A DNA stretch of 45,040 bases, taken from a virus. Each line of letters begins with the position of its first letter. Positions within the stretch are counted from its first letter, which is position 1. Positions 1-45,040 of this stretch are shown one piece after another. Position numbers and translations under genes: made by a program. The notes under the pieces are model-generated. The model was not told the DNA's origin. It did not search any database and was given only the letters and a program-made list of their open reading frames with translations. The stretch covers positions 1 through 45,040 of IMG/VR virus record IMGVR_UViG_3300030098_004351, one strand, 5' to 3'.

Positions 1-268
1 AAGCTCTGATGTAAAAACGAAACGGATTACTGGCACCGGGTCACTTGGTGTCGGTCCTGCTCGTATTCGACAGATACAATTAAAAACTGCATCTGGAACT
101 CCAAGACTTACCATCACAGATGGTTCCGGCGGTGCTACTGTCTTAGATTTAGACTTTAACGCTTCTGACACACACTCTGTGAACATTCCTGCTGAAGGTA
201 TTAGGGTTACTGACATTTTTGTTGGCACTTTAACCAACATTACAGCAGTAACCTTCTTTTTTAATTAG
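1..268 (+). CDS. Small beta-rich virion protein, 5' end cut off by the window
   Basis: This is an open frame from base 2 to the TAG at 266-268, and it encodes at least 88 residues. The visible start SSDVKTKR may be almost the true N-terminus. The middle (PRLTITDGSGGATVLDLDF, then SVNIPAEGIRV) alternates hydrophobic and polar residues, as in small beta-sandwich capsid or decoration proteins. I recall similar ~90-aa proteins next to capsid genes of marine phages, but no enzyme motif is present. It is followed after 7 bases by the first Lys-rich gene. The role as a head or decoration protein is inferred from position only. Confidence 0.6.
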   Translation, partial: SSDVKTKRITGTGSLGVGPARIRQIQLKTASGTPRLTITDGSGGATVLDLDFNASDTHSVNIPAEGIRVTDIFVGTLTNITAVTFFFN

Positions 269-275
269 GTGAGTC

Positions 276-563
276 ATGGCACCTCGTAAAGCTACGATGC
301 CAAAGCGTAACAAAAAGAATTTCCGTCCCACAAAAGCTGGGGCGGGAATGACAAAAGCTGGTGTTGCAGCTTATAGAAAAGCTAATCCCGGTTCTAAATT
401 AAAAACGGCTGTGACGGGAAAAGTGAAACCCGGCAGCAAAGATGCAAAGCGTCGTAAATCATACTGTAGTCGGTCCAAGGGCCAGATGAAGATGCATAAC
501 ATAAACTGTAAGAAAACGCCTAAAAAGAGAATTTGCGCGGCTCGTAGGAGATGGAAATGTTAA
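276..563 (+). CDS. Basic Lys/Arg-rich small phage protein
   Basis: The protein has 95 residues and is very basic throughout. It carries a recognisable phage pattern, GAGMTKAGVAAYRKANPGSK, followed by a C-terminal Arg/Lys tail with Cys (RRRWKC). I recall this pattern in small uncharacterised proteins of marine phages and large DNA viruses. A DNA- or RNA-binding virion role is plausible from the charge but not shown. The start has GGTGAG just upstream (269-274). The stretch TAGGTGAGTCATGGC around this start recurs at 14489-14503. The 3' end overlaps the next gene. Confidence 0.7.
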   Translation: MAPRKATMPKRNKKNFRPTKAGAGMTKAGVAAYRKANPGSKLKTAVTGKVKPGSKDAKRRKSYCSRSKGQMKMHNINCKKTPKKRICAARRRWKC

Positions 564-793
564 ATCAACAGTTTGTGGTAAGCACTCTTTTTGTCGCTTT
601 AGTGGGTATATGCGTAACAGGGGTTACTTGGATATCGTCCACTTTGATAGACGTGGATAAAAACATAGCTGTAATGTCTGTACAAACAGATCAGAATAGT
701 AAAAAGATAGATGAGTTACATGTTATGCTGAAGCCCATGTGGGAAGAATTTACAGGGCGTAGCTTTGAAAATAATGCTGTTTATAAGAGATAA
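557..793 (+). CDS. Small single-pass membrane protein with coiled-coil tail (holin/spanin-like?)
   Basis: The protein has 78 residues. Residues about 6-31 form one hydrophobic membrane segment (FVVSTLFVALVGICVTGVTW). It is followed by an amphipathic coiled-coil-like stretch (TDQNSKKIDELHVMLKPMWEEF). This layout is seen in XhlA-like haemolysin/holin accessory proteins and small phage membrane proteins, so a lysis role is possible but unproven. I chose ATG 557 over ATG 551 because AGGAG at 546-550 is 6 bases from 557 and directly abuts 551. It overlaps the 3' end of the preceding gene by 7 bases. Confidence 0.65.
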   Translation: MLNQQFVVSTLFVALVGICVTGVTWISSTLIDVDKNIAVMSVQTDQNSKKIDELHVMLKPMWEEFTGRSFENNAVYKR

Positions 794-805
794 GTGAGGT
801 TTAAC

Positions 806-1045
806 ATGACTAGCGCCGTCAATCTAGGGGCAGGAGCCTGCCCTACTCGTAAAAGTAGTGTTGTACGCATGAAAAAAGGGGGGAAAGTGAAAAGTGGTGG
901 TAAGATCTGTCCCGAAGGCAAGGCGTGGGCCAAACGCACATTTGACACATACCCGTCAGCGTATGCAAACTTGGCCGCCTCAAAATACTGTAAAGACCCT
1001 AACTATGCTAAAAAATCAAAAGGTGGTAAAAGGAAAGGCCGATGA
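806..1045 (+). CDS. Small basic conserved phage protein
   Basis: The protein has 79 residues. It has a Lys/Gly-rich first half and a conserved-looking core (CPEGKAWAKRTFDTYPSAYA) with Cys residues, then a basic tail. Function is unknown; I recall similar proteins in marine phage clusters of Lys/Gly-rich genes. A GTG at 794 could extend it by four residues, but GTGAGG at 794-799 works better as the ribosome binding site for ATG 806. Its TGA overlaps the next ATG (ATGA, 1042-1045). Confidence 0.65.
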   Translation: MTSAVNLGAGACPTRKSSVVRMKKGGKVKSGGKICPEGKAWAKRTFDTYPSAYANLAASKYCKDPNYAKKSKGGKRKGR

Positions 1046-1176
1046 GTTTAACAAAATCAAATAGGAAAAAAGTTCGTAAAGTTGTTAAGGGTTTAAAAAA
1101 AGCTTCTAAATTACACGCAGGTCAGGCACGAACATTATCTAAGTTGGTAAAAAATGGGAAACGAAAAAAATCCTAA
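1042..1176 (+). CDS. Very small basic phage protein (44 aa)
   Basis: The 44-residue frame begins at ATG 1042 in an ATGA overlap with the upstream stop. The sequence includes RKVVKGLKKASKLHAGQARTL, a pattern I associate with tiny conserved proteins in marine phage virion clusters. It is strongly basic and predicted helical. Its 3' end overlaps the next gene by 23 bases. The function is unknown. Translational coupling and the basic content shared with its neighbours support it being real. Confidence 0.6.
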   Translation: MSLTKSNRKKVRKVVKGLKKASKLHAGQARTLSKLVKNGKRKKS

Positions 1177-1444
1177 AAAAGGAACGGGTAAAAAACCAAA
1201 AGGAACGGGTAGACGTTTGTATACAGATGAAAACCCAAAAGACACTGTTTCCATAAAGTTTGCCACACCTGCTGATGCGAGAGCCACAGTTGCTAAAGTT
1301 AAAAAGATAAAAAAACCGTTTGCTAGAAAGATACAAATACTTACAGTTTTGGAGCAAAGAGCAAAAGTTGCAGGAAAAATGGAACAAGCTAAAATAGCTA
1401 AGGCTGGTAAGAATGCGATACGCAGGCAGCAAGGGACTGCATAA
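1154..1444 (+). CDS. Basic small phage protein
   Basis: The protein has 96 residues with a Lys/Gly/Pro-rich N-terminus (KNPKKGTGKKPKGTGRRLYT). A helical second half (ATPADARATVAKVKKIKKPF, then QILTVLEQRAKVAGKMEQAK) follows. It belongs to the row of small basic genes that starts the window. Charge and position suggest a nucleic-acid-associated virion or packaging protein, but no family is identified. The ATG at 1154 lies inside the preceding gene, and the TAA shares a base with the ATG at 1444. Confidence 0.65.
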   Translation: MGNEKNPKKGTGKKPKGTGRRLYTDENPKDTVSIKFATPADARATVAKVKKIKKPFARKIQILTVLEQRAKVAGKMEQAKIAKAGKNAIRRQQGTA

Positions 1445-1809
1445 TGGGACAGTTAAAACAATGGCTGAAACAAGATTGGGTAAGGATTGGATCTGATGGC
1501 TCTATCAAAGGCCCATGTGGTACTTCAAAAGATAAGAAAAACCCTGATCGTTGCTTGCCTAGATCTAAAGCTAATAGTCTATCCAAGAGTGAACGCGCTG
1601 CGACTGCGCGTAAAAAGAAAAAAGCGGGAGCTAAAGGAAAGACTACGGTCGCTAATACAAAACCTGCAAAGGTAACAAATTTAAGGAAAGGAGGGGCTGT
1701 AACACGCCCTAAGAGACCTTTTAGGGGAAAAAAGATCCCCGGAACTGTTGTAGCACGTGGTTGCGGTGCTGTGATGGCTAATAGAAGAAAACGCACCAAA
1801 ATTGCATAG
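1444..1809 (+). CDS. DUF5872-like basic protein
   Basis: The protein has 121 residues. Residues ~10-60 (WVRIGSDGSIKGPCGTSKDK, then NPDRCLPRSKANSLSKSERA, then ATARKKKKAG) match my memory of the DUF5872 pattern found in phages and giant viruses: a WV-start, PCG, RCLPRSKA and a Lys-rich helix. A second part ends in RGCGAVMANRRKRTK, which I recall as a recurring C-terminal motif in marine phage basic proteins. The molecular function is unknown. The four Cys residues could bind metal or form disulphides, which is speculation. Confidence 0.65.
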   Translation: MGQLKQWLKQDWVRIGSDGSIKGPCGTSKDKKNPDRCLPRSKANSLSKSERAATARKKKKAGAKGKTTVANTKPAKVTNLRKGGAVTRPKRPFRGKKIPGTVVARGCGAVMANRRKRTKIA

Positions 1810-1818
1810 GAGCAAGTA

Positions 1819-2115
1819 ATGGCAAAAGAATTTATGACAATGGATGAGTATGCATCTAGCCTTGTTGGAAATGTGGCCCCTACCATGAAGAAAAAAGGCA
1901 TGGCTAAGGGTGGCAAGGTGAAGAAAAAAGGTTATGCAAAAGGTGGTGCTGTTGGCATGAAGAAGAAGGGCATGGCTAAAGGTGGCAAGGTCCAGAAGAT
2001 GGCTAACGGCGGCATGATGAAGAAGAAAGGCATGGCTAAAGGCGGCAAGGTCCAAAAGATGGCCAGAGGCGGCATGATGAAGAAGAAAGGCATGGCTAAA
2101 GGCGGCAAGGTGTAA
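1819..2115 (+). CDS. Lys/Gly/Met tandem-repeat protein
   Basis: The protein has 98 residues. A short N-terminal part (KEFMTMDEYASSLVGNVAPT) is followed by repeats of KKKGMAKGGKV and KMANGGMM in 20-residue units. I recall this low-complexity type in marine phages; its function is unknown. It may be a flexible polycation that contacts DNA in the capsid, inferred only from charge. The ribosome binding site is AGGAG at 1809-1813. The repeat copies are very similar at DNA level, so length variation between isolates is likely. Confidence 0.7.
   Translation: MAKEFMTMDEYASSLVGNVAPTMKKKGMAKGGKVKKKGYAKGGAVGMKKKGMAKGGKVQKMANGGMMKKKGMAKGGKVQKMARGGMMKKKGMAKGGKV
1957..2115 (+). repeat. 60-bp in-frame tandem repeat
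   Basis: Two full 60-bp units (1957-2016 and 2017-2076) and a 39-bp partial unit (2077-2115) begin ATGAAGAAGAA and encode MKKKGMAKGGKVQKMxxGGM. A more diverged copy starts at 1885. The differences are few and mostly synonymous, which points to recent unit duplication. Confidence 0.9.
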
Positions 2116-2119
2116 GACC

Positions 2120-2797
2120 TTGCCCTATCTTCAAAGTAATATTCCGCATTTTAAATGCTGGGTGCGGAGAGAGTATACATGTAATCATTCTAATTATCAT
2201 GGCGAGTTTCTTCACGCTATGGCGATTGCGGTTACCACGATGCCCAGCCGGTGTTTAAGTTTTCAGATGATATTCACCGGCTGTGAAACGGATGACACGG
2301 ATGAACAGAACGTGCATGGGGGAGCGATGTGGGCAAGAATGCCTATAACTGCGCTTGTTGCAGACACCCCCTTTGAAGAATGGCCAGAACCTATGCCTGT
2401 CCATTTGGCGCAGCCTTGGGACTGTATGTCCCATACACACGCAGTTTATCGTTTAGATCGAGCTCATCCGTGCCCTTGGATAGCTAAAATAGGACCTGAG
2501 TTTTATCCGGCTAAATATTACTTTACAGTAGATTATACTGAGAGTGAGATAGCTGATGACCCGGCGCAACATAAGCAAAGCCATGTTCTGGAGCTTCTGG
2601 ATGCTGGTCCTTATACTGGTAACATCGTTGCTCTGCCTAACAATCGTGTAAGGGTCACACATCCAGCTTGGTTTGAAACAGGTGAGGGTGCGCCAGATTT
2701 CTTGCCATCTCAGCATATACACTATTCAAAATCAGATTTAGACTATACAATGGATGTGAACCAGATATTTGATAACTTGTATGCGAAAGATAAGTGA
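2120..2797 (+). CDS. Conserved phage protein of unknown function, TTG start
   Basis: The protein has 225 residues and is globular, rich in Trp, His and Cys (PHFKCWVRREYTC at the N-terminus; WPEPMPVHLAQPWDCMSHTH in the middle). I recall the N-terminal pattern PYLQSNIPHFKCWVR in marine phages, which supports starting at TTG 2120. AAGGTG at 2107-2112 is in place as a ribosome binding site. It lies between the basic-protein cluster and the adaptor genes, so a virion or head-assembly role is possible. No catalytic motif is clear. Confidence 0.65.
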   Translation: MPYLQSNIPHFKCWVRREYTCNHSNYHGEFLHAMAIAVTTMPSRCLSFQMIFTGCETDDTDEQNVHGGAMWARMPITALVADTPFEEWPEPMPVHLAQPWDCMSHTHAVYRLDRAHPCPWIAKIGPEFYPAKYYFTVDYTESEIADDPAQHKQSHVLELLDAGPYTGNIVALPNNRVRVTHPAWFETGEGAPDFLPSQHIHYSKSDLDYTMDVNQIFDNLYAKDK

Positions 2798-3465
2798 TGG
2801 CTGTTTCTGGAAGTGTAGATTTTGAATTAGACGTATCTGATTACGTAGAAGAGGCTTTTGAGCGTTGTGGGTTAGAGGTTAGGACAGGTTATGACCTTAA
2901 AACTGCGCGGCGGTCTCTTAACTTAATGTTAGCTGAGTGGGCCAATCGTGGTCTTAATCAATGGACCATAACACAACGAACACAAGCTTTAACCTCCGGG
3001 ACAAGAACATACGCTCTGTCTACGGACATAATAGACATATTAAGTGCTGTTGTGACTCGTAGTAGCACAGATTTTTCTTTAACAAGAGTTAGTCGGGATG
3101 ACGATTTAAACATTCCTACTAAATCCACCACTGGTAGACCTACACAGTTTTTCTTGGATAGACAGGTAACGCCTAGCTTACGTTTGTGGCCAACACCAGA
3201 TAACAGCACGGATGTGGTCGTTTACAATGCTTTGACACGCATAGATGATGCCGATACTGCTGTAAACACTTTGGACGTACCTTTTAGGTTCTATCCTTGT
3301 TTAGCGGCCGGTTTAGCCTATTATCTTTCACTTAAACGCGCTCCTGAACGCACTCAAATGTTAAAAGTTATATATGAGGAAGAGTTTGAGAGAGCTATGG
3401 GAGAGGACAGAGATAGAGCTAGTTTCACAGTAACTCCGGAATATGCTTACTTTAGGGCAAACTGA
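2797..3465 (+). CDS. Phage adaptor-like (head-tail connector) protein 1
   Basis: The protein has 222 residues. The N-terminus (YVEEAFERCGLEVRTGYDLKTA, then LNLMLAEWANRGLNQWTI) is a helical pair. A beta-rich middle (TYALSTDIIDILSAVV, then GRPTQFFLDRQ, SLRLWPTPDN) and a helical end follow. This is the usual pattern of phage adaptor proteins that sit under the portal in podoviruses (gp4/gp10-like, DUF6682-type). A second copy of this fold type is at 4577. I start at ATG 2797, which shares its A with the upstream TGA. The upstream GTG at 2794 would add only one residue. Confidence 0.7.
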   Translation: MAVSGSVDFELDVSDYVEEAFERCGLEVRTGYDLKTARRSLNLMLAEWANRGLNQWTITQRTQALTSGTRTYALSTDIIDILSAVVTRSSTDFSLTRVSRDDDLNIPTKSTTGRPTQFFLDRQVTPSLRLWPTPDNSTDVVVYNALTRIDDADTAVNTLDVPFRFYPCLAAGLAYYLSLKRAPERTQMLKVIYEEEFERAMGEDRDRASFTVTPEYAYFRAN

Positions 3466-3920
3466 TGGCTAGATACGCCTCTGGAAAAAACGCTTACGCC
3501 ATATCTGATCGCTCTGGAATGCGTTATAAATACAGAGACATGCGTAAAGAATGGAACGGTTTGTTGGTTGGTAAGGATGAGTTTGAAAGAAAACATCCTC
3601 AACTTGGACCCTTTAAAAAAGTACATGACCCACAAACACTTAGAGAACCTAGACCAAACACTAATAACATATTTAACGCTAAGGTTCAATTTCCTGCTTT
3701 TAATACAACTACTTTGCAATATGAGTTGGTCCCCCAAGCAGAAGGTAAAGTTGGCACGGTTACTTTTAGTGATGACGTTGTTACGCCAATACAATTAATA
3801 GGTTTATCTTCTACCATCGCACTTGGATCTGTAACAATATCAGCGTCAACATCGGCATCGACCTTTGACTCGACAAGTGTTACACTTGACGCAACAAATA
3901 AGACTTTTGACGAGGCTTAA
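3465..3920 (+). CDS. Conserved virion protein with one GLSST-type beta repeat
   Basis: The protein has 151 residues. The N-terminal ~65 residues (SDRSGMRYKYRDMRKEWNGL, then KDEFERKHPQLGPF) match a conserved phage motif that I recall next to tail or adaptor genes. After NTNNIFN the composition changes to Thr/Ser/Val-rich beta sequence, ending with IGLSSTIALGSVTI. That repeat type also fills the proteins at 6746 and 14018-16244. I read it as a short anchoring domain plus one exchangeable beta unit. The exact role is unknown. Confidence 0.65.
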   Translation: MARYASGKNAYAISDRSGMRYKYRDMRKEWNGLLVGKDEFERKHPQLGPFKKVHDPQTLREPRPNTNNIFNAKVQFPAFNTTTLQYELVPQAEGKVGTVTFSDDVVTPIQLIGLSSTIALGSVTISASTSASTFDSTSVTLDATNKTFDEA

Positions 3921-4574
3921 ATGGCAAAACAAACAGTAGGAATTGGATCAAGCGCAAACGATGGCACTGGCGATACTCTTCGTGCTGGCGCGGATAAGAT
4001 TAATGACAATTTTAATGAGATTTATGCAGCGTTAGGAAACAGTTCTAGCGTTCTAACTGATATAATAGATGCAAACGGTCTTTTTGATGTTAGTTCTGGT
4101 GCTAATAAAATTGTTTTTTACTATGGTGCATTGAGTGACTTACCAAGTGCTTCAACTTATCACGGTGCTATTGCTCATGTTCACGCTACAGGGGGTTTGT
4201 ACTTTGCTCACGGAGGGGTTTGGATTAGGTTAAACGATGAAACCACTGGTCCTGTAACTAAATACACTACAACGGCGGCTACGGGATCAGCTTATCAATT
4301 TTCTGGTCCGGGTGCTACTTCCGGAGATAACCCTAATTTTACCTTTTACAAAGGACATACTTACATAATAGACAACTCTAGTCATGTTAGTGGTCATCCC
4401 CTACAAATAAGAACTAGTTCTGGAGGTTCTGCGTTCACAACAGGCGTTACAGAAAATTATAACAGCGTTACAGGCGTTACACAATTTATCGTGCCGCATG
4501 AGCCAAGTGATACTTCTTTAGTATATCAATGCACTGTGCATAGCAGCATGGTCGGAAACATAACAATAGTGTAA
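3921..4574 (+). CDS. Fibre/neck protein with C-terminal cupredoxin-like domain
   Basis: The protein has 217 residues. The N-terminus (GIGSSANDGTGDTLRAGADK, then INDNFNEIYAALG) is a common phage fibre/neck anchor. The C-terminal ~95 residues look like a cupredoxin beta-sandwich. His159 (in GHPLQ), Cys204, His207 and Met210 (YQCTVHSSM) give the four type 1 copper ligands in the right order, with His-to-Cys spacing of 45, close to plastocyanin. Whether copper is bound is inference. It begins directly after the preceding stop and ends just before the second adaptor gene. Confidence 0.7.
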   Translation: MAKQTVGIGSSANDGTGDTLRAGADKINDNFNEIYAALGNSSSVLTDIIDANGLFDVSSGANKIVFYYGALSDLPSASTYHGAIAHVHATGGLYFAHGGVWIRLNDETTGPVTKYTTTAATGSAYQFSGPGATSGDNPNFTFYKGHTYIIDNSSHVSGHPLQIRTSSGGSAFTTGVTENYNSVTGVTQFIVPHEPSDTSLVYQCTVHSSMVGNITIV

Positions 4575-4576
4575 AA

Positions 4577-5221
4577 ATGACGTATACATTAACAACATTA
4601 AAACAAGCAATACAAGACTACGTGGAAAACGATGAAGCCACGTTTGTTAACAACCTTAACAATTTTATTGAAAACACAGAAGAGCGTATTCTTAAACTTG
4701 TTGACTTAGATTATTTTAGGAAAAACGTCACTGCATCAGTGGCTTCTGGCAATAAGTTTTTAGCCTTGCCCAGTGATTATCTAGCTACATTTTCACTTTC
4801 AATTATTAACAGCGGTTCAAATGAGTTTTTGCTTCAAAAAGATGTAAACTTTTTGCAGGAATATGCTCCAGATCCCGCAGTTACCGGAACTCCAAAATAT
4901 TATGGCTTGTTTGACGTAGACAACCTTATCTTAGCCCCAACACCTAATCAAGCTTACACGGCAGAGCTACATTATTACTACAGACCTCAATCCATAACCT
5001 CTTCTAGTTCAGGTACATCTTGGTTTGGAGAAAATGCGCCGGATGTATTGTTATACGGGTGTTTAGTTGAAGCATATACTTTTATGAAAGGTGAGCCAAC
5101 AATCACTCAGTTATACGAACAACGGTTTGTAGAATCTTTAACCAGATTAAAACTTTATGCAGAAGCTGTTGAAAACACGGACGCTTATAGAGTTGGCCTA
5201 ACAAGGGTACAAAAACAATAA
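4577..5221 (+). CDS. Phage adaptor-like (head-tail connector) protein 2
   Basis: The protein has 214 residues. It opens with helices (TLKQAIQDYVENDEATFVNN, then FIENTEERILKLVDLDYFRK). A beta section (KFLALPSDYLATFSLSI, then KYYGLFDVDNLILAPTPN) and a helical C-terminus with YEQRFVESLTRLKLYAE follow. This matches the DUF6682/phage adaptor pattern. With the gene at 2797 it would form a two-part adaptor or gatekeeper stack, as in podoviral tails (inference). The TAA shares its final A with the next ATG. Confidence 0.75.
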   Translation: MTYTLTTLKQAIQDYVENDEATFVNNLNNFIENTEERILKLVDLDYFRKNVTASVASGNKFLALPSDYLATFSLSIINSGSNEFLLQKDVNFLQEYAPDPAVTGTPKYYGLFDVDNLILAPTPNQAYTAELHYYYRPQSITSSSSGTSWFGENAPDVLLYGCLVEAYTFMKGEPTITQLYEQRFVESLTRLKLYAEAVENTDAYRVGLTRVQKQ

Positions 5222-5985
5222 TGCAAAAGTTAAAGGGTAGTAATATAGCTATCGTCGCTCTTGGCGGTAGTTTTAGTGATTACGTAAAGTCTAGAATAGT
5301 TTCAAATAAGTACGACGAGGTTTGGGGAATAAACTGCATTGGCGGTATATTTCATGTTGATCGTACTTTTATGATGGATCCGGCATCTCGTTTTCTAGAT
5401 GACATTAAAGCCGGAAAACAAACAGGGATAGCAAAAGAGTTTTTGTTACAAACTCCAAACAAAGGTCCGATTTACTCTTGTTGTTTAGATAAGCGGGTTC
5501 CTGAAATATTAGAGTACCCACTCCAAGAGGTAATTACAAAAACACAAATAGCCTATTTTAACAACACCGTATCTTATGCTTTAGCTTATGCTGCTGCTTC
5601 AGAAGTGGGCAAAATAAACATCTTTGGAGTCGATTTTAGTTATAAACAAAATATTCATTTTGCAGAAGCAGGAAGAGCTTGTGTGGAGTTTTGGTGTGCT
5701 TTTGCAATCTCTAAGGGCATTCAAATAGAGGTTGCGCCAAGTTCTGGTCTTCTTGATACCAATGTTTCTGAAGAAGAAAAATTATACGGGTATCATCGTT
5801 TAACCGATCCTTTGGTTCAACGAGTTCAAAACGGTCAATTGATAATATCAAGAAAAAGTAAGATTGAAGAGGCTGTTGAGGACACTAGTTTAGATCCTCC
5901 AGAGCCGTTAGATATTAAAGATCCTGTTCTTATTGGAAGACATGATGTACCTAACGTAAGTTACGAGGAGGAAAAAAGTGCTTAA
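5221..5985 (+). CDS. DUF115/MAF-like Rossmann-fold protein
   Basis: The protein has 254 residues. The N-terminus IAIVALGGSFSDYV is a Rossmann-type strand-loop-helix. DEVWGINCIGGIFHVDRTFM and the later NNTVSYALAYAAASEVGKIN, IFGVDFSY, then HFAEAGRACVEF resemble DUF115/MAF-type and sialyltransferase-like proteins. The last ~60 residues are a charged tail. Such enzymes transfer or handle sugar phosphates, so modification of fibres or host surface is one idea. Residues alone do not fix the substrate. It is an odd enzyme-like gene inside a structural block. Confidence 0.55.
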   Translation: MQKLKGSNIAIVALGGSFSDYVKSRIVSNKYDEVWGINCIGGIFHVDRTFMMDPASRFLDDIKAGKQTGIAKEFLLQTPNKGPIYSCCLDKRVPEILEYPLQEVITKTQIAYFNNTVSYALAYAAASEVGKINIFGVDFSYKQNIHFAEAGRACVEFWCAFAISKGIQIEVAPSSGLLDTNVSEEEKLYGYHRLTDPLVQRVQNGQLIISRKSKIEEAVEDTSLDPPEPLDIKDPVLIGRHDVPNVSYEEEKSA

Positions 5986-6268
5986 TATATCAGGTAGTAT
6001 AAATGTAAACCCTGTTAATGTGATGACCTCGGACGAAGGTGGTCATACCTCAAAGCAAATTGTCGAGTTAGCTATGGATAAGATAATGAGTGTATCTGAC
6101 CAAGCCCCACCTCCTATACGAGATCAAGCAGAGGCTTTTCAAAATCATTTACGTGTAGTATTGTATCATTACATCGAATTGGCAAGGCGCGAAGAACGTG
6201 GTACTATTGCTAATAAAATGGTGAAGGCTGGAAACAGCGAAATGGCTGACCTCATTAGGAGAATATAG
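5978..6268 (+). CDS. Small helical phage protein, GTG start
   Basis: The protein has 96 residues and is helical (KQIVELAMDKIMSVSDQAPP, then PIRDQAEAFQNHLRVVLYHY). The GTG at 5978 is supported by a full AGGAGG at 5966-5971, six bases upstream. It overlaps the end of the preceding gene by 8 bases. I recall the pattern SVSDxAPPPIRDQA in marine phage genes of unknown function. A small virion or assembly role is inferred from position. Confidence 0.7.
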   Translation: MLNISGSINVNPVNVMTSDEGGHTSKQIVELAMDKIMSVSDQAPPPIRDQAEAFQNHLRVVLYHYIELARREERGTIANKMVKAGNSEMADLIRRI

Positions 6269-6270
6269 AA

Positions 6271-6726
6271 ATGGCTATTACACAAGCAATGTGTACCTCT
6301 TTTAAGCAAGAGCTTCTTGTGGGGACACATAATTTTACGAACTCATCTGGGGACACGTTTAAGTTAGCCCTTTATGCGATTGGCGGTGGTGGTAAATCTA
6401 GCACAACTGCTACACTAGGAGCGGCAACAACAGCTTTCACAACTACAGGTGAGGTTGCAAATAGCGGGTCTTACGCATCAGGTGGCGGATCTTTGACAAA
6501 TGTTACCCCGACCACTTCTGGCACAACCGCGTTTACTGATTTTGCAGATTTGAGCTTTACTACAGCAACTATTACAGCTCGTGGTGCGTTGATTTATAAC
6601 TCATCTGATTCAAATAAAGCTGTTGCAGCTCTTGATTTTGGTGCCAATAAAACATCAACATCTGGTACATTTACAATTCAATTTCCAACTGCAAACGCAT
6701 CTAACGCAATTATCCGTATTGCATAA
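6271..6726 (+). CDS. Major-type beta structural (tail/decoration) protein
   Basis: The protein has 151 residues. It starts MAITQAMCTSFKQELLVGTH and continues with FKLALYA and a Gly/Thr/Ser-rich beta body. It ends near ARGALIYNSSDSNKAVAALD and FPTANASNAIIRIA. I recall this family as a frequent small structural protein of marine phages, sometimes called a tail fibre protein. A perfect 12-bp hairpin follows directly after its stop codon, as often seen behind abundant structural genes. Exact virion location is unknown. Confidence 0.7.
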   Translation: MAITQAMCTSFKQELLVGTHNFTNSSGDTFKLALYAIGGGGKSSTTATLGAATTAFTTTGEVANSGSYASGGGSLTNVTPTTSGTTAFTDFADLSFTTATITARGALIYNSSDSNKAVAALDFGANKTSTSGTFTIQFPTANASNAIIRIA

Positions 6727-6752
6727 GACATAGGAATTTTTTCCTATGTCTT
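6725..6752 (+). terminator. Perfect 12-bp hairpin containing the next start codon
   Basis: AAGACATAGGAA (6725-6736) pairs fully with TTCCTATGTCTT (6741-6752) around a TTTT loop. The stop of the upstream gene is at 6724-6726 and the ATG of the next gene (6746-6748) lies in the 3' arm. It could be a weak terminator (only a short T run), an RNA-processing site, or a hairpin that limits translation of the next gene. Confidence 0.65.
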
Positions 6753-8146
6753 TACAGCTTACAAGTCGCCTAATAAGCATACCCGCGCAGAATAATGCGA
6801 CTTGGACGCAACGAACAGCGGACATATCTGCTTTCATTGGTAAGCAGGCAAGAATTATTGTACTATATCAGTCTGGAAGTTCTTTTACAGGTGACATCCA
6901 GCTTGATGATTTTAATATCGGCGGGAACAGCTTTACTGATTTCTCTTCAAGTCAGGGTTTTGAAACCAACGCTTCCGTTGATAATTCTCAAGTATCTTCT
7001 GGAAATTTAGACTCTATAGATTCTGAATATCCCGCTTCATGGGAAGCAGTGGGAACTTCTACTAGTGCTTCAGGCAAGTTTGTAAGGGATAGCGGCGGTA
7101 CTCCTTCTAGTAATACTGGGAATACTTCTGGTAATACTGGTAGTTTTTACCTTTATGCAGAAACCAGTAGTAGTGGTAGCAACAATGATATTTGGCTTCG
7201 CTCTCCCGAAGTCACCATTAACAATGGCACCTTAGAGTTTTATTCCGCACAAAATGGTGCGACCTCCGGTGCTATCTATGCCTACCTTGAAATATTAGGT
7301 GTTGTTGGCGTAAGCGCAACGGCGACTGCTCAAGGCACTAATGATGAGATACAGAGTTTTGGTGTATTTGTTCAGATACCTAATACGACTAATGCTGGAT
7401 GGGGTCGAGGCACTTGGGGAGAAGGTGCGTGGAATAGCATCTCTGCTACTAATGTAGATGTTTCTGTAACTGCTGTAACCGCCACTAGTGCTTTAGGCTC
7501 AGAGTCCGTCACAGGTTCGGCAGGTATTGCTGTTACGGGACCGTCAGCCACCTCTGCTCTTGGTTCCATTGTCGTTCAAGCTGGTGGGGCTATTTCCGTT
7601 GGTGGGCAGGCCGCTTCTGGTTCTGTTGGGTCCGTAATTTTAGAATCAACATATGCTCTTACAGGCGTAAGTTCCACAACCACCTTGGGTGCAGAAACAG
7701 TTGCCGCAGGAGGCTCGGCAGTAGCTACAGGTCTTAGTTCCACAACAGCCATAGGAACAGTTTTAGCGGCTGGCGGTGCCGCTATTGGAGAAACAGGTCT
7801 CGTTGGATCTATAGGGTTTGGAGACGAACAAGTATTAGCGTCCGCTAATGTGTTCCCAACAGGGGTTTCTTCTACGGTATCCTTGGGCACAATTAGCGTT
7901 TCTTGTGCTGCATTCACTTCAATAACTGGACTACAAACTACAACCTCTATTGGGGTCGTGGAAGTAGATGATATGGCTGTGGGTGTATCAGGATTGCAAG
8001 CCACTACAAATACTGGTATTGTAACCGTGTGGGGCAGGATTGTCCCTGACCAAGATGCAAATGTACAGGAAATCGTGCCGTCTACTACAAATACTTGGAG
8101 CGACATAACGATTACAAGCACTCCAAATTGGAAGGAGGTAGCATAA
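6746..8146 (+). CDS. Tail fibre/adhesin with MAM-like domain and GLSST beta repeats
   Basis: The protein has 466 residues. The first ~210 residues resemble a jelly-roll/MAM-type domain (SFTGDIQLDDFNIGG; WLRSPEVTINNGTLEFYSAQ). Then comes GWGRGTWGEGAWN. About 200 residues follow, made of roughly 22-25-residue units such as LTGVSSTTTLGAETV, ATGLSSTTAIGTVL and TGVSSTVSLGTISV. The composition suits a trimeric or stacked beta fibre that binds the host surface. The same Trp/Gly motif and repeat type recur in the protein at 14499. The start codon is inside the hairpin at 6725-6752. Confidence 0.65.
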   Translation: MSLQLTSRLISIPAQNNATWTQRTADISAFIGKQARIIVLYQSGSSFTGDIQLDDFNIGGNSFTDFSSSQGFETNASVDNSQVSSGNLDSIDSEYPASWEAVGTSTSASGKFVRDSGGTPSSNTGNTSGNTGSFYLYAETSSSGSNNDIWLRSPEVTINNGTLEFYSAQNGATSGAIYAYLEILGVVGVSATATAQGTNDEIQSFGVFVQIPNTTNAGWGRGTWGEGAWNSISATNVDVSVTAVTATSALGSESVTGSAGIAVTGPSATSALGSIVVQAGGAISVGGQAASGSVGSVILESTYALTGVSSTTTLGAETVAAGGSAVATGLSSTTAIGTVLAAGGAAIGETGLVGSIGFGDEQVLASANVFPTGVSSTVSLGTISVSCAAFTSITGLQTTTSIGVVEVDDMAVGVSGLQATTNTGIVTVWGRIVPDQDANVQEIVPSTTNTWSDITITSTPNWKEVA

Positions 8147-8635
8147 ATGGCAAGTAGCTATACCACAAACACTGGTATTGAAAAACCAGCTACAGGTGAA
8201 CAATCCGGCACTTGGGGCGATACCACAAACACCAACTTTGATATCATTGATACCGCTTTAAATGGCAATGTTACTCTTACGTTGTCTGGAACTAGCTCTA
8301 CCCTAACCACATCAGATGGCACGGTTAGCGATGGCATGAACAAAGTTTTAGTTTGTTCTGGTTCACCTTCTGGTACTCATACCATAACCGTTGCACCCAA
8401 CAATGCAGAAAAAATTTATTTTGTTACCAATAGCTCTGGTCAATCTGTTATATTTAGCCAAGGCTCTGGGGCAAATGTTACCGTAGCAAACGGCGAGTCT
8501 CGCATCATTCACTGTAATGGTGGGGGTTCAAGTGCTGCGGTCACTGATTTTACTTCAACAATGGCGGCAAGCACCACGTTTATTACGGACATTTCTTCAG
8601 GTGATGCTACAGCTTTAGCAATCGCGTTAGGATAA
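8147..8635 (+). CDS. Tail fibre protein
   Basis: The protein has 162 residues. The N-terminus (NTGIEKPATGEQSGTWGDTT, then NTNFDIIDTALNG) is a widespread phage fibre motif. The rest is Thr/Ser/Gly-rich beta sequence (THTITVAPNNAEKIYFVTNS, then SRIIHCNGGGSSAAV). It begins directly after the upstream TAA. It probably forms part of a fibre or baseplate-like attachment. The host target cannot be read from sequence. Confidence 0.75.
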   Translation: MASSYTTNTGIEKPATGEQSGTWGDTTNTNFDIIDTALNGNVTLTLSGTSSTLTTSDGTVSDGMNKVLVCSGSPSGTHTITVAPNNAEKIYFVTNSSGQSVIFSQGSGANVTVANGESRIIHCNGGGSSAAVTDFTSTMAASTTFITDISSGDATALAIALG

Positions 8636-8639
8636 AAAG

Positions 8640-8990
8640 ATGGCAAATACTTTTAAAGTAAAGACAAACAGTGCTATGCCAACCTCCGCTGGCACACCTT
8701 TGACTTTATACACTGTGCCAAGTTCAACGACTTCAGTTGTTCTTGGGTTGATGCTTTGTAACATTAACACAAGTCAGGTAACTGCGGATGTACAACTTGT
8801 ATCAGATACCTCAGACACTGAGACAAACGAAACTGTTTTTCTAGCAAAGGACATACCTATTCCGGCAGGTTCTTCTATAGAACTACTTGCGGGTAACAAA
8901 GTGGTTATGCAGACTACCGATGTGTTGAAAATAGATTGCGACACATCAGCTAAAATTGATGCGACTTTGAGTATTATGGAGATAACCTAA
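8640..8990 (+). CDS. Small beta-rich structural protein
   Basis: The protein has 116 residues. Alternating strands (TPLTLYTVPSSTTSVVLGLM, then VTADVQLVSD, then GSSIELLAGNKVVMQTTDVL) suggest a small beta-sandwich. I recall such proteins beside fibre genes in marine phages. AT-rich spacing and the stop/start overlap at 8990 place it in the fibre operon. Function beyond virion structure is unknown. Confidence 0.65.
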   Translation: MANTFKVKTNSAMPTSAGTPLTLYTVPSSTTSVVLGLMLCNINTSQVTADVQLVSDTSDTETNETVFLAKDIPIPAGSSIELLAGNKVVMQTTDVLKIDCDTSAKIDATLSIMEIT

Positions 8991-9439
8991 TGCCTTATAT
9001 TGGCGGCGTACCTGCGGTTAACTTTCAAAGCACTCCTTCAGTGCAACGGTTTAATGGTGACGGATCCGACACAACCTTTACCTTAAACACGACTGTTAAT
9101 TCTGTTCAGGACATACTGGTTTCAGTTGACGGTGTTGTTCAGGATAGCAACGCATACACTGTTCCTGATGGCACAACACTTACCTTTACCGCCGCGCCGT
9201 CTAGCGGCACAGGAAACATCTTTGTAAACTACCTTGCGCCACAGGAAGGTACTATTGTTCCTGCCGCAGAAAACAAGGGTAATTTTAAAGTTGGGGGCCT
9301 GTTTAGAACAAATGCTCAAACTCTTGCTACAAACACAACTATCCTATCCACAGAAAACGCTAACGTAACAGGGCCACTTACCATCAACTCAGGTGTTACC
9401 CTGACTGTTGAAAGCGGTGGTACATTGGTGACGCTATGA
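8990..9439 (+). CDS. Tail fibre protein (MPYIG type)
   Basis: The protein has 149 residues. MPYIGGVPA, then QRFNGDGSDTTFTLNTTVNS and ILVSVDGVVQDSNAYTVPDG, match a common phage fibre-shaft module. NIFVNYLAPQEG and a beta-helix-like C-terminus (VTGPLTINSGVTLTVESGGT) follow. It shares its N-terminal type with the protein at 12383. Its TGA overlaps the ATG of the first GDLA-type cassette (ATGA 9436-9439). Confidence 0.7.
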   Translation: MPYIGGVPAVNFQSTPSVQRFNGDGSDTTFTLNTTVNSVQDILVSVDGVVQDSNAYTVPDGTTLTFTAAPSSGTGNIFVNYLAPQEGTIVPAAENKGNFKVGGLFRTNAQTLATNTTILSTENANVTGPLTINSGVTLTVESGGTLVTL

Positions 9440-9807
9440 GTACGTTAAAAGCAGATACAATTCAAAATACATCTGGCGGTGCGGCTACGTTTACTAAGCA
9501 AAGAGCGGCAAAGGTAACAGGAAACTTACAGGCTGATGGCAGTAGCAATTCTGATATTTCGCTAAACATATCTAGTGTTACTGATGGTTCTGCCGGATTA
9601 AATACTGTTGCAGTCACTAATGCCTTTACTGCGGCTTTGGCTGTAGCAGCTTTAATTGCCAATCACGACAGTAGCTATAATCGGACTCATACAGTTGATG
9701 ATACAAGTGCATCTTCATTTATTACTCGTTCTGTTACCGCATCAGGCGGCACACTCACTGATACAAATCCTGCACATTCAATAGCGTTTTTTGGAGACCT
9801 AGCATAA
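9436..9807 (+). CDS. GDLA-family fibre cassette 1
   Basis: The protein has 123 residues. The N-terminus STLKADTIQNTSGG and the body NISSVTDGSAGLNTVAVTNA belong to a family of seven related genes in this window. It ends in FGDLA. The last codons GGA GAC (9793-9798) also form the ribosome binding site of the next gene, whose ATG is 9 bases past GGAGA. It is a probable fibre tip or attachment unit; assembly and receptor are unknown. Confidence 0.65.
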   Translation: MSTLKADTIQNTSGGAATFTKQRAAKVTGNLQADGSSNSDISLNISSVTDGSAGLNTVAVTNAFTAALAVAALIANHDSSYNRTHTVDDTSASSFITRSVTASGGTLTDTNPAHSIAFFGDLA

Positions 9808-10196
9808 TGGCAAGCATACTTAAAGTAGACACAATTACGGGTGTAGCCACCGCAGGGTCTATTGCTGTCACAGGTGAAGGCAATTCAACCACAACTAATC
9901 TTCAGCAGGGGCTAGCAAAGGCTTGGGTTGCATCAGTGACTGATAGTTCATCAAGCATTGCGGGTGATTCGTTTAACACAAGCGGATTTACAGATATCGG
10001 CACTGGAAACAGCAACCACACAATGACTAGTGTTATGAACGCCGCTGATTTTTGTGTTATGTCTACTGCTCACACAAGCTATCCGTATCACGGCAGAGCA
10101 GAGTCAACAAGCACATATAAATTAAGAACAGTAAATTCATCTGGAAGTTCTGCTGATGGTGTTAGGCACGGTTCAGTACACGGAGACTTAGCGTAA
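9807..10196 (+). CDS. GDLA-family fibre cassette 2
   Basis: The protein has 129 residues. The N-terminal part (GSIAVTGEGNSTTTNLQQGL) is nearly the same as in the cassette at 13230, also at DNA level. The variable second half has STYKLRTVNSSGSS and ends in HGDLA. The TAA shares an A with the next ATG. A conserved start and variable end is what exchangeable receptor-binding units would show (inference). Confidence 0.65.
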   Translation: MASILKVDTITGVATAGSIAVTGEGNSTTTNLQQGLAKAWVASVTDSSSSIAGDSFNTSGFTDIGTGNSNHTMTSVMNAADFCVMSTAHTSYPYHGRAESTSTYKLRTVNSSGSSADGVRHGSVHGDLA

Positions 10197-10579
10197 TGGC
10201 AAGCGAACTAAGAGTAAACACCTTAAAAGATAGTGCGGGTAACAACTCCATTGGCATGAGCTTTGTTGCAGGGGGCACTTTGAAGGCGTGGTGTTCTTGG
10301 TCTATGAATGATACTGGTAGTCCGTATGATTCTTTTAGTATATCAAGCATTACAGATGATAGCTCAACACAAAATACAATGACATATAGTAGTGCTTTTA
10401 ATACCTCAAATGGTCAATGTGTAACCACTGCAACAAATGCTAATTCTGCTGGTGTAACAAATTATAGCTCATCTGACTTACAAATACATACCCCCACAAC
10501 AACCAGTGTAAAAATTCAATCTCAATCAAACGCTAATCCAGCCTTTAATGGTATGCAAACTTCAGGAGATCTAGCATGA
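10196..10579 (+). CDS. GDLA-family fibre cassette 3
   Basis: The protein has 127 residues. ASELRVNTLKDSAGN is followed by the family core (LKAWCSWSMNDTGSPYDSFS, then SSITDDSSTQNTMTYSSAFN). The C-terminus QTSGDLA is encoded with GGAGAT, which serves as the ribosome binding site for the ATG at 10576 in a 4-base ATGA overlap. It lacks a fully Ser/Thr-poor domain and has no enzyme motif. Confidence 0.65.
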   Translation: MASELRVNTLKDSAGNNSIGMSFVAGGTLKAWCSWSMNDTGSPYDSFSISSITDDSSTQNTMTYSSAFNTSNGQCVTTATNANSAGVTNYSSSDLQIHTPTTTSVKIQSQSNANPAFNGMQTSGDLA

Positions 10580-10956
10580 GTAAAGCATCAGAACTTGCTG
10601 AATTTGGTAGCGGTATCTCTAGTGGTCCTAATGCTGTTGAGGGGTTGGCAAAGTCTTGGATTAATGTAAAGGGTACTGGCACGGCTAGCAGCGACATGAT
10701 ACGCGATTCTTTCAACATTAGTTCGGACACCGACAACGGCACAGGAAACTACACTTTTGCGTTCTCTTCAAATATGAATAATGATGATTATGCTGCAAGT
10801 TCTAGTGTAGGTGGGTCTACAGATGCTGGTAGTTTTTATCCCGCAGGAATTTGTAACAGAACAACCAGTAATTATGAAATGGATATAGAAAATAATAGTG
10901 GCACTCAGACTGACCCCGGCATAGGAGATGCAACAATTTTTGGAGACTTGGCATAA
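10576..10956 (+). CDS. GDLA-family fibre cassette 4
   Basis: The protein has 126 residues. The N-terminus differs (SKASELAEFGSGISSGPNAV), but the core matches the family (LAKSWINVKGTGTASSDMIR, then SDTDNGTGNYTFAF). It ends in IFGDLA. It is the last member of the first run. The following gene is not a cassette but a probable assembly protein. Confidence 0.65.
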   Translation: MSKASELAEFGSGISSGPNAVEGLAKSWINVKGTGTASSDMIRDSFNISSDTDNGTGNYTFAFSSNMNNDDYAASSSVGGSTDAGSFYPAGICNRTTSNYEMDIENNSGTQTDPGIGDATIFGDLA

Positions 10957-11432
10957 TGCAAACACCTGAGTTTAAAGGCACACACTTATGGGATAGACTG
11001 TGCTGGGCAAAAGAAAACCTAGAAGCCTATCAGTCAGAGTACCGTGTGGTGTACGAAGACAGCATAGACGAGTGTGCCAAGATACTTGTGCCTGATCCTA
11101 ACTGGATGGCTTGTGCATTGCAGGGCGGTATCCTACCACCAGTTTGGGTTTACTGGGAACTGGCTAAAGACGAGGCAGAACCAGACTTTAAGAAGCATAC
11201 TCGTGGCTATCTCTTACATAACACAGAACCTGTTGAGGCTATGACAGAAGAGCAAGCCTTGGAATATCTCATAATGAAAGACTGCCCTCAACATGTTTGG
11301 CGTGATTGGGATGGTGGAAATAAACCAAAACTGGTAATATGCAAAAAAGAACAGCTTCCAGCAACAAGAGAGTGGCGCAACGCTTGGAAGATTAGTGAAG
11401 ACTTAGCCACTGATAAAACTGTAGCCGCATAA
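10956..11432 (+). CDS. Conserved phage protein after the fibre cassettes (assembly factor?)
   Basis: The protein has 158 residues and is an acidic globular protein rich in Trp (THLWDRLCWAKENLEAYQSE, then NWMACALQGGILPPVWVYWE). I recall this motif in marine phages of several types. It lies between fibre units and a second small protein, a usual place for fibre chaperones. That role is inference. The ATG shares an A with the upstream TAA and is preceded by GGAGAC from the last cassette. Confidence 0.6.
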   Translation: MQTPEFKGTHLWDRLCWAKENLEAYQSEYRVVYEDSIDECAKILVPDPNWMACALQGGILPPVWVYWELAKDEAEPDFKKHTRGYLLHNTEPVEAMTEEQALEYLIMKDCPQHVWRDWDGGNKPKLVICKKEQLPATREWRNAWKISEDLATDKTVAA

Positions 11433-11443
11433 GGAGAAACCTC

Positions 11444-11815
11444 ATGGCAACAACTTATATTGTAGATAAAGACGGCAATCAGGTTGATGCCTCAACCGTT
11501 ACCGTTCCATCAGATCGTCACTTTCGTGAAGCATGGACTTTGAATGGCAAAGTCATCTCTGAAGATATGACAAAAGCAAAAGAAATCTTCAAGGATAAAA
11601 TCCGTGAAGTTCGTGCGCCTTTGCTCGATGCAGAAGACGTAGTGTACATGAAGGCACTAGAGGCTGACGATGCAACCGCAAAGACTGCTTCTGTAAACAA
11701 GAAGAAAGCACTTCGTGATGCACCTGCTGCAAAAGCAATTACTGATGCAGACACAATCGCAAAGCTAAAAGCAGCTTGGGATACAGACGTACTTGGTACT
11801 AGCCCTTACGCATAA
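11444..11815 (+). CDS. Tail fibre assembly-like protein
   Basis: The protein has 123 residues. The pattern DRHFREAWTLNGKVISEDMT, then KAKEIFKDKIREVRAPLLDA, then KKKALRDAPAAKAIT resembles phage tail fibre assembly proteins of the gp38/DUF4376 sort. Those have a short strand part and then helices with RD and P near the end. A clear AAGGAG ribosome binding site is upstream. A small GC hairpin with a T run follows the gene, so the first fibre set may end here. Confidence 0.6.
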   Translation: MATTYIVDKDGNQVDASTVTVPSDRHFREAWTLNGKVISEDMTKAKEIFKDKIREVRAPLLDAEDVVYMKALEADDATAKTASVNKKKALRDAPAAKAITDADTIAKLKAAWDTDVLGTSPYA

Positions 11816-11820
11816 TGTGT

Positions 11821-11836
11821 GGGGCTTCCCCTTTTT
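11821..11836 (+). terminator. Short possible terminator
   Basis: GGGG-CTT-CCCC is followed by TTTTT. The stem is only 4 bp, so activity is uncertain. It lies between the assembly-like gene and the second fibre set. Confidence 0.4.
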
Positions 11837-11847
11837 GGAGTAGGTAA

Positions 11848-12378
11848 ATGGCGTTAACTAAAGTAAGAGCAGGTGGGTATGCCGCTGGGGGTATTATTCA
11901 AGTGCAATATACACAGTACACAAGTACAACTAGCACTGCTGTTGCAAGTGCCACAAATGTAGAGTTATCACACTTAGCTGTAAATATTACTCCTATATCA
12001 ACTAACAGCATTATTAAAATTGAAGCTCAAGTAGTTGGTGAATGGACTCCTATGTCAATTACTTACAATTCTGGTTGGTTTTTTTACAGGGACAGCACAA
12101 AATTAGCAGCACCGCTTGACGGTAGTAGAAGTATTACGGTTCTTCCTACCACCCTGATTGGAATTACCGCTGAAGACCAAGCTAGTACACCTGAAGCAGC
12201 ACTTTACAGTTATTTTGATACACCTAGCTCAACCTCTCAAATAGCTTACAAAGTGGGAGTGGTTCAGGGATCAGGCAGTGCAGCTACTTGGTACACTAAC
12301 AGAACAGTTGCTGACACAAATTCTGGGGATTATGAACGAGGTATTTCATACATCAGTGTAACAGAGATAGCGGGGTAA
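11848..12378 (+). CDS. Tail fibre protein
   Basis: The protein has 176 residues. The N-terminus ALTKVRAGGYAAGGIIQVQY and a beta body (NVELSHLAVNITPISTNSII, then KIEAQVVGEW) match a phage fibre family that I recall with the motif AG...GxVIQV. It ends with YERGISYISVTEIAG. It starts the second fibre set, after GGAG at 11836-11839. It is likely an exposed receptor-contact protein. Confidence 0.65.
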   Translation: MALTKVRAGGYAAGGIIQVQYTQYTSTTSTAVASATNVELSHLAVNITPISTNSIIKIEAQVVGEWTPMSITYNSGWFFYRDSTKLAAPLDGSRSITVLPTTLIGITAEDQASTPEAALYSYFDTPSSTSQIAYKVGVVQGSGSAATWYTNRTVADTNSGDYERGISYISVTEIAG

Positions 12379-12382
12379 TCAG

Positions 12383-12841
12383 ATGCCATACATAGGAAAA
12401 TCCCCAGAGTTTGGTGTTCGCAATCGCTTTGTGTATCAAGCAACTGCCAGTCAGACTACCTTTAGTGGCAGTGACGGTGACAGTAAAACACTGACTTACA
12501 CAGATGGTCTGTACATGGATGTGTATCAGAACGGCGTTCTTCTCAAGCCCGGAACTGATTATGCCGCTACAACAGGCACGAGCGTTGTTTTGGTAACAGC
12601 CGCTACTTTGAATGACATTGTCGAGATGGTTGTGTATGACACGTTTGCCGTGGCTAGTTCGTATACTAAGACTGAAAGTGATACCCGCTACCCATTCAAG
12701 GGTAACAACAGCATCATTCGTTTGAACGGTCAGACCATTAGCGCGGACATTACTATTGATAGCGATGAGAACGGCGTATCGGCAGGACCAATCACACAGT
12801 CTGCAACCGTGACTGTCAATGGGTATTGGAGCATCGTATGA
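12383..12841 (+). CDS. Tail fibre protein (MPYIG type)
   Basis: The protein has 152 residues. MPYIGKSPEFGVRNRFVYQA and LYMDVYQNGVLLKPGTDYAA are typical of fibre-shaft proteins and match the type at 8990. The YTKTESDTRYPFKGNN stretch is a common shaft-to-tip linker. Its TGA overlaps the next ATG (ATGA 12838-12841). Confidence 0.7.
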   Translation: MPYIGKSPEFGVRNRFVYQATASQTTFSGSDGDSKTLTYTDGLYMDVYQNGVLLKPGTDYAATTGTSVVLVTAATLNDIVEMVVYDTFAVASSYTKTESDTRYPFKGNNSIIRLNGQTISADITIDSDENGVSAGPITQSATVTVNGYWSIV

Positions 12842-13233
12842 CCAGTGTATTGAATGTAGATACTATTGCTGATAAGGCTGGTACTGGTGCGGTTACACTG
12901 AATAAAGCTAGTGCGGCAAAGGCTTTGTTTAACGTAACCAATAACAGTACATTAGTTTCTGGTGGGCTAAATATCAGTTCATTGAATGACCGCGCAAACG
13001 GAAGAATGACCATATCTCTAACAAACAATATGAGCAACACAACGAATATGTCCTGTTGTGGGGATGCTTCTGAAACAAATTCTGATAACGGTGCAACAAA
13101 TTCTAACAGAAATTGTAGCGTCATTCGTGGTGATAACGCTGGAGAAGTTTTTGTTGCTACATCTGAGCAAAACACTGGCAGTCTTGATGACACACATATT
13201 TCTAACGGTATTGTTCATGGAGACCTAGCATGA
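12838..13233 (+). CDS. GDLA-family fibre cassette 5
   Basis: The protein has 131 residues. TSVLNVDTIADKAG opens the protein, and the family core NISSLNDRANGRMTISLTNN follows. It ends HGDLA. I place the start at ATG 12838 instead of the in-frame TTG at 12826 because GGAG at 12828-12831 is six bases upstream and the ATGA overlap fits. Cys-rich CCGDAS in the middle is unlike its relatives. Confidence 0.65.
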   Translation: MTSVLNVDTIADKAGTGAVTLNKASAAKALFNVTNNSTLVSGGLNISSLNDRANGRMTISLTNNMSNTTNMSCCGDASETNSDNGATNSNRNCSVIRGDNAGEVFVATSEQNTGSLDDTHISNGIVHGDLA

Positions 13234-13640
13234 GTACCCTTCTTGTAAACACGCTCACCGGTACAGGCACTGCTGGCTCTATTGCTGTGACAGGCGAAGG
13301 TAACAGCACAACAACTAATCTCCAGCAGGGGTTGGCGAAGGTTTGGTGTAATTTTGATGGTAGCGGCACTGCATCTATAACAGACTCTTTTAATGAAAGC
13401 AGTTTGTCTGACGGGGGTACAGGAGATTATACTCATACTTTTACTAACTCTATGGCAAACGGCACGTACACTTTAGGCGGTGCTTGCCACGATGATGCTG
13501 GAAATTTTGGCCTTTTTGTAACCATCAAAAGTAACACTGGTTTAACAACAGGAACGTGCAAAACGTACATTATGAACCACTCAAATTCTGTTAGAGACCC
13601 TGATGTTGGAACTTTTTCAATTCATGGAGACTTAGCATAA
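13230..13640 (+). CDS. GDLA-family fibre cassette 6
   Basis: The protein has 136 residues. GSIAVTGEGNSTTTNLQQGL is almost identical to cassette 2 at 9807. The family core reads ASITDSFNESSLSDGGTGDY, then THTFTNSMANGTYTLGG. It ends IHGDLA with GGAGAC as the next ribosome binding site. The DNA similarity to cassette 2 across ~3.4 kb shows duplication or recombination within the array. Confidence 0.65.
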   Translation: MSTLLVNTLTGTGTAGSIAVTGEGNSTTTNLQQGLAKVWCNFDGSGTASITDSFNESSLSDGGTGDYTHTFTNSMANGTYTLGGACHDDAGNFGLFVTIKSNTGLTTGTCKTYIMNHSNSVRDPDVGTFSIHGDLA

Positions 13641-14017
13641 TGGCTGGAAAAATTGTAGCAGACCAACTAGAACACAGCACCGCAGGGTCGCTTGATACGC
13701 AGTTTGTTGTCAATGGTAGTGCGAAGGCTTGGGTAAATTTTACAACATCAAGTTCAACGAGTAATCTTGATTCTTTAAATGTATCTAGTCTAGATGACAA
13801 TGGTACAGGAGACACTACTATTACTTACACTAACGCTATGAACACAGATAATTATGCTTCTGTGGGTATGTGCGGAGAAGAAGGCACGTCAGCCTCCAAT
13901 AGAATACTTTCTATAGGCACTAAAAATTCTTCTTCTATTAGACTGCATGGCGCAACCACATCCGCAGTAGATGATATGCCAGAAAACAATACCGTTATTC
14001 ACGGAGACTTAGCATAG
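13640..14017 (+). CDS. GDLA-family fibre cassette 7
   Basis: The protein has 125 residues. AGKIVADQLEHSTAGSLDTQ is followed by the family core (AKAWVNFTTSSSTSNLDSLN, then VSSLDDNGTGDTTITYTNAM). It ends HGDLA. It is the last cassette. Its terminal GGAGAC acts as the ribosome binding site for the tail protein starting at 14018. Confidence 0.65.
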   Translation: MAGKIVADQLEHSTAGSLDTQFVVNGSAKAWVNFTTSSSTSNLDSLNVSSLDDNGTGDTTITYTNAMNTDNYASVGMCGEEGTSASNRILSIGTKNSSSIRLHGATTSAVDDMPENNTVIHGDLA

Positions 14018-14491
14018 ATGCCTTTAACCAAGCTACAGTTCAAGCCGGGGGTGGTTAAAGACACGACAGCTTACTCAAATGAAGGCGGGTGGGTTGACAG
14101 TGACCTCATACGTTTTAGGTTTGGTTATCCTGAGAAGATAGGTGGGTGGGAGTCCCGTACAAACGATACAATAGTCGGTACGCCAAGAGCTTTGCATTCA
14201 TGGCAGTCTTTAAATAACACGCCGTTTATTGGTATCGGTACACATCAGAAGTATTATATTGAAAGCAGTGGTAATGTTTTTAACATTACTCCCATTAGAA
14301 CAACTTTTATGATTCCTGCTAAACCCACAGGTAATCAGGCGACAACTTCGTTAGGAACTGTTACAGTAGAGGCAGAAAACTTCCAGAGTGCGCTGCTTTC
14401 TAATGTTACAGGGCTTGTTGGAAACCTACAAATTAACTTCTACGTTACAGCTACGGCCTCTGTTGGAAATGTTACTGTAACAACTTCATAG
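14018..14491 (+). CDS. N-terminal part of a split tail protein
   Basis: The protein has 157 residues. PLTKLQFKPGVVKDTTAYSN, then GGWVDSDLIRFRFGYPEKIG and GGWESR match the start of a ~600-700-aa marine phage tail protein that I recall as one gene. After NITPIRTTF the sequence turns into beta-repeat material (QATTSLGTVTV, ATASVGNVTV) and stops with TAG. The rest of the protein continues in another frame from 14499. This looks like a domain insertion that broke the gene, or a natural two-subunit version. Confidence 0.65.
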   Translation: MPLTKLQFKPGVVKDTTAYSNEGGWVDSDLIRFRFGYPEKIGGWESRTNDTIVGTPRALHSWQSLNNTPFIGIGTHQKYYIESSGNVFNITPIRTTFMIPAKPTGNQATTSLGTVTVEAENFQSALLSNVTGLVGNLQINFYVTATASVGNVTVTTS

Positions 14492-14498
14492 GTGAGTC

Positions 14499-16244
14499 AT
14501 GGCTGATATTACTGTTTCTGCGTCAGGCTTATCTTCCACTAGTTCTCTTGGCACTGCTGCTGCTTCAGGTGGTAGCAGCATTCCTGTAACAGGTTTTTCT
14601 CTCACACCTACAGCGGGTAATCCGCGTATTGTTACTGTAATACTAACAGGTGTTTCGGCCACCACAGCGGTTGGAGCGGCGATTGCTCAGGTCAGTGTTT
14701 CTTTAGATAGCGGTCTTACTTTTACTACAACGCAAGACAGCACAACCGTCACAGTAACTCAAAACAATCACGGTGCTTCTACTGGAGACTATATAACTGT
14801 TTCTGATACTAGCTTTGGCGGATTGTACACAACTCTGGTTAGCTTGCTAAATGGTGAGCATATTATAACAAAGATTGATGACAACTCTTACACCTTTACT
14901 ATATCTCAAGGAGCAGAAGTTTCCTTGGTAGAATCCGGCGAAGCTAACGTGGCTTATGAAATAACGCCCGGATTAGATAACGTTGTCGGTGGTTACGGCT
15001 GGGGTGCAGGGACTTGGGGTAGAAACGGTTGGAATGAACCTGCTGACACCCTTGCTACAAATCAGCTACGGTTTTGGAAACACGATAATTTTGGTGAAGA
15101 CCTTATATTTAACATTCGCGGCGGTAAAATATATTATTGGGACGCAACAACTGGTTTTGGTGAACGAGCAAGAGAATTAAATTACTATTCCACTAGTGCT
15201 CCACTCTTTGCAAATCAAGTGCTTGTGTCGGACAGAGACCGCCATGTTATTGCTGTGGGTACAAATGCTGTTGGGTCAACTGATTTAGACCCCCTACTTG
15301 TGAGATTTAGCTCACAAGAAGACCCCTTTGATTGGGCTCCTACGGCAACAAATACTGCGGGTGACTTACGCATAGGCAATGGATCCGAAATCGTCCAAGC
15401 GATAGAAACTCGTAGGGAAGTATTGTTAATTACGGACAGCTCTGTGCACTCCATGCAGTTTATCGGTCCACCTTTTACTTTTGGTATTACACAACTCTCA
15501 AACCAAACTACTATTCGTGGCGTTAATTCTGCGGTAGCTGTTGGTGACGCTGTTTTTTGGATGGGCGTAGATCGTTTTTATCTTTATGATGGTCGTGTTC
15601 AGCCATTGCCTTGTACGCTAAGAGACTACATCTTTGATGATTTTGATGAACAACAGGCTAACAAGGTGTTTGCGGGGTCAAACGCAGCTTTTGGTGAGGT
15701 TTTTTGGTTTTATCCGTCTCAAACAGGCGCGGGGGAGAATGATAGATACGTTGTTTATAACTATGAACAGCAAATCTGGTATCACGGAAATCTTGAAAGA
15801 ACAGCTTGGTTAGATCGTGGTATAAACGACTTCCCGTTAGCTACTACTTCTGCCTCAAACACATCTTACCCAAGTAAACTATATGATCACGAGATTGGCT
15901 CTGATGCTGACGGTGTGGCTATAGCATCATTTATAGAGTCTGCGCCAATCGACATTGGTGATGGTGACGGTTTCTTGTTTATTCGCCGCATGATACCTGA
16001 TGTTAGTTTTGATCGTTCAAGTTCTTCTGCAACAAAAGAAGCAACAATAACTCTTAAATCACAACGATCTCCTGCAAGTGGGTTTACAACCTCAAAAGCG
16101 TTAACAGTAACCGACACAACAGAACAGAACCACACAAGGCTCAGAGGCAGATCGTTTGGGTTACGGATAGAATCTGATAACTTAGGCGTAGCTTGGAGAC
16201 TTGGTTCGCCTCGTGTCGAGATACAACCGGATGGTAAACGATGA
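14499..16244 (+). CDS. Main part of split tail protein with beta repeats
   Basis: The protein has 581 residues. Residues 1-80 are GLSST-type repeats (VSASGLSSTSSLGTAA, LTGVSATTAVGAA). Then an Ig-like part (TVTVTQNNHGASTGDYITVS), GWGAGTWGRNGWN, and a large body with propeller-like sequence (NQVLVSDRDRHVIAVGTNAV, then FGITQLSNQTTIRGVNSAVA) follow. Similar proteins are probable podoviral tail hub or nozzle components (inference). The start has GGTGAG at 14491-14496. An in-frame TGA at 14493-14495 rules out simple read-through from the upstream part. Confidence 0.7.
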   Translation: MADITVSASGLSSTSSLGTAAASGGSSIPVTGFSLTPTAGNPRIVTVILTGVSATTAVGAAIAQVSVSLDSGLTFTTTQDSTTVTVTQNNHGASTGDYITVSDTSFGGLYTTLVSLLNGEHIITKIDDNSYTFTISQGAEVSLVESGEANVAYEITPGLDNVVGGYGWGAGTWGRNGWNEPADTLATNQLRFWKHDNFGEDLIFNIRGGKIYYWDATTGFGERARELNYYSTSAPLFANQVLVSDRDRHVIAVGTNAVGSTDLDPLLVRFSSQEDPFDWAPTATNTAGDLRIGNGSEIVQAIETRREVLLITDSSVHSMQFIGPPFTFGITQLSNQTTIRGVNSAVAVGDAVFWMGVDRFYLYDGRVQPLPCTLRDYIFDDFDEQQANKVFAGSNAAFGEVFWFYPSQTGAGENDRYVVYNYEQQIWYHGNLERTAWLDRGINDFPLATTSASNTSYPSKLYDHEIGSDADGVAIASFIESAPIDIGDGDGFLFIRRMIPDVSFDRSSSSATKEATITLKSQRSPASGFTTSKALTVTDTTEQNHTRLRGRSFGLRIESDNLGVAWRLGSPRVEIQPDGKR

Positions 16245-16468
16245 GTAGAGATCTTGTACCACCGCAGTTCCCCTTAGCACCAGAAGAGTACGACAGGCAG
16301 TATTTTGATGAGATGGTTCGTTCTTTAACACAACTTGTAGTACAGCTACAAAACCCCGGTGAGCTAAGAGGCACCAAAATAACACTTACAGACCTTCCTA
16401 CTTCTCCTACAGGATTGGAGACTGGGGCATTATATAACGATAGTGGGACAGTAAAGGTAGTCACCTAA
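16241..16468 (+). CDS. Small tail-associated protein
   Basis: The protein has 75 residues. PPQFPLAPEEYDRQYFDEMV is followed by helical SLTQLVVQLQNPGELRG and a short beta end (LETGALYNDSGTVKVVT), which is a familiar fibre-tip phrase. An ATGA overlap (16241-16244) couples it to the tail protein upstream. Function is unknown; a small tail assembly part is likely. Confidence 0.65.
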   Translation: MSRDLVPPQFPLAPEEYDRQYFDEMVRSLTQLVVQLQNPGELRGTKITLTDLPTSPTGLETGALYNDSGTVKVVT

Positions 16469-16528
16469 TAGACTAGATAAGAAAAACATTGTATATTATG
16501 GGTGTGAAACCAGATTTGAGTGGTTGAT

Positions 16529-18289
16529 ATGAAAAGCACAGCGGCAAAAAAAGAAGAGTTTACGTTTCCCTCCGGTGGTATCGCCGACTTTTACATGGAG
16601 GATCACGAAATTGAAGCCCTTGAAAAAGAAGAGGCAGAACAAGAGTTTGGCTCTGCGGGTATTGCTACTTTTAATCCTATCGCCCGTCGTATGGCTTCTT
16701 ATGGTCGTTATGGCGATGATACCGTAGCTCACGTTGAAACAGGTGAGCTCGTTGTACCAAAAGCCTTAATCGATAGTAATCCAAAATTAAAGGACTCTAT
16801 TTTTAGTCATCTACGAGAACTAGGTGTAGAAGACCCAGAACAATATATTGTCGGTTCTGGCGTAAACTCTATCAACCCGGATACAGGTATGCCGGAGTTT
16901 TTCTTAAAGAAAATATTTAAGGGTATTAAAAAAGCTGTTTCTGGCGTTGCTAGAGGCGTTAAAAAGGCATTTAAAGGTGTTGGCAAAATCCTTAAAAAAG
17001 TAGCTCCTATCGTTTTGCCTATCGCATTAGCAATGACTCCGCTTGGACCTATTTATGGAGCTGCCCTTGGCTCTGGTATTGGTACTTTAGTATCTGGGGG
17101 AGACATAAAAGATGCTTTTAAGAGTGCGTTGATTGCAGGTGGCACAGGCGCGTTGTTCTCAGGGTTTACCGGTAAGGGAGCTACTTTTACTGAAAAAGTG
17201 GGCAATGCTTTGTCCGATCCGGCCGGTCGGCTTGCTCAAACAGCATCTGGAGTAAAAGGCACCTTTACCGGTAAGGGGTTAACTGGTGAAGGCACGTTGT
17301 TCACTGATTTTGTGCCAACCACAGAAGTCCCTACAGTAACGTCCGATGCGAGCACTGGGTTCCAAAACCAATATGCAGATTCTGGAGTAATTAAGACAGA
17401 CGTGGGCACTGGTCGACTACAAGTGGGCGAGGCTATGACACCCGGTTCAGACGCGTCCGATTTCTTAGTAAAACAAGCGCAGGACAGGAGTCTTTCCGCC
17501 ATAGACCAGCGTCTTTCTGATGTGAGCGACAGAGCCTCTAATTTACTTGGTTCTGGAACAGGTGACGTTGCGTCTATTGCAAAAGAGCCTAGTATGTTTG
17601 AAACTGCCGGGGACTATTTGTTCCGCGGGGGACAGTCCAAGGCTGATATTGCTGCGGCAAAATCTTTAGCTAGAAGTAATCAAGTATCTAAGACACTAGC
17701 TGAGTACGGGTATAAAACATTGAAAGATGCTCCGCTTTCTGTCCAAAACGCTGCTATAGCCGCGGGCGACGCTGCGGCGAAAGCAGCAGGGCTCGGTCTA
17801 TTAGCTAGATTTGGACCTTCTCTTGCTCTTGCTGGAGCGGGAGCCGCGGCAGGCGGTTTCTTTAAAAAACCAGAGGATCCTGAGCTAAACATAGACGATA
17901 TTCAGGGTGAAACTGGTTCAGATTTACTGGCTAAAGATCCGAGTAAATACTTGGTAGAGGGCGGAGATACTCGTATCCGTGGTGCAGATGGTCAGTATGT
18001 TATTCCAACAAATTATCAGTTTATGGGTCAGATACCTGATTTTAAAAATATTTACCCACAAGCCTTTGCAGCAGACGGAGGGGAAATATTTCCAAGGCGT
18101 ACCGGCGGAATTATGCCAAACGAAGGAACTCCCGGTAAAGACAGTGTTAGAGCTATGCTGATGCCCGGTGAGTTTGTTATGACCACTGATGCAGTAAAAG
18201 GCATGGGCGATGGTAACAATGAAAAAGGCATAAATCGTATGTATGACATGATGCGTAACCTTGAGTCTCGTGGAAAGGCAATGGCATAA
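16529..18289 (+). CDS. Internal virion (ejection) protein with amphipathic, membrane-active-looking region
   Basis: The protein has 586 residues. After an acidic N-terminus (GGIADFYMEDHEIEALEKEE) come DTVAHVETGELVVPKALID, then a Lys-rich amphipathic stretch at about residues 127-160 (FFLKKIFKGIKKAVSGVARG, then VKKAFKGVGKILKKV). It leads into a hydrophobic Gly/Ala region (APIVLPIALAMTPLGPIYGA). The C-terminus DSVRAMLMPGEFVMTTDAVK echoes the N-terminal motif and tape-measure ends. I infer an ejected protein that crosses the host envelope. ATG 16529 was chosen; GTG 16520 is possible and no strong ribosome binding site is seen. Confidence 0.65.
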   Translation: MKSTAAKKEEFTFPSGGIADFYMEDHEIEALEKEEAEQEFGSAGIATFNPIARRMASYGRYGDDTVAHVETGELVVPKALIDSNPKLKDSIFSHLRELGVEDPEQYIVGSGVNSINPDTGMPEFFLKKIFKGIKKAVSGVARGVKKAFKGVGKILKKVAPIVLPIALAMTPLGPIYGAALGSGIGTLVSGGDIKDAFKSALIAGGTGALFSGFTGKGATFTEKVGNALSDPAGRLAQTASGVKGTFTGKGLTGEGTLFTDFVPTTEVPTVTSDASTGFQNQYADSGVIKTDVGTGRLQVGEAMTPGSDASDFLVKQAQDRSLSAIDQRLSDVSDRASNLLGSGTGDVASIAKEPSMFETAGDYLFRGGQSKADIAAAKSLARSNQVSKTLAEYGYKTLKDAPLSVQNAAIAAGDAAAKAAGLGLLARFGPSLALAGAGAAAGGFFKKPEDPELNIDDIQGETGSDLLAKDPSKYLVEGGDTRIRGADGQYVIPTNYQFMGQIPDFKNIYPQAFAADGGEIFPRRTGGIMPNEGTPGKDSVRAMLMPGEFVMTTDAVKGMGDGNNEKGINRMYDMMRNLESRGKAMA

Positions 18290-19071
18290 TGGCAACAGAT
18301 ACCCAAATTCAAATTGTTCGTGAAGATCCGGCGATTGAAGCCTATAAGCTGGGGCTTCTTGAGTCAGCTAAAAAACTTGCTGACCAACCAATTACGCTTC
18401 CTGAACAGCAAATTGCAGAAATGTCCGGTCTTTCTACGGCTGCGATTGACATGGCACAGCAGGGTCTTGGGTCATATCTTCCTTATCTACAGCAGGCAGG
18501 CCAAGCCTTAGACCCATCTGGCATTTCTGCGTATATGAACCCTTTCCAAGACGCTGTTCAAGCTGAAATTGACCGCTCATACGACATACAACAAAGACAA
18601 GCGGCCGCGGGGGCTGTGGGACAAGGCGCGTTCGGCGGATCGCGGGCCGCGGTCCAACAAGCAGAGGTGGATCGGAACAGAGCGCAGGCACTGGCACAGT
18701 CGCAGGCTCAAAACTTTTTACAAGCGCAACAGGCACAAAGACAAGCCGCACAAGACTTCGGTCGCATGGCAGAGCTTAGTCAGGGGCTACAACAGCGTGA
18801 GACCGGTTACTTGTTTGATTTGGGTAAACAGCAGCAAGCTCAACAACAAGCAGAAATTGAGGCAGAGCGTCAAAGCCAGCTCCAGCAACTATACGAGCCT
18901 TATCAGCGTTATGGTTTCTTATCAGATATTTATAAAGGTGCTCCTACGAGTCAGCAAACCATTGCTTCTTCTACTGCACCAAGTGTTTCACCAGCTCAGC
19001 AATTCCTTGGTCTGGGCATAGCAGGATTGTCCGCGGCAGGCGGAGCAGCAAAAGCGGGGTTATTCGGATGA
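18289..19071 (+). CDS. Gln/Ala-rich internal virion protein
   Basis: The protein has 260 residues. A long helical centre (YDIQQRQAAAGAVGQGAFGG, then AVQQAEVDRNRAQALAQSQA) is rich in Gln and Ala. QLYEPYQRYGFLSDIYKGAP and a hydrophobic end (FLGLGIAGLSAAGGAAKAGL) follow. The pattern is like small podoviral core proteins of the T7 gp14 kind, but that is an analogy. It is overlapped by the next gene at ATGA 19068-19071. Confidence 0.65.
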   Translation: MATDTQIQIVREDPAIEAYKLGLLESAKKLADQPITLPEQQIAEMSGLSTAAIDMAQQGLGSYLPYLQQAGQALDPSGISAYMNPFQDAVQAEIDRSYDIQQRQAAAGAVGQGAFGGSRAAVQQAEVDRNRAQALAQSQAQNFLQAQQAQRQAAQDFGRMAELSQGLQQRETGYLFDLGKQQQAQQQAEIEAERQSQLQQLYEPYQRYGFLSDIYKGAPTSQQTIASSTAPSVSPAQQFLGLGIAGLSAAGGAAKAGLFG

Positions 19072-21626
19072 ACAGAAGTGTACTAGCGCGGCAAATGTTT
19101 GCTAAGGGCGGAGCTGCTTTTCCTGACTTAACAGGAGACGGTAAAATTACGCAGGCTGATATTCTAAAAGGTCGCGGCGTAGAGTTCAAGCAAGAGGGCG
19201 GTATCGCCGGTATGATGCCAGAACAGCCCCCTGCCATAGCAGCCGGTATGGCCGCAGGACAAGCGGCTATGATGCCAGATCCCGGTGCTCCTGCTCAACA
19301 GGCGGCCGGTGCCATAGATCCTACAGTGATACAACAAATGTTGTCCGGTGCGGCCGAAGCCGGTATCGGTGATTTAGAAAACATGGAAGACCCTGAAGAT
19401 TTAATGAACGCTATTCGTGGCGATGATGCCAGTGTTGAAGAGCGTTATGCAGAACTAGCTCAGGTTGTGGGCCCTGAAGATGCTCAACAAACACCAGAAT
19501 CCGTTTTGGCTCTGGTTCAGCCCGTTATGATGATGGCCTCTGTCGATCAGGGCATTGGCGAGCTTGCTCAAGAAGAAATGTCTGCTCCGGTAGAGGGTGC
19601 GATGGCACAGGGCATAATGTCCACAGTTGCTCCACCTGAACCACAGCCGATGCCCATGGAGGGGGCACCTCCCGTAAATTTTAAAGATGGCGGGCTGGTC
19701 CGCCGCGGAGACAACCAGCCGGTCTTAAAGTTTCAGAACGCAGGCGTAGTTCCTGACCCAATTAAAGATGCGGGTCGGTTAGGTGAGCTATATAAGCAAA
19801 GAGAAGGTCTTTACACCAGCATCGTTGGTGACCCTACCGCTGACCTTGAAGAGCAGAAGAAGCTAACGCAGTCTCAAATGCTGTTTGACATTGCTAATAC
19901 AGCGTTGGCTTTTGCCGCACCTATGCAAGGTGAACGGCCCGGTATGAGTGCGGCAGAACGCTTGGCTTTTGCAGCGCGGACCACGCAACTTCCGCAGACC
20001 ATTGGTGCTCGTGCACAAGCGCAACGCGATAAAGAGGCCGCGGCTAAAGCACAGCAGCAGCAGCTTAAACTGTCGGCTCTTGGCGCAGCAGAAACAGGTC
20101 TTGCGGCGGAAGAAAAAGCTAAAGCTGATGCAAAAAAATCCGCTCTTGAAGCTGGTTACAGAATACAAGAAATTCTTTTGAAACAAACTGGTGATATGGA
20201 GTTAGCTCAAAGTCAGGCAAACTGGAAAGCCTCTTTGCAGGATGACCAACAAGCGGCGGCAGAAGCTATAGAGCGGTTAAAACAGGTTGGAGACAAAGAG
20301 TCAATTAGGCTTAGTAAGCAACTTGAACAGAAAAACGCCATTGCACAACAACTTTTAAGGGGTGAACAGGCAATAGAAGAAATTGGTTTAAGGGCTATGA
20401 ACGATATTGCGGCCTTGGACAAAAAGCACGTTCAAGCCCTAGCACTTCAAGAAAACAGTCAAGCCCTAGCTCGTGAGATGAAAGAGATAGACGTTCAGAT
20501 GAAGTCTATTGATCAGTCTATTGCCATGTACGACCAAGAGCTTAAAGAAGCTGATATGACGCAACGTGCGGCGATTGAAGCAAATAGACAAGTTGCTGAA
20601 CAGCAAAGGATTGCGCTTCAAGAAAGAGAAGTAAAAGTTAAAGAAGCTGCCGCAGGTCTGAATATCTTTGGTAAAGGAACTGAAGGGGCTATTTTACAGC
20701 TAGTTAGTAATCAAGAGTTGTTAACACGTTATGGCAATGGAGAGACTTCAGCTCAAGAAGATGCAACTTTGGAACAGGCGATTAACGTCTTTACAGCCAC
20801 TTCTGATTCGGTGGACCCAACCACCGGTGCAATAGTAACAAAACCGGGCGGTACTTTGACTGACGCCGCAACCGCGGCAATTAAAAAGCGTTCAGGGTTG
20901 ACCGGAAACAAATCGCTACCGGCTATTGCTTCTATTGTGGCGGCTCCTGAAACAATGCGCCAAAAGACTAATACGATTGACTTCAACAGCACTTTGTTTA
21001 GCCCGGAAAGCGGTGCCGTAAACCTTCAGTCTGAGTCTTGGGCTAAAATACCAACTACTATTGTTGACAACAACATACGGTATGAAGTTGCTACCGGTTT
21101 ACCAAGTGGACTACAACGAATCGCTAATTATTTCTCAGAGACCGCACGAGAAGTCGGTATTGGTCGCGGTTTGAGCGCGAAAGGTAAGGAGCTGTCACAG
21201 GCAGACGCTGATCTGGATACTCTTCGTAACAGACTGTTGTTAGAGATGACAAACCTATCAGAAGACCGTGTTCTCAAATTTGTTCAAGAGGACTTAGCTA
21301 CTGAGACCAACGATCTTCGCGGCAGTTCCTTCAAAACAGATGAACGAATTTACGCAAAACTTACCGCTTTAGAAAAAGGTTTGGCAAGACAGCTACAGAA
21401 CTTGGCAGAGATTGTCCCAGAATATGGTGGCGATGGTCGCAAGTATCCAAAGAGCGTTGAAGCCGCCAGAAAATCAGCTAATAACATTAAAGGTTTGATT
21501 GCTGAAGTTCAGGGCTTTAAAAACATCTACGCTAAAGCTCTGGAAACACAGACCTTGGGTTTAAACGATAGGCAAAGAGCACAGGCAAGAGACGCCTTAA
21601 AAGCTACATTAGGTCCAAAGGAATAG
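19068..21626 (+). CDS. Large internal virion protein with EF-hand/dockerin-like loop and coiled coils
   Basis: The protein has 852 residues. Residues 20-31, DLTGDGKITQAD, form a calcium-binding loop of dockerin/EF-hand type with Asp20, Thr22, Asp24, Thr28 and Asp31 in ligand places. A Met/Pro/Ala-rich region follows. Then a long Gln/Ala/Glu coiled coil covers ~300-530 (KAQQQQLKLSALGAAETGLA; ALAREMKEIDVQMKSIDQSI). The C-terminus is globular and helical. It is probably a core/ejection component acting with the neighbouring genes. Calcium binding is inferred from the loop. Confidence 0.65.
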   Translation: MNRSVLARQMFAKGGAAFPDLTGDGKITQADILKGRGVEFKQEGGIAGMMPEQPPAIAAGMAAGQAAMMPDPGAPAQQAAGAIDPTVIQQMLSGAAEAGIGDLENMEDPEDLMNAIRGDDASVEERYAELAQVVGPEDAQQTPESVLALVQPVMMMASVDQGIGELAQEEMSAPVEGAMAQGIMSTVAPPEPQPMPMEGAPPVNFKDGGLVRRGDNQPVLKFQNAGVVPDPIKDAGRLGELYKQREGLYTSIVGDPTADLEEQKKLTQSQMLFDIANTALAFAAPMQGERPGMSAAERLAFAARTTQLPQTIGARAQAQRDKEAAAKAQQQQLKLSALGAAETGLAAEEKAKADAKKSALEAGYRIQEILLKQTGDMELAQSQANWKASLQDDQQAAAEAIERLKQVGDKESIRLSKQLEQKNAIAQQLLRGEQAIEEIGLRAMNDIAALDKKHVQALALQENSQALAREMKEIDVQMKSIDQSIAMYDQELKEADMTQRAAIEANRQVAEQQRIALQEREVKVKEAAAGLNIFGKGTEGAILQLVSNQELLTRYGNGETSAQEDATLEQAINVFTATSDSVDPTTGAIVTKPGGTLTDAATAAIKKRSGLTGNKSLPAIASIVAAPETMRQKTNTIDFNSTLFSPESGAVNLQSESWAKIPTTIVDNNIRYEVATGLPSGLQRIANYFSETAREVGIGRGLSAKGKELSQADADLDTLRNRLLLEMTNLSEDRVLKFVQEDLATETNDLRGSSFKTDERIYAKLTALEKGLARQLQNLAEIVPEYGGDGRKYPKSVEAARKSANNIKGLIAEVQGFKNIYAKALETQTLGLNDRQRAQARDALKATLGPKE

Positions 21627-21628
21627 AA

Positions 21629-24600
21629 ATGGCTGAAGATATCACTTTTGCGACTCCGGCAGAGCAAGCGGTTACAGTAAGCGATAAGGGTATACCTAAA
21701 ATTGCAATCGACCCCATGTCTCCGATACCTGCTCCGTACACGTTCACGCCGGAACAGTTTAAAGAAGATATAAAAACATTCGGTCTGCCAAACTTAACTG
21801 CCGCGATTGTTGATTTGCAACAAGGGTCTGCTTTAGAGGGCTCAGAATACACTTATGAGTCATTAGTCGATGGGTCTGCTCCGTTTTTATCTAAATACGG
21901 AGAAGAACTTGTGCCGGGATATCGTCCGGGAGAGGGTCTTCGTGACGAACAAATATTAAGCTTATTTACCAATGTGCAGGATTTTGCTGGAAAAACTTCT
22001 CCTGAATTTGCCGCTTTTATAGAAGGGGCTAAAAGGGGGAGTGTTCGTGGGGGCGGTATGCTTGCTGGTGCTATTGCGGGCGGTAAAACAGCCGCGGCTC
22101 TTACATCTCCCATCCCGCCTGTGGGCCCACTTCCAATAGCAATTAAGGGCGGCACTATAATCGGCGGCACTATCTTAGGGGCCATTTTTGGTGACCTCAC
22201 AGGAAAAGAAGCGGGAGAAGTTTTCTTTGGTGAGCAAGCTCCAGTAGTTCCCTCTTTACAACCCTACTATAATGCTGCGGAAACAAGCACCTATGGGGTT
22301 TCTATGCTGGGATCTCCTTGGCTGTTACCTAGAAAAGCCGGAGCCACAGGAGCTTTACGGTTTTTAGATAATTTTCAAAGAACAGCAAGAGGCGCAGGAT
22401 CAACTTCTCCTGTAGCTCAGAACCTTACCCAACAGATTGGTAAAGAAGTTTTATCTCCTAAAGCTTTGCAAAAAGCTTTAGATGCTGGAAAGCTTGGCCC
22501 AAGAAGAAACCTCTTAGGCAAAATAACACCCGATCCTACAAAAGGGCCTTTGTCTTCAAGGGCGATAGGTGCGCTAGATGAAGGCGTCGTGAAGATGGGT
22601 GAGTTTGGCCGCAAAGCACCCATCCGTGCAGGAGCTTTGGAACTAGGCTTTGCAGGAGGTGCCGGTGGTGGTGCCTATATTGCAGAGAGCATGGCTCCGG
22701 GAGACGACCTAATTAGAGTAGGAGCAGAAGTTGTAGGCACAGGAATTGTTCCTGCAACCGCACAGATAGGAATAAGGTATGCCCCACAACTCGTTTTAGG
22801 TCCGATTCGCCTTGCTAGGAAGTATTTGACGGGAAGTGCTAAAGAAGAGTTTGATAGTAAGCTCAAAGATATTGCAGGGGGTCGCATCTATAAGGCTTTA
22901 GAGGAAGGCCCAACTAAGCCCGGTTTTGAAGATGTGCCAGATTTAACGGATGCTGAGTTTGACTTGTTGGTAAAAACTATCGGTTCTGCCTTAATTGATG
23001 ACCAAGGTCGTCCGTTGAGAAGCTTTACAAGAGAATCCATTTTACAGTCTCAGGTTAGCCCTGATTTTGCTACTGAGTTTGGTGTAATTAGTGCTCAGTT
23101 AGCGGCAAAGAACAACCGCTTCTCTAGGATTGTAAATAGAATTGAGCAAGAACTAGAACGGGCAGGTAATGAGCTTTCTGTTTCAAGTAAAAAAGGCCGT
23201 GAAAGCTATATTCAAGGGCAAAAAGCCATAATCGAAGAAGCTCGTAGAGACGGAAGCACCGATGGGATAAAGCTGGCCGCGGAGCTACAGCAAAATCTTT
23301 TTGATCAAAACATAACAGATAACCTTAACGCGGCAGTAAGCAATCTAAACAAGGCTGTTGGTAGAGTTACTGGAGGGGACGAGGCTGATGGCTTAGTGTT
23401 AGCCGGTAAACTGTACGACATCATTGAAAATCAAGTTAAAGTGTCTGGAGAACGCTCACAAAAGCTTTGGCAAGCTGTAGACGGCACAGTTGAAATAAGA
23501 CAGTTTTTTAACGAAGCCGGAGAGGAGCTGTCAGAACCTAACCTTGTTTCTATTTTTGATAAGCCCAGTTTACAGGGCGGCCTGAAGTTTGCTTCAGAAT
23601 CAGCTAAAGATAAATTTTGGAACTCTCTTGGTGGAGGGATGAAACGTGATTACGACGAAATCGTAAAATACTTTCGTCCTGACGGAGACGGCGGCGGACG
23701 GGAAAGTTTAAGCCCTGAGTTTCAAACAAAGCTGGATGATCTCAATACGGAGTTGAAGAATTTTTCTGAAGGAGATCGGTTCGCAGTTATTAAAAGCGAA
23801 CAAGACCGGCTGCTGCGGAAAGACCCTGCGACAGAAGAAGGAAAGTATTTTCAAGTTTTACAATCCATGATGGACAGAGCCGCAGATCCAACGCAGGTCC
23901 CTGATTTTCCGGTAACTACAGCTCGTCTAGTAGAAATGAGGTCTATTGCTTTAGAAGAAGCTAAAGCTTTACGGGCTACAGGCAAGAAGAAACAGGCTAG
24001 AAACGTAGAGATTTTTGCAAATTCTATCTTAGATGATTTGATTAACAATCCAGATTTTACAAATGAGGGTTACAATATAGCTCGTGCATATACAAAAGCT
24101 CGTGCGGATGTTTTTGAACGTAGCTTTATCGGAGATCTTCAGGCCACTCAGAAGAGGGGGGACCGTAGGCTATCCGCAGAAGCATTGTTAGATAAGATAA
24201 AAGGCGCAGGAAGTGTAGCAGAGTATCAACGCCTGATGGAAATAGGAGAGGTGGGTAATTTCGCTCTTAGGCAAAATCTGCCGGGAGCAGGGACTACAAT
24301 TTTAACTATACACGAGGCTATGGAAAACGTAGTTAGAGTCGCTATGAAGGATGTGGTGGACGTTAAAGATGGCGTTATGACCGTTAATCCCGGAAAGCTT
24401 GCAACCTATAAAAAGAAACCTGCTACACAGGAAGTGTTTCGGGTGTTTCCACAGTTAGCTTTAGACTTACAAGATGCCCAAACGGCGCAAAGAATGTTTG
24501 ATCAACTTGGGGAAGACTTAAAAGCGTTGAAGCCCCGTCCAGAAACGAAAGCTCTACAGGCAGCCTTACAGAACGAAAGCCCAACTGGGGCGGTAACCGT

Positions 24601-25609
24601 AGCCTTGAACGGTGGGCGGCCACAGGCGTCCATGAATGAGCTTTTGTCTCTGACTAACTTAACAGATGTAATTAACCCAGAGACGGGTGCGGCCTTTACT
24701 AAAGCTCAGCTAAAGGACGGCTTACGTATTGCTATTTTGGATCATGCGGCAAATGTCGCTGGAAACACCGGCTTTAAATTTAACCCTAGATCCATGTACG
24801 ATATGTTGTTTACAACAGTTAAAGGAGCGAAACCTGCCGATAACATGAAGTTATCTACTTTTATGTTAGATCATGAACTTATTTCGGCCAAACACCTCAA
24901 CAAAATTCAAAAAGCTCTTAGAGAGATGATTAACGTGGAAGATGCTTTTGCTCGTGGAGATGTTGAACAGGTTTTGTTTGACCGTCCTACCGGTGCGAAA
25001 ATGTTCCAAGCAAAAATGATCGGTGCCACTTTAGGGCAAGCCGCACAAAATCAATTTAACAAGCTTTTGTCTCGTTTTGGTCTGGATATAGGCGGTGGTA
25101 TTGGAGGCGGCTTGGTAGCCGCACAAGAAGGTTCGCAACAAATTCAAAACCTTTTGTTCCGAATGCCAGAGGCGGCTAGAATTAAAGCTATGACTGAAAT
25201 AATGAACGACCCCAGAACATTATCTTTAATGCTACTGGACCAGCGTACAAAGGCTCAACAGCGTAGTGCTACCAGCAAAATGAACGATTTCTTAGTACAA
25301 ATGGGTCTTAACTTTACATCAAAAAGAGCCCCATATGTAGAAAGAGCTATATCTAGTGAAATAGAAGAGTCTGGTGCAGGAAGTTCCGTGCAAGAAAAAC
25401 CGCCAGTAGGTCCGGTAAGCTCTATTGCACCGACAGCCATGCCTGCACCACGGCCCCCAGTTCCGGCGCAACCGGTGGCACAACCCACAACCACCCTTGC
25501 GTCGGCACCCCCGCCGCCTCCTGCACCGTCAGGCCCGGTTGACCGTGCGCGGTTCGCAGCCATGTTCCCAGAAGATGCAGATCTGGTGCGTGGGATAGGA
25601 AGCCTGTAA
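21629..25609 (+). CDS. Giant internal virion (ejection) protein
   Basis: The protein has 1326 residues and is the largest gene. After an N-terminal region (YTFTPEQFKEDIKTFGLPNL) there is a Gly/Ala-rich hydrophobic section (GGGMLAGAIAGGKTAAALTS, then GGTIIGGTILGAIFGDLTG) at ~140-190. A long helical body without known catalytic motifs and a Pro/Ala-rich C-terminus (PAPRPPVPAQPVAQPTTTLA) complete it. Size and position fit a podoviral ejection protein analogous to T7 gp16. I see no lytic transglycosylase signature. The HlyC-like gene follows two bases later. Confidence 0.65.
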   Translation: MAEDITFATPAEQAVTVSDKGIPKIAIDPMSPIPAPYTFTPEQFKEDIKTFGLPNLTAAIVDLQQGSALEGSEYTYESLVDGSAPFLSKYGEELVPGYRPGEGLRDEQILSLFTNVQDFAGKTSPEFAAFIEGAKRGSVRGGGMLAGAIAGGKTAAALTSPIPPVGPLPIAIKGGTIIGGTILGAIFGDLTGKEAGEVFFGEQAPVVPSLQPYYNAAETSTYGVSMLGSPWLLPRKAGATGALRFLDNFQRTARGAGSTSPVAQNLTQQIGKEVLSPKALQKALDAGKLGPRRNLLGKITPDPTKGPLSSRAIGALDEGVVKMGEFGRKAPIRAGALELGFAGGAGGGAYIAESMAPGDDLIRVGAEVVGTGIVPATAQIGIRYAPQLVLGPIRLARKYLTGSAKEEFDSKLKDIAGGRIYKALEEGPTKPGFEDVPDLTDAEFDLLVKTIGSALIDDQGRPLRSFTRESILQSQVSPDFATEFGVISAQLAAKNNRFSRIVNRIEQELERAGNELSVSSKKGRESYIQGQKAIIEEARRDGSTDGIKLAAELQQNLFDQNITDNLNAAVSNLNKAVGRVTGGDEADGLVLAGKLYDIIENQVKVSGERSQKLWQAVDGTVEIRQFFNEAGEELSEPNLVSIFDKPSLQGGLKFASESAKDKFWNSLGGGMKRDYDEIVKYFRPDGDGGGRESLSPEFQTKLDDLNTELKNFSEGDRFAVIKSEQDRLLRKDPATEEGKYFQVLQSMMDRAADPTQVPDFPVTTARLVEMRSIALEEAKALRATGKKKQARNVEIFANSILDDLINNPDFTNEGYNIARAYTKARADVFERSFIGDLQATQKRGDRRLSAEALLDKIKGAGSVAEYQRLMEIGEVGNFALRQNLPGAGTTILTIHEAMENVVRVAMKDVVDVKDGVMTVNPGKLATYKKKPATQEVFRVFPQLALDLQDAQTAQRMFDQLGEDLKALKPRPETKALQAALQNESPTGAVTVALNGGRPQASMNELLSLTNLTDVINPETGAAFTKAQLKDGLRIAILDHAANVAGNTGFKFNPRSMYDMLFTTVKGAKPADNMKLSTFMLDHELISAKHLNKIQKALREMINVEDAFARGDVEQVLFDRPTGAKMFQAKMIGATLGQAAQNQFNKLLSRFGLDIGGGIGGGLVAAQEGSQQIQNLLFRMPEAARIKAMTEIMNDPRTLSLMLLDQRTKAQQRSATSKMNDFLVQMGLNFTSKRAPYVERAISSEIEESGAGSSVQEKPPVGPVSSIAPTAMPAPRPPVPAQPVAQPTTTLASAPPPPPAPSGPVDRARFAAMFPEDADLVRGIGSL

Positions 25610-25611
25610 GC

Positions 25612-26061
25612 ATGATAAACGACGTACTAGAACTGATGCTGAAGTCCGATATGCACCGTGACTGGTACGTTGCCGATCTGGAGCGGCTGGTTATGCCTGC
25701 AATTAAAAATGACAGACTACTTGTGATGAAAGACGACACACGGGCCACGGGTCTTTTCTCTTACACGTTTTTAAATAGAGAGCAAGAGGCAGGATATAAA
25801 GACGGGTCTTTAAAACTAACACCAGATGTCTGGGACAACGGGCCAAGAGGTGGTCTGCTATATGTAATAGATTTTATAGCACCATATAACAATGCCTTAA
25901 AAGTTGCTCGTTTTGCTCAAAAAACTTTGACTGAGCGGTATCTTGAAAGTTATCCGTTTGATGGTGCAAACTTTATTCGACAGGCCATGGGCAAAAGATT
26001 GGGCTATGCAACAGGAGTGCAGTCTGAACTTGAGATAAGGAGATATTGCTGTGCTGTGTAA
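25612..26061 (+). CDS. HlyC-like toxin-activating lysine acyltransferase
   Basis: The protein has 149 residues. It aligns by eye with HlyC along most of its length. KSDMHRDW (HlyC SSPLHRNW) holds the catalytic His15. LVMPAIKNDRLLVMKDD matches the VLPAI..NQYALLTRD region, and VIDFIAPY (HlyC FIDWIAPF) holds Asp87. The 72-residue His-Asp spacing is close to the 69 in HlyC. HlyC-type enzymes move a fatty acyl group from acyl carrier protein to a lysine of an RTX toxin. No RTX toxin is here, so a neighbouring virion protein may be the target (inference). It overlaps the next gene by 11 bases. Confidence 0.75.
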   Translation: MINDVLELMLKSDMHRDWYVADLERLVMPAIKNDRLLVMKDDTRATGLFSYTFLNREQEAGYKDGSLKLTPDVWDNGPRGGLLYVIDFIAPYNNALKVARFAQKTLTERYLESYPFDGANFIRQAMGKRLGYATGVQSELEIRRYCCAV

Positions 26062-27022
26062 GAAGCGTTGGTCTGATGGCCTAAACCAAGATTTTGACTA
26101 CCTCAATGAGTTTGAAGCTAAGTTCTACTGCTTTGGTGGTGATGGCGGCGGAGGCGGAGGTGCTTCTTCGGAGCCAGAGGGAACTAAGTTTAGAGGCGGC
26201 AAAATAAGTGATGAAACAAAAGTAAATATTCCTGACGCCCCACCCTCTAGACCTCCATCCAATGTAATTGAGCAGATGAACAGGCAACGCACTTTAGATA
26301 TGGTTAATCGCGCTGCTCAGGATTCTTTACGCAGTAGACAAAACATTGCTCCGCGAGACTTACCAACAATGCCAGACCCTACAACTTTTCAACCGGGCCT
26401 TGGGATTGGTGAGCCTACAATGCCTACTGATTTTCAATCAGGGCGAGGTATTGGTGAGCCTGCGACTCCTACAACATTTAATCCAGCCTCCTTTACCACA
26501 GAGACCCCCGGTCTTCCTTCTCTGCCATCAATAGCAGATATGATAGACATGGCTCCTGCCGCGAACGTAAACACTTACAGTCCACCCACACAGCAAAACG
26601 TAAACCCATTAAGCGTTGATTTTGGGCCCGGAACACTAACTCCCACCTTTGATCCAGCAAATCAAGGTGTTGATTTAAACTTTAGTATACCCTTCAACAC
26701 GTCTAGTGTTAGTCAACAGGGTATTGGCTCCTTAGATCAAAACAGGGTTATGGATGCACTTACTTCAGGCGTGAACAACCCACAGGCTACAACAGCTCCA
26801 ACCACAGATGTTGCTTTCATGGACACCGTGCAAAACGTATTTGGAACTTTGCCCGGTCAAACTAAATACAGCGGCAACTTAGCTAGACGAGGTAACACAT
26901 ATACTTCAGCGTCTACCGGTGGCAGATCTAGCACACAGAAACAGAAAAACTTTCTTGATCAGATTGCAGGCACGGGTAAAACAATGGCTAGTCAAGTTGG
27001 CCTTGGTAGCTTATTCAACTAA
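26051..27022 (+). CDS. Pro/Gly/Thr-rich virion protein, GTG start
   Basis: The protein has 323 residues. A short Cys/Trp N-terminus (KKRWSDGLNQDFDYLNEFEA) and a poly-Gly run (GGDGGGGGGASS) come first. A long disordered, Pro/Thr-rich part with the repeat FQPGLGIGEP/FQSGRGIGEP follows. It ends in RSSTQKQKNFLDQIAGTGKT. GTG 26051 is well supported by AAGGAGA at 26037-26043. It is probably a flexible linker or internal virion protein. It ends the rightward structural block, meeting the minus-strand helicase with a 4-base stop overlap. Confidence 0.65.
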   Translation: MLCKKRWSDGLNQDFDYLNEFEAKFYCFGGDGGGGGGASSEPEGTKFRGGKISDETKVNIPDAPPSRPPSNVIEQMNRQRTLDMVNRAAQDSLRSRQNIAPRDLPTMPDPTTFQPGLGIGEPTMPTDFQSGRGIGEPATPTTFNPASFTTETPGLPSLPSIADMIDMAPAANVNTYSPPTQQNVNPLSVDFGPGTLTPTFDPANQGVDLNFSIPFNTSSVSQQGIGSLDQNRVMDALTSGVNNPQATTAPTTDVAFMDTVQNVFGTLPGQTKYSGNLARRGNTYTSASTGGRSSTQKQKNFLDQIAGTGKTMASQVGLGSLFN

Positions 27023-28467
27023 ATCAACCAATCTCTCGCCTGTTCTCCAAGAACCTGACCGGCTAAATCAATCTTACCACGCAAAGCTTTCAGTATCTTT
27101 TCATCGATGGTTTTTGGTGTAACAATATCAACGTATGTTACTTTATTGCTTTGACTAATTCGATGAGCACGATCCTCAGATTGTAGTCGTATCTCCAAGT
27201 CATAGCTGTTACTGTAGTATATAACAGTGTTAGCGGCTGTAAGTGTGATACCGTATCCACCTGTCCGCGGCTGACCGACAAAGAAACGTAGCTCACTGTC
27301 CTTGTCTTGGAATTTTGACACCGTATCTTGCCGGTCATCTTGGTGTGTTTCACCAAAATAGGTTGCGACCGCTTCGGGCCCAAAGCGGTCGCGCAGGGTA
27401 GAGGCTATCTGTTGAATGTCCTGTGTATAGGTCGCCCAAATGATTGCCTTGCCCTGTAACTCGTCGCAGATGTCAACCAATTCTTTGTATCTGTTGCTTG
27501 CTACAGGAACAATGTTGCCGTCATCATCAGTAATATGACCACAGCATATCTGCTGTAATCGCATAATCTGTGTCAACACACTAGCAGTTGTGGACAACTC
27601 GCCATTATCTAACTGAGCTAAAGCTAACTTTTTCATCTGGATATACAACTTTTCTTGCTCTGGTGTGAGCGGCACTTCACGTTTAGTGTAGACCTTGTCC
27701 GGCAGATCCAGACATTCTTCTTTAAGTATGCGGTTGCTAAAGTAATCTAACTTCTCGTTCAACTCATCTAATCTGCGATAAGATACAATCTCTTGAAAGG
27801 CCCTGTTGCCCATGGTTCGCTTTTGCACAACAGCATAACGGTTTTGAAAAGCAAAGTAACTGTTGAAGCCTAGTGCTTCTTCTGACAAGAAGAGGCACTG
27901 ACTGAACAAATCCATAGGCGACTTTGTAACAGGAGAGCCTGTTAGGATACGCCGATACTTTGCGTCCTTAGCCAACATCATCACATTCTTTGTGCGCGTA
28001 GCCTTACGGTTTTTAATGGTAGTGCTTTCGTCCACCACCATAATGTTCGCGCAGTTTTTAACTAAGAACATGTAAGCGGCTTTGGTGCCACGCGGTGTGG
28101 ACAAAGCTTCGATGTTCATTACAAATATTTTAAGACCATCAAACGGGTCATACACCAGAGCTTTCATCTCATCTTGAAACTTCTTGGATGTGGATGGTGT
28201 CCAGCGCACAACCATGCGATTGATGTCGTTTGGCAGGTGCGTAGGTATTTCGCCCTGAACCCAGTTGTCATAAACGCCCTTTGGAGCTACGATTAACGCC
28301 GCTGTTATTTTTTTATCTTTATACAGCGCACCTATAGTATCTATAGCTACCTTGGATTTACCTGTTCCCATTTCCATAAACAGCGCATAGAACTTCGCGG
28401 ACCACGAGTCTTTCCAAACTTTGAGCTGGTGGTCATACGGCTTCGTTTTAAATTTATAATCTTTCAC
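27019..28467 (-). CDS. SNF2/DEAD-type superfamily 2 helicase
   Basis: The protein has 482 residues. Motif I is MEMGTGKSKVAI and motif II is MVVDESTTIKN (DExx). Motif III-like LTGSPVTKSPMDLFSQ and motif VI QSEDRAHRISQSNKVTYVDI mark an SNF2-like helicase. Related proteins act in phage replication and recombination. GTG 28467 is chosen because AAGGAG (28474-28479, minus strand) lies six bases upstream. A longer in-frame TTG at 28518 is really the -35 box of its promoter. It is one of only three minus-strand genes. Its stop overlaps that of the convergent structural gene. Confidence 0.85.
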   Translation of the reverse strand: MKDYKFKTKPYDHQLKVWKDSWSAKFYALFMEMGTGKSKVAIDTIGALYKDKKITAALIVAPKGVYDNWVQGEIPTHLPNDINRMVVRWTPSTSKKFQDEMKALVYDPFDGLKIFVMNIEALSTPRGTKAAYMFLVKNCANIMVVDESTTIKNRKATRTKNVMMLAKDAKYRRILTGSPVTKSPMDLFSQCLFLSEEALGFNSYFAFQNRYAVVQKRTMGNRAFQEIVSYRRLDELNEKLDYFSNRILKEECLDLPDKVYTKREVPLTPEQEKLYIQMKKLALAQLDNGELSTTASVLTQIMRLQQICCGHITDDDGNIVPVASNRYKELVDICDELQGKAIIWATYTQDIQQIASTLRDRFGPEAVATYFGETHQDDRQDTVSKFQDKDSELRFFVGQPRTGGYGITLTAANTVIYYSNSYDLEIRLQSEDRAHRISQSNKVTYVDIVTPKTIDEKILKALRGKIDLAGQVLGEQARDWLI

Positions 28468-28477
28468 GTTTTTCTCC

Positions 28478-28506
28478 TTGACACTGGGATTATATACGAT
28501 TATATA
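28478..28506 (+). promoter_or_regulatory. Promoter for the rightward replication block
   Basis: TTGACA (28478-28483), a 17-bp spacer and TATATA (28501-28506) face the gene at 28561. It occupies the same DNA as the minus-strand promoter. The spacer contains TGGGAT, as does the promoter at 36686. Confidence 0.7.
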
Positions 28507-28518
28507 TAAAATTGTCAA
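28489..28518 (-). promoter_or_regulatory. Perfect-consensus minus-strand promoter for the SNF2 helicase
   Basis: Read on the minus strand: TTGACA (28518-28513), an 18-bp spacer, TATAAT (28494-28489). Both boxes are exact sigma-70 matches. The start site would be near 28482, about 15 bases before the GTG. Confidence 0.8.
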
Positions 28519-28560
28519 GAAGGTGCGATAGCACTAGCAACAACGAAGAAGGAACAACGA

Positions 28561-29139
28561 ATGAATAATTTGTTTGAAGACATGGAAGCCGACTCCAAAC
28601 GTGATTTAGCTTCAAGTATCGAAAAGCTGGACCAGCAAGATCTCACCACAGTGAGCGGCATGTGTACAGCAATCCTTAGCAAAGAAGATGAGATAGCGGC
28701 TCTTGAGCAACGACTCAAGGACGAGAAGAAAGCTTTGTTGAAGATGACTGACGAAGATCTCCCAACCATGCTCCAAGAGATTGGTTTGAGCAGTATGAAA
28801 CTGGACGATGGTTCAGAAGTCACTGTCAAGCCCACCTATGGAGCAACAATTTTAGTTGAAAACAAACAGGCTGCTTTTCAGTGGCTAAGGGAGAATGGGT
28901 ATGGAGACCTCGTCAAAAATACGGTTACCTGTAGTTTTGGGATGGGCGAAGACGAAAAGGCCGCGGCCTTTGCAAGAGAAGCCCAAGCCAAAGGCTACGC
29001 GCCGGAACAGAAGGAAAATGTACACCCGCAGACACAAAGAGCATTCGTTAAAGAACGGATGGAAAGTGGTGACGAATTTCCGACTGAACTCTTCGGAGCG
29101 TGGACAGGTTTCAAAGCGATCATTAAAAGGAGTAAGTAA
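28561..29139 (+). CDS. Conserved replication-region protein
   Basis: The protein has 192 residues. An acidic N-terminus and a helical stretch (SKEDEIAALEQRLKDEKKAL) are followed by strands (MKLDDGSEVTVKPTYGATIL). The C-terminal pattern VHPQTQRAFVKERMESGDEF, then PTELFGAWTGFKAII, I recall in many phages next to SSB-like genes. Function is unknown. Being first behind the rightward promoter suggests early expression. The ribosome binding site is AAGGAA at 28549-28554. Confidence 0.65.
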   Translation: MNNLFEDMEADSKRDLASSIEKLDQQDLTTVSGMCTAILSKEDEIAALEQRLKDEKKALLKMTDEDLPTMLQEIGLSSMKLDDGSEVTVKPTYGATILVENKQAAFQWLRENGYGDLVKNTVTCSFGMGEDEKAAAFAREAQAKGYAPEQKENVHPQTQRAFVKERMESGDEFPTELFGAWTGFKAIIKRSK

Positions 29140-29140
29140 G

Positions 29141-29920
29141 ATGGCTGAAAATAAAACTGAAATGCAAAAGAAGGAAAGCGCAGAAATCATCCAGTTTGAC
29201 CCTTCTATTTTTGAAGAAGATGCCGGTATGGGGGTTGAGAACATGGGTCAGGACGACCTTGCCCTGCCGTTCATCAAAATCTTGGAAGCTCTTAGCACAG
29301 AGCTAGATAATCTTCCAACCGCTCAGAGAGGCGATCTGTACAACACTGTAACCGGTGAGGTCTACAAAGGTAAGGACGGTATCAAAGTAGTCCCTGTGGC
29401 CTACCAACGCCGGTTCTTGCAGTGGGCACCTCGTGGTGAAGGTACAGGCGCACCGGTCGCAATCTTTAAACCGGGCGACAAGATGCCGGAAACAAAGAGG
29501 TCAGATACTGACTCGAAAGATTATGTTCAGGATGGGTCCGGAACATATATAGAAGAGACGCATCAGCATTTTGTCATTGTTCTCCATGAGGACGGCTCTG
29601 CTGAAACAGCTTTGATTGCTATGAAATCAACGCAGTTAAAGAAGTCTCGCAAATTGAACAGCATGATATCGTCTTTGACGGTTGAAGGTAAGAACGGAAG
29701 ATTTACCCCGCCTCGCTTTAGTCATATTTACCTTTTCAAGACAACAAGTGAAGAAAATGCAAAGGGTAAATGGTCAGGTTGGGAGTTCAGTCGTGTAGGG
29801 CCTATTGAGGATAAAGCTCTATATATTCGTGCGAAAGAGTTTGCCGCCAGCATCACCGCTGGTGAGGTGGACGTTAAACACGAACAGGCTGAAACACAGG
29901 TTTCTAACCCACCGTTCTAA
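29141..29920 (+). CDS. Putative single-stranded DNA-binding replication protein
   Basis: The protein has 259 residues. The core LALPFIKILEALSTELDNLP, then RGDLYNTVTGEVYKGKDGIK and FLQWAPRGEGTGAPV, is beta-rich and seen in phage replication clusters. RFSHIYLFKTTSEENAKGKW and GWEFSRVGPI follow. The Gln/Glu tail ends in NPPF, like the aromatic tip of SSB and gp2.5 proteins. The ssDNA-binding role is inferred from this tail and its place before the primase. The longer upstream frame overlaps the previous gene, so ATG 29141 is used. Confidence 0.5.
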   Translation: MAENKTEMQKKESAEIIQFDPSIFEEDAGMGVENMGQDDLALPFIKILEALSTELDNLPTAQRGDLYNTVTGEVYKGKDGIKVVPVAYQRRFLQWAPRGEGTGAPVAIFKPGDKMPETKRSDTDSKDYVQDGSGTYIEETHQHFVIVLHEDGSAETALIAMKSTQLKKSRKLNSMISSLTVEGKNGRFTPPRFSHIYLFKTTSEENAKGKWSGWEFSRVGPIEDKALYIRAKEFAASITAGEVDVKHEQAETQVSNPPF

Positions 29921-29926
29921 ACAGTT

Positions 29927-29966
29927 GGGGCGGTGGGACTGATGGCTGCTACCATCTCGCCGCCCC
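29927..29966 (+). other. Nested GC hairpin ahead of the primase
   Basis: GGGGCGG (29927-29933) pairs with CCGCCCC (29960-29966). Inside it GATGG (29941-29945) pairs with CCATC (29952-29956). There is no T run, so it is not a standard terminator. It fills the only gap between the SSB-like gene and the primase. Confidence 0.6.
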
Positions 29967-29982
29967 GCCTTCGGGAATTATC

Positions 29983-31524
29983 ATGTCTGTAGAAAAGTTT
30001 TCCGCCATATTTGACGGGCTCAAGCTCGCGTATGGCACATATAAAATTGAGAAACAGCAGGCCAATGGAAAGCATTCCGGACGGGCCGCCATCGTGCGTG
30101 AACCACGGACCACGGAACTGTGGGAAGGGCATCTGTCTGGTGAGGGCCGCGGGATTGGTATCATCCCAATCAACGAAGACAATAAGTCGGTATGGGGCTG
30201 TATAGACATTGACCAATATCCGCTGGACCACAAAGTCCTTATCGAAAAGATTAGAAAACTAAAACTGCCTTTAGTTGTCTGCCGGTCAAAGTCAGGTGGA
30301 GCGCACTGCTTTTTATTCACCACAGAATGGGTAGAAGCCAAAGATATGCAGTCTACACTGCAAGAGATATCTGCGGCTCTGGGCTATGGCGGCTGTGAAA
30401 TCTTTCCAAAGCAAGTTAAGCTTCGTCTGGACCGTGATGACGTAGGTAATTTTTTAAACCTGCCCTATTTCGACGCTGAAGGGGGTCTACGCTACGCAAT
30501 CAAGGATGATGGCACCTCCGCTACCTTGGAAGAGTTTATCGCGCTCTACGAGGCTTATAAGCAGACTCCTGAGCAATTACTAAAATTACAGATAGCTGAT
30601 GAGGGCGAAACCGTCGTAATGAAAGACGGTCCACCGTGCCTGCAACACCTGTTAAAAAGTAAGATTTCTGAGGGTGGCCGTAATAACGGCCTGTTTAATA
30701 TTGGCGTTTACTTGCGTAAGGCTTTTCCTGATAGCTGGGAGTCAGAGATTTTAACGTACAATCTGACCTATCTTGAGCCACCGCTACCTCTGAATGAGGT
30801 TAACATAGTCGCTAAACAGCTAGAAAAGAAGGATTATGCCTATCGCTGTGGGGACAGCCCCATCAACGCACACTGTAACAAAGAGCTATGCCAGACACGT
30901 AAGCACGGCATCGGCGCGGCGATACAAGGGGCCGCCATAGCCAATCTTCGTAAATATGACTCCATACCCCCAGTGTGGTTCCTCGACGTTAATGGTGAGC
31001 CCTTAGAGCTCGATACAGAGGGTTTGATGAGCCAGCCTACCTTTCAAAGAGCCTGCATGGAGCAACTTAACTTCATGCCACGCTCAGTAAGTAAGCAGGT
31101 GTGGGAGGGCCGTATCGGAGCGTTACTGTCCGAAATGCGTGACAATGACAGCGCAGTGATAGAGGTCTCAGAGGATGCAAGCATTAGCGGTCAGTTCTAT
31201 GACTATCTTGAAGAGTTCTGTGTTCACTTACAAACAGCTAATGACAAAGAAGAGATCCTGTTAAAACGTCCGTGGAATGATGAAGAGACGGGCGAAACAG
31301 TGTTTCGCTTAAAAGACTTTGAAGCCTTTTTAAAACGTAACAAGTTTTTTGAATACAAAGCACATAAGATTGCTCAACGCCTGCGCGATATGGGCGGTGA
31401 AAGTCGTGTAATGAAAATAAAAGGCAGACCCGTTAGAGTGTGGGTCATACCAGCCTACAAAATATCAGAGATAGAAGTAAGCACACCTAAATTTGGTGAT
31501 AAGCAGACGGAGGCCCCTTTCTAA
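29983..31524 (+). CDS. Archaeo-eukaryotic-type (TOTE-like) primase
   Basis: The protein has 513 residues. GRGIGIIPINEDNKSVWGCI leads to DIDQY with Asp75 and Asp77, the metal-binding pair of AEP primases. CRSKSGGAHCFLF (Ser102, His108) is the nucleotide-binding motif. A PriCT-like helical part (GRNNGLFNIGVYLRKAF) and a Cys cluster (YRCGDSPINAHCNKELCQTR), likely zinc-binding, follow. The C-terminus is helical and basic, perhaps DNA-binding. It would prime phage replication with the two helicases and polymerase nearby. AEP catalytic identity is well supported; the TOTE subtype is less sure. Confidence 0.75.
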   Translation: MSVEKFSAIFDGLKLAYGTYKIEKQQANGKHSGRAAIVREPRTTELWEGHLSGEGRGIGIIPINEDNKSVWGCIDIDQYPLDHKVLIEKIRKLKLPLVVCRSKSGGAHCFLFTTEWVEAKDMQSTLQEISAALGYGGCEIFPKQVKLRLDRDDVGNFLNLPYFDAEGGLRYAIKDDGTSATLEEFIALYEAYKQTPEQLLKLQIADEGETVVMKDGPPCLQHLLKSKISEGGRNNGLFNIGVYLRKAFPDSWESEILTYNLTYLEPPLPLNEVNIVAKQLEKKDYAYRCGDSPINAHCNKELCQTRKHGIGAAIQGAAIANLRKYDSIPPVWFLDVNGEPLELDTEGLMSQPTFQRACMEQLNFMPRSVSKQVWEGRIGALLSEMRDNDSAVIEVSEDASISGQFYDYLEEFCVHLQTANDKEEILLKRPWNDEETGETVFRLKDFEAFLKRNKFFEYKAHKIAQRLRDMGGESRVMKIKGRPVRVWVIPAYKISEIEVSTPKFGDKQTEAPF

Positions 31525-31775
31525 TGTTAAAAGCAGACGGATTTGATAAAGCGTTTATAGGTGTGTGTCACCGTGCAGGGCAGGAACCTGTTATCGCGTA
31601 TGACTACCACAAATGTATAGCAGTTTTAGTTGAAGACCAGAATATGAGCTACGACGAGGCCGTAGAGTACCTATGGTTTAACACCATAGGCGCATATGTG
31701 GGCGAACAAACGCCTGTGTTTATACACCTCATGGAAAACATAGAAGACGTGACGGACGAGGAGCATGGAAACTAA
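31524..31775 (+). CDS. Small conserved phage protein
   Basis: The protein has 83 residues. FDKAFIGVCHRAGQEPVIAY, then DYHKCIAVLVEDQNMSYDEA, then EYLWFNTIGAYVGEQTPVF is a pattern I recall in phage replication clusters. Function is unknown. It overlaps the primase stop by one base and the helicase start by 11 bases, so the three are probably co-translated. Confidence 0.7.
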   Translation: MLKADGFDKAFIGVCHRAGQEPVIAYDYHKCIAVLVEDQNMSYDEAVEYLWFNTIGAYVGEQTPVFIHLMENIEDVTDEEHGN

Positions 31776-33291
31776 AATCTTCCGCATCTACGGTCCGCCC
31801 GGAACCGGTAAGACCACAACGCTCCTCAACAAGGTAGACGAAGCTCTTCACGCTGGTGTGAACCCTTCACATATCGGCTACTTTGCGTTCACAAGACAGG
31901 CAGCAAATGAAGCTGTTGAGCGAGCCTGTTCACGGTTTCATCTGGATAAATCACAACTGCCATGGTTTCGCACACTGCATAGCTTTGCACTCAAGCTGTC
32001 TGGCATCCGTCAGGAACAGGTGATGCAACCTGAAAACTATAAGGAGCTGGGCAGTGCGTTGGGCTTTGACCTGACTGTAGATAAATCCAGCATTAGCGGA
32101 GAAGATGTGTTTGACCTGTCTAAAACAGACAATCCTGCCATCAGTCTGATTAACTTAGCTCGCTTGCGTAAGACAGACTTACGCTCACAGTATGATGAGA
32201 GCGAGGTTGAGCTACCATGGACAACCGTGAAATACATAGCGGACAGCCTGACAAAGTATAAAAGCAGATATAATCTGTATGACTTTACAGATATGTTAGA
32301 CGTATTTGTGAAAGAGGGCTCTAGCTTTTGCCCTCGTCTCGCGCTTACTTTTATAGATGAAGCCCAAGACTTGTCACCTTTACAGTGGGATGTGGCACAC
32401 GTGTTGGAGCAACACAGCTCACGGATCTACTGTGCCGGTGACGATGACCAAGCTATTTACCGCTGGGCTGGCGCGGATGTTGAGCACTTTATCGGTCTCA
32501 ACGGTGGCTACGAAGTGCTAGAGCAATCTTATCGGGTGCCTGCATCTGTGCATCCTCTGGCTGAGCGCATAGCTAAACGCATAAACCGCCGCGTCCCAAA
32601 GAACTATCTGCCTCGTCAAGAAGAGGGCAAGGTACAACGTATCCCAAGCACCAGCTATGTTGATTTCGATGAGGGCTCTTGGCTGGTGTTGGCGCAAGCG
32701 GGTTACTTTTTAGAACGAGCGACCCAAGACCTGAAGAGTCGCGGCTATCTGTATGCTGTACGCGGCCGACGGTCTATCTCAGAAAACATCAGCGAAGCGG
32801 TAAATGGCTGGGAGCAGTTACGCAAAGGCCGTGCTATAACCGGCAAGGCCGCACGGTGCATCTATAATTTTATGTCTGTCGGTGACCGTGTGCGGCGTGG
32901 GTTTAAAAAACTGCCTGCACTTGATGATGACGAAACAGCAACGCTGGAGCAGTTACAGCAAAACCACGGGCTACTAGCTACTATCGACATGATATGGCAC
33001 GAGGCTATGGATAAGCTACCTAGCGGCGAGCGAGCGTACATTACGGCCCTGCTACGTCGGGGCGAGAAGTTTAACGCCATGCCTCGCATAAATCTGTCCA
33101 CGATCCACGGATCTAAAGGCGGTGAAGCTGACAATATAGTGTTATTTACAGATTTATCTCCAGCGGCAGTAAAGGCATCAGAGGTCACCCCTGATGATTT
33201 ACATCGGGTGTTTTACGTGGGGGTAACCAGAACTAAGCAAAACCTTTATTTAGTTGAACCCGAAGACATGAACCGGAGTTATTGGATATGA
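31765..33291 (+). CDS. UvrD/PcrA-like superfamily 1 helicase
   Basis: The protein has 508 residues. Walker A is GPPGTGKTTT (Lys16) and motif II is FIDEAQDLSPLQW. Motif III is AGDDDQAIYRWAGAD and motif IV is EQSYRVP. Motif V is STIHGSKGGEADNIVLF and motif VI is VFYVGVTRTKQNLYLV. All SF1A helicase motifs are present and in order, so the enzyme should be active. It unwinds DNA with 3'-5' polarity in this family. It is smaller than bacterial UvrD (~720 aa), as typical of phage versions. Confidence 0.9.
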   Translation: METKIFRIYGPPGTGKTTTLLNKVDEALHAGVNPSHIGYFAFTRQAANEAVERACSRFHLDKSQLPWFRTLHSFALKLSGIRQEQVMQPENYKELGSALGFDLTVDKSSISGEDVFDLSKTDNPAISLINLARLRKTDLRSQYDESEVELPWTTVKYIADSLTKYKSRYNLYDFTDMLDVFVKEGSSFCPRLALTFIDEAQDLSPLQWDVAHVLEQHSSRIYCAGDDDQAIYRWAGADVEHFIGLNGGYEVLEQSYRVPASVHPLAERIAKRINRRVPKNYLPRQEEGKVQRIPSTSYVDFDEGSWLVLAQAGYFLERATQDLKSRGYLYAVRGRRSISENISEAVNGWEQLRKGRAITGKAARCIYNFMSVGDRVRRGFKKLPALDDDETATLEQLQQNHGLLATIDMIWHEAMDKLPSGERAYITALLRRGEKFNAMPRINLSTIHGSKGGEADNIVLFTDLSPAAVKASEVTPDDLHRVFYVGVTRTKQNLYLVEPEDMNRSYWI

Positions 33292-33542
33292 AGCGTGAGG
33301 AGATACTTAAAAAAGCAGAGAGCTTAGTCAACGGCCCACGGGCCAAAGAATATGGCGATGCCCATGAAAACCATGCGCGTATCGCACGGATGTGGTCTGT
33401 GCTTCTGGATACCGACGTTTCTGTAGAGCAGGTGTATCAGTGCATGATAGCGGTAAAGCTCTGCCGGTTGATAGAAACACCGGAGCACGAGGATAGCTGG
33501 GTAGATATCTGTGGCTACGGGGCACTGGGTGGAGAGGACTAA
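33288..33542 (+). CDS. DUF6378 protein
   Basis: The protein has 84 residues. ILKKAESLVNGPRAKEYGDA, then NHARIARMWSVLL and VYQCMIAVKLCRLIETPEHE, then DSWVDICGYGAL is the DUF6378 pattern, common in phages near replication genes. Its helical fold may relate to MazG-like nucleotide pyrophosphohydrolases, but that is unproven. I start at ATG 33288 within an ATGA overlap, not at the upstream TTG. Its stop shares a base with the next ATG. Confidence 0.75.
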   Translation: MKREEILKKAESLVNGPRAKEYGDAHENHARIARMWSVLLDTDVSVEQVYQCMIAVKLCRLIETPEHEDSWVDICGYGALGGED

Positions 33543-33679
33543 TGGTGCGCTTCATTCGCATAGAAATGCTCCAACACTATATAAAAAACGGCTGGACTGT
33601 TATAGTGCAGGGCACAGAGATGGCGGCAGTTAGGAAAAGTTATGACGCTACAAATGACAATGTTCACCCCGAAAAGTGA
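33542..33679 (+). CDS. Very small phage protein (45 aa)
   Basis: A 45-residue frame begins at ATG 33542, overlapping the DUF6378 stop by one base, and extends 38 bases into the polymerase gene. It reads VRFIRIEMLQHYIKNGWTVI near the start. A short beta-helix-beta fold is possible. Support is the tight start and plausible protein composition; function is unknown. Confidence 0.5.
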   Translation: MVRFIRIEMLQHYIKNGWTVIVQGTEMAAVRKSYDATNDNVHPEK

Positions 33680-35534
33680 GTGGGTTCCGCCTGCTGAGCT
33701 ACCAGATATCTTTGAAGCTAAGCAGATAGCCATAGATGTAGAGACACGAGACCCTAACATTAAGACCAACGGGCCCGGATGGCCGACCGGTGACGGCGAG
33801 GTTGTGGGCTATGCCATAGCTGTTGCTGACTGGGCGGGTTACGTTCCTATCCGGCATCTGGGTGGTGGCAACTTAGACGAGCGCATAGTTAACAACTGGT
33901 TAAAAAAAGTATTCGCGTCACCGGCAGATAAGATTATGCACAACGCACAGTATGATGCGGGCTGGATACGACAGATGGGATTCACCATCAACGGCCGCAT
34001 CATCGACACGATGCTAATCGCCTCGCTGTTAGATGAAAACAGATACAGCTTTAGTCTGAACAACCTTTGTTACGATTTGTTAGGAAAAGTTAAATCAGAG
34101 AAAACTTTGCAAGAAGCCGCAAGAGAGTTTGGTCTCGACCCAAAGGCTGACCTCTGGAAGATGCCTGCCATGTATGTCGGGCCCTACGCACAGAATGACG
34201 CTGAAATTACGCTAGAACTTTGGAACCACCTGTCTACACAACTAACAAAAGAAGAGTTATGGCCCATAGCTAACCTTGAGCTCGACCTGTTGCCCTGCCT
34301 GATAGATATGACATGGCGCGGGGTACGGGTAGACCAAGACCGCGTAGAGCGCACCAGAAACCATCTGGTTAAAAAAGAAAAGGAAGTGCTCGACAAAATA
34401 CAACATATAGCTGGTGGGCAGGTAGAGCTGTGGGCGGCCGCATCCATAGCTAAAGCTTTTGATAAGTTAGATATCCCCTATCCAAAGACAGAAAAGGGTG
34501 CGCCATCTTTTACAAAAGCATTTCTGTCGGAACATCCGCACGAATTAGCACAATATATTGTGCAAGCACGTAACCTGAACAAGACCAGTGGCACGTTCAT
34601 CAACACGATTATGAAGCACTGCCACAGTGATGGCCGGATACATAGCCACATCAACCAGATACGCTCTGACGATGGCGGTACAGTGTCGGGCCGCATATCT
34701 ATGAACAACCCTAACTTACAGCAAATTCCTGCCCGTGACCCAGAACTGGGGCCTATGATACGTAGCCTGTTCCTGCCTGAAGAAGGCGACCAGTGGGCGG
34801 CTATAGACTTCTCGCAACAGGAACCACGGATCTTGGTTCATTATGCCTATGTGTACGGTAAATCACGAGGCCAGCAGATGGCAGGGGTAGAAGAGTTTGT
34901 ACATAGCTACCGCAATGACCCAGATATGGATTTCCACACCATGGTAGCAGACATGGCTAAGATTGCTCGTAAGCAGGCCAAGACAATCAATCTGGGAATG
35001 ATGTATGGCATGGGCGTGAACAAGCTGTCCGACCAACTAGATATTGATGTTGAAGAAGCAAAAGTTCTTGTTAAACAGTACCATGAACGTGTCCCGTTTG
35101 TTAAAGGGTTGATGAACGGCGTACAAAACAGGCTGAATGACCGCGGATCAAGCGGCTCTATCCGTTCCATACTGGGAAGAAAGTGCCGGTTTGACCTTTG
35201 GGAGCCAGACACCTTTGCGATGAACAAAGCCCTGCCTTATAAAGAAGCTGTTCAAGAATATGGCGAAACCACCAGACTAAAGCGAGCTTACACGTACAAA
35301 GCTTTGAACAGGCTTATCCAAGCGTCTGCCGCAGATATGACCAAGCAGGCCATGGTAAACTTGTACAAAGAAGGGTATCTGCCTTTAATACAGATACACG
35401 ACGAGGTAGCCATGTCCTTGAAAACTAAAGAAGAAGCAGAGACGGTTGCTAAGATTATGGAAAATGCTGTACCGTTGGAGATACCCAGCAAGTGCGATAT
35501 TGAAATAGGACCAAGCTGGGGAGAGGCTGAGTGA
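33642..35534 (+). CDS. polA: Family A DNA polymerase with 3'-5' exonuclease domain
   Basis: The protein has 630 residues. Exonuclease motifs: IAIDVETRD (Asp32, Glu34), MHNAQYDAGWI and YAQNDAEITL. Polymerase motif A is AAIDFSQQEPR (Asp389), unlike the usual DYSQIELR. Motif B is RKQAKTINLGMMYGMG and motif C is IQIHDEV (Asp587). No 5' nuclease domain is present, as in other phage enzymes. The residue equal to E. coli Phe762 is Leu451. Leucine here has been proposed to go with slow or temperate phage replication. The gene ends the replication operon before a strong terminator. Confidence 0.95.
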   Translation: MTLQMTMFTPKSEWVPPAELPDIFEAKQIAIDVETRDPNIKTNGPGWPTGDGEVVGYAIAVADWAGYVPIRHLGGGNLDERIVNNWLKKVFASPADKIMHNAQYDAGWIRQMGFTINGRIIDTMLIASLLDENRYSFSLNNLCYDLLGKVKSEKTLQEAAREFGLDPKADLWKMPAMYVGPYAQNDAEITLELWNHLSTQLTKEELWPIANLELDLLPCLIDMTWRGVRVDQDRVERTRNHLVKKEKEVLDKIQHIAGGQVELWAAASIAKAFDKLDIPYPKTEKGAPSFTKAFLSEHPHELAQYIVQARNLNKTSGTFINTIMKHCHSDGRIHSHINQIRSDDGGTVSGRISMNNPNLQQIPARDPELGPMIRSLFLPEEGDQWAAIDFSQQEPRILVHYAYVYGKSRGQQMAGVEEFVHSYRNDPDMDFHTMVADMAKIARKQAKTINLGMMYGMGVNKLSDQLDIDVEEAKVLVKQYHERVPFVKGLMNGVQNRLNDRGSSGSIRSILGRKCRFDLWEPDTFAMNKALPYKEAVQEYGETTRLKRAYTYKALNRLIQASAADMTKQAMVNLYKEGYLPLIQIHDEVAMSLKTKEEAETVAKIMENAVPLEIPSKCDIEIGPSWGEAE

Positions 35535-35563
35535 GAGTCTCGCATATATCCTCCCCCTAACTG

Positions 35564-35588
35564 GCTCCGTTCCGACGGAGCTTTTTTT
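35564..35588 (+). terminator. Strong intrinsic terminator after the polymerase
   Basis: GCTCCGT-TCCG-ACGGAGC forms a perfect 7-bp stem with a tetraloop, followed by TTTTTTT (35582-35588). It closes the replication operon. Confidence 0.9.
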
Positions 35589-35590
35589 AC

Positions 35591-35619
35591 TTGCCTTTTA
35601 CTATACAATCTCATATAAT
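35591..35619 (+). promoter_or_regulatory. Promoter behind the terminator
   Basis: TTGCCT (35591-35596), a 17-bp spacer, and TATAAT (35614-35619) point to the small DNA-binding genes at 35742 and 35892. The ~120-base leader (35626-35741) has a GTG frame of 39 codons at 35636, but its ribosome binding site is too close. I do not call it a gene. Confidence 0.6.
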
Positions 35620-35741
35620 CCTTTATAGATAGAGGGTGAACCCTACTCGCGCGAATCCTTGGGATAGCTACGGCTGTATCGCTAAGGACAATCCTGAAGT
35701 CCCAGTAGCCCTTTATCTGCCTTTAGATCTGAGAGGTAATG

Positions 35742-35882
35742 ATGGATATAACTAAATGGAAATCTGTTCTTGTGCCGATTGAGGTGTACGAAGAGATTAA
35801 ACGGCTCGCCAAAAGAGAAGGGCGAACAATAAGTGGTCAGCTCCGAATTATGTGGGAGCACTGGCGCAAAACTCATTCTTGA
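35742..35882 (+). CDS. Ribbon-helix-helix (Arc/CopG-like) regulator, 46 aa
   Basis: The 46-residue protein has WKSVLVPIEVYEEIKRLAKR, then EGRTISGQLRIMWEHWRK. This is one strand (KSVLVPI), a helix, a GRTISGQ turn and a second helix: the full ribbon-helix-helix plan. Such proteins bind operator DNA as dimers. The ribosome binding site GAGAGG is at 35731-35736. It is the first gene after the promoter at 35591 and could repress nearby phage promoters (inference). Length is short but complete for the family. Confidence 0.7.
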   Translation: MDITKWKSVLVPIEVYEEIKRLAKREGRTISGQLRIMWEHWRKTHS

Positions 35883-35891
35883 GAGGATATC

Positions 35892-36047
35892 ATGTTAAAA
35901 TCAATATTACATTTATTTTTTCCTCAGTGTTTCCCTAGAGAAGAAGAGGAAAAAACTGTTAAAAAACGTGGACGGCCACCAAAGAAAAAGGCTACCATAA
36001 AAGCTAAGAGACCTGTGGGCAGACCGAAGAAAAAGAAAAATGCTTAG
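35892..36047 (+). CDS. AT-hook-like basic protein, 51 aa
   Basis: The 51-residue protein has a hydrophobic N-terminus (LKSILHLFFPQCFP). Two AT-hook-like motifs follow: KKRGRPPKKK and RPVGRPKKKK, both with the GRP core that enters the minor groove of AT-rich DNA. The surrounding intergenic regions are AT-rich (TATATA promoters), giving likely targets. It lies 9 bases after the ribbon-helix-helix gene, and its 3' end overlaps the next ATG by 8 bases. Function as a nucleoid-like or regulatory protein is inferred. Confidence 0.65.
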   Translation: MLKSILHLFFPQCFPREEEEKTVKKRGRPPKKKATIKAKRPVGRPKKKKNA

Positions 36048-36255
36048 AGGGATAACGAAATGCTGTAAGTGTGATAAGAAAGCACAAGCGGCGGATGAAA
36101 ACAGGGCTTACTGTGCTAAGCACTGGTTTGATTATGTTATCATGGGAGATCCATTTGGAAGAATGCCCTCGTTGTTTAGCCCGAATACAGCCAGTGAGCG
36201 TACATGGCCACGTGCAGTGCCCAGTGTGTCGGCTCTACATCGTAGAGTGCTGTAA
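36040..36255 (+). CDS. Small zinc-binding-like protein
   Basis: The protein has 71 residues. The first half, KCCKCDKKAQAADENRAYCA, then KHWFDYVI, has CxxC and CxxH that would hold one zinc. The second half (SPNTASERTWPRAVPSVSAL) looks less natural and is overlapped by a second Cys-rich frame at 36155-36346. The true protein may be shorter, or a frameshift may join the two Cys-rich halves. The start overlaps the AT-hook gene stop. Confidence 0.5.
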   Translation: MLRGITKCCKCDKKAQAADENRAYCAKHWFDYVIMGDPFGRMPSLFSPNTASERTWPRAVPSVSALHRRVL

Positions 36256-36346
36256 CGGGGAGCGAGATGAAGTGCCCCAAATGCAAGACCAAAAAGACAC
36301 AGGTGTACAACAGCCGACCTCACGCTGGGACGGTTCACCGCTTTAG
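36155..36346 (+). CDS. Overlapping zinc-ribbon-like frame, TTG start
   Basis: The frame has 63 residues. EECPRCLARIQPVSVHGHVQ, then CPVCRLYIVECCNGE has two CxxC pairs as in a zinc ribbon, and I recall the VHGHxQCPxC pattern in marine phage small proteins. The TTG at 36155 follows GGGAG (36144-36148) by six bases. It overlaps the end of the gene at 36040 by 101 bases and the gene at 36267 by 80 bases. The C-terminal ~20 residues may be fortuitous. Confidence 0.45.
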   Translation: MEECPRCLARIQPVSVHGHVQCPVCRLYIVECCNGERDEVPQMQDQKDTGVQQPTSRWDGSPL

Positions 36347-36563
36347 GTCTTGCGACTGCGGCCATAAATTTAAAACACATGAAGTTGTTTTAAATAAACC
36401 GGCAAAGGTTGCACGTTTCGGTGCGCGTCAATCTAAAAATGTTAAGAAAAAAGTAAAAAAACAAAGAATTAGTATAGATAAGCGTATGATTAACCTCATG
36501 TCCGATGATGAACTCATGGATGCTTTGGAAAGCGGTAGAATTACCCCCGATATGTTAGACTAA
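36267..36563 (+). CDS. NrdR-like zinc-ribbon protein
   Basis: The protein has 98 residues. The N-terminus MKCPKCKTKKTQVYNSRPHA, then RFRSCDCGHKFKTHE, has the zinc ribbon pattern of NrdR (CPxC...SR...R..C.CG..F.T.E). There is no ATP-cone domain. Instead a Lys-rich linker (KNVKKKVKKQRISIDKRMIN) and a short acidic helix follow. It may bind DNA as a regulator without nucleotide sensing. GGGGAG at 36257-36262 is a good ribosome binding site. Three Cys-rich small genes in a row are notable. Confidence 0.65.
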   Translation: MKCPKCKTKKTQVYNSRPHAGTVHRFRSCDCGHKFKTHEVVLNKPAKVARFGARQSKNVKKKVKKQRISIDKRMINLMSDDELMDALESGRITPDMLD

Positions 36564-36571
36564 AAAAACAC

Positions 36572-36600
36572 TTGCTTTTTACCTCATAATGTCTTATATA
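36572..36600 (+). promoter_or_regulatory. Promoter of the candidate small RNA
   Basis: TTGCTT (36572-36577), a 17-bp spacer, and TATATA (36595-36600). A transcript would start near 36607 and meet the terminator at 36644 with no gene in between. Confidence 0.65.
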
Positions 36601-36606
36601 GAAAAC

Positions 36607-36681
36607 ACAGCCTCTGCTAAGAATGGTTGTAATTCCCGTAGTAAAGCCCTCTGATGATCCAACCATCAGGGGGCTTTTTCT
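36607..36681 (+). ncRNA. Candidate small RNA with anti-leader seed
   Basis: The unit runs from a promoter (36572-36600) to an intrinsic terminator (36644-36681), about 75 nt, and holds no reading frame with a ribosome binding site. AATTCCCGTAGT (36631-36642), just 5' of the terminator stem, is the exact complement of ACTACGGGA found in leaders at 36729, 38840 and 40596. It is also the complement of ACGGGAATT at 43115. Upstream, ATGGTTG (36623-36629) can pair with CAACCAT (36660-36666), which would open the terminator. That gives an alternative reading as an attenuator. Regulation of translation by base pairing is inference. Confidence 0.55.
36644..36681 (+). terminator. Strong intrinsic terminator
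   Basis: AAAGCCCTCTGATG pairs with CATCAGGGGGCTTT (one G-U pair) around ATCCAAC and is followed by a T run. The 13-bp stem makes it one of the best terminators in the window. Confidence 0.9.
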
Positions 36682-36685
36682 TTGC

Positions 36686-36714
36686 TTGACATATGGGATG
36701 TTATAAGATATATA
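36686..36714 (+). promoter_or_regulatory. Promoter of the small-protein operon
   Basis: TTGACA (36686-36691), a 17-bp spacer, and TATATA (36709-36714). A start near 36721 leaves a ~22-base leader with AACTACGGGAG (36729-36739), which carries the ribosome binding site of the gene at 36743. Confidence 0.75.
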
Positions 36715-36742
36715 GAGAAGACAATCGTAACTACGGGAGATA

Positions 36743-36898
36743 ATGATGCCAAAATTTAAGGTTTACGTCACGGTGTACCACCGGATTGATGTCGAAGCTT
36801 CCAACAAGGAAGAGGCAGAAGAATTAGCTAAAAATGAAATATGGGACGATTACATTAAAGATGTGATTATTGATGTTGAGGGGGTTGAAGATGCCTAA
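36743..36898 (+). CDS. Small DpnD/PcfM-like protein 1, 51 aa
   Basis: The protein has 51 residues from ATG 36743, or 50 from ATG 36746. PKFKVYVTVYHRIDVEASNK, then EEAEELAKNEIWDDYI is a strand-strand-helix pattern like the DpnD/PcfM C-terminal fold. The next gene is clearly related (PKYKVTATMDVGYELIVEAD). Function is unknown. It is expressed from the promoter at 36686 with the ACTACGGGAG leader, so it is a predicted target of the small RNA just upstream. Confidence 0.65.
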   Translation: MMPKFKVYVTVYHRIDVEASNKEEAEELAKNEIWDDYIKDVIIDVEGVEDA

Positions 36899-37070
36899 AT
36901 ACAAAGTAACTGCCACAATGGACGTGGGCTACGAATTAATCGTTGAAGCAGATGATGAGGACACAGCTTGGGAGATTGCCAATGATACAGACGATATCTC
37001 GCAGTGGGTCAAAGCAGATGATGGTCACGAGTGGACTATGGAAGATGTTTGGGAGATGAAAGATGAGTGA
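36891..37070 (+). CDS. Small DpnD/PcfM-like protein 2, 59 aa
   Basis: The protein has 59 residues. PKYKVTATMDVGYELIVEAD, then DEDTAWEIANDTDDISQW is a tandem paralogue of the previous gene, with which it overlaps by 8 bases. ATG 36891 is preferred because GAGGGG lies upstream at 36878-36883. A longer in-frame start at 36870 lies inside the neighbour. The function is unknown; both are strongly acidic. Confidence 0.65.
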   Translation: MPKYKVTATMDVGYELIVEADDEDTAWEIANDTDDISQWVKADDGHEWTMEDVWEMKDE

Positions 37071-37401
37071 GTGGATATTTATTGGTGACCAAAAACCCGA
37101 AGACGGGCAGAAGGTCTGGTATTTTTTTCATCACGACGCCTTTGACTTTACGGTTCTTGAGCGTGGCGTTTATGAGCGTTATGAGGAAATTGGCGTTAAT
37201 CAAAATGAAGACGGCAGCTACGTTGACGGCTGGCCGTATGAAAAGATTGACGGCACCACGGGCGTGACTGAAAACGGTAAAGCCCCTGACGCAAAAATAT
37301 GGGTGCATGATGTATTCGGAAACGACACCGGCTGGCTGACGGATGATGTAACGCACTGGATGCCGGATACGGGTCAAGATAAACCGGAGAAGCCACAATG
37401 A
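37063..37401 (+). CDS. DUF551-like protein
   Basis: The protein has 112 residues. It opens WIFIGDQKPEDGQKVWYFFH and closes VTHWMPDTGQDKPEKP. The W...PEDGQ.V...THWMP..PE.P frame is typical of DUF551 phage/prophage proteins of unknown function. It overlaps upstream and downstream genes by 8 and 4 bases in a tight operon. Confidence 0.7.
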   Translation: MSEWIFIGDQKPEDGQKVWYFFHHDAFDFTVLERGVYERYEEIGVNQNEDGSYVDGWPYEKIDGTTGVTENGKAPDAKIWVHDVFGNDTGWLTDDVTHWMPDTGQDKPEKPQ

Positions 37402-37580
37402 AGAAAGATGAAATATATAACCTGTCTAAGAGCATAGACTTCACTGAAGCTCTGGGCGATGTTAATATGTGTGTGCAGCTATATGCGTCTCGTATTGCCG
37501 CTGAAGGCGAGCACAGCCCAGAAGCTGTAGCCCGCGCAAAACGGGTCTTGGCCTCGTGGGAAAGGATTAAACGCGGATGA
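37398..37580 (+). CDS. Small helical protein
   Basis: The protein has 60 residues. NLSKSIDFTEALGDVNMCVQ, then EGEHSPEAVARAKRVLASWE is predicted all-helical. It starts in an ATGA overlap (37398-37401) and ends in another (37577-37580). No family is recognised. Confidence 0.6.
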   Translation: MKKDEIYNLSKSIDFTEALGDVNMCVQLYASRIAAEGEHSPEAVARAKRVLASWERIKRG

Positions 37581-37825
37581 GTGAAAGAGATTATGACAAA
37601 GCTGGTGACGAGCTTAACAAGCTCGTCGAACGGTTAGAAAAAGAAGGGCTACACGCCGGAGCTGTTCTTGGCGGTATGCTCACCACTCTTATTTTCCGTC
37701 TGATTATCAGCTCGCCGGACAGCTCAACAGCCATAGGCATGATTACATCGTGCATGGCCAGCGGTGCGCGGATCGCGGCTGACTTTGAAAGCGAGTGTGC
37801 AAAAGAAGAAGAGGTCATCCACTGA
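37577..37825 (+). CDS. Small protein, possible membrane-associated helix
   Basis: The protein has 82 residues. A charged helix (KAGDELNKLVERLEKEGLHA) leads to a hydrophobic section (GAVLGGMLTTLIFRLIISSP) that could touch or cross a membrane. A helix with Cys and an acidic end (ADFESECAKEEEVIH) follow. It ends the operon starting at 36743. Function is unknown. Confidence 0.6.
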   Translation: MSERDYDKAGDELNKLVERLEKEGLHAGAVLGGMLTTLIFRLIISSPDSSTAIGMITSCMASGARIAADFESECAKEEEVIH

Positions 37826-37899
37826 ACATGTGGATGACGTAAAGGTATCAGAGGCAGGAAAAGTTTTAACCAGCCGATCCCAATATTCCTGTATCTAAA

Positions 37900-37924
37900 A
37901 AGGGGCGGCCATGAGCCGCCCCTT
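37900..37924. terminator. Bidirectional terminator between convergent operons
   Basis: GGGGCGGC-CATGA-GCCGCCCC forms an 8-bp all-GC stem (37902-37922). The minus-strand reading has TTTTT after the stem and serves the genes at 37932-38376. The plus-strand T run is weak (TTACTTATT). Confidence 0.85.
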
Positions 37925-37931
37925 ACTTATT

Positions 37932-38141
37932 CTATTTAAAATCTGATTTACTGATATCTGTTTGGTCTTTGATTGTTCGCACAAACGCATCAATAAGCTG
38001 ATAGTATTGCCTTTCGGCTGGATAATAAAAGTCCCTTCCGAAATCAGGGTTTTCGTATGGGTTTTCCATGCCCATAGTATGGTTGGTTTCTTTAATCCCT
38101 TTTAGGATTTCAATCAATTTATCGCAAATATGATTATCCAT
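37932..38141 (-). CDS. Small minus-strand protein, 69 aa
   Basis: The protein has 69 residues. DNHICDKLIEILKGIKETNH, then MENPYENPDFGRDFYYPAER, then YYQLIDAFVRTIKDQTDI. Helices surround a Tyr/Pro-rich middle. I do not recognise a family. It is second in a two-gene minus operon, one base after the upstream stop, and ends just before the bidirectional terminator. Confidence 0.6.
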   Translation of the reverse strand: MDNHICDKLIEILKGIKETNHTMGMENPYENPDFGRDFYYPAERQYYQLIDAFVRTIKDQTDISKSDFK

Positions 38142-38142
38142 T

Positions 38143-38376
38143 TTAACGCCCCATCTTTTTAGTTAACTCTTCATTACCCTGATATAAATCTAAAGCCTCA
38201 CTAGAGACTTCTGTGGGCTTCATGCCTAACGCTTTGGCCATTGCCTGACGATAACTACGCAGAATGCGCTTGTGTGCAATTACAGCCTCATCGTTACCCC
38301 AAAAGTTACACTCGTTAAGACAAATCCATTTTATAAACAAATTGGCCTGCTTCTGGTTTTTTGCTTCTAGTTTCAT
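38143..38376 (-). CDS. Small minus-strand protein, 77 aa
   Basis: The protein has 77 residues from ATG 38376. KLEAKNQKQANLFIKWICLN, then ECNFWGNDEAVIAHKRILRS, then YRQAMAKALGMKPTEVSSEA is mostly helical. AAAGGG eight bases upstream supports this start over ATG 38394, which lies in the parS-like site. No family is recognised. The parS-like palindrome sits in its 5' region, so binding there could affect expression. Confidence 0.6.
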   Translation of the reverse strand: MKLEAKNQKQANLFIKWICLNECNFWGNDEAVIAHKRILRSYRQAMAKALGMKPTEVSSEALDLYQGNEELTKKMGR

Positions 38377-38393
38377 AGTTGTATTCCCTTTCA

Positions 38394-38409
38394 TATTTCA
38401 CGTGAAACA
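38394..38409. promoter_or_regulatory. parS-like site, 15 of 16 match
   Basis: TATTTCACGTGAAACA differs from the bacterial parS consensus TGTTTCACGTGAAACA at one base. The core TTTCACGTGAAA is a perfect palindrome (38396-38407). It lies upstream of the minus-strand operon and 6.5 kb from the perfect copy at 44882. Confidence 0.7.
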
Positions 38410-38429
38410 ATAAGCTCTCTTGAGCTTAT
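38410..38429. other. Inverted repeat next to the parS-like site
   Basis: ATAAGCTC-TCTT-GAGCTTAT is an 8-bp perfect stem directly beside the parS-like palindrome. It may be an operator or RNA hairpin in the minus-operon leader. Confidence 0.5.
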
Positions 38430-38856
38430 AAAGTTATATAAGATTTTTCCCATATTATATAGTGGGGTGCGACAATCTGACACACGTATGTTGAGCTGAG
38501 AGACATTTTAAGCGTCCGCACATATACCGGCCTGTAACCAAGGCTGGAAGCTAAAAATGCGATGAGCACGGCCCGTGGTACTTACCCACCGGAAAACACC
38601 TAAAGCCACTGTATAGGCTTCTATGGGCGATTATGAGAGTTTAACTTAAATTAGGTTAATACTCATTATGGGTAATTTTATGGGAATAATTTTTTTCTTA
38701 TTTTGTCGCATATAGTATAAGATATGTCGCATATAGGATACAAGTATTCTAAGTATCTGTTATTATTATATAATAAGGGGATTACCTGTTGGAGGTGTCC
38801 CAATACCCAAAGTGGGTATCGCTATTTGAAACTGTTAATAACTACGGGAGGGTCTT
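38430..38856. other. 427-base intergenic region with repeated elements
   Basis: No convincing gene is seen. It is AT-rich at both ends. TGTCGCATATAG occurs twice (38705-38716 and 38726-38737), 21 bases apart. TATAAT is at 38769-38774 without a good -35. A hairpin ATACCCA-AAG-TGGGTAT (38803-38819) and the leader AACTACGGGAG (38840-38850) precede the gene at 38857. The GC-richer middle (38510-38610) could be part of a structured RNA but matches nothing I know. Confidence 0.5.
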
Positions 38857-39321
38857 ATGACCAATCTTCGCATTAAGCCTGTCAACCACGGTTCATCCAA
38901 GCGGGATAAAAACCGCTACTGTGGGCCAGCCGTAATCAGCTCCTTAACTGGTTACACTACAGCGGATGCAGCACGTTGCATTAGAGAGACCTCTAATCGG
39001 CGTTCGGTAACCGGAACTTCTTCTGAAGAAGTGTTACGTGTTTTACGTATGTACGGCCTTGGTTGTGTTGAACGAAAAGGTTCCTACTGGGACGTTAAAT
39101 TCAACCGCACTGACGGCGTCACCTTGGCGGGCTGGCTGAAGGCTTCTGTCAAAGACAGGAATGCCAAACGGGTGTTCCTCATCGTGGCAGGCTGGCATTG
39201 GCAATTAGTGCAGGGCAGACGTTATGTCTGTGGCCGCACTAAAGAGATTGTCAGCATCCGTGATAAACGGGTGAAGCGTAGAGCAAGAGTGGCAGAGGTT
39301 TACGAGCTACACGCAAAGTAA
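38857..39321 (+). CDS. C39/papain-like cysteine peptidase-like protein
   Basis: The protein has 154 residues. RYCGPAVISSLTGYTTADAA places Cys22 at a helix start, as in C39 peptidases (xCGPA). VAGWHWQLVQGRRYVCG puts His114 in the second catalytic position before strands. The middle helix GTSSEEVLRVLRMYGLG fits the same fold. The tail is very basic (RDKRVKRRARVAEV). Such proteins cleave leader peptides or form related thiol folds. The target here is unknown. It is read from the ACTACGGGAG leader and closed by a terminator. Confidence 0.55.
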   Translation: MTNLRIKPVNHGSSKRDKNRYCGPAVISSLTGYTTADAARCIRETSNRRSVTGTSSEEVLRVLRMYGLGCVERKGSYWDVKFNRTDGVTLAGWLKASVKDRNAKRVFLIVAGWHWQLVQGRRYVCGRTKEIVSIRDKRVKRRARVAEVYELHAK

Positions 39322-39343
39322 CTTTAAGCTTTGACCGCGGAAC

Positions 39344-39375
39344 ACGGGGCAGTCTTCGGATTGCCCCGTTTTATT
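39344..39375 (+). terminator. Intrinsic terminator
   Basis: ACGGGGCA (39344-39351) pairs with TGCCCCGT (39362-39369) and is followed by TTTATTTT. It ends the C39-like gene. Confidence 0.85.
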
Positions 39376-39386
39376 TTGCGTTATTC

Positions 39387-39598
39387 CTATATAGGGGAAA
39401 AAATAAAAAAAATATTTTTTGAAAAAAATAGGCGTAACCGGTGTAACCGTGTAACTTTTACCTTGTAACCCTTACTCAGTAACGATTACAGTGGTTACAT
39501 AAATGGTTACACTTCTAAAAACAAAGGTGTAACCGTGAAATCGGCCTTAGTGCGTCAAACTTTGAAAAAAAATATTTTTTGAATTTTCCCCTATATAG
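39387..39598. repeat. Inverted-repeat-bounded GTAAC array (origin or packaging site?)
   Basis: A perfect 15-bp inverted repeat, CTATATAGGGGAAAA (39387-39401) and TTTTCCCCTATATAG (39584-39598), bounds a gene-free segment. Inside are A/T tracts with AATATTTTTTGA at both ends. Eight GTAAC/GTTAC elements lie at 39434, 39443, 39451, 39465, 39479, 39494 (inverted), 39506 (inverted) and 39529, most in the form GTGTAACC. The array sits directly upstream of the small terminase-like gene. It may be a packaging recognition site or a replication origin (inference). Confidence 0.65.
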
Positions 39599-39645
39599 TA
39601 TATACCGAAATAAGGAAGTTGACCTTTTTAACTAAGGATTTATTT

Positions 39646-40242
39646 ATGGCAAAGATTGAGACCCGTGGCCGGAAGAAAGCGACAGCCGCTCAGCCTTTAA
39701 CGCGAAAGCAGGAGCTTTTTGTAAAAGAGCTGGTCAGCAAAGACGGCCAGATAACTTTGAGAGAAGCGGCCATCAACGCCGGATACTCTGCCACCTCTGC
39801 CCATACGAGAGCATATGAGTTAACCAACCCTGCTATATCACCTCATGTCGTTCATGCCATTCAATCTTATCGAAACGAACTGGACGCTAAGTACGGGATA
39901 ACTTACTTGCGTCACATCCGTGACCTACAAAACATTCGTGATCTTGCCCTGCAAAACGGGGCTTACTCTGCGGCTGTGCAGGCTGAGTATCGAAGAGGTC
40001 AGGCGCAGGGGGACATCTATGTAAATAAATCTGAAATTAGACACGGGTCTATCGACAGTATGAATAAGGACGAGGTCTTGAAAGCACTAGAAGAAATTAA
40101 GGATAGTTATGCCCCGATTACAATCGACATTACCCCAGAAGAAAATGCCAGCAATCGCGACAAAGCGAGAGGGCGGCTTTTACAAACAAGTAAAGGAAGC
40201 GGCGCAGAGGTCGACGAGAAAGCTATCTTTGACGAGGATTGA
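39646..40242 (+). CDS. Terminase small subunit-like protein
   Basis: The protein has 198 residues. RGRKKATAAQPLTRKQELFV, then KELVSKDGQITLREAAINAG, then YSATSAHTRAYELTNPAISP is the helix-turn-helix start of Terminase_2-type small subunits. A helical centre (LQNIRDLALQNGAYSAAVQA) and acidic end follow. It would recognise phage DNA for packaging with a large subunit not in this window. ATG 39646 is preceded by AAGGAT; a TTG at 39619 is less likely. Its last 134 bases also encode the start of the next gene in another frame. Confidence 0.75.
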   Translation: MAKIETRGRKKATAAQPLTRKQELFVKELVSKDGQITLREAAINAGYSATSAHTRAYELTNPAISPHVVHAIQSYRNELDAKYGITYLRHIRDLQNIRDLALQNGAYSAAVQAEYRRGQAQGDIYVNKSEIRHGSIDSMNKDEVLKALEEIKDSYAPITIDITPEENASNRDKARGRLLQTSKGSGAEVDEKAIFDED

Positions 40243-40567
40243 AAACTGGGTAGGCGCAGGCATACCAGATATTGTCATATGTGACGAGACCGGTTCATTC
40301 CATTTTGTTGAATTAAAATATTGCACAGGTAATCGTGTTGAGTTGAGGCCAGCTCAGGTAGCGTGGTTAACTAAGCACCAACATGGGTCTTGTTGGATTT
40401 TAATTAAACGGCAAACCAAACCAACAGAACAGGCTGAGTGCCTGTTATATCCTGCCAGCGCGGCAGTTGATTTAAAAATGTATGGCATCACTAAAGTAGA
40501 GCCCCTGTTTAGGTGTGAGCAACCTTTTGCATGGGACACGCTTTTTAGCTTGACCTGTCCGACATAG
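40109..40567 (+). CDS. VRR-NUC-type nuclease
   Basis: The protein has 152 residues. EGGFYKQVKEAAQRS is followed by NWVGAGIPDIVI (Asp54) and FHFVELKYCTG (Glu68, Lys70). This is the GxPD...ExK pattern of PD-(D/E)xK VRR-NUC enzymes that cut branched or structured DNA. The later helix VELRPAQVAWLTKHQ fits the family. ATG 40109 has AAGGA five bases before it; ATG 40145 is an alternative. Either way it overlaps the terminase-like gene by ~100-134 bases in a different frame. Role: recombination or DNA processing near packaging. Confidence 0.75.
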   Translation: MPRLQSTLPQKKMPAIATKREGGFYKQVKEAAQRSTRKLSLTRIENWVGAGIPDIVICDETGSFHFVELKYCTGNRVELRPAQVAWLTKHQHGSCWILIKRQTKPTEQAECLLYPASAAVDLKMYGITKVEPLFRCEQPFAWDTLFSLTCPT

Positions 40568-40578
40568 TCGCATATATA
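40550..40578 (+). promoter_or_regulatory. Promoter with 17-bp spacer
   Basis: TTGACC (40550-40555), a 17-bp spacer and TATATA (40573-40578). It contains the recurring TCGCATATA motif (40568-40576). The leader AACTACGGGAG (40596-40606) precedes ATG 40615. Confidence 0.7.
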
Positions 40579-40614
40579 TGGGGGTATCGTTCACAAACTA
40601 CGGGAGTTAAAACG

Positions 40615-41010
40615 ATGGATAAGCAAATCAACAACAGTATGGTGAGAGGGAGAGACACCTTCATCACCTCAGAGATAAATCGGCAAAAGTTTTATGATTC
40701 ACTTTGGCAACTCGTAAAGGATACCGGAATCGATTTTGAAGAAGTGTTAGATGATGGTGAAAATGGCGTGGTTGTCAGATTTACAGGAGTTAAACCGAAT
40801 CCTACGCAAAAAAAATATAGAGTAGCAATATGCATAGAAGAGGGCGTGGTTGTTCAAGTCGATGCGGTTAACGCTAAAGAAGCGGAAGCGGCGGCTTATG
40901 CGCTTGTCAATGAAATGGGCGGGACTGATTATCCAGAACCTGTTCAAAAGTTAGGGCCTCGAGAATTTTTCACGCAGGATGTTGAGGAGCTTGACAATGA
41001 GAACGACTGA
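40615..41010 (+). CDS. Accessory protein with C-terminal DpnD-like module
   Basis: The protein has 131 residues. The N-terminal half (ITSEINRQKFYDSLWQLVKD) is helical. Residues ~66-102 (KKYRVAICIEEGVVVQVDAV, then NAKEAEAAAYALVNEM) repeat the strand-strand-helix pattern of the small proteins at 36743 and 36891. The end is acidic. It is read from its own promoter and the ACTACGGGAG leader, and is thus a predicted target of the small RNA. Function is unknown. Confidence 0.6.
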   Translation: MDKQINNSMVRGRDTFITSEINRQKFYDSLWQLVKDTGIDFEEVLDDGENGVVVRFTGVKPNPTQKKYRVAICIEEGVVVQVDAVNAKEAEAAAYALVNEMGGTDYPEPVQKLGPREFFTQDVEELDNEND

Positions 41011-41500
41011 AAATTCATATTGGCACGGCACTGGCCGTTTCCAGAAACAAGCCGAAGCTTTACACGAGATTATTGCTGAAAAAATGATTATGACCGGCGC
41101 ATGGCAGGGGCGGTTACCTTCTATTCAAAAGGGCGGGGAAAATTATCACCTTGAACGGTTTCGTCGTATGCAAAACGCATACTATCGTTTGAATAACGAC
41201 GGCGACAATAACTCTGTCTTTTCTGATATTCATGGGTTGAAAGAACGTAACCCTAACGCAACATGGTCAAGCCGTTATGGGTTGGCCGATTGCTTTTTAG
41301 ATGAACGCATACAGTTGGCATGGCAAGAACAGCGTAACAGCGAGGCGTTCATGTTAAAAGGATTGCGCCAGTTGATTGATTATAACTGGAGCAATGAACA
41401 GCAACACTATTTTGAAGAGGGCGAACCCGCCAACCATATCTTTCCAGTGTTGCAACAATTAAACCATTATCTTGAAACAAGGGAGAATAAACCAGCATGA
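40997..41500 (+). CDS. Accessory protein of unknown function
   Basis: The protein has 167 residues. FQKQAEALHEIIAEKMIMTG, then YHLERFRRMQNAYYRLNNDG, then GLRQLIDYNWSNEQQHYFEE is a mostly helical protein with no motif I know. I start at ATG 40997 because AGGAG at 40985-40989 is seven bases upstream; ATG 40979 lacks one. It overlaps the upstream gene by 14 bases and couples to a tiny gene via ATGA at 41497. Confidence 0.6.
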   Translation: MRTTENSYWHGTGRFQKQAEALHEIIAEKMIMTGAWQGRLPSIQKGGENYHLERFRRMQNAYYRLNNDGDNNSVFSDIHGLKERNPNATWSSRYGLADCFLDERIQLAWQEQRNSEAFMLKGLRQLIDYNWSNEQQHYFEEGEPANHIFPVLQQLNHYLETRENKPA

Positions 41501-41598
41501 TATTATTCAGTCTTATCGGCCGCCTGCTTTATGGCAAAGATTATGAAGAATTAAGCCGCAGGGCAAACAGTAAGCCAACCCGCCGCAGGCGCAGATAA
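41497..41598 (+). CDS. Tiny basic protein, 33 aa
   Basis: The 33-residue frame is in an ATGA overlap. LFSLIGRLLYGKDYEELSRR is followed by a poly-Arg tail (KPTRRRRR). A hydrophobic start and basic end could make it membrane-associated. It lies directly before a terminator. Support comes from the coupling; function is unknown. Confidence 0.45.
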   Translation: MILFSLIGRLLYGKDYEELSRRANSKPTRRRRR

Positions 41599-41604
41599 AC
41601 AAAG

Positions 41605-41632
41605 CCCCGTCAGTCACCGCTGGCGGGGTTTT
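41605..41632 (+). terminator. Intrinsic terminator
   Basis: CCCCGTCAG pairs with CTGGCGGGG (one G-U pair) around TCACCG and is followed by TTTT. Confidence 0.85.
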
Positions 41633-41728
41633 AACTTTTTCAAAAAATTACTTGCATTATATGCGAAATTGTGAGACAACACCTTTACGGGCTAATTCCA
41701 GCCCGCATTTTCTACGGGAGCATTTGAT

Positions 41729-43030
41729 ATGCAGTACACTATTAAAAACATAAACAACCTAATGCAGATTGACGGTTCGCCACAGAATGGCATTATGCAA
41801 GGTGAGGTAAACCCTTCAGGCCGACATACTGAACCGGCTGTAACAGGGGCTTATCAGACTAATGCGTTTCAACATGGTATCGGAAATAGCGCGGTATCGT
41901 CGCAATGGTTCAGCCGTCCGGATGACCAGAAGTTTTTGTCTTTGGATGAAATGCTAGCCTTTAAAAAGCAGGACGCCCGCTCTATGAACAGCCGGATTGT
42001 CAACACTCATAAAATGAACATTGTTGGCAAGCTAGATGAAGAGAACCCCAGTCGCGGGGATATCTTTGTTGAGTATACCGATGAAGAGGGGCATGAGGCT
42101 TTCAATGCGCCGACAAATTGGTCTTTTGGTCAGCTATCCCAGTTGGCCGGTGCGCCTGCCGGTTATCTTAAAGACTTGCCCGCACCTATTGCGGCGGACG
42201 CCCTGCAATGGGGCTTGCGTTATAACCGGTCGCGTGAACTGGTAAAGGCTTATGGACATGCAACTGAAGGCGGGGATCTGCGGGCGGCAACCGGTGCAGA
42301 CTATGGCCGGATTTATGATTTTGAAATCATCGAAGCGGTGAAGAAGTTTGCCGACCCTGACCGCTGGAAGATTCCGGGCATGATGACTGGCCAAAAAGAA
42401 GGCCGGGCTATTTATGACCCGTTTGTTCCTGTAACCAAAGATACGACCACTTTGTTTGCTTCTGACCGTGATGTCTTTTTGTTTCTGGTTGACGACACGC
42501 ACCCGATTGAAGTTGGCAAACTTGCTAATGGTGACCCTGATTTAATGTTTAGGGGCTTTTATGCATGGAATAGTGAAACCGGCTCTAAGACTGCCGGAAT
42601 TGCGGCCATGTATTTGCGCGGCGTTTGCATGAACCGCAATCTTTGGGGCGTGGAAAATTTTCAAGAAATTAAAATCCGCCATACCAAGTTTGCACCTGAC
42701 CGTTTCGCATATGAGGCCGCGCCAGCTCTGCAATCATTCGCGCATGGAGCAACCGCAAATTTTCTGGACGGCGTACAGGCCGCGCAGAATGCAGTCGTTG
42801 CACGTACCGATGAAGACCGGCTCGACTTTCTGACCAAGCGGGCAGGGCTTAGCCAGCGCATGGCCAAGGCCGCCGCCGCCCGTCACTTGCAGGAAGAAGA
42901 CAAGCCTGTCCGGTCAGTCTGGGATGCGGCGCAGGCAATCACCGCGCTTGCCCGCGATATTCCGCATCAGGACAACCGCATTGACTTAGAGCGCAAAGCA
43001 GGCGCATTGTTGGATAAGGTGGCCGCATAA
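41729..43030 (+). CDS. DUF932 phage/plasmid protein
   Basis: The protein has 433 residues. The C-terminal two thirds has FRGFYAWNSETGSKTAGIAA, then YLRGVCMNRNLWGVENFQEI and KIRHTKFAPDRF. This is the characteristic core of DUF932 (TIGR03299-type) proteins carried by phages and plasmids. Their function is unknown; links to mobile elements and defence islands are common. The leader TCTACGGGAG (41711-41720) matches the other regulated genes. Base composition is clearly GC-richer than the structural genes, suggesting later acquisition. Confidence 0.75.
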   Translation: MQYTIKNINNLMQIDGSPQNGIMQGEVNPSGRHTEPAVTGAYQTNAFQHGIGNSAVSSQWFSRPDDQKFLSLDEMLAFKKQDARSMNSRIVNTHKMNIVGKLDEENPSRGDIFVEYTDEEGHEAFNAPTNWSFGQLSQLAGAPAGYLKDLPAPIAADALQWGLRYNRSRELVKAYGHATEGGDLRAATGADYGRIYDFEIIEAVKKFADPDRWKIPGMMTGQKEGRAIYDPFVPVTKDTTTLFASDRDVFLFLVDDTHPIEVGKLANGDPDLMFRGFYAWNSETGSKTAGIAAMYLRGVCMNRNLWGVENFQEIKIRHTKFAPDRFAYEAAPALQSFAHGATANFLDGVQAAQNAVVARTDEDRLDFLTKRAGLSQRMAKAAAARHLQEEDKPVRSVWDAAQAITALARDIPHQDNRIDLERKAGALLDKVAA

Positions 43031-43051
43031 CCGGCTAGCACATAACACCAG

Positions 43052-43080
43052 AAAGCCCCGTTATATTGACGGGGCTTTTT
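43052..43080 (+). terminator. Terminator overlapping the next promoter
   Basis: AAAGCCCCGT pairs with ACGGGGCTTT around a 7-base loop, followed by T residues. The loop and 3' arm contain the -35 box (TTGACG 43066-43071) of the next promoter. Confidence 0.9.
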
Positions 43081-43094
43081 GTTTTTGTTATATA
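43066..43094 (+). promoter_or_regulatory. Promoter embedded in the terminator
   Basis: TTGACG (43066-43071), a 17-bp spacer, and TATATA (43089-43094). It serves the DUF7227-like gene at 43130, with the leader ACGGGAATT at 43115. Confidence 0.65.
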
Positions 43095-43129
43095 GGATAA
43101 ATCGCATAACTTTAACGGGAATTAAAACC

Positions 43130-43834
43130 ATGCTGAAAACCACCGCACTATCAAGAGCAAACAAGACCGCCGGTTGCGCTGTAACATACCGCGCCGGAAC
43201 AGCCGACAAATTCGCGACTTGCCCCGCTGATTGTAAATTGAACCCTAGCGGGCGGGGTTGTTCTGCCGGTAAAATTGATGTTGATTATCTGGACATACTG
43301 GCCGACGCCGTACCCCGTCGCGGCGTGTCTTTTACTTATTCACATTTTGACCCGTTATTCTGGCAGCATAAACTGGCCGCCGGTAAGACTGTTATAAACT
43401 ACAGCGCGGATAATTTAGATCACGCATATAATGCTTACAATTATGGCGCGCCGGTTGTCACTGTCACCCCCGAAAATTTCTTTTCAAATGGTAAATGGTC
43501 TGCCCCGCATGGCCTGCGACTGGTGCGCTGCCCCGCCGAATATAACAGCGCGGTAACGTGCAGCAATTGTGGCAACGGCCTGCCCCTATGCGCCAGACCA
43601 GACCGCGACTATATAATCACCTTTACTGCTCACGGGGCAGGCAAAAAGAAAATAAACAACGATGAGCGCGGCGGCTGTTACGCAGACGGCGGCAATGTCA
43701 ATATTCACTGGCAGAACACCGCTAAACAGAAACAGAAAGAGACCGACGGCGAAAGATTAAAAGCTTTTGTCAAAACCCTACCGACGGGCACTATTTTGCG
43801 TCACCATGTCGCCGGTGATATCGGCAAGGAATAA
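43130..43834 (+). CDS. DUF7227-like Cys-rich protein
   Basis: The protein has 234 residues. CPADCKLNPSGRGC is followed by DYLDILADAVPRRGVSFTYS, then HFDPLFWQHKLAAGKTVINY. A Cys cluster CPAEYNSAVTCSNCGNGLPL, then CARPDRDYIITFTAHG and ILRHHVAGDIG follow. This matches a conserved phage/plasmid family I know as DUF7227. The clustered Cys residues may bind metal. Function is unknown. ATG 43130 follows GGGAATTAAAACC, a leader repeated at the gene at 43972. Confidence 0.7.
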   Translation: MLKTTALSRANKTAGCAVTYRAGTADKFATCPADCKLNPSGRGCSAGKIDVDYLDILADAVPRRGVSFTYSHFDPLFWQHKLAAGKTVINYSADNLDHAYNAYNYGAPVVTVTPENFFSNGKWSAPHGLRLVRCPAEYNSAVTCSNCGNGLPLCARPDRDYIITFTAHGAGKKKINNDERGGCYADGGNVNIHWQNTAKQKQKETDGERLKAFVKTLPTGTILRHHVAGDIGKE

Positions 43835-43852
43835 CCCGCCCCGCTCCGCCTC

Positions 43853-43881
43853 GCCCCGCCCTAATTCGGCGGGGCTTTTTT
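43853..43881 (+). terminator. Strong intrinsic terminator
   Basis: GCCCCGCC (43853-43860) pairs with GGCGGGGC (43868-43875) around CTAATTC and is followed by TTTTTT. Confidence 0.9.
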
Positions 43882-43887
43882 ATGGGG

Positions 43888-43916
43888 TTTACATTCATAT
43901 AATATTATCGCATATT
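43888..43916 (+). promoter_or_regulatory. Weaker promoter of the same type
   Basis: TTTACA (43888-43893), a 17-bp spacer, and CATATT (43911-43916), including TCGCATATT. It points to the gene at 43972. Confidence 0.5.
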
Positions 43917-43971
43917 ATCCTAAGGCGGCCGGATAGGCTGGCCGCCGGTTTTTAAAAAGGGAATTAAAACC

Positions 43972-44445
43972 ATGGAAAACGTAAAAACAGAAACGCAGAA
44001 TGAAAATCTAAAAGGCGGCGCGGGCATTGAATACTTGCGTCGCGTTGCTGGAGATATTCGGTTGGATGGATTTTCTCAAACTGCTTTTGATATTGAGGCC
44101 GCTGCCGACAAAATAGAACAGCAGGAAAAAGAGATTGAAGCTTTAACGCAACAATCCGAAAATCACCAAAAGGTGGCGCGGGATATTGTGCAAAGCAATA
44201 ACCAGTTTGCCGACGCGATAATGTCGATTATCGGTGACCGTGTTGAAGCGATTGCCGACGGTATGGCCGAAACCGTTGCCGATGATGTGCGAGACAACTT
44301 CGACATTACGGATTATGAATGTCAGATTAACGACATAATCGACGACAGAGTGCCGGAACAAAAAGATGAAGACGAGCAGCGCGAGGCCGTCGAGTCTATC
44401 GTTAAAGAAGTGTTATCCGGCGCAACCCTGACAATCGACGTTTAA
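43972..44445 (+). CDS. Acidic coiled-coil protein
   Basis: The protein has 157 residues. GGAGIEYLRRVAGDIRLDGF is followed by a coiled coil (AADKIEQQEKEIEALTQQSE). Asp/Glu-rich helices (ADGMAETVADDVRDNFDITD; PEQKDEDEQREAVESIVKEV) complete it. No family is recognised. The 16-base sequence GGGAATTAAAACCATG at its start is identical to that of the gene at 43130. It is the last complete gene before the parS region. Confidence 0.6.
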   Translation: MENVKTETQNENLKGGAGIEYLRRVAGDIRLDGFSQTAFDIEAAADKIEQQEKEIEALTQQSENHQKVARDIVQSNNQFADAIMSIIGDRVEAIADGMAETVADDVRDNFDITDYECQINDIIDDRVPEQKDEDEQREAVESIVKEVLSGATLTIDV

Positions 44446-44469
44446 AGCCCCGCCAGTTAACACAAGCCC

Positions 44470-44502
44470 CCCGCCGGTGTATTCCATCGGCGGGTTTTTT
44501 TA
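44470..44502 (+). terminator. Strong intrinsic terminator
   Basis: CCCGCCG (44470-44476) pairs with CGGCGGG (44488-44494) and is followed by a run of T residues. Confidence 0.9.
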
Positions 44503-44881
44503 TGCCTGCTCACTGGCCTTTAAATCGCGTTTAATGACAGTTAATCATGCCGCGGCCCGTCGCCCGCTCACATTGTTAAACGTACCGCGGCCCGCTAGCT
44601 GCTGGCCGCCGGTTAACTTTTTCCGAATATTATCCGCTTTTTAACCCTGCGATTTTACCGGCCGCCGGAGCTGGCCGCCGTCATTTAACTTTTTCCCAAT
44701 TTTACCGGATTTTTGCCCGGCGTTTGCTGGCCGCCGGTTAACTTTTCAGGATTCCGGTATCGGGTCAAAAAACCGCAGAAAACCGCCAAAAATCCGCGCT
44801 CCGCGCGCCGCCGCCCACGCGTTTGCATACGCGAGCAAGAGCCATGTTTCTCTCAAATAATTATGTGAAAAACAATATGAA
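44503..44881. repeat. Gene-free region with GCTGGCCGCCGG repeats
   Basis: No gene is seen here. GCTGGCCGCCG followed by TTAACTTTT occurs at 44601, 44670 (slightly changed) and 44726. A related copy, GCTGGCCGCCGGTTTTT, is at 43937. CCGCGGCCCG occurs at 44550 and 44585. The repeats lead into the perfect parS site, so this may be a partition or replication region (inference). Confidence 0.7.
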
Positions 44882-44897
44882 TGTTTCACGTGAAACA
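44882..44897. promoter_or_regulatory. parS: Perfect bacterial parS site
   Basis: TGTTTCACGTGAAACA matches the bacterial parS consensus at all 16 bases. The expected chance number in 45 kb is about 0.00001. ParB loads on DNA at such sites. No parA or parB gene is in the window. It lies in a 540-base non-coding stretch next to the GC repeats. Confidence 0.85.
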
Positions 44898-44907
44898 TTG
44901 CCTATTT

Positions 44908-44989
44908 TTTGTGCACAAATGAGGGTCTTGTTAACTGCTTAAAAAGTAGGCATATTTACTGCACATATTTTGTGCACTAGGGGCCCCTA
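44908..44989. other. Palindromes before the last gene
   Basis: TTTGTGCACAAA (44908-44919) is a perfect palindrome. TGCACA-TATTT-TGTGCA (44960-44976) repeats the half site. TAGGGGCCCCTA (44978-44989) is a perfect palindrome that ends at the A of the next ATG and holds its AGGGG ribosome binding site. They are possible operators. Confidence 0.65.
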
Positions 44990-45040
44990 TGGAAATATCT
45001 GAACAAGAAGCAAAGCTTCGCCTTCGTCTGGCACAGATTG
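44989..45040 (+). CDS. Partial gene running off the right end
   Basis: ATG 44989 opens a frame of 17 codons: MEISEQEAKLRLRLAQI. The sequence is too short to name. After the small terminase-like and accessory genes, a large terminase, portal or other head gene would be expected here, but that is only position. The ribosome binding site AGGGG lies in the palindrome at 44978-44989. Confidence 0.5.
   Translation, partial: MEISEQEAKLRLRLAQI

Follow-up and report, generated by a model that had tools for sequence, protein, structure and literature searches.

The c4 antisense RNA of phages P1 and P7 pairs around the ribosome-binding site of a phage mRNA, the ant mRNA, and serves in temperate-phage immunity, as described in PMC12197685. 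Three further phage RNAs, P22 sar, lambda OOP and aQ, are each antisense to one phage gene and repress it by pairing (PMC12197685). VpdS of phage VP882 acts through Hfq on the levels of both host and phage RNAs, and PreS of lambda targets the host dnaN (PMC12197685). In bacteria, the single RNA GcvB acts on many translation-initiation regions (PMC3879156). The phage small RNAs in the literature that we searched were described in phages with cultured hosts, and most have one phage gene or host genes as their target.

We analysed a viral record of 45,040 nucleotides (IMG/VR record IMGVR_UViG_3300030098_004351, hereafter the window). Positions 36607-36681 very likely encode a trans-acting phage small RNA, whose seed would pair with leaders shared by an accessory regulon and repress it; we give this reading a probability of roughly 0.83. 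Similar to c4, as portrayed in PMC12197685, this would be a phage-encoded RNA pairing around a phage-mRNA ribosome-binding site, but here the RNA has a separate gene and matches, in each phage, four to seven or more gene leaders. Among the genes looked at in the records with the small RNA, no lysogeny gene was recognised. VpdS and PreS are also phage-encoded trans-acting sRNAs, yet in the account of PMC12197685 neither is described with a single cognate leader that recurs on many phage genes. With the GcvB type of bacterial multi-target sRNAs, as presented in PMC3879156, the locus shares one conserved seed for many translation-initiation regions, and differs in being virus-encoded and in having targets whose near-identical leader element changes with the seed. 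Unlike P22 sar, lambda OOP and aQ, as outlined in PMC12197685, it would regulate dispersed leaders in trans; the small RNA and its targets share a strand and lie up to about 6.5 kb apart, so that it does not belong to the cis-antisense phage RNAs. Our literature search found no counterpart of a shared-leader phage RNA, and is limited evidence of novelty because it covered subscription journals poorly.

The sequence-only reading had proposed that a promoter and a strong terminator frame about 75 nt without a gene, and the coordinates agree with it:

36572..36600, plus strand: predicted small-RNA promoter TTGCTT-17-TATATA, read in the sequence (TTGCTT 36572-36577, 17-nt spacer, TATATA 36595-36600)
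36607..36681, plus strand: predicted phage small RNA of about 75 nt, with promoter and terminator, kept in relatives
36607..36630, plus strand: 5′ hairpin abutting the seed, by fold prediction; shape kept and sequence varying across clades
36631..36642, plus strand: single-stranded seed AAUUCCCGUAGU (AATTCCCGTAGT at 36631-36642), predicted unpaired between the 5′ hairpin and the terminator
36643..36681, plus strand: intrinsic terminator, a 14-pair stem (36643-36677) and then a T-run

The 5′ end of the small RNA was estimated from the promoter position, and we infer from this arrangement that the unit is transcribed. Its predicted fold has an MFE of -30.8, compared with -16.3 ± 2.8 in shuffles (z -5.3). 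The U-rich tail of the terminator is the only Hfq-relevant feature visible in its sequence. Thus, the locus has the predicted makeup of a trans-acting base-pairing sRNA, with its own promoter and intrinsic terminator, and an accessible seed of limited complementarity to distant mRNAs. On the plus strand, no gene was recognised between 36564 and 36742. A 41-aa open reading frame on the minus strand (36541-36666) overlaps the locus; a minus-strand gene having the seed as its leader was ruled out, as the sequence holds no suitably placed open frame. An INPHARED search at near identity gave no match, and in Rfam 15 no family reached its gathering threshold, the best being His_leader with 29.5 bits against 49.

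This sub-threshold match, together with the order of a promoter and then a terminator ahead of the next gene, would also suit a transcription attenuator, or simply a terminator at the end of an operon whose upstream promoter is spurious. We hold this to be highly improbable. The conserved element is the seed, which is complementary to distant leaders, and a separate TTGACA-type promoter follows 3′ of the terminator, both in the window and in many homologues, which led us to discard the attenuator.

The leaders that the predicted small RNA would pair with, and the genes behind them, are the following, with ranks by accessible-hybrid energy among 68 genes:

36730..36739, plus strand: target leader ACTACGGGAG of gene 36743, rank 4
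36743..36898, plus strand: target gene 36743, 51 aa, no family
38841..38850, plus strand: target leader ACTACGGGAG of gene 38857, rank 6
38857..39321, plus strand: target gene 38857, 154 aa, no family
40597..40606, plus strand: target leader ACTACGGGAG of gene 40615, rank 2
40615..41010, plus strand: target gene 40615, 131 aa, no family
41712..41720, plus strand: target leader CTACGGGAG of gene 41729, rank 1
41729..43030, plus strand: target gene 41729, phrog_1362, weakly DUF932-like (22.2 bits, cut-off 23), with orthologous leaders in other clades
43115..43123, plus strand: target leader ACGGGAATT of gene 43130, rank 3
43130..43834, plus strand: target gene 43130, DUF7227, with orthologous leaders in other clades
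43959..43965, plus strand: weak leader match GGGAATT (7 nt) of gene 43972, rank 13

The only three copies of AACTACGGGAG in the 45 kb (at 36729, 38840 and 40596) are all on the plus strand, each just 5′ of a start codon, and the reversed-pattern control had 0 matches in the record. For CTACGGGAG with at most one mismatch, the record holds 15 matches, compared with 5.5 ± 2.4 in shuffles, and none of 100 shuffles had as many. With CTACGGGAG before 41729, ACGGGAATT before 43130 and GGGAATT before 43972, the complement of the seed does combine both leader types, as had been proposed. The match was also rightly placed at the ribosome-binding sites, since the leader element overlaps with the Shine-Dalgarno sequence or lies immediately 5′ of it. 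Against the seed region, the six leaders reached a mean duplex energy of -19.5, while shuffled seeds reached -8.7 ± 1.25 (0 of 300 as good). Energy ranking, which the sequence-only reading had suggested as a check, placed five of its six leaders within the top six of the 68 genes. The sixth did not hold up: taken alone, 43972 is a weak target, not distinguishable from background.

The small RNA would consist of a 5′ hairpin, a single-stranded seed and the terminator, and the seed would base-pair in trans with the leader element (A)CTACGGGAG at or directly before the Shine-Dalgarno sequence of several phage genes, apparently with promoters of their own. Most likely, this pairing would block ribosome binding, and the accessory regulon would be shut off or pulse-limited as the RNA accumulates. 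In this way, a single RNA probably turns off, or adjusts, an entire block of phage genes. Repression of initiation would be the simplest effect, because the pairing covers the Shine-Dalgarno sequence in most clades. The RNA could, conversely, activate or protect the target mRNAs by opening leader structure or blocking decay. Such a role would be in line with the hairpins that several leaders have between promoter and ribosome-binding site (41729, 43972), and with the pairing in clade B, which sits just upstream of the Shine-Dalgarno sequence. In clades A and D, however, the seed pairing covers the Shine-Dalgarno sequence itself. Furthermore, the ribosome-binding regions of the window leaders are already 42-71% unpaired in prediction, so there is no strong inhibitory structure to open, and we consider activation unlikely.

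With the shared leader, the regulon can be predicted from its sequence alone, and many uncharacterised phage genes are brought together in one group. Across 124 records (1.41 Mb), ribosome-binding zones make up 9.5% of the plus strand positions. The exact 9-nt complement of a record's own seed was found 68 times in these zones and 12 times elsewhere on both strands (10 on the plus and 2 on the minus strand, the small-RNA gene itself excluded). Its spacing to the ATG peaked at 7 nt. Part of this leader conservation is expected anyway, because the leaders overlap the Shine-Dalgarno sequence. Among 26 representatives, 37 leaders had at least 9 nt of complementarity to their own core; shuffled cores gave 1.2 such leaders on average and never more than 4. 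Swapping the RNA between records lowered the match in an exact-match double-centred test (z 3.5-4.1, at most 1 of 5000 permutations, values that are not independent probabilities, the records being related). A swap test on energy alone gave a weak result (p 0.04), as foreign seeds rich in GC reach good scores wherever they are placed; base composition spoiled this version, and it was replaced by the exact-match test. Single mismatches compatible with G-U pairing were not clearly enriched in leaders (43 of 85, against 17 of 47 in controls), and were dropped, as not significant, from the argument for RNA over DNA pairing.

With the protein encoded just upstream of the small RNA as query, six relatives were retrieved. 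Each has one TCCCGTAG copy before a terminator, on the strand complementary to its own CTACGGGA leaders. A 9.3 kb fragment (L007/G004) has CTACGGGA ten times on the opposite strand, and 7 of these sites read ACTACGGGAG shortly before an ATG. Polymerase searches gave about 180 related loci (181 counted), and a strict call recognised the small-RNA gene in 124 of the 181. Of the 96 related IMG/VR contigs that extend 2.6 kb or more downstream of DNA polymerase A, at least 79 have the gene there, and at least 7 of the 17 contigs missed by the call do show it (L236, L253, L257, L258, L259, L297, L300). The loci hold 72 distinct small-RNA sequences, and 54 of the 72 distinct homologous loci have a sigma70-like promoter upstream. 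The CGTAG core of the seed is nearly invariant in 34 aligned homologues. In the 5′ part of the RNA (mean MFE -6.1, compared with -2.5 shuffled), the place and shape of the hairpin are kept as the sequence changes. The predicted RNA can be as short as about 50 nt, where the promoter is just 8 nt from the seed (L181/L194/L196/L197), and in L181/L197 scarcely more than seed and terminator is left. In three RNA loci downstream of the polymerase (L231, L310, L320), the seed lies in a small hairpin loop, GTGC-TCCGTAG-GCAC, rather than in a linker.

The phages that carry the RNA gene form a large group, uncultured and for the most part marine. Related polymerases were also found in three MAG contigs, binned as Verrucomicrobiales, Rhodobacteraceae and Maricaulis. 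In the stretches examined of the cultured relatives HTVC023P, HTVC027P, DSL-LC04 and 023Pt_psg01 (49-57% polymerase identity), the small RNA was not found. Seed-pattern matches in nine viral contigs (L010-L012, L343, L345, L346, L348, L353, L359) stand outside a terminator context and look like chance.

Seed and leaders change together in related phages, in the pairs TCCCGTAG/CTACGGGA, CTCCGTAG/CTACGGAG, TCCCGTAATAG/CTATTACGGGA and CTTCGTAG/CTACGAAG. In the midpoint-rooted polymerase tree, a deep, well supported split parts TCCCGTAG and its derivatives from CTCCGTAG. Across this split, the change from TCCC to CTCC seeds goes with that from CTACGGGA to CTACGGAG leaders. The predicted regulon-wide RNA switch of these uncultured phages would thus be old enough to span the split. 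In L174/L347, the seed TCCCGTAATAG goes with CTATTACGGGA, while the leader of the same downstream context elsewhere is CAACTACGGGA; their leader reads TCTATTACGGGAG, and its counterpart with the same flanks in G004/G005 reads ATATCAACTACGGGAG. In L236/L349/L358, which have the seed CTTCGTAG, a gene of about 370 aa has CTACGAAG in its leader, and the other leaders of this group keep CTACGGAG, still able to pair via G-U. In L330, the complementarity of seed and leader reaches 16 nt.

The correspondence has exceptions. L347 retains one CTACGGGA leader alongside its TCCCGTAATAG seed; leaders that lag behind the seed are to be expected if the leaders change one by one. Few leaders of clade B contain CTACGGGA, and the pairing has moved to the 3′ side of the seed, with AACATAACTA leaders and GTTATGTT seeds in L200/L208, and CTCATAACTAC in L210. 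The coevolution of seed and target is partial here, and the pairing partly specific, as CACTAACTA is found in L200/L208 too. For the seeds CTCTGTAG and CTCCGTTG, no matching leaders were found on the short contigs examined. Relatives that keep the leader and lack the seed, which would have spoken against the small RNA, were not seen as a pattern, and covariation, the other check suggested beforehand, came out in its favour. These natural compensatory changes make the base-pairing directly testable.

The seed contains CUCC, which resembles the anti-Shine-Dalgarno core. It could therefore act broadly as an anti-Shine-Dalgarno-like RNA, with host mRNAs as its main targets, or as a host-RNA sponge, the phage leaders matching as strong ribosome-binding sites. 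Other phage sRNAs do act on host genes (VpdS and PreS, in the account of PMC12197685). A general RNA of this type would not explain a complementarity that runs over 9-16 nt, past the Shine-Dalgarno sequence, and that changes with the seed, and we regard it as somewhat less probable still than activation. Additional effects on the host, alongside the phage leaders, may nevertheless occur.

A second element links the small RNA and its predicted targets. The half-site TATGSGA/TCSCATA lies upstream of 54 of 78 seed-matching leaders (69%), compared with 417 of 8980 other ORF starts (4.6%). It is found at 65 of 79 small-RNA promoters; 32 of these carry at least two half-sites, in many cases arranged as the dyad TATGCGATTAAGTGTTGCTTATCCCATA. 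In the window, all six named leaders are preceded by a half-site, and the small-RNA promoter itself has only a degenerate CTCATA. A gene for a possible regulator lies nearby:

35739..35882, plus strand: ribbon-helix-helix (RHH) gene (RHH_5, CopG/Arc-like), candidate operator-binding regulator, Pfam RHH_5 E 5.6e-7
36692..36698, plus strand: half-site TATGGGA upstream of 36743
38706..38733, plus strand: two half-sites TCGCATA upstream of 38857 (starts 38706, 38727)
40568..40574, plus strand: half-site TCGCATA upstream of 40615
41660..41666, plus strand: half-site TATGCGA upstream of 41729
43102..43108, plus strand: half-site TCGCATA upstream of 43130
43908..43914, plus strand: half-site TCGCATA upstream of 43972

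The RHH_5 assignment exceeds the Pfam cut-off (29.6 bits, cut-off 26), and 121 of 122 small-RNA-bearing records have an RHH homologue downstream of the polymerase. Adjacency and co-occurrence suggest that this conserved, upstream-encoded protein possibly binds the half-site. If so, the RNA and its targets would be co-regulated, the RNA would belong to a feed-forward loop that produces the target proteins in a pulse, and one block of phage genes would be controlled both in transcription and in translation. That a virus encodes such a two-layer regulon, with an RHH protein on an operator that the promoters share and a small RNA on a shared ribosome-binding-site leader of the same dispersed genes, and with seed and leader coevolving across a marine phage lineage, is a proposal to which we give even odds on sequence grounds.

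A half-site common to the targets and the RNA gene makes it likely that a DNA regulator is present too, and raises the question of whether CTACGGGAG is itself a protein-bound DNA element at promoters, with the RNA-gene copy merely an inverted operator. This seems to us very doubtful. The spacing of CTACGGGAG to the start codon is maintained (peak 7 nt), whereas its distance to the promoter varies with the hairpins in between; the RNA-gene copy stands just before the terminator, on the strand complementary to the leaders; and an operator role is better fitted by the separate half-site.

Several further features were observed in the window. The G+C-rich hairpins between promoter and ribosome-binding site of target leaders, at 41688-41705 and 43924-43946, are also found in L007/G004, and are possibly transcript stabilisers. 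The RHH gene is preceded by a leader of about 110 nt (35610-35738), possibly structured, after a promoter-like TTGCCT-17-TATAAT; this long 5′ leader could be another RNA-level control. Beside the RHH gene, 35892-36047 encodes a 51-aa protein with AT-hook motifs (Pfam PF02178), a small DNA-binding candidate. Directly upstream of the small RNA, 36267-36563 encodes a 98-aa protein with an NrdR-like zinc ribbon (Pfam PF22811, E 1.6e-10). Near the end of the record, the noncoding stretch 44595-44750 contains repeated GCTGGCCGCCGGTTAACTTTT elements, which resemble terminator-like or origin-like repeats.
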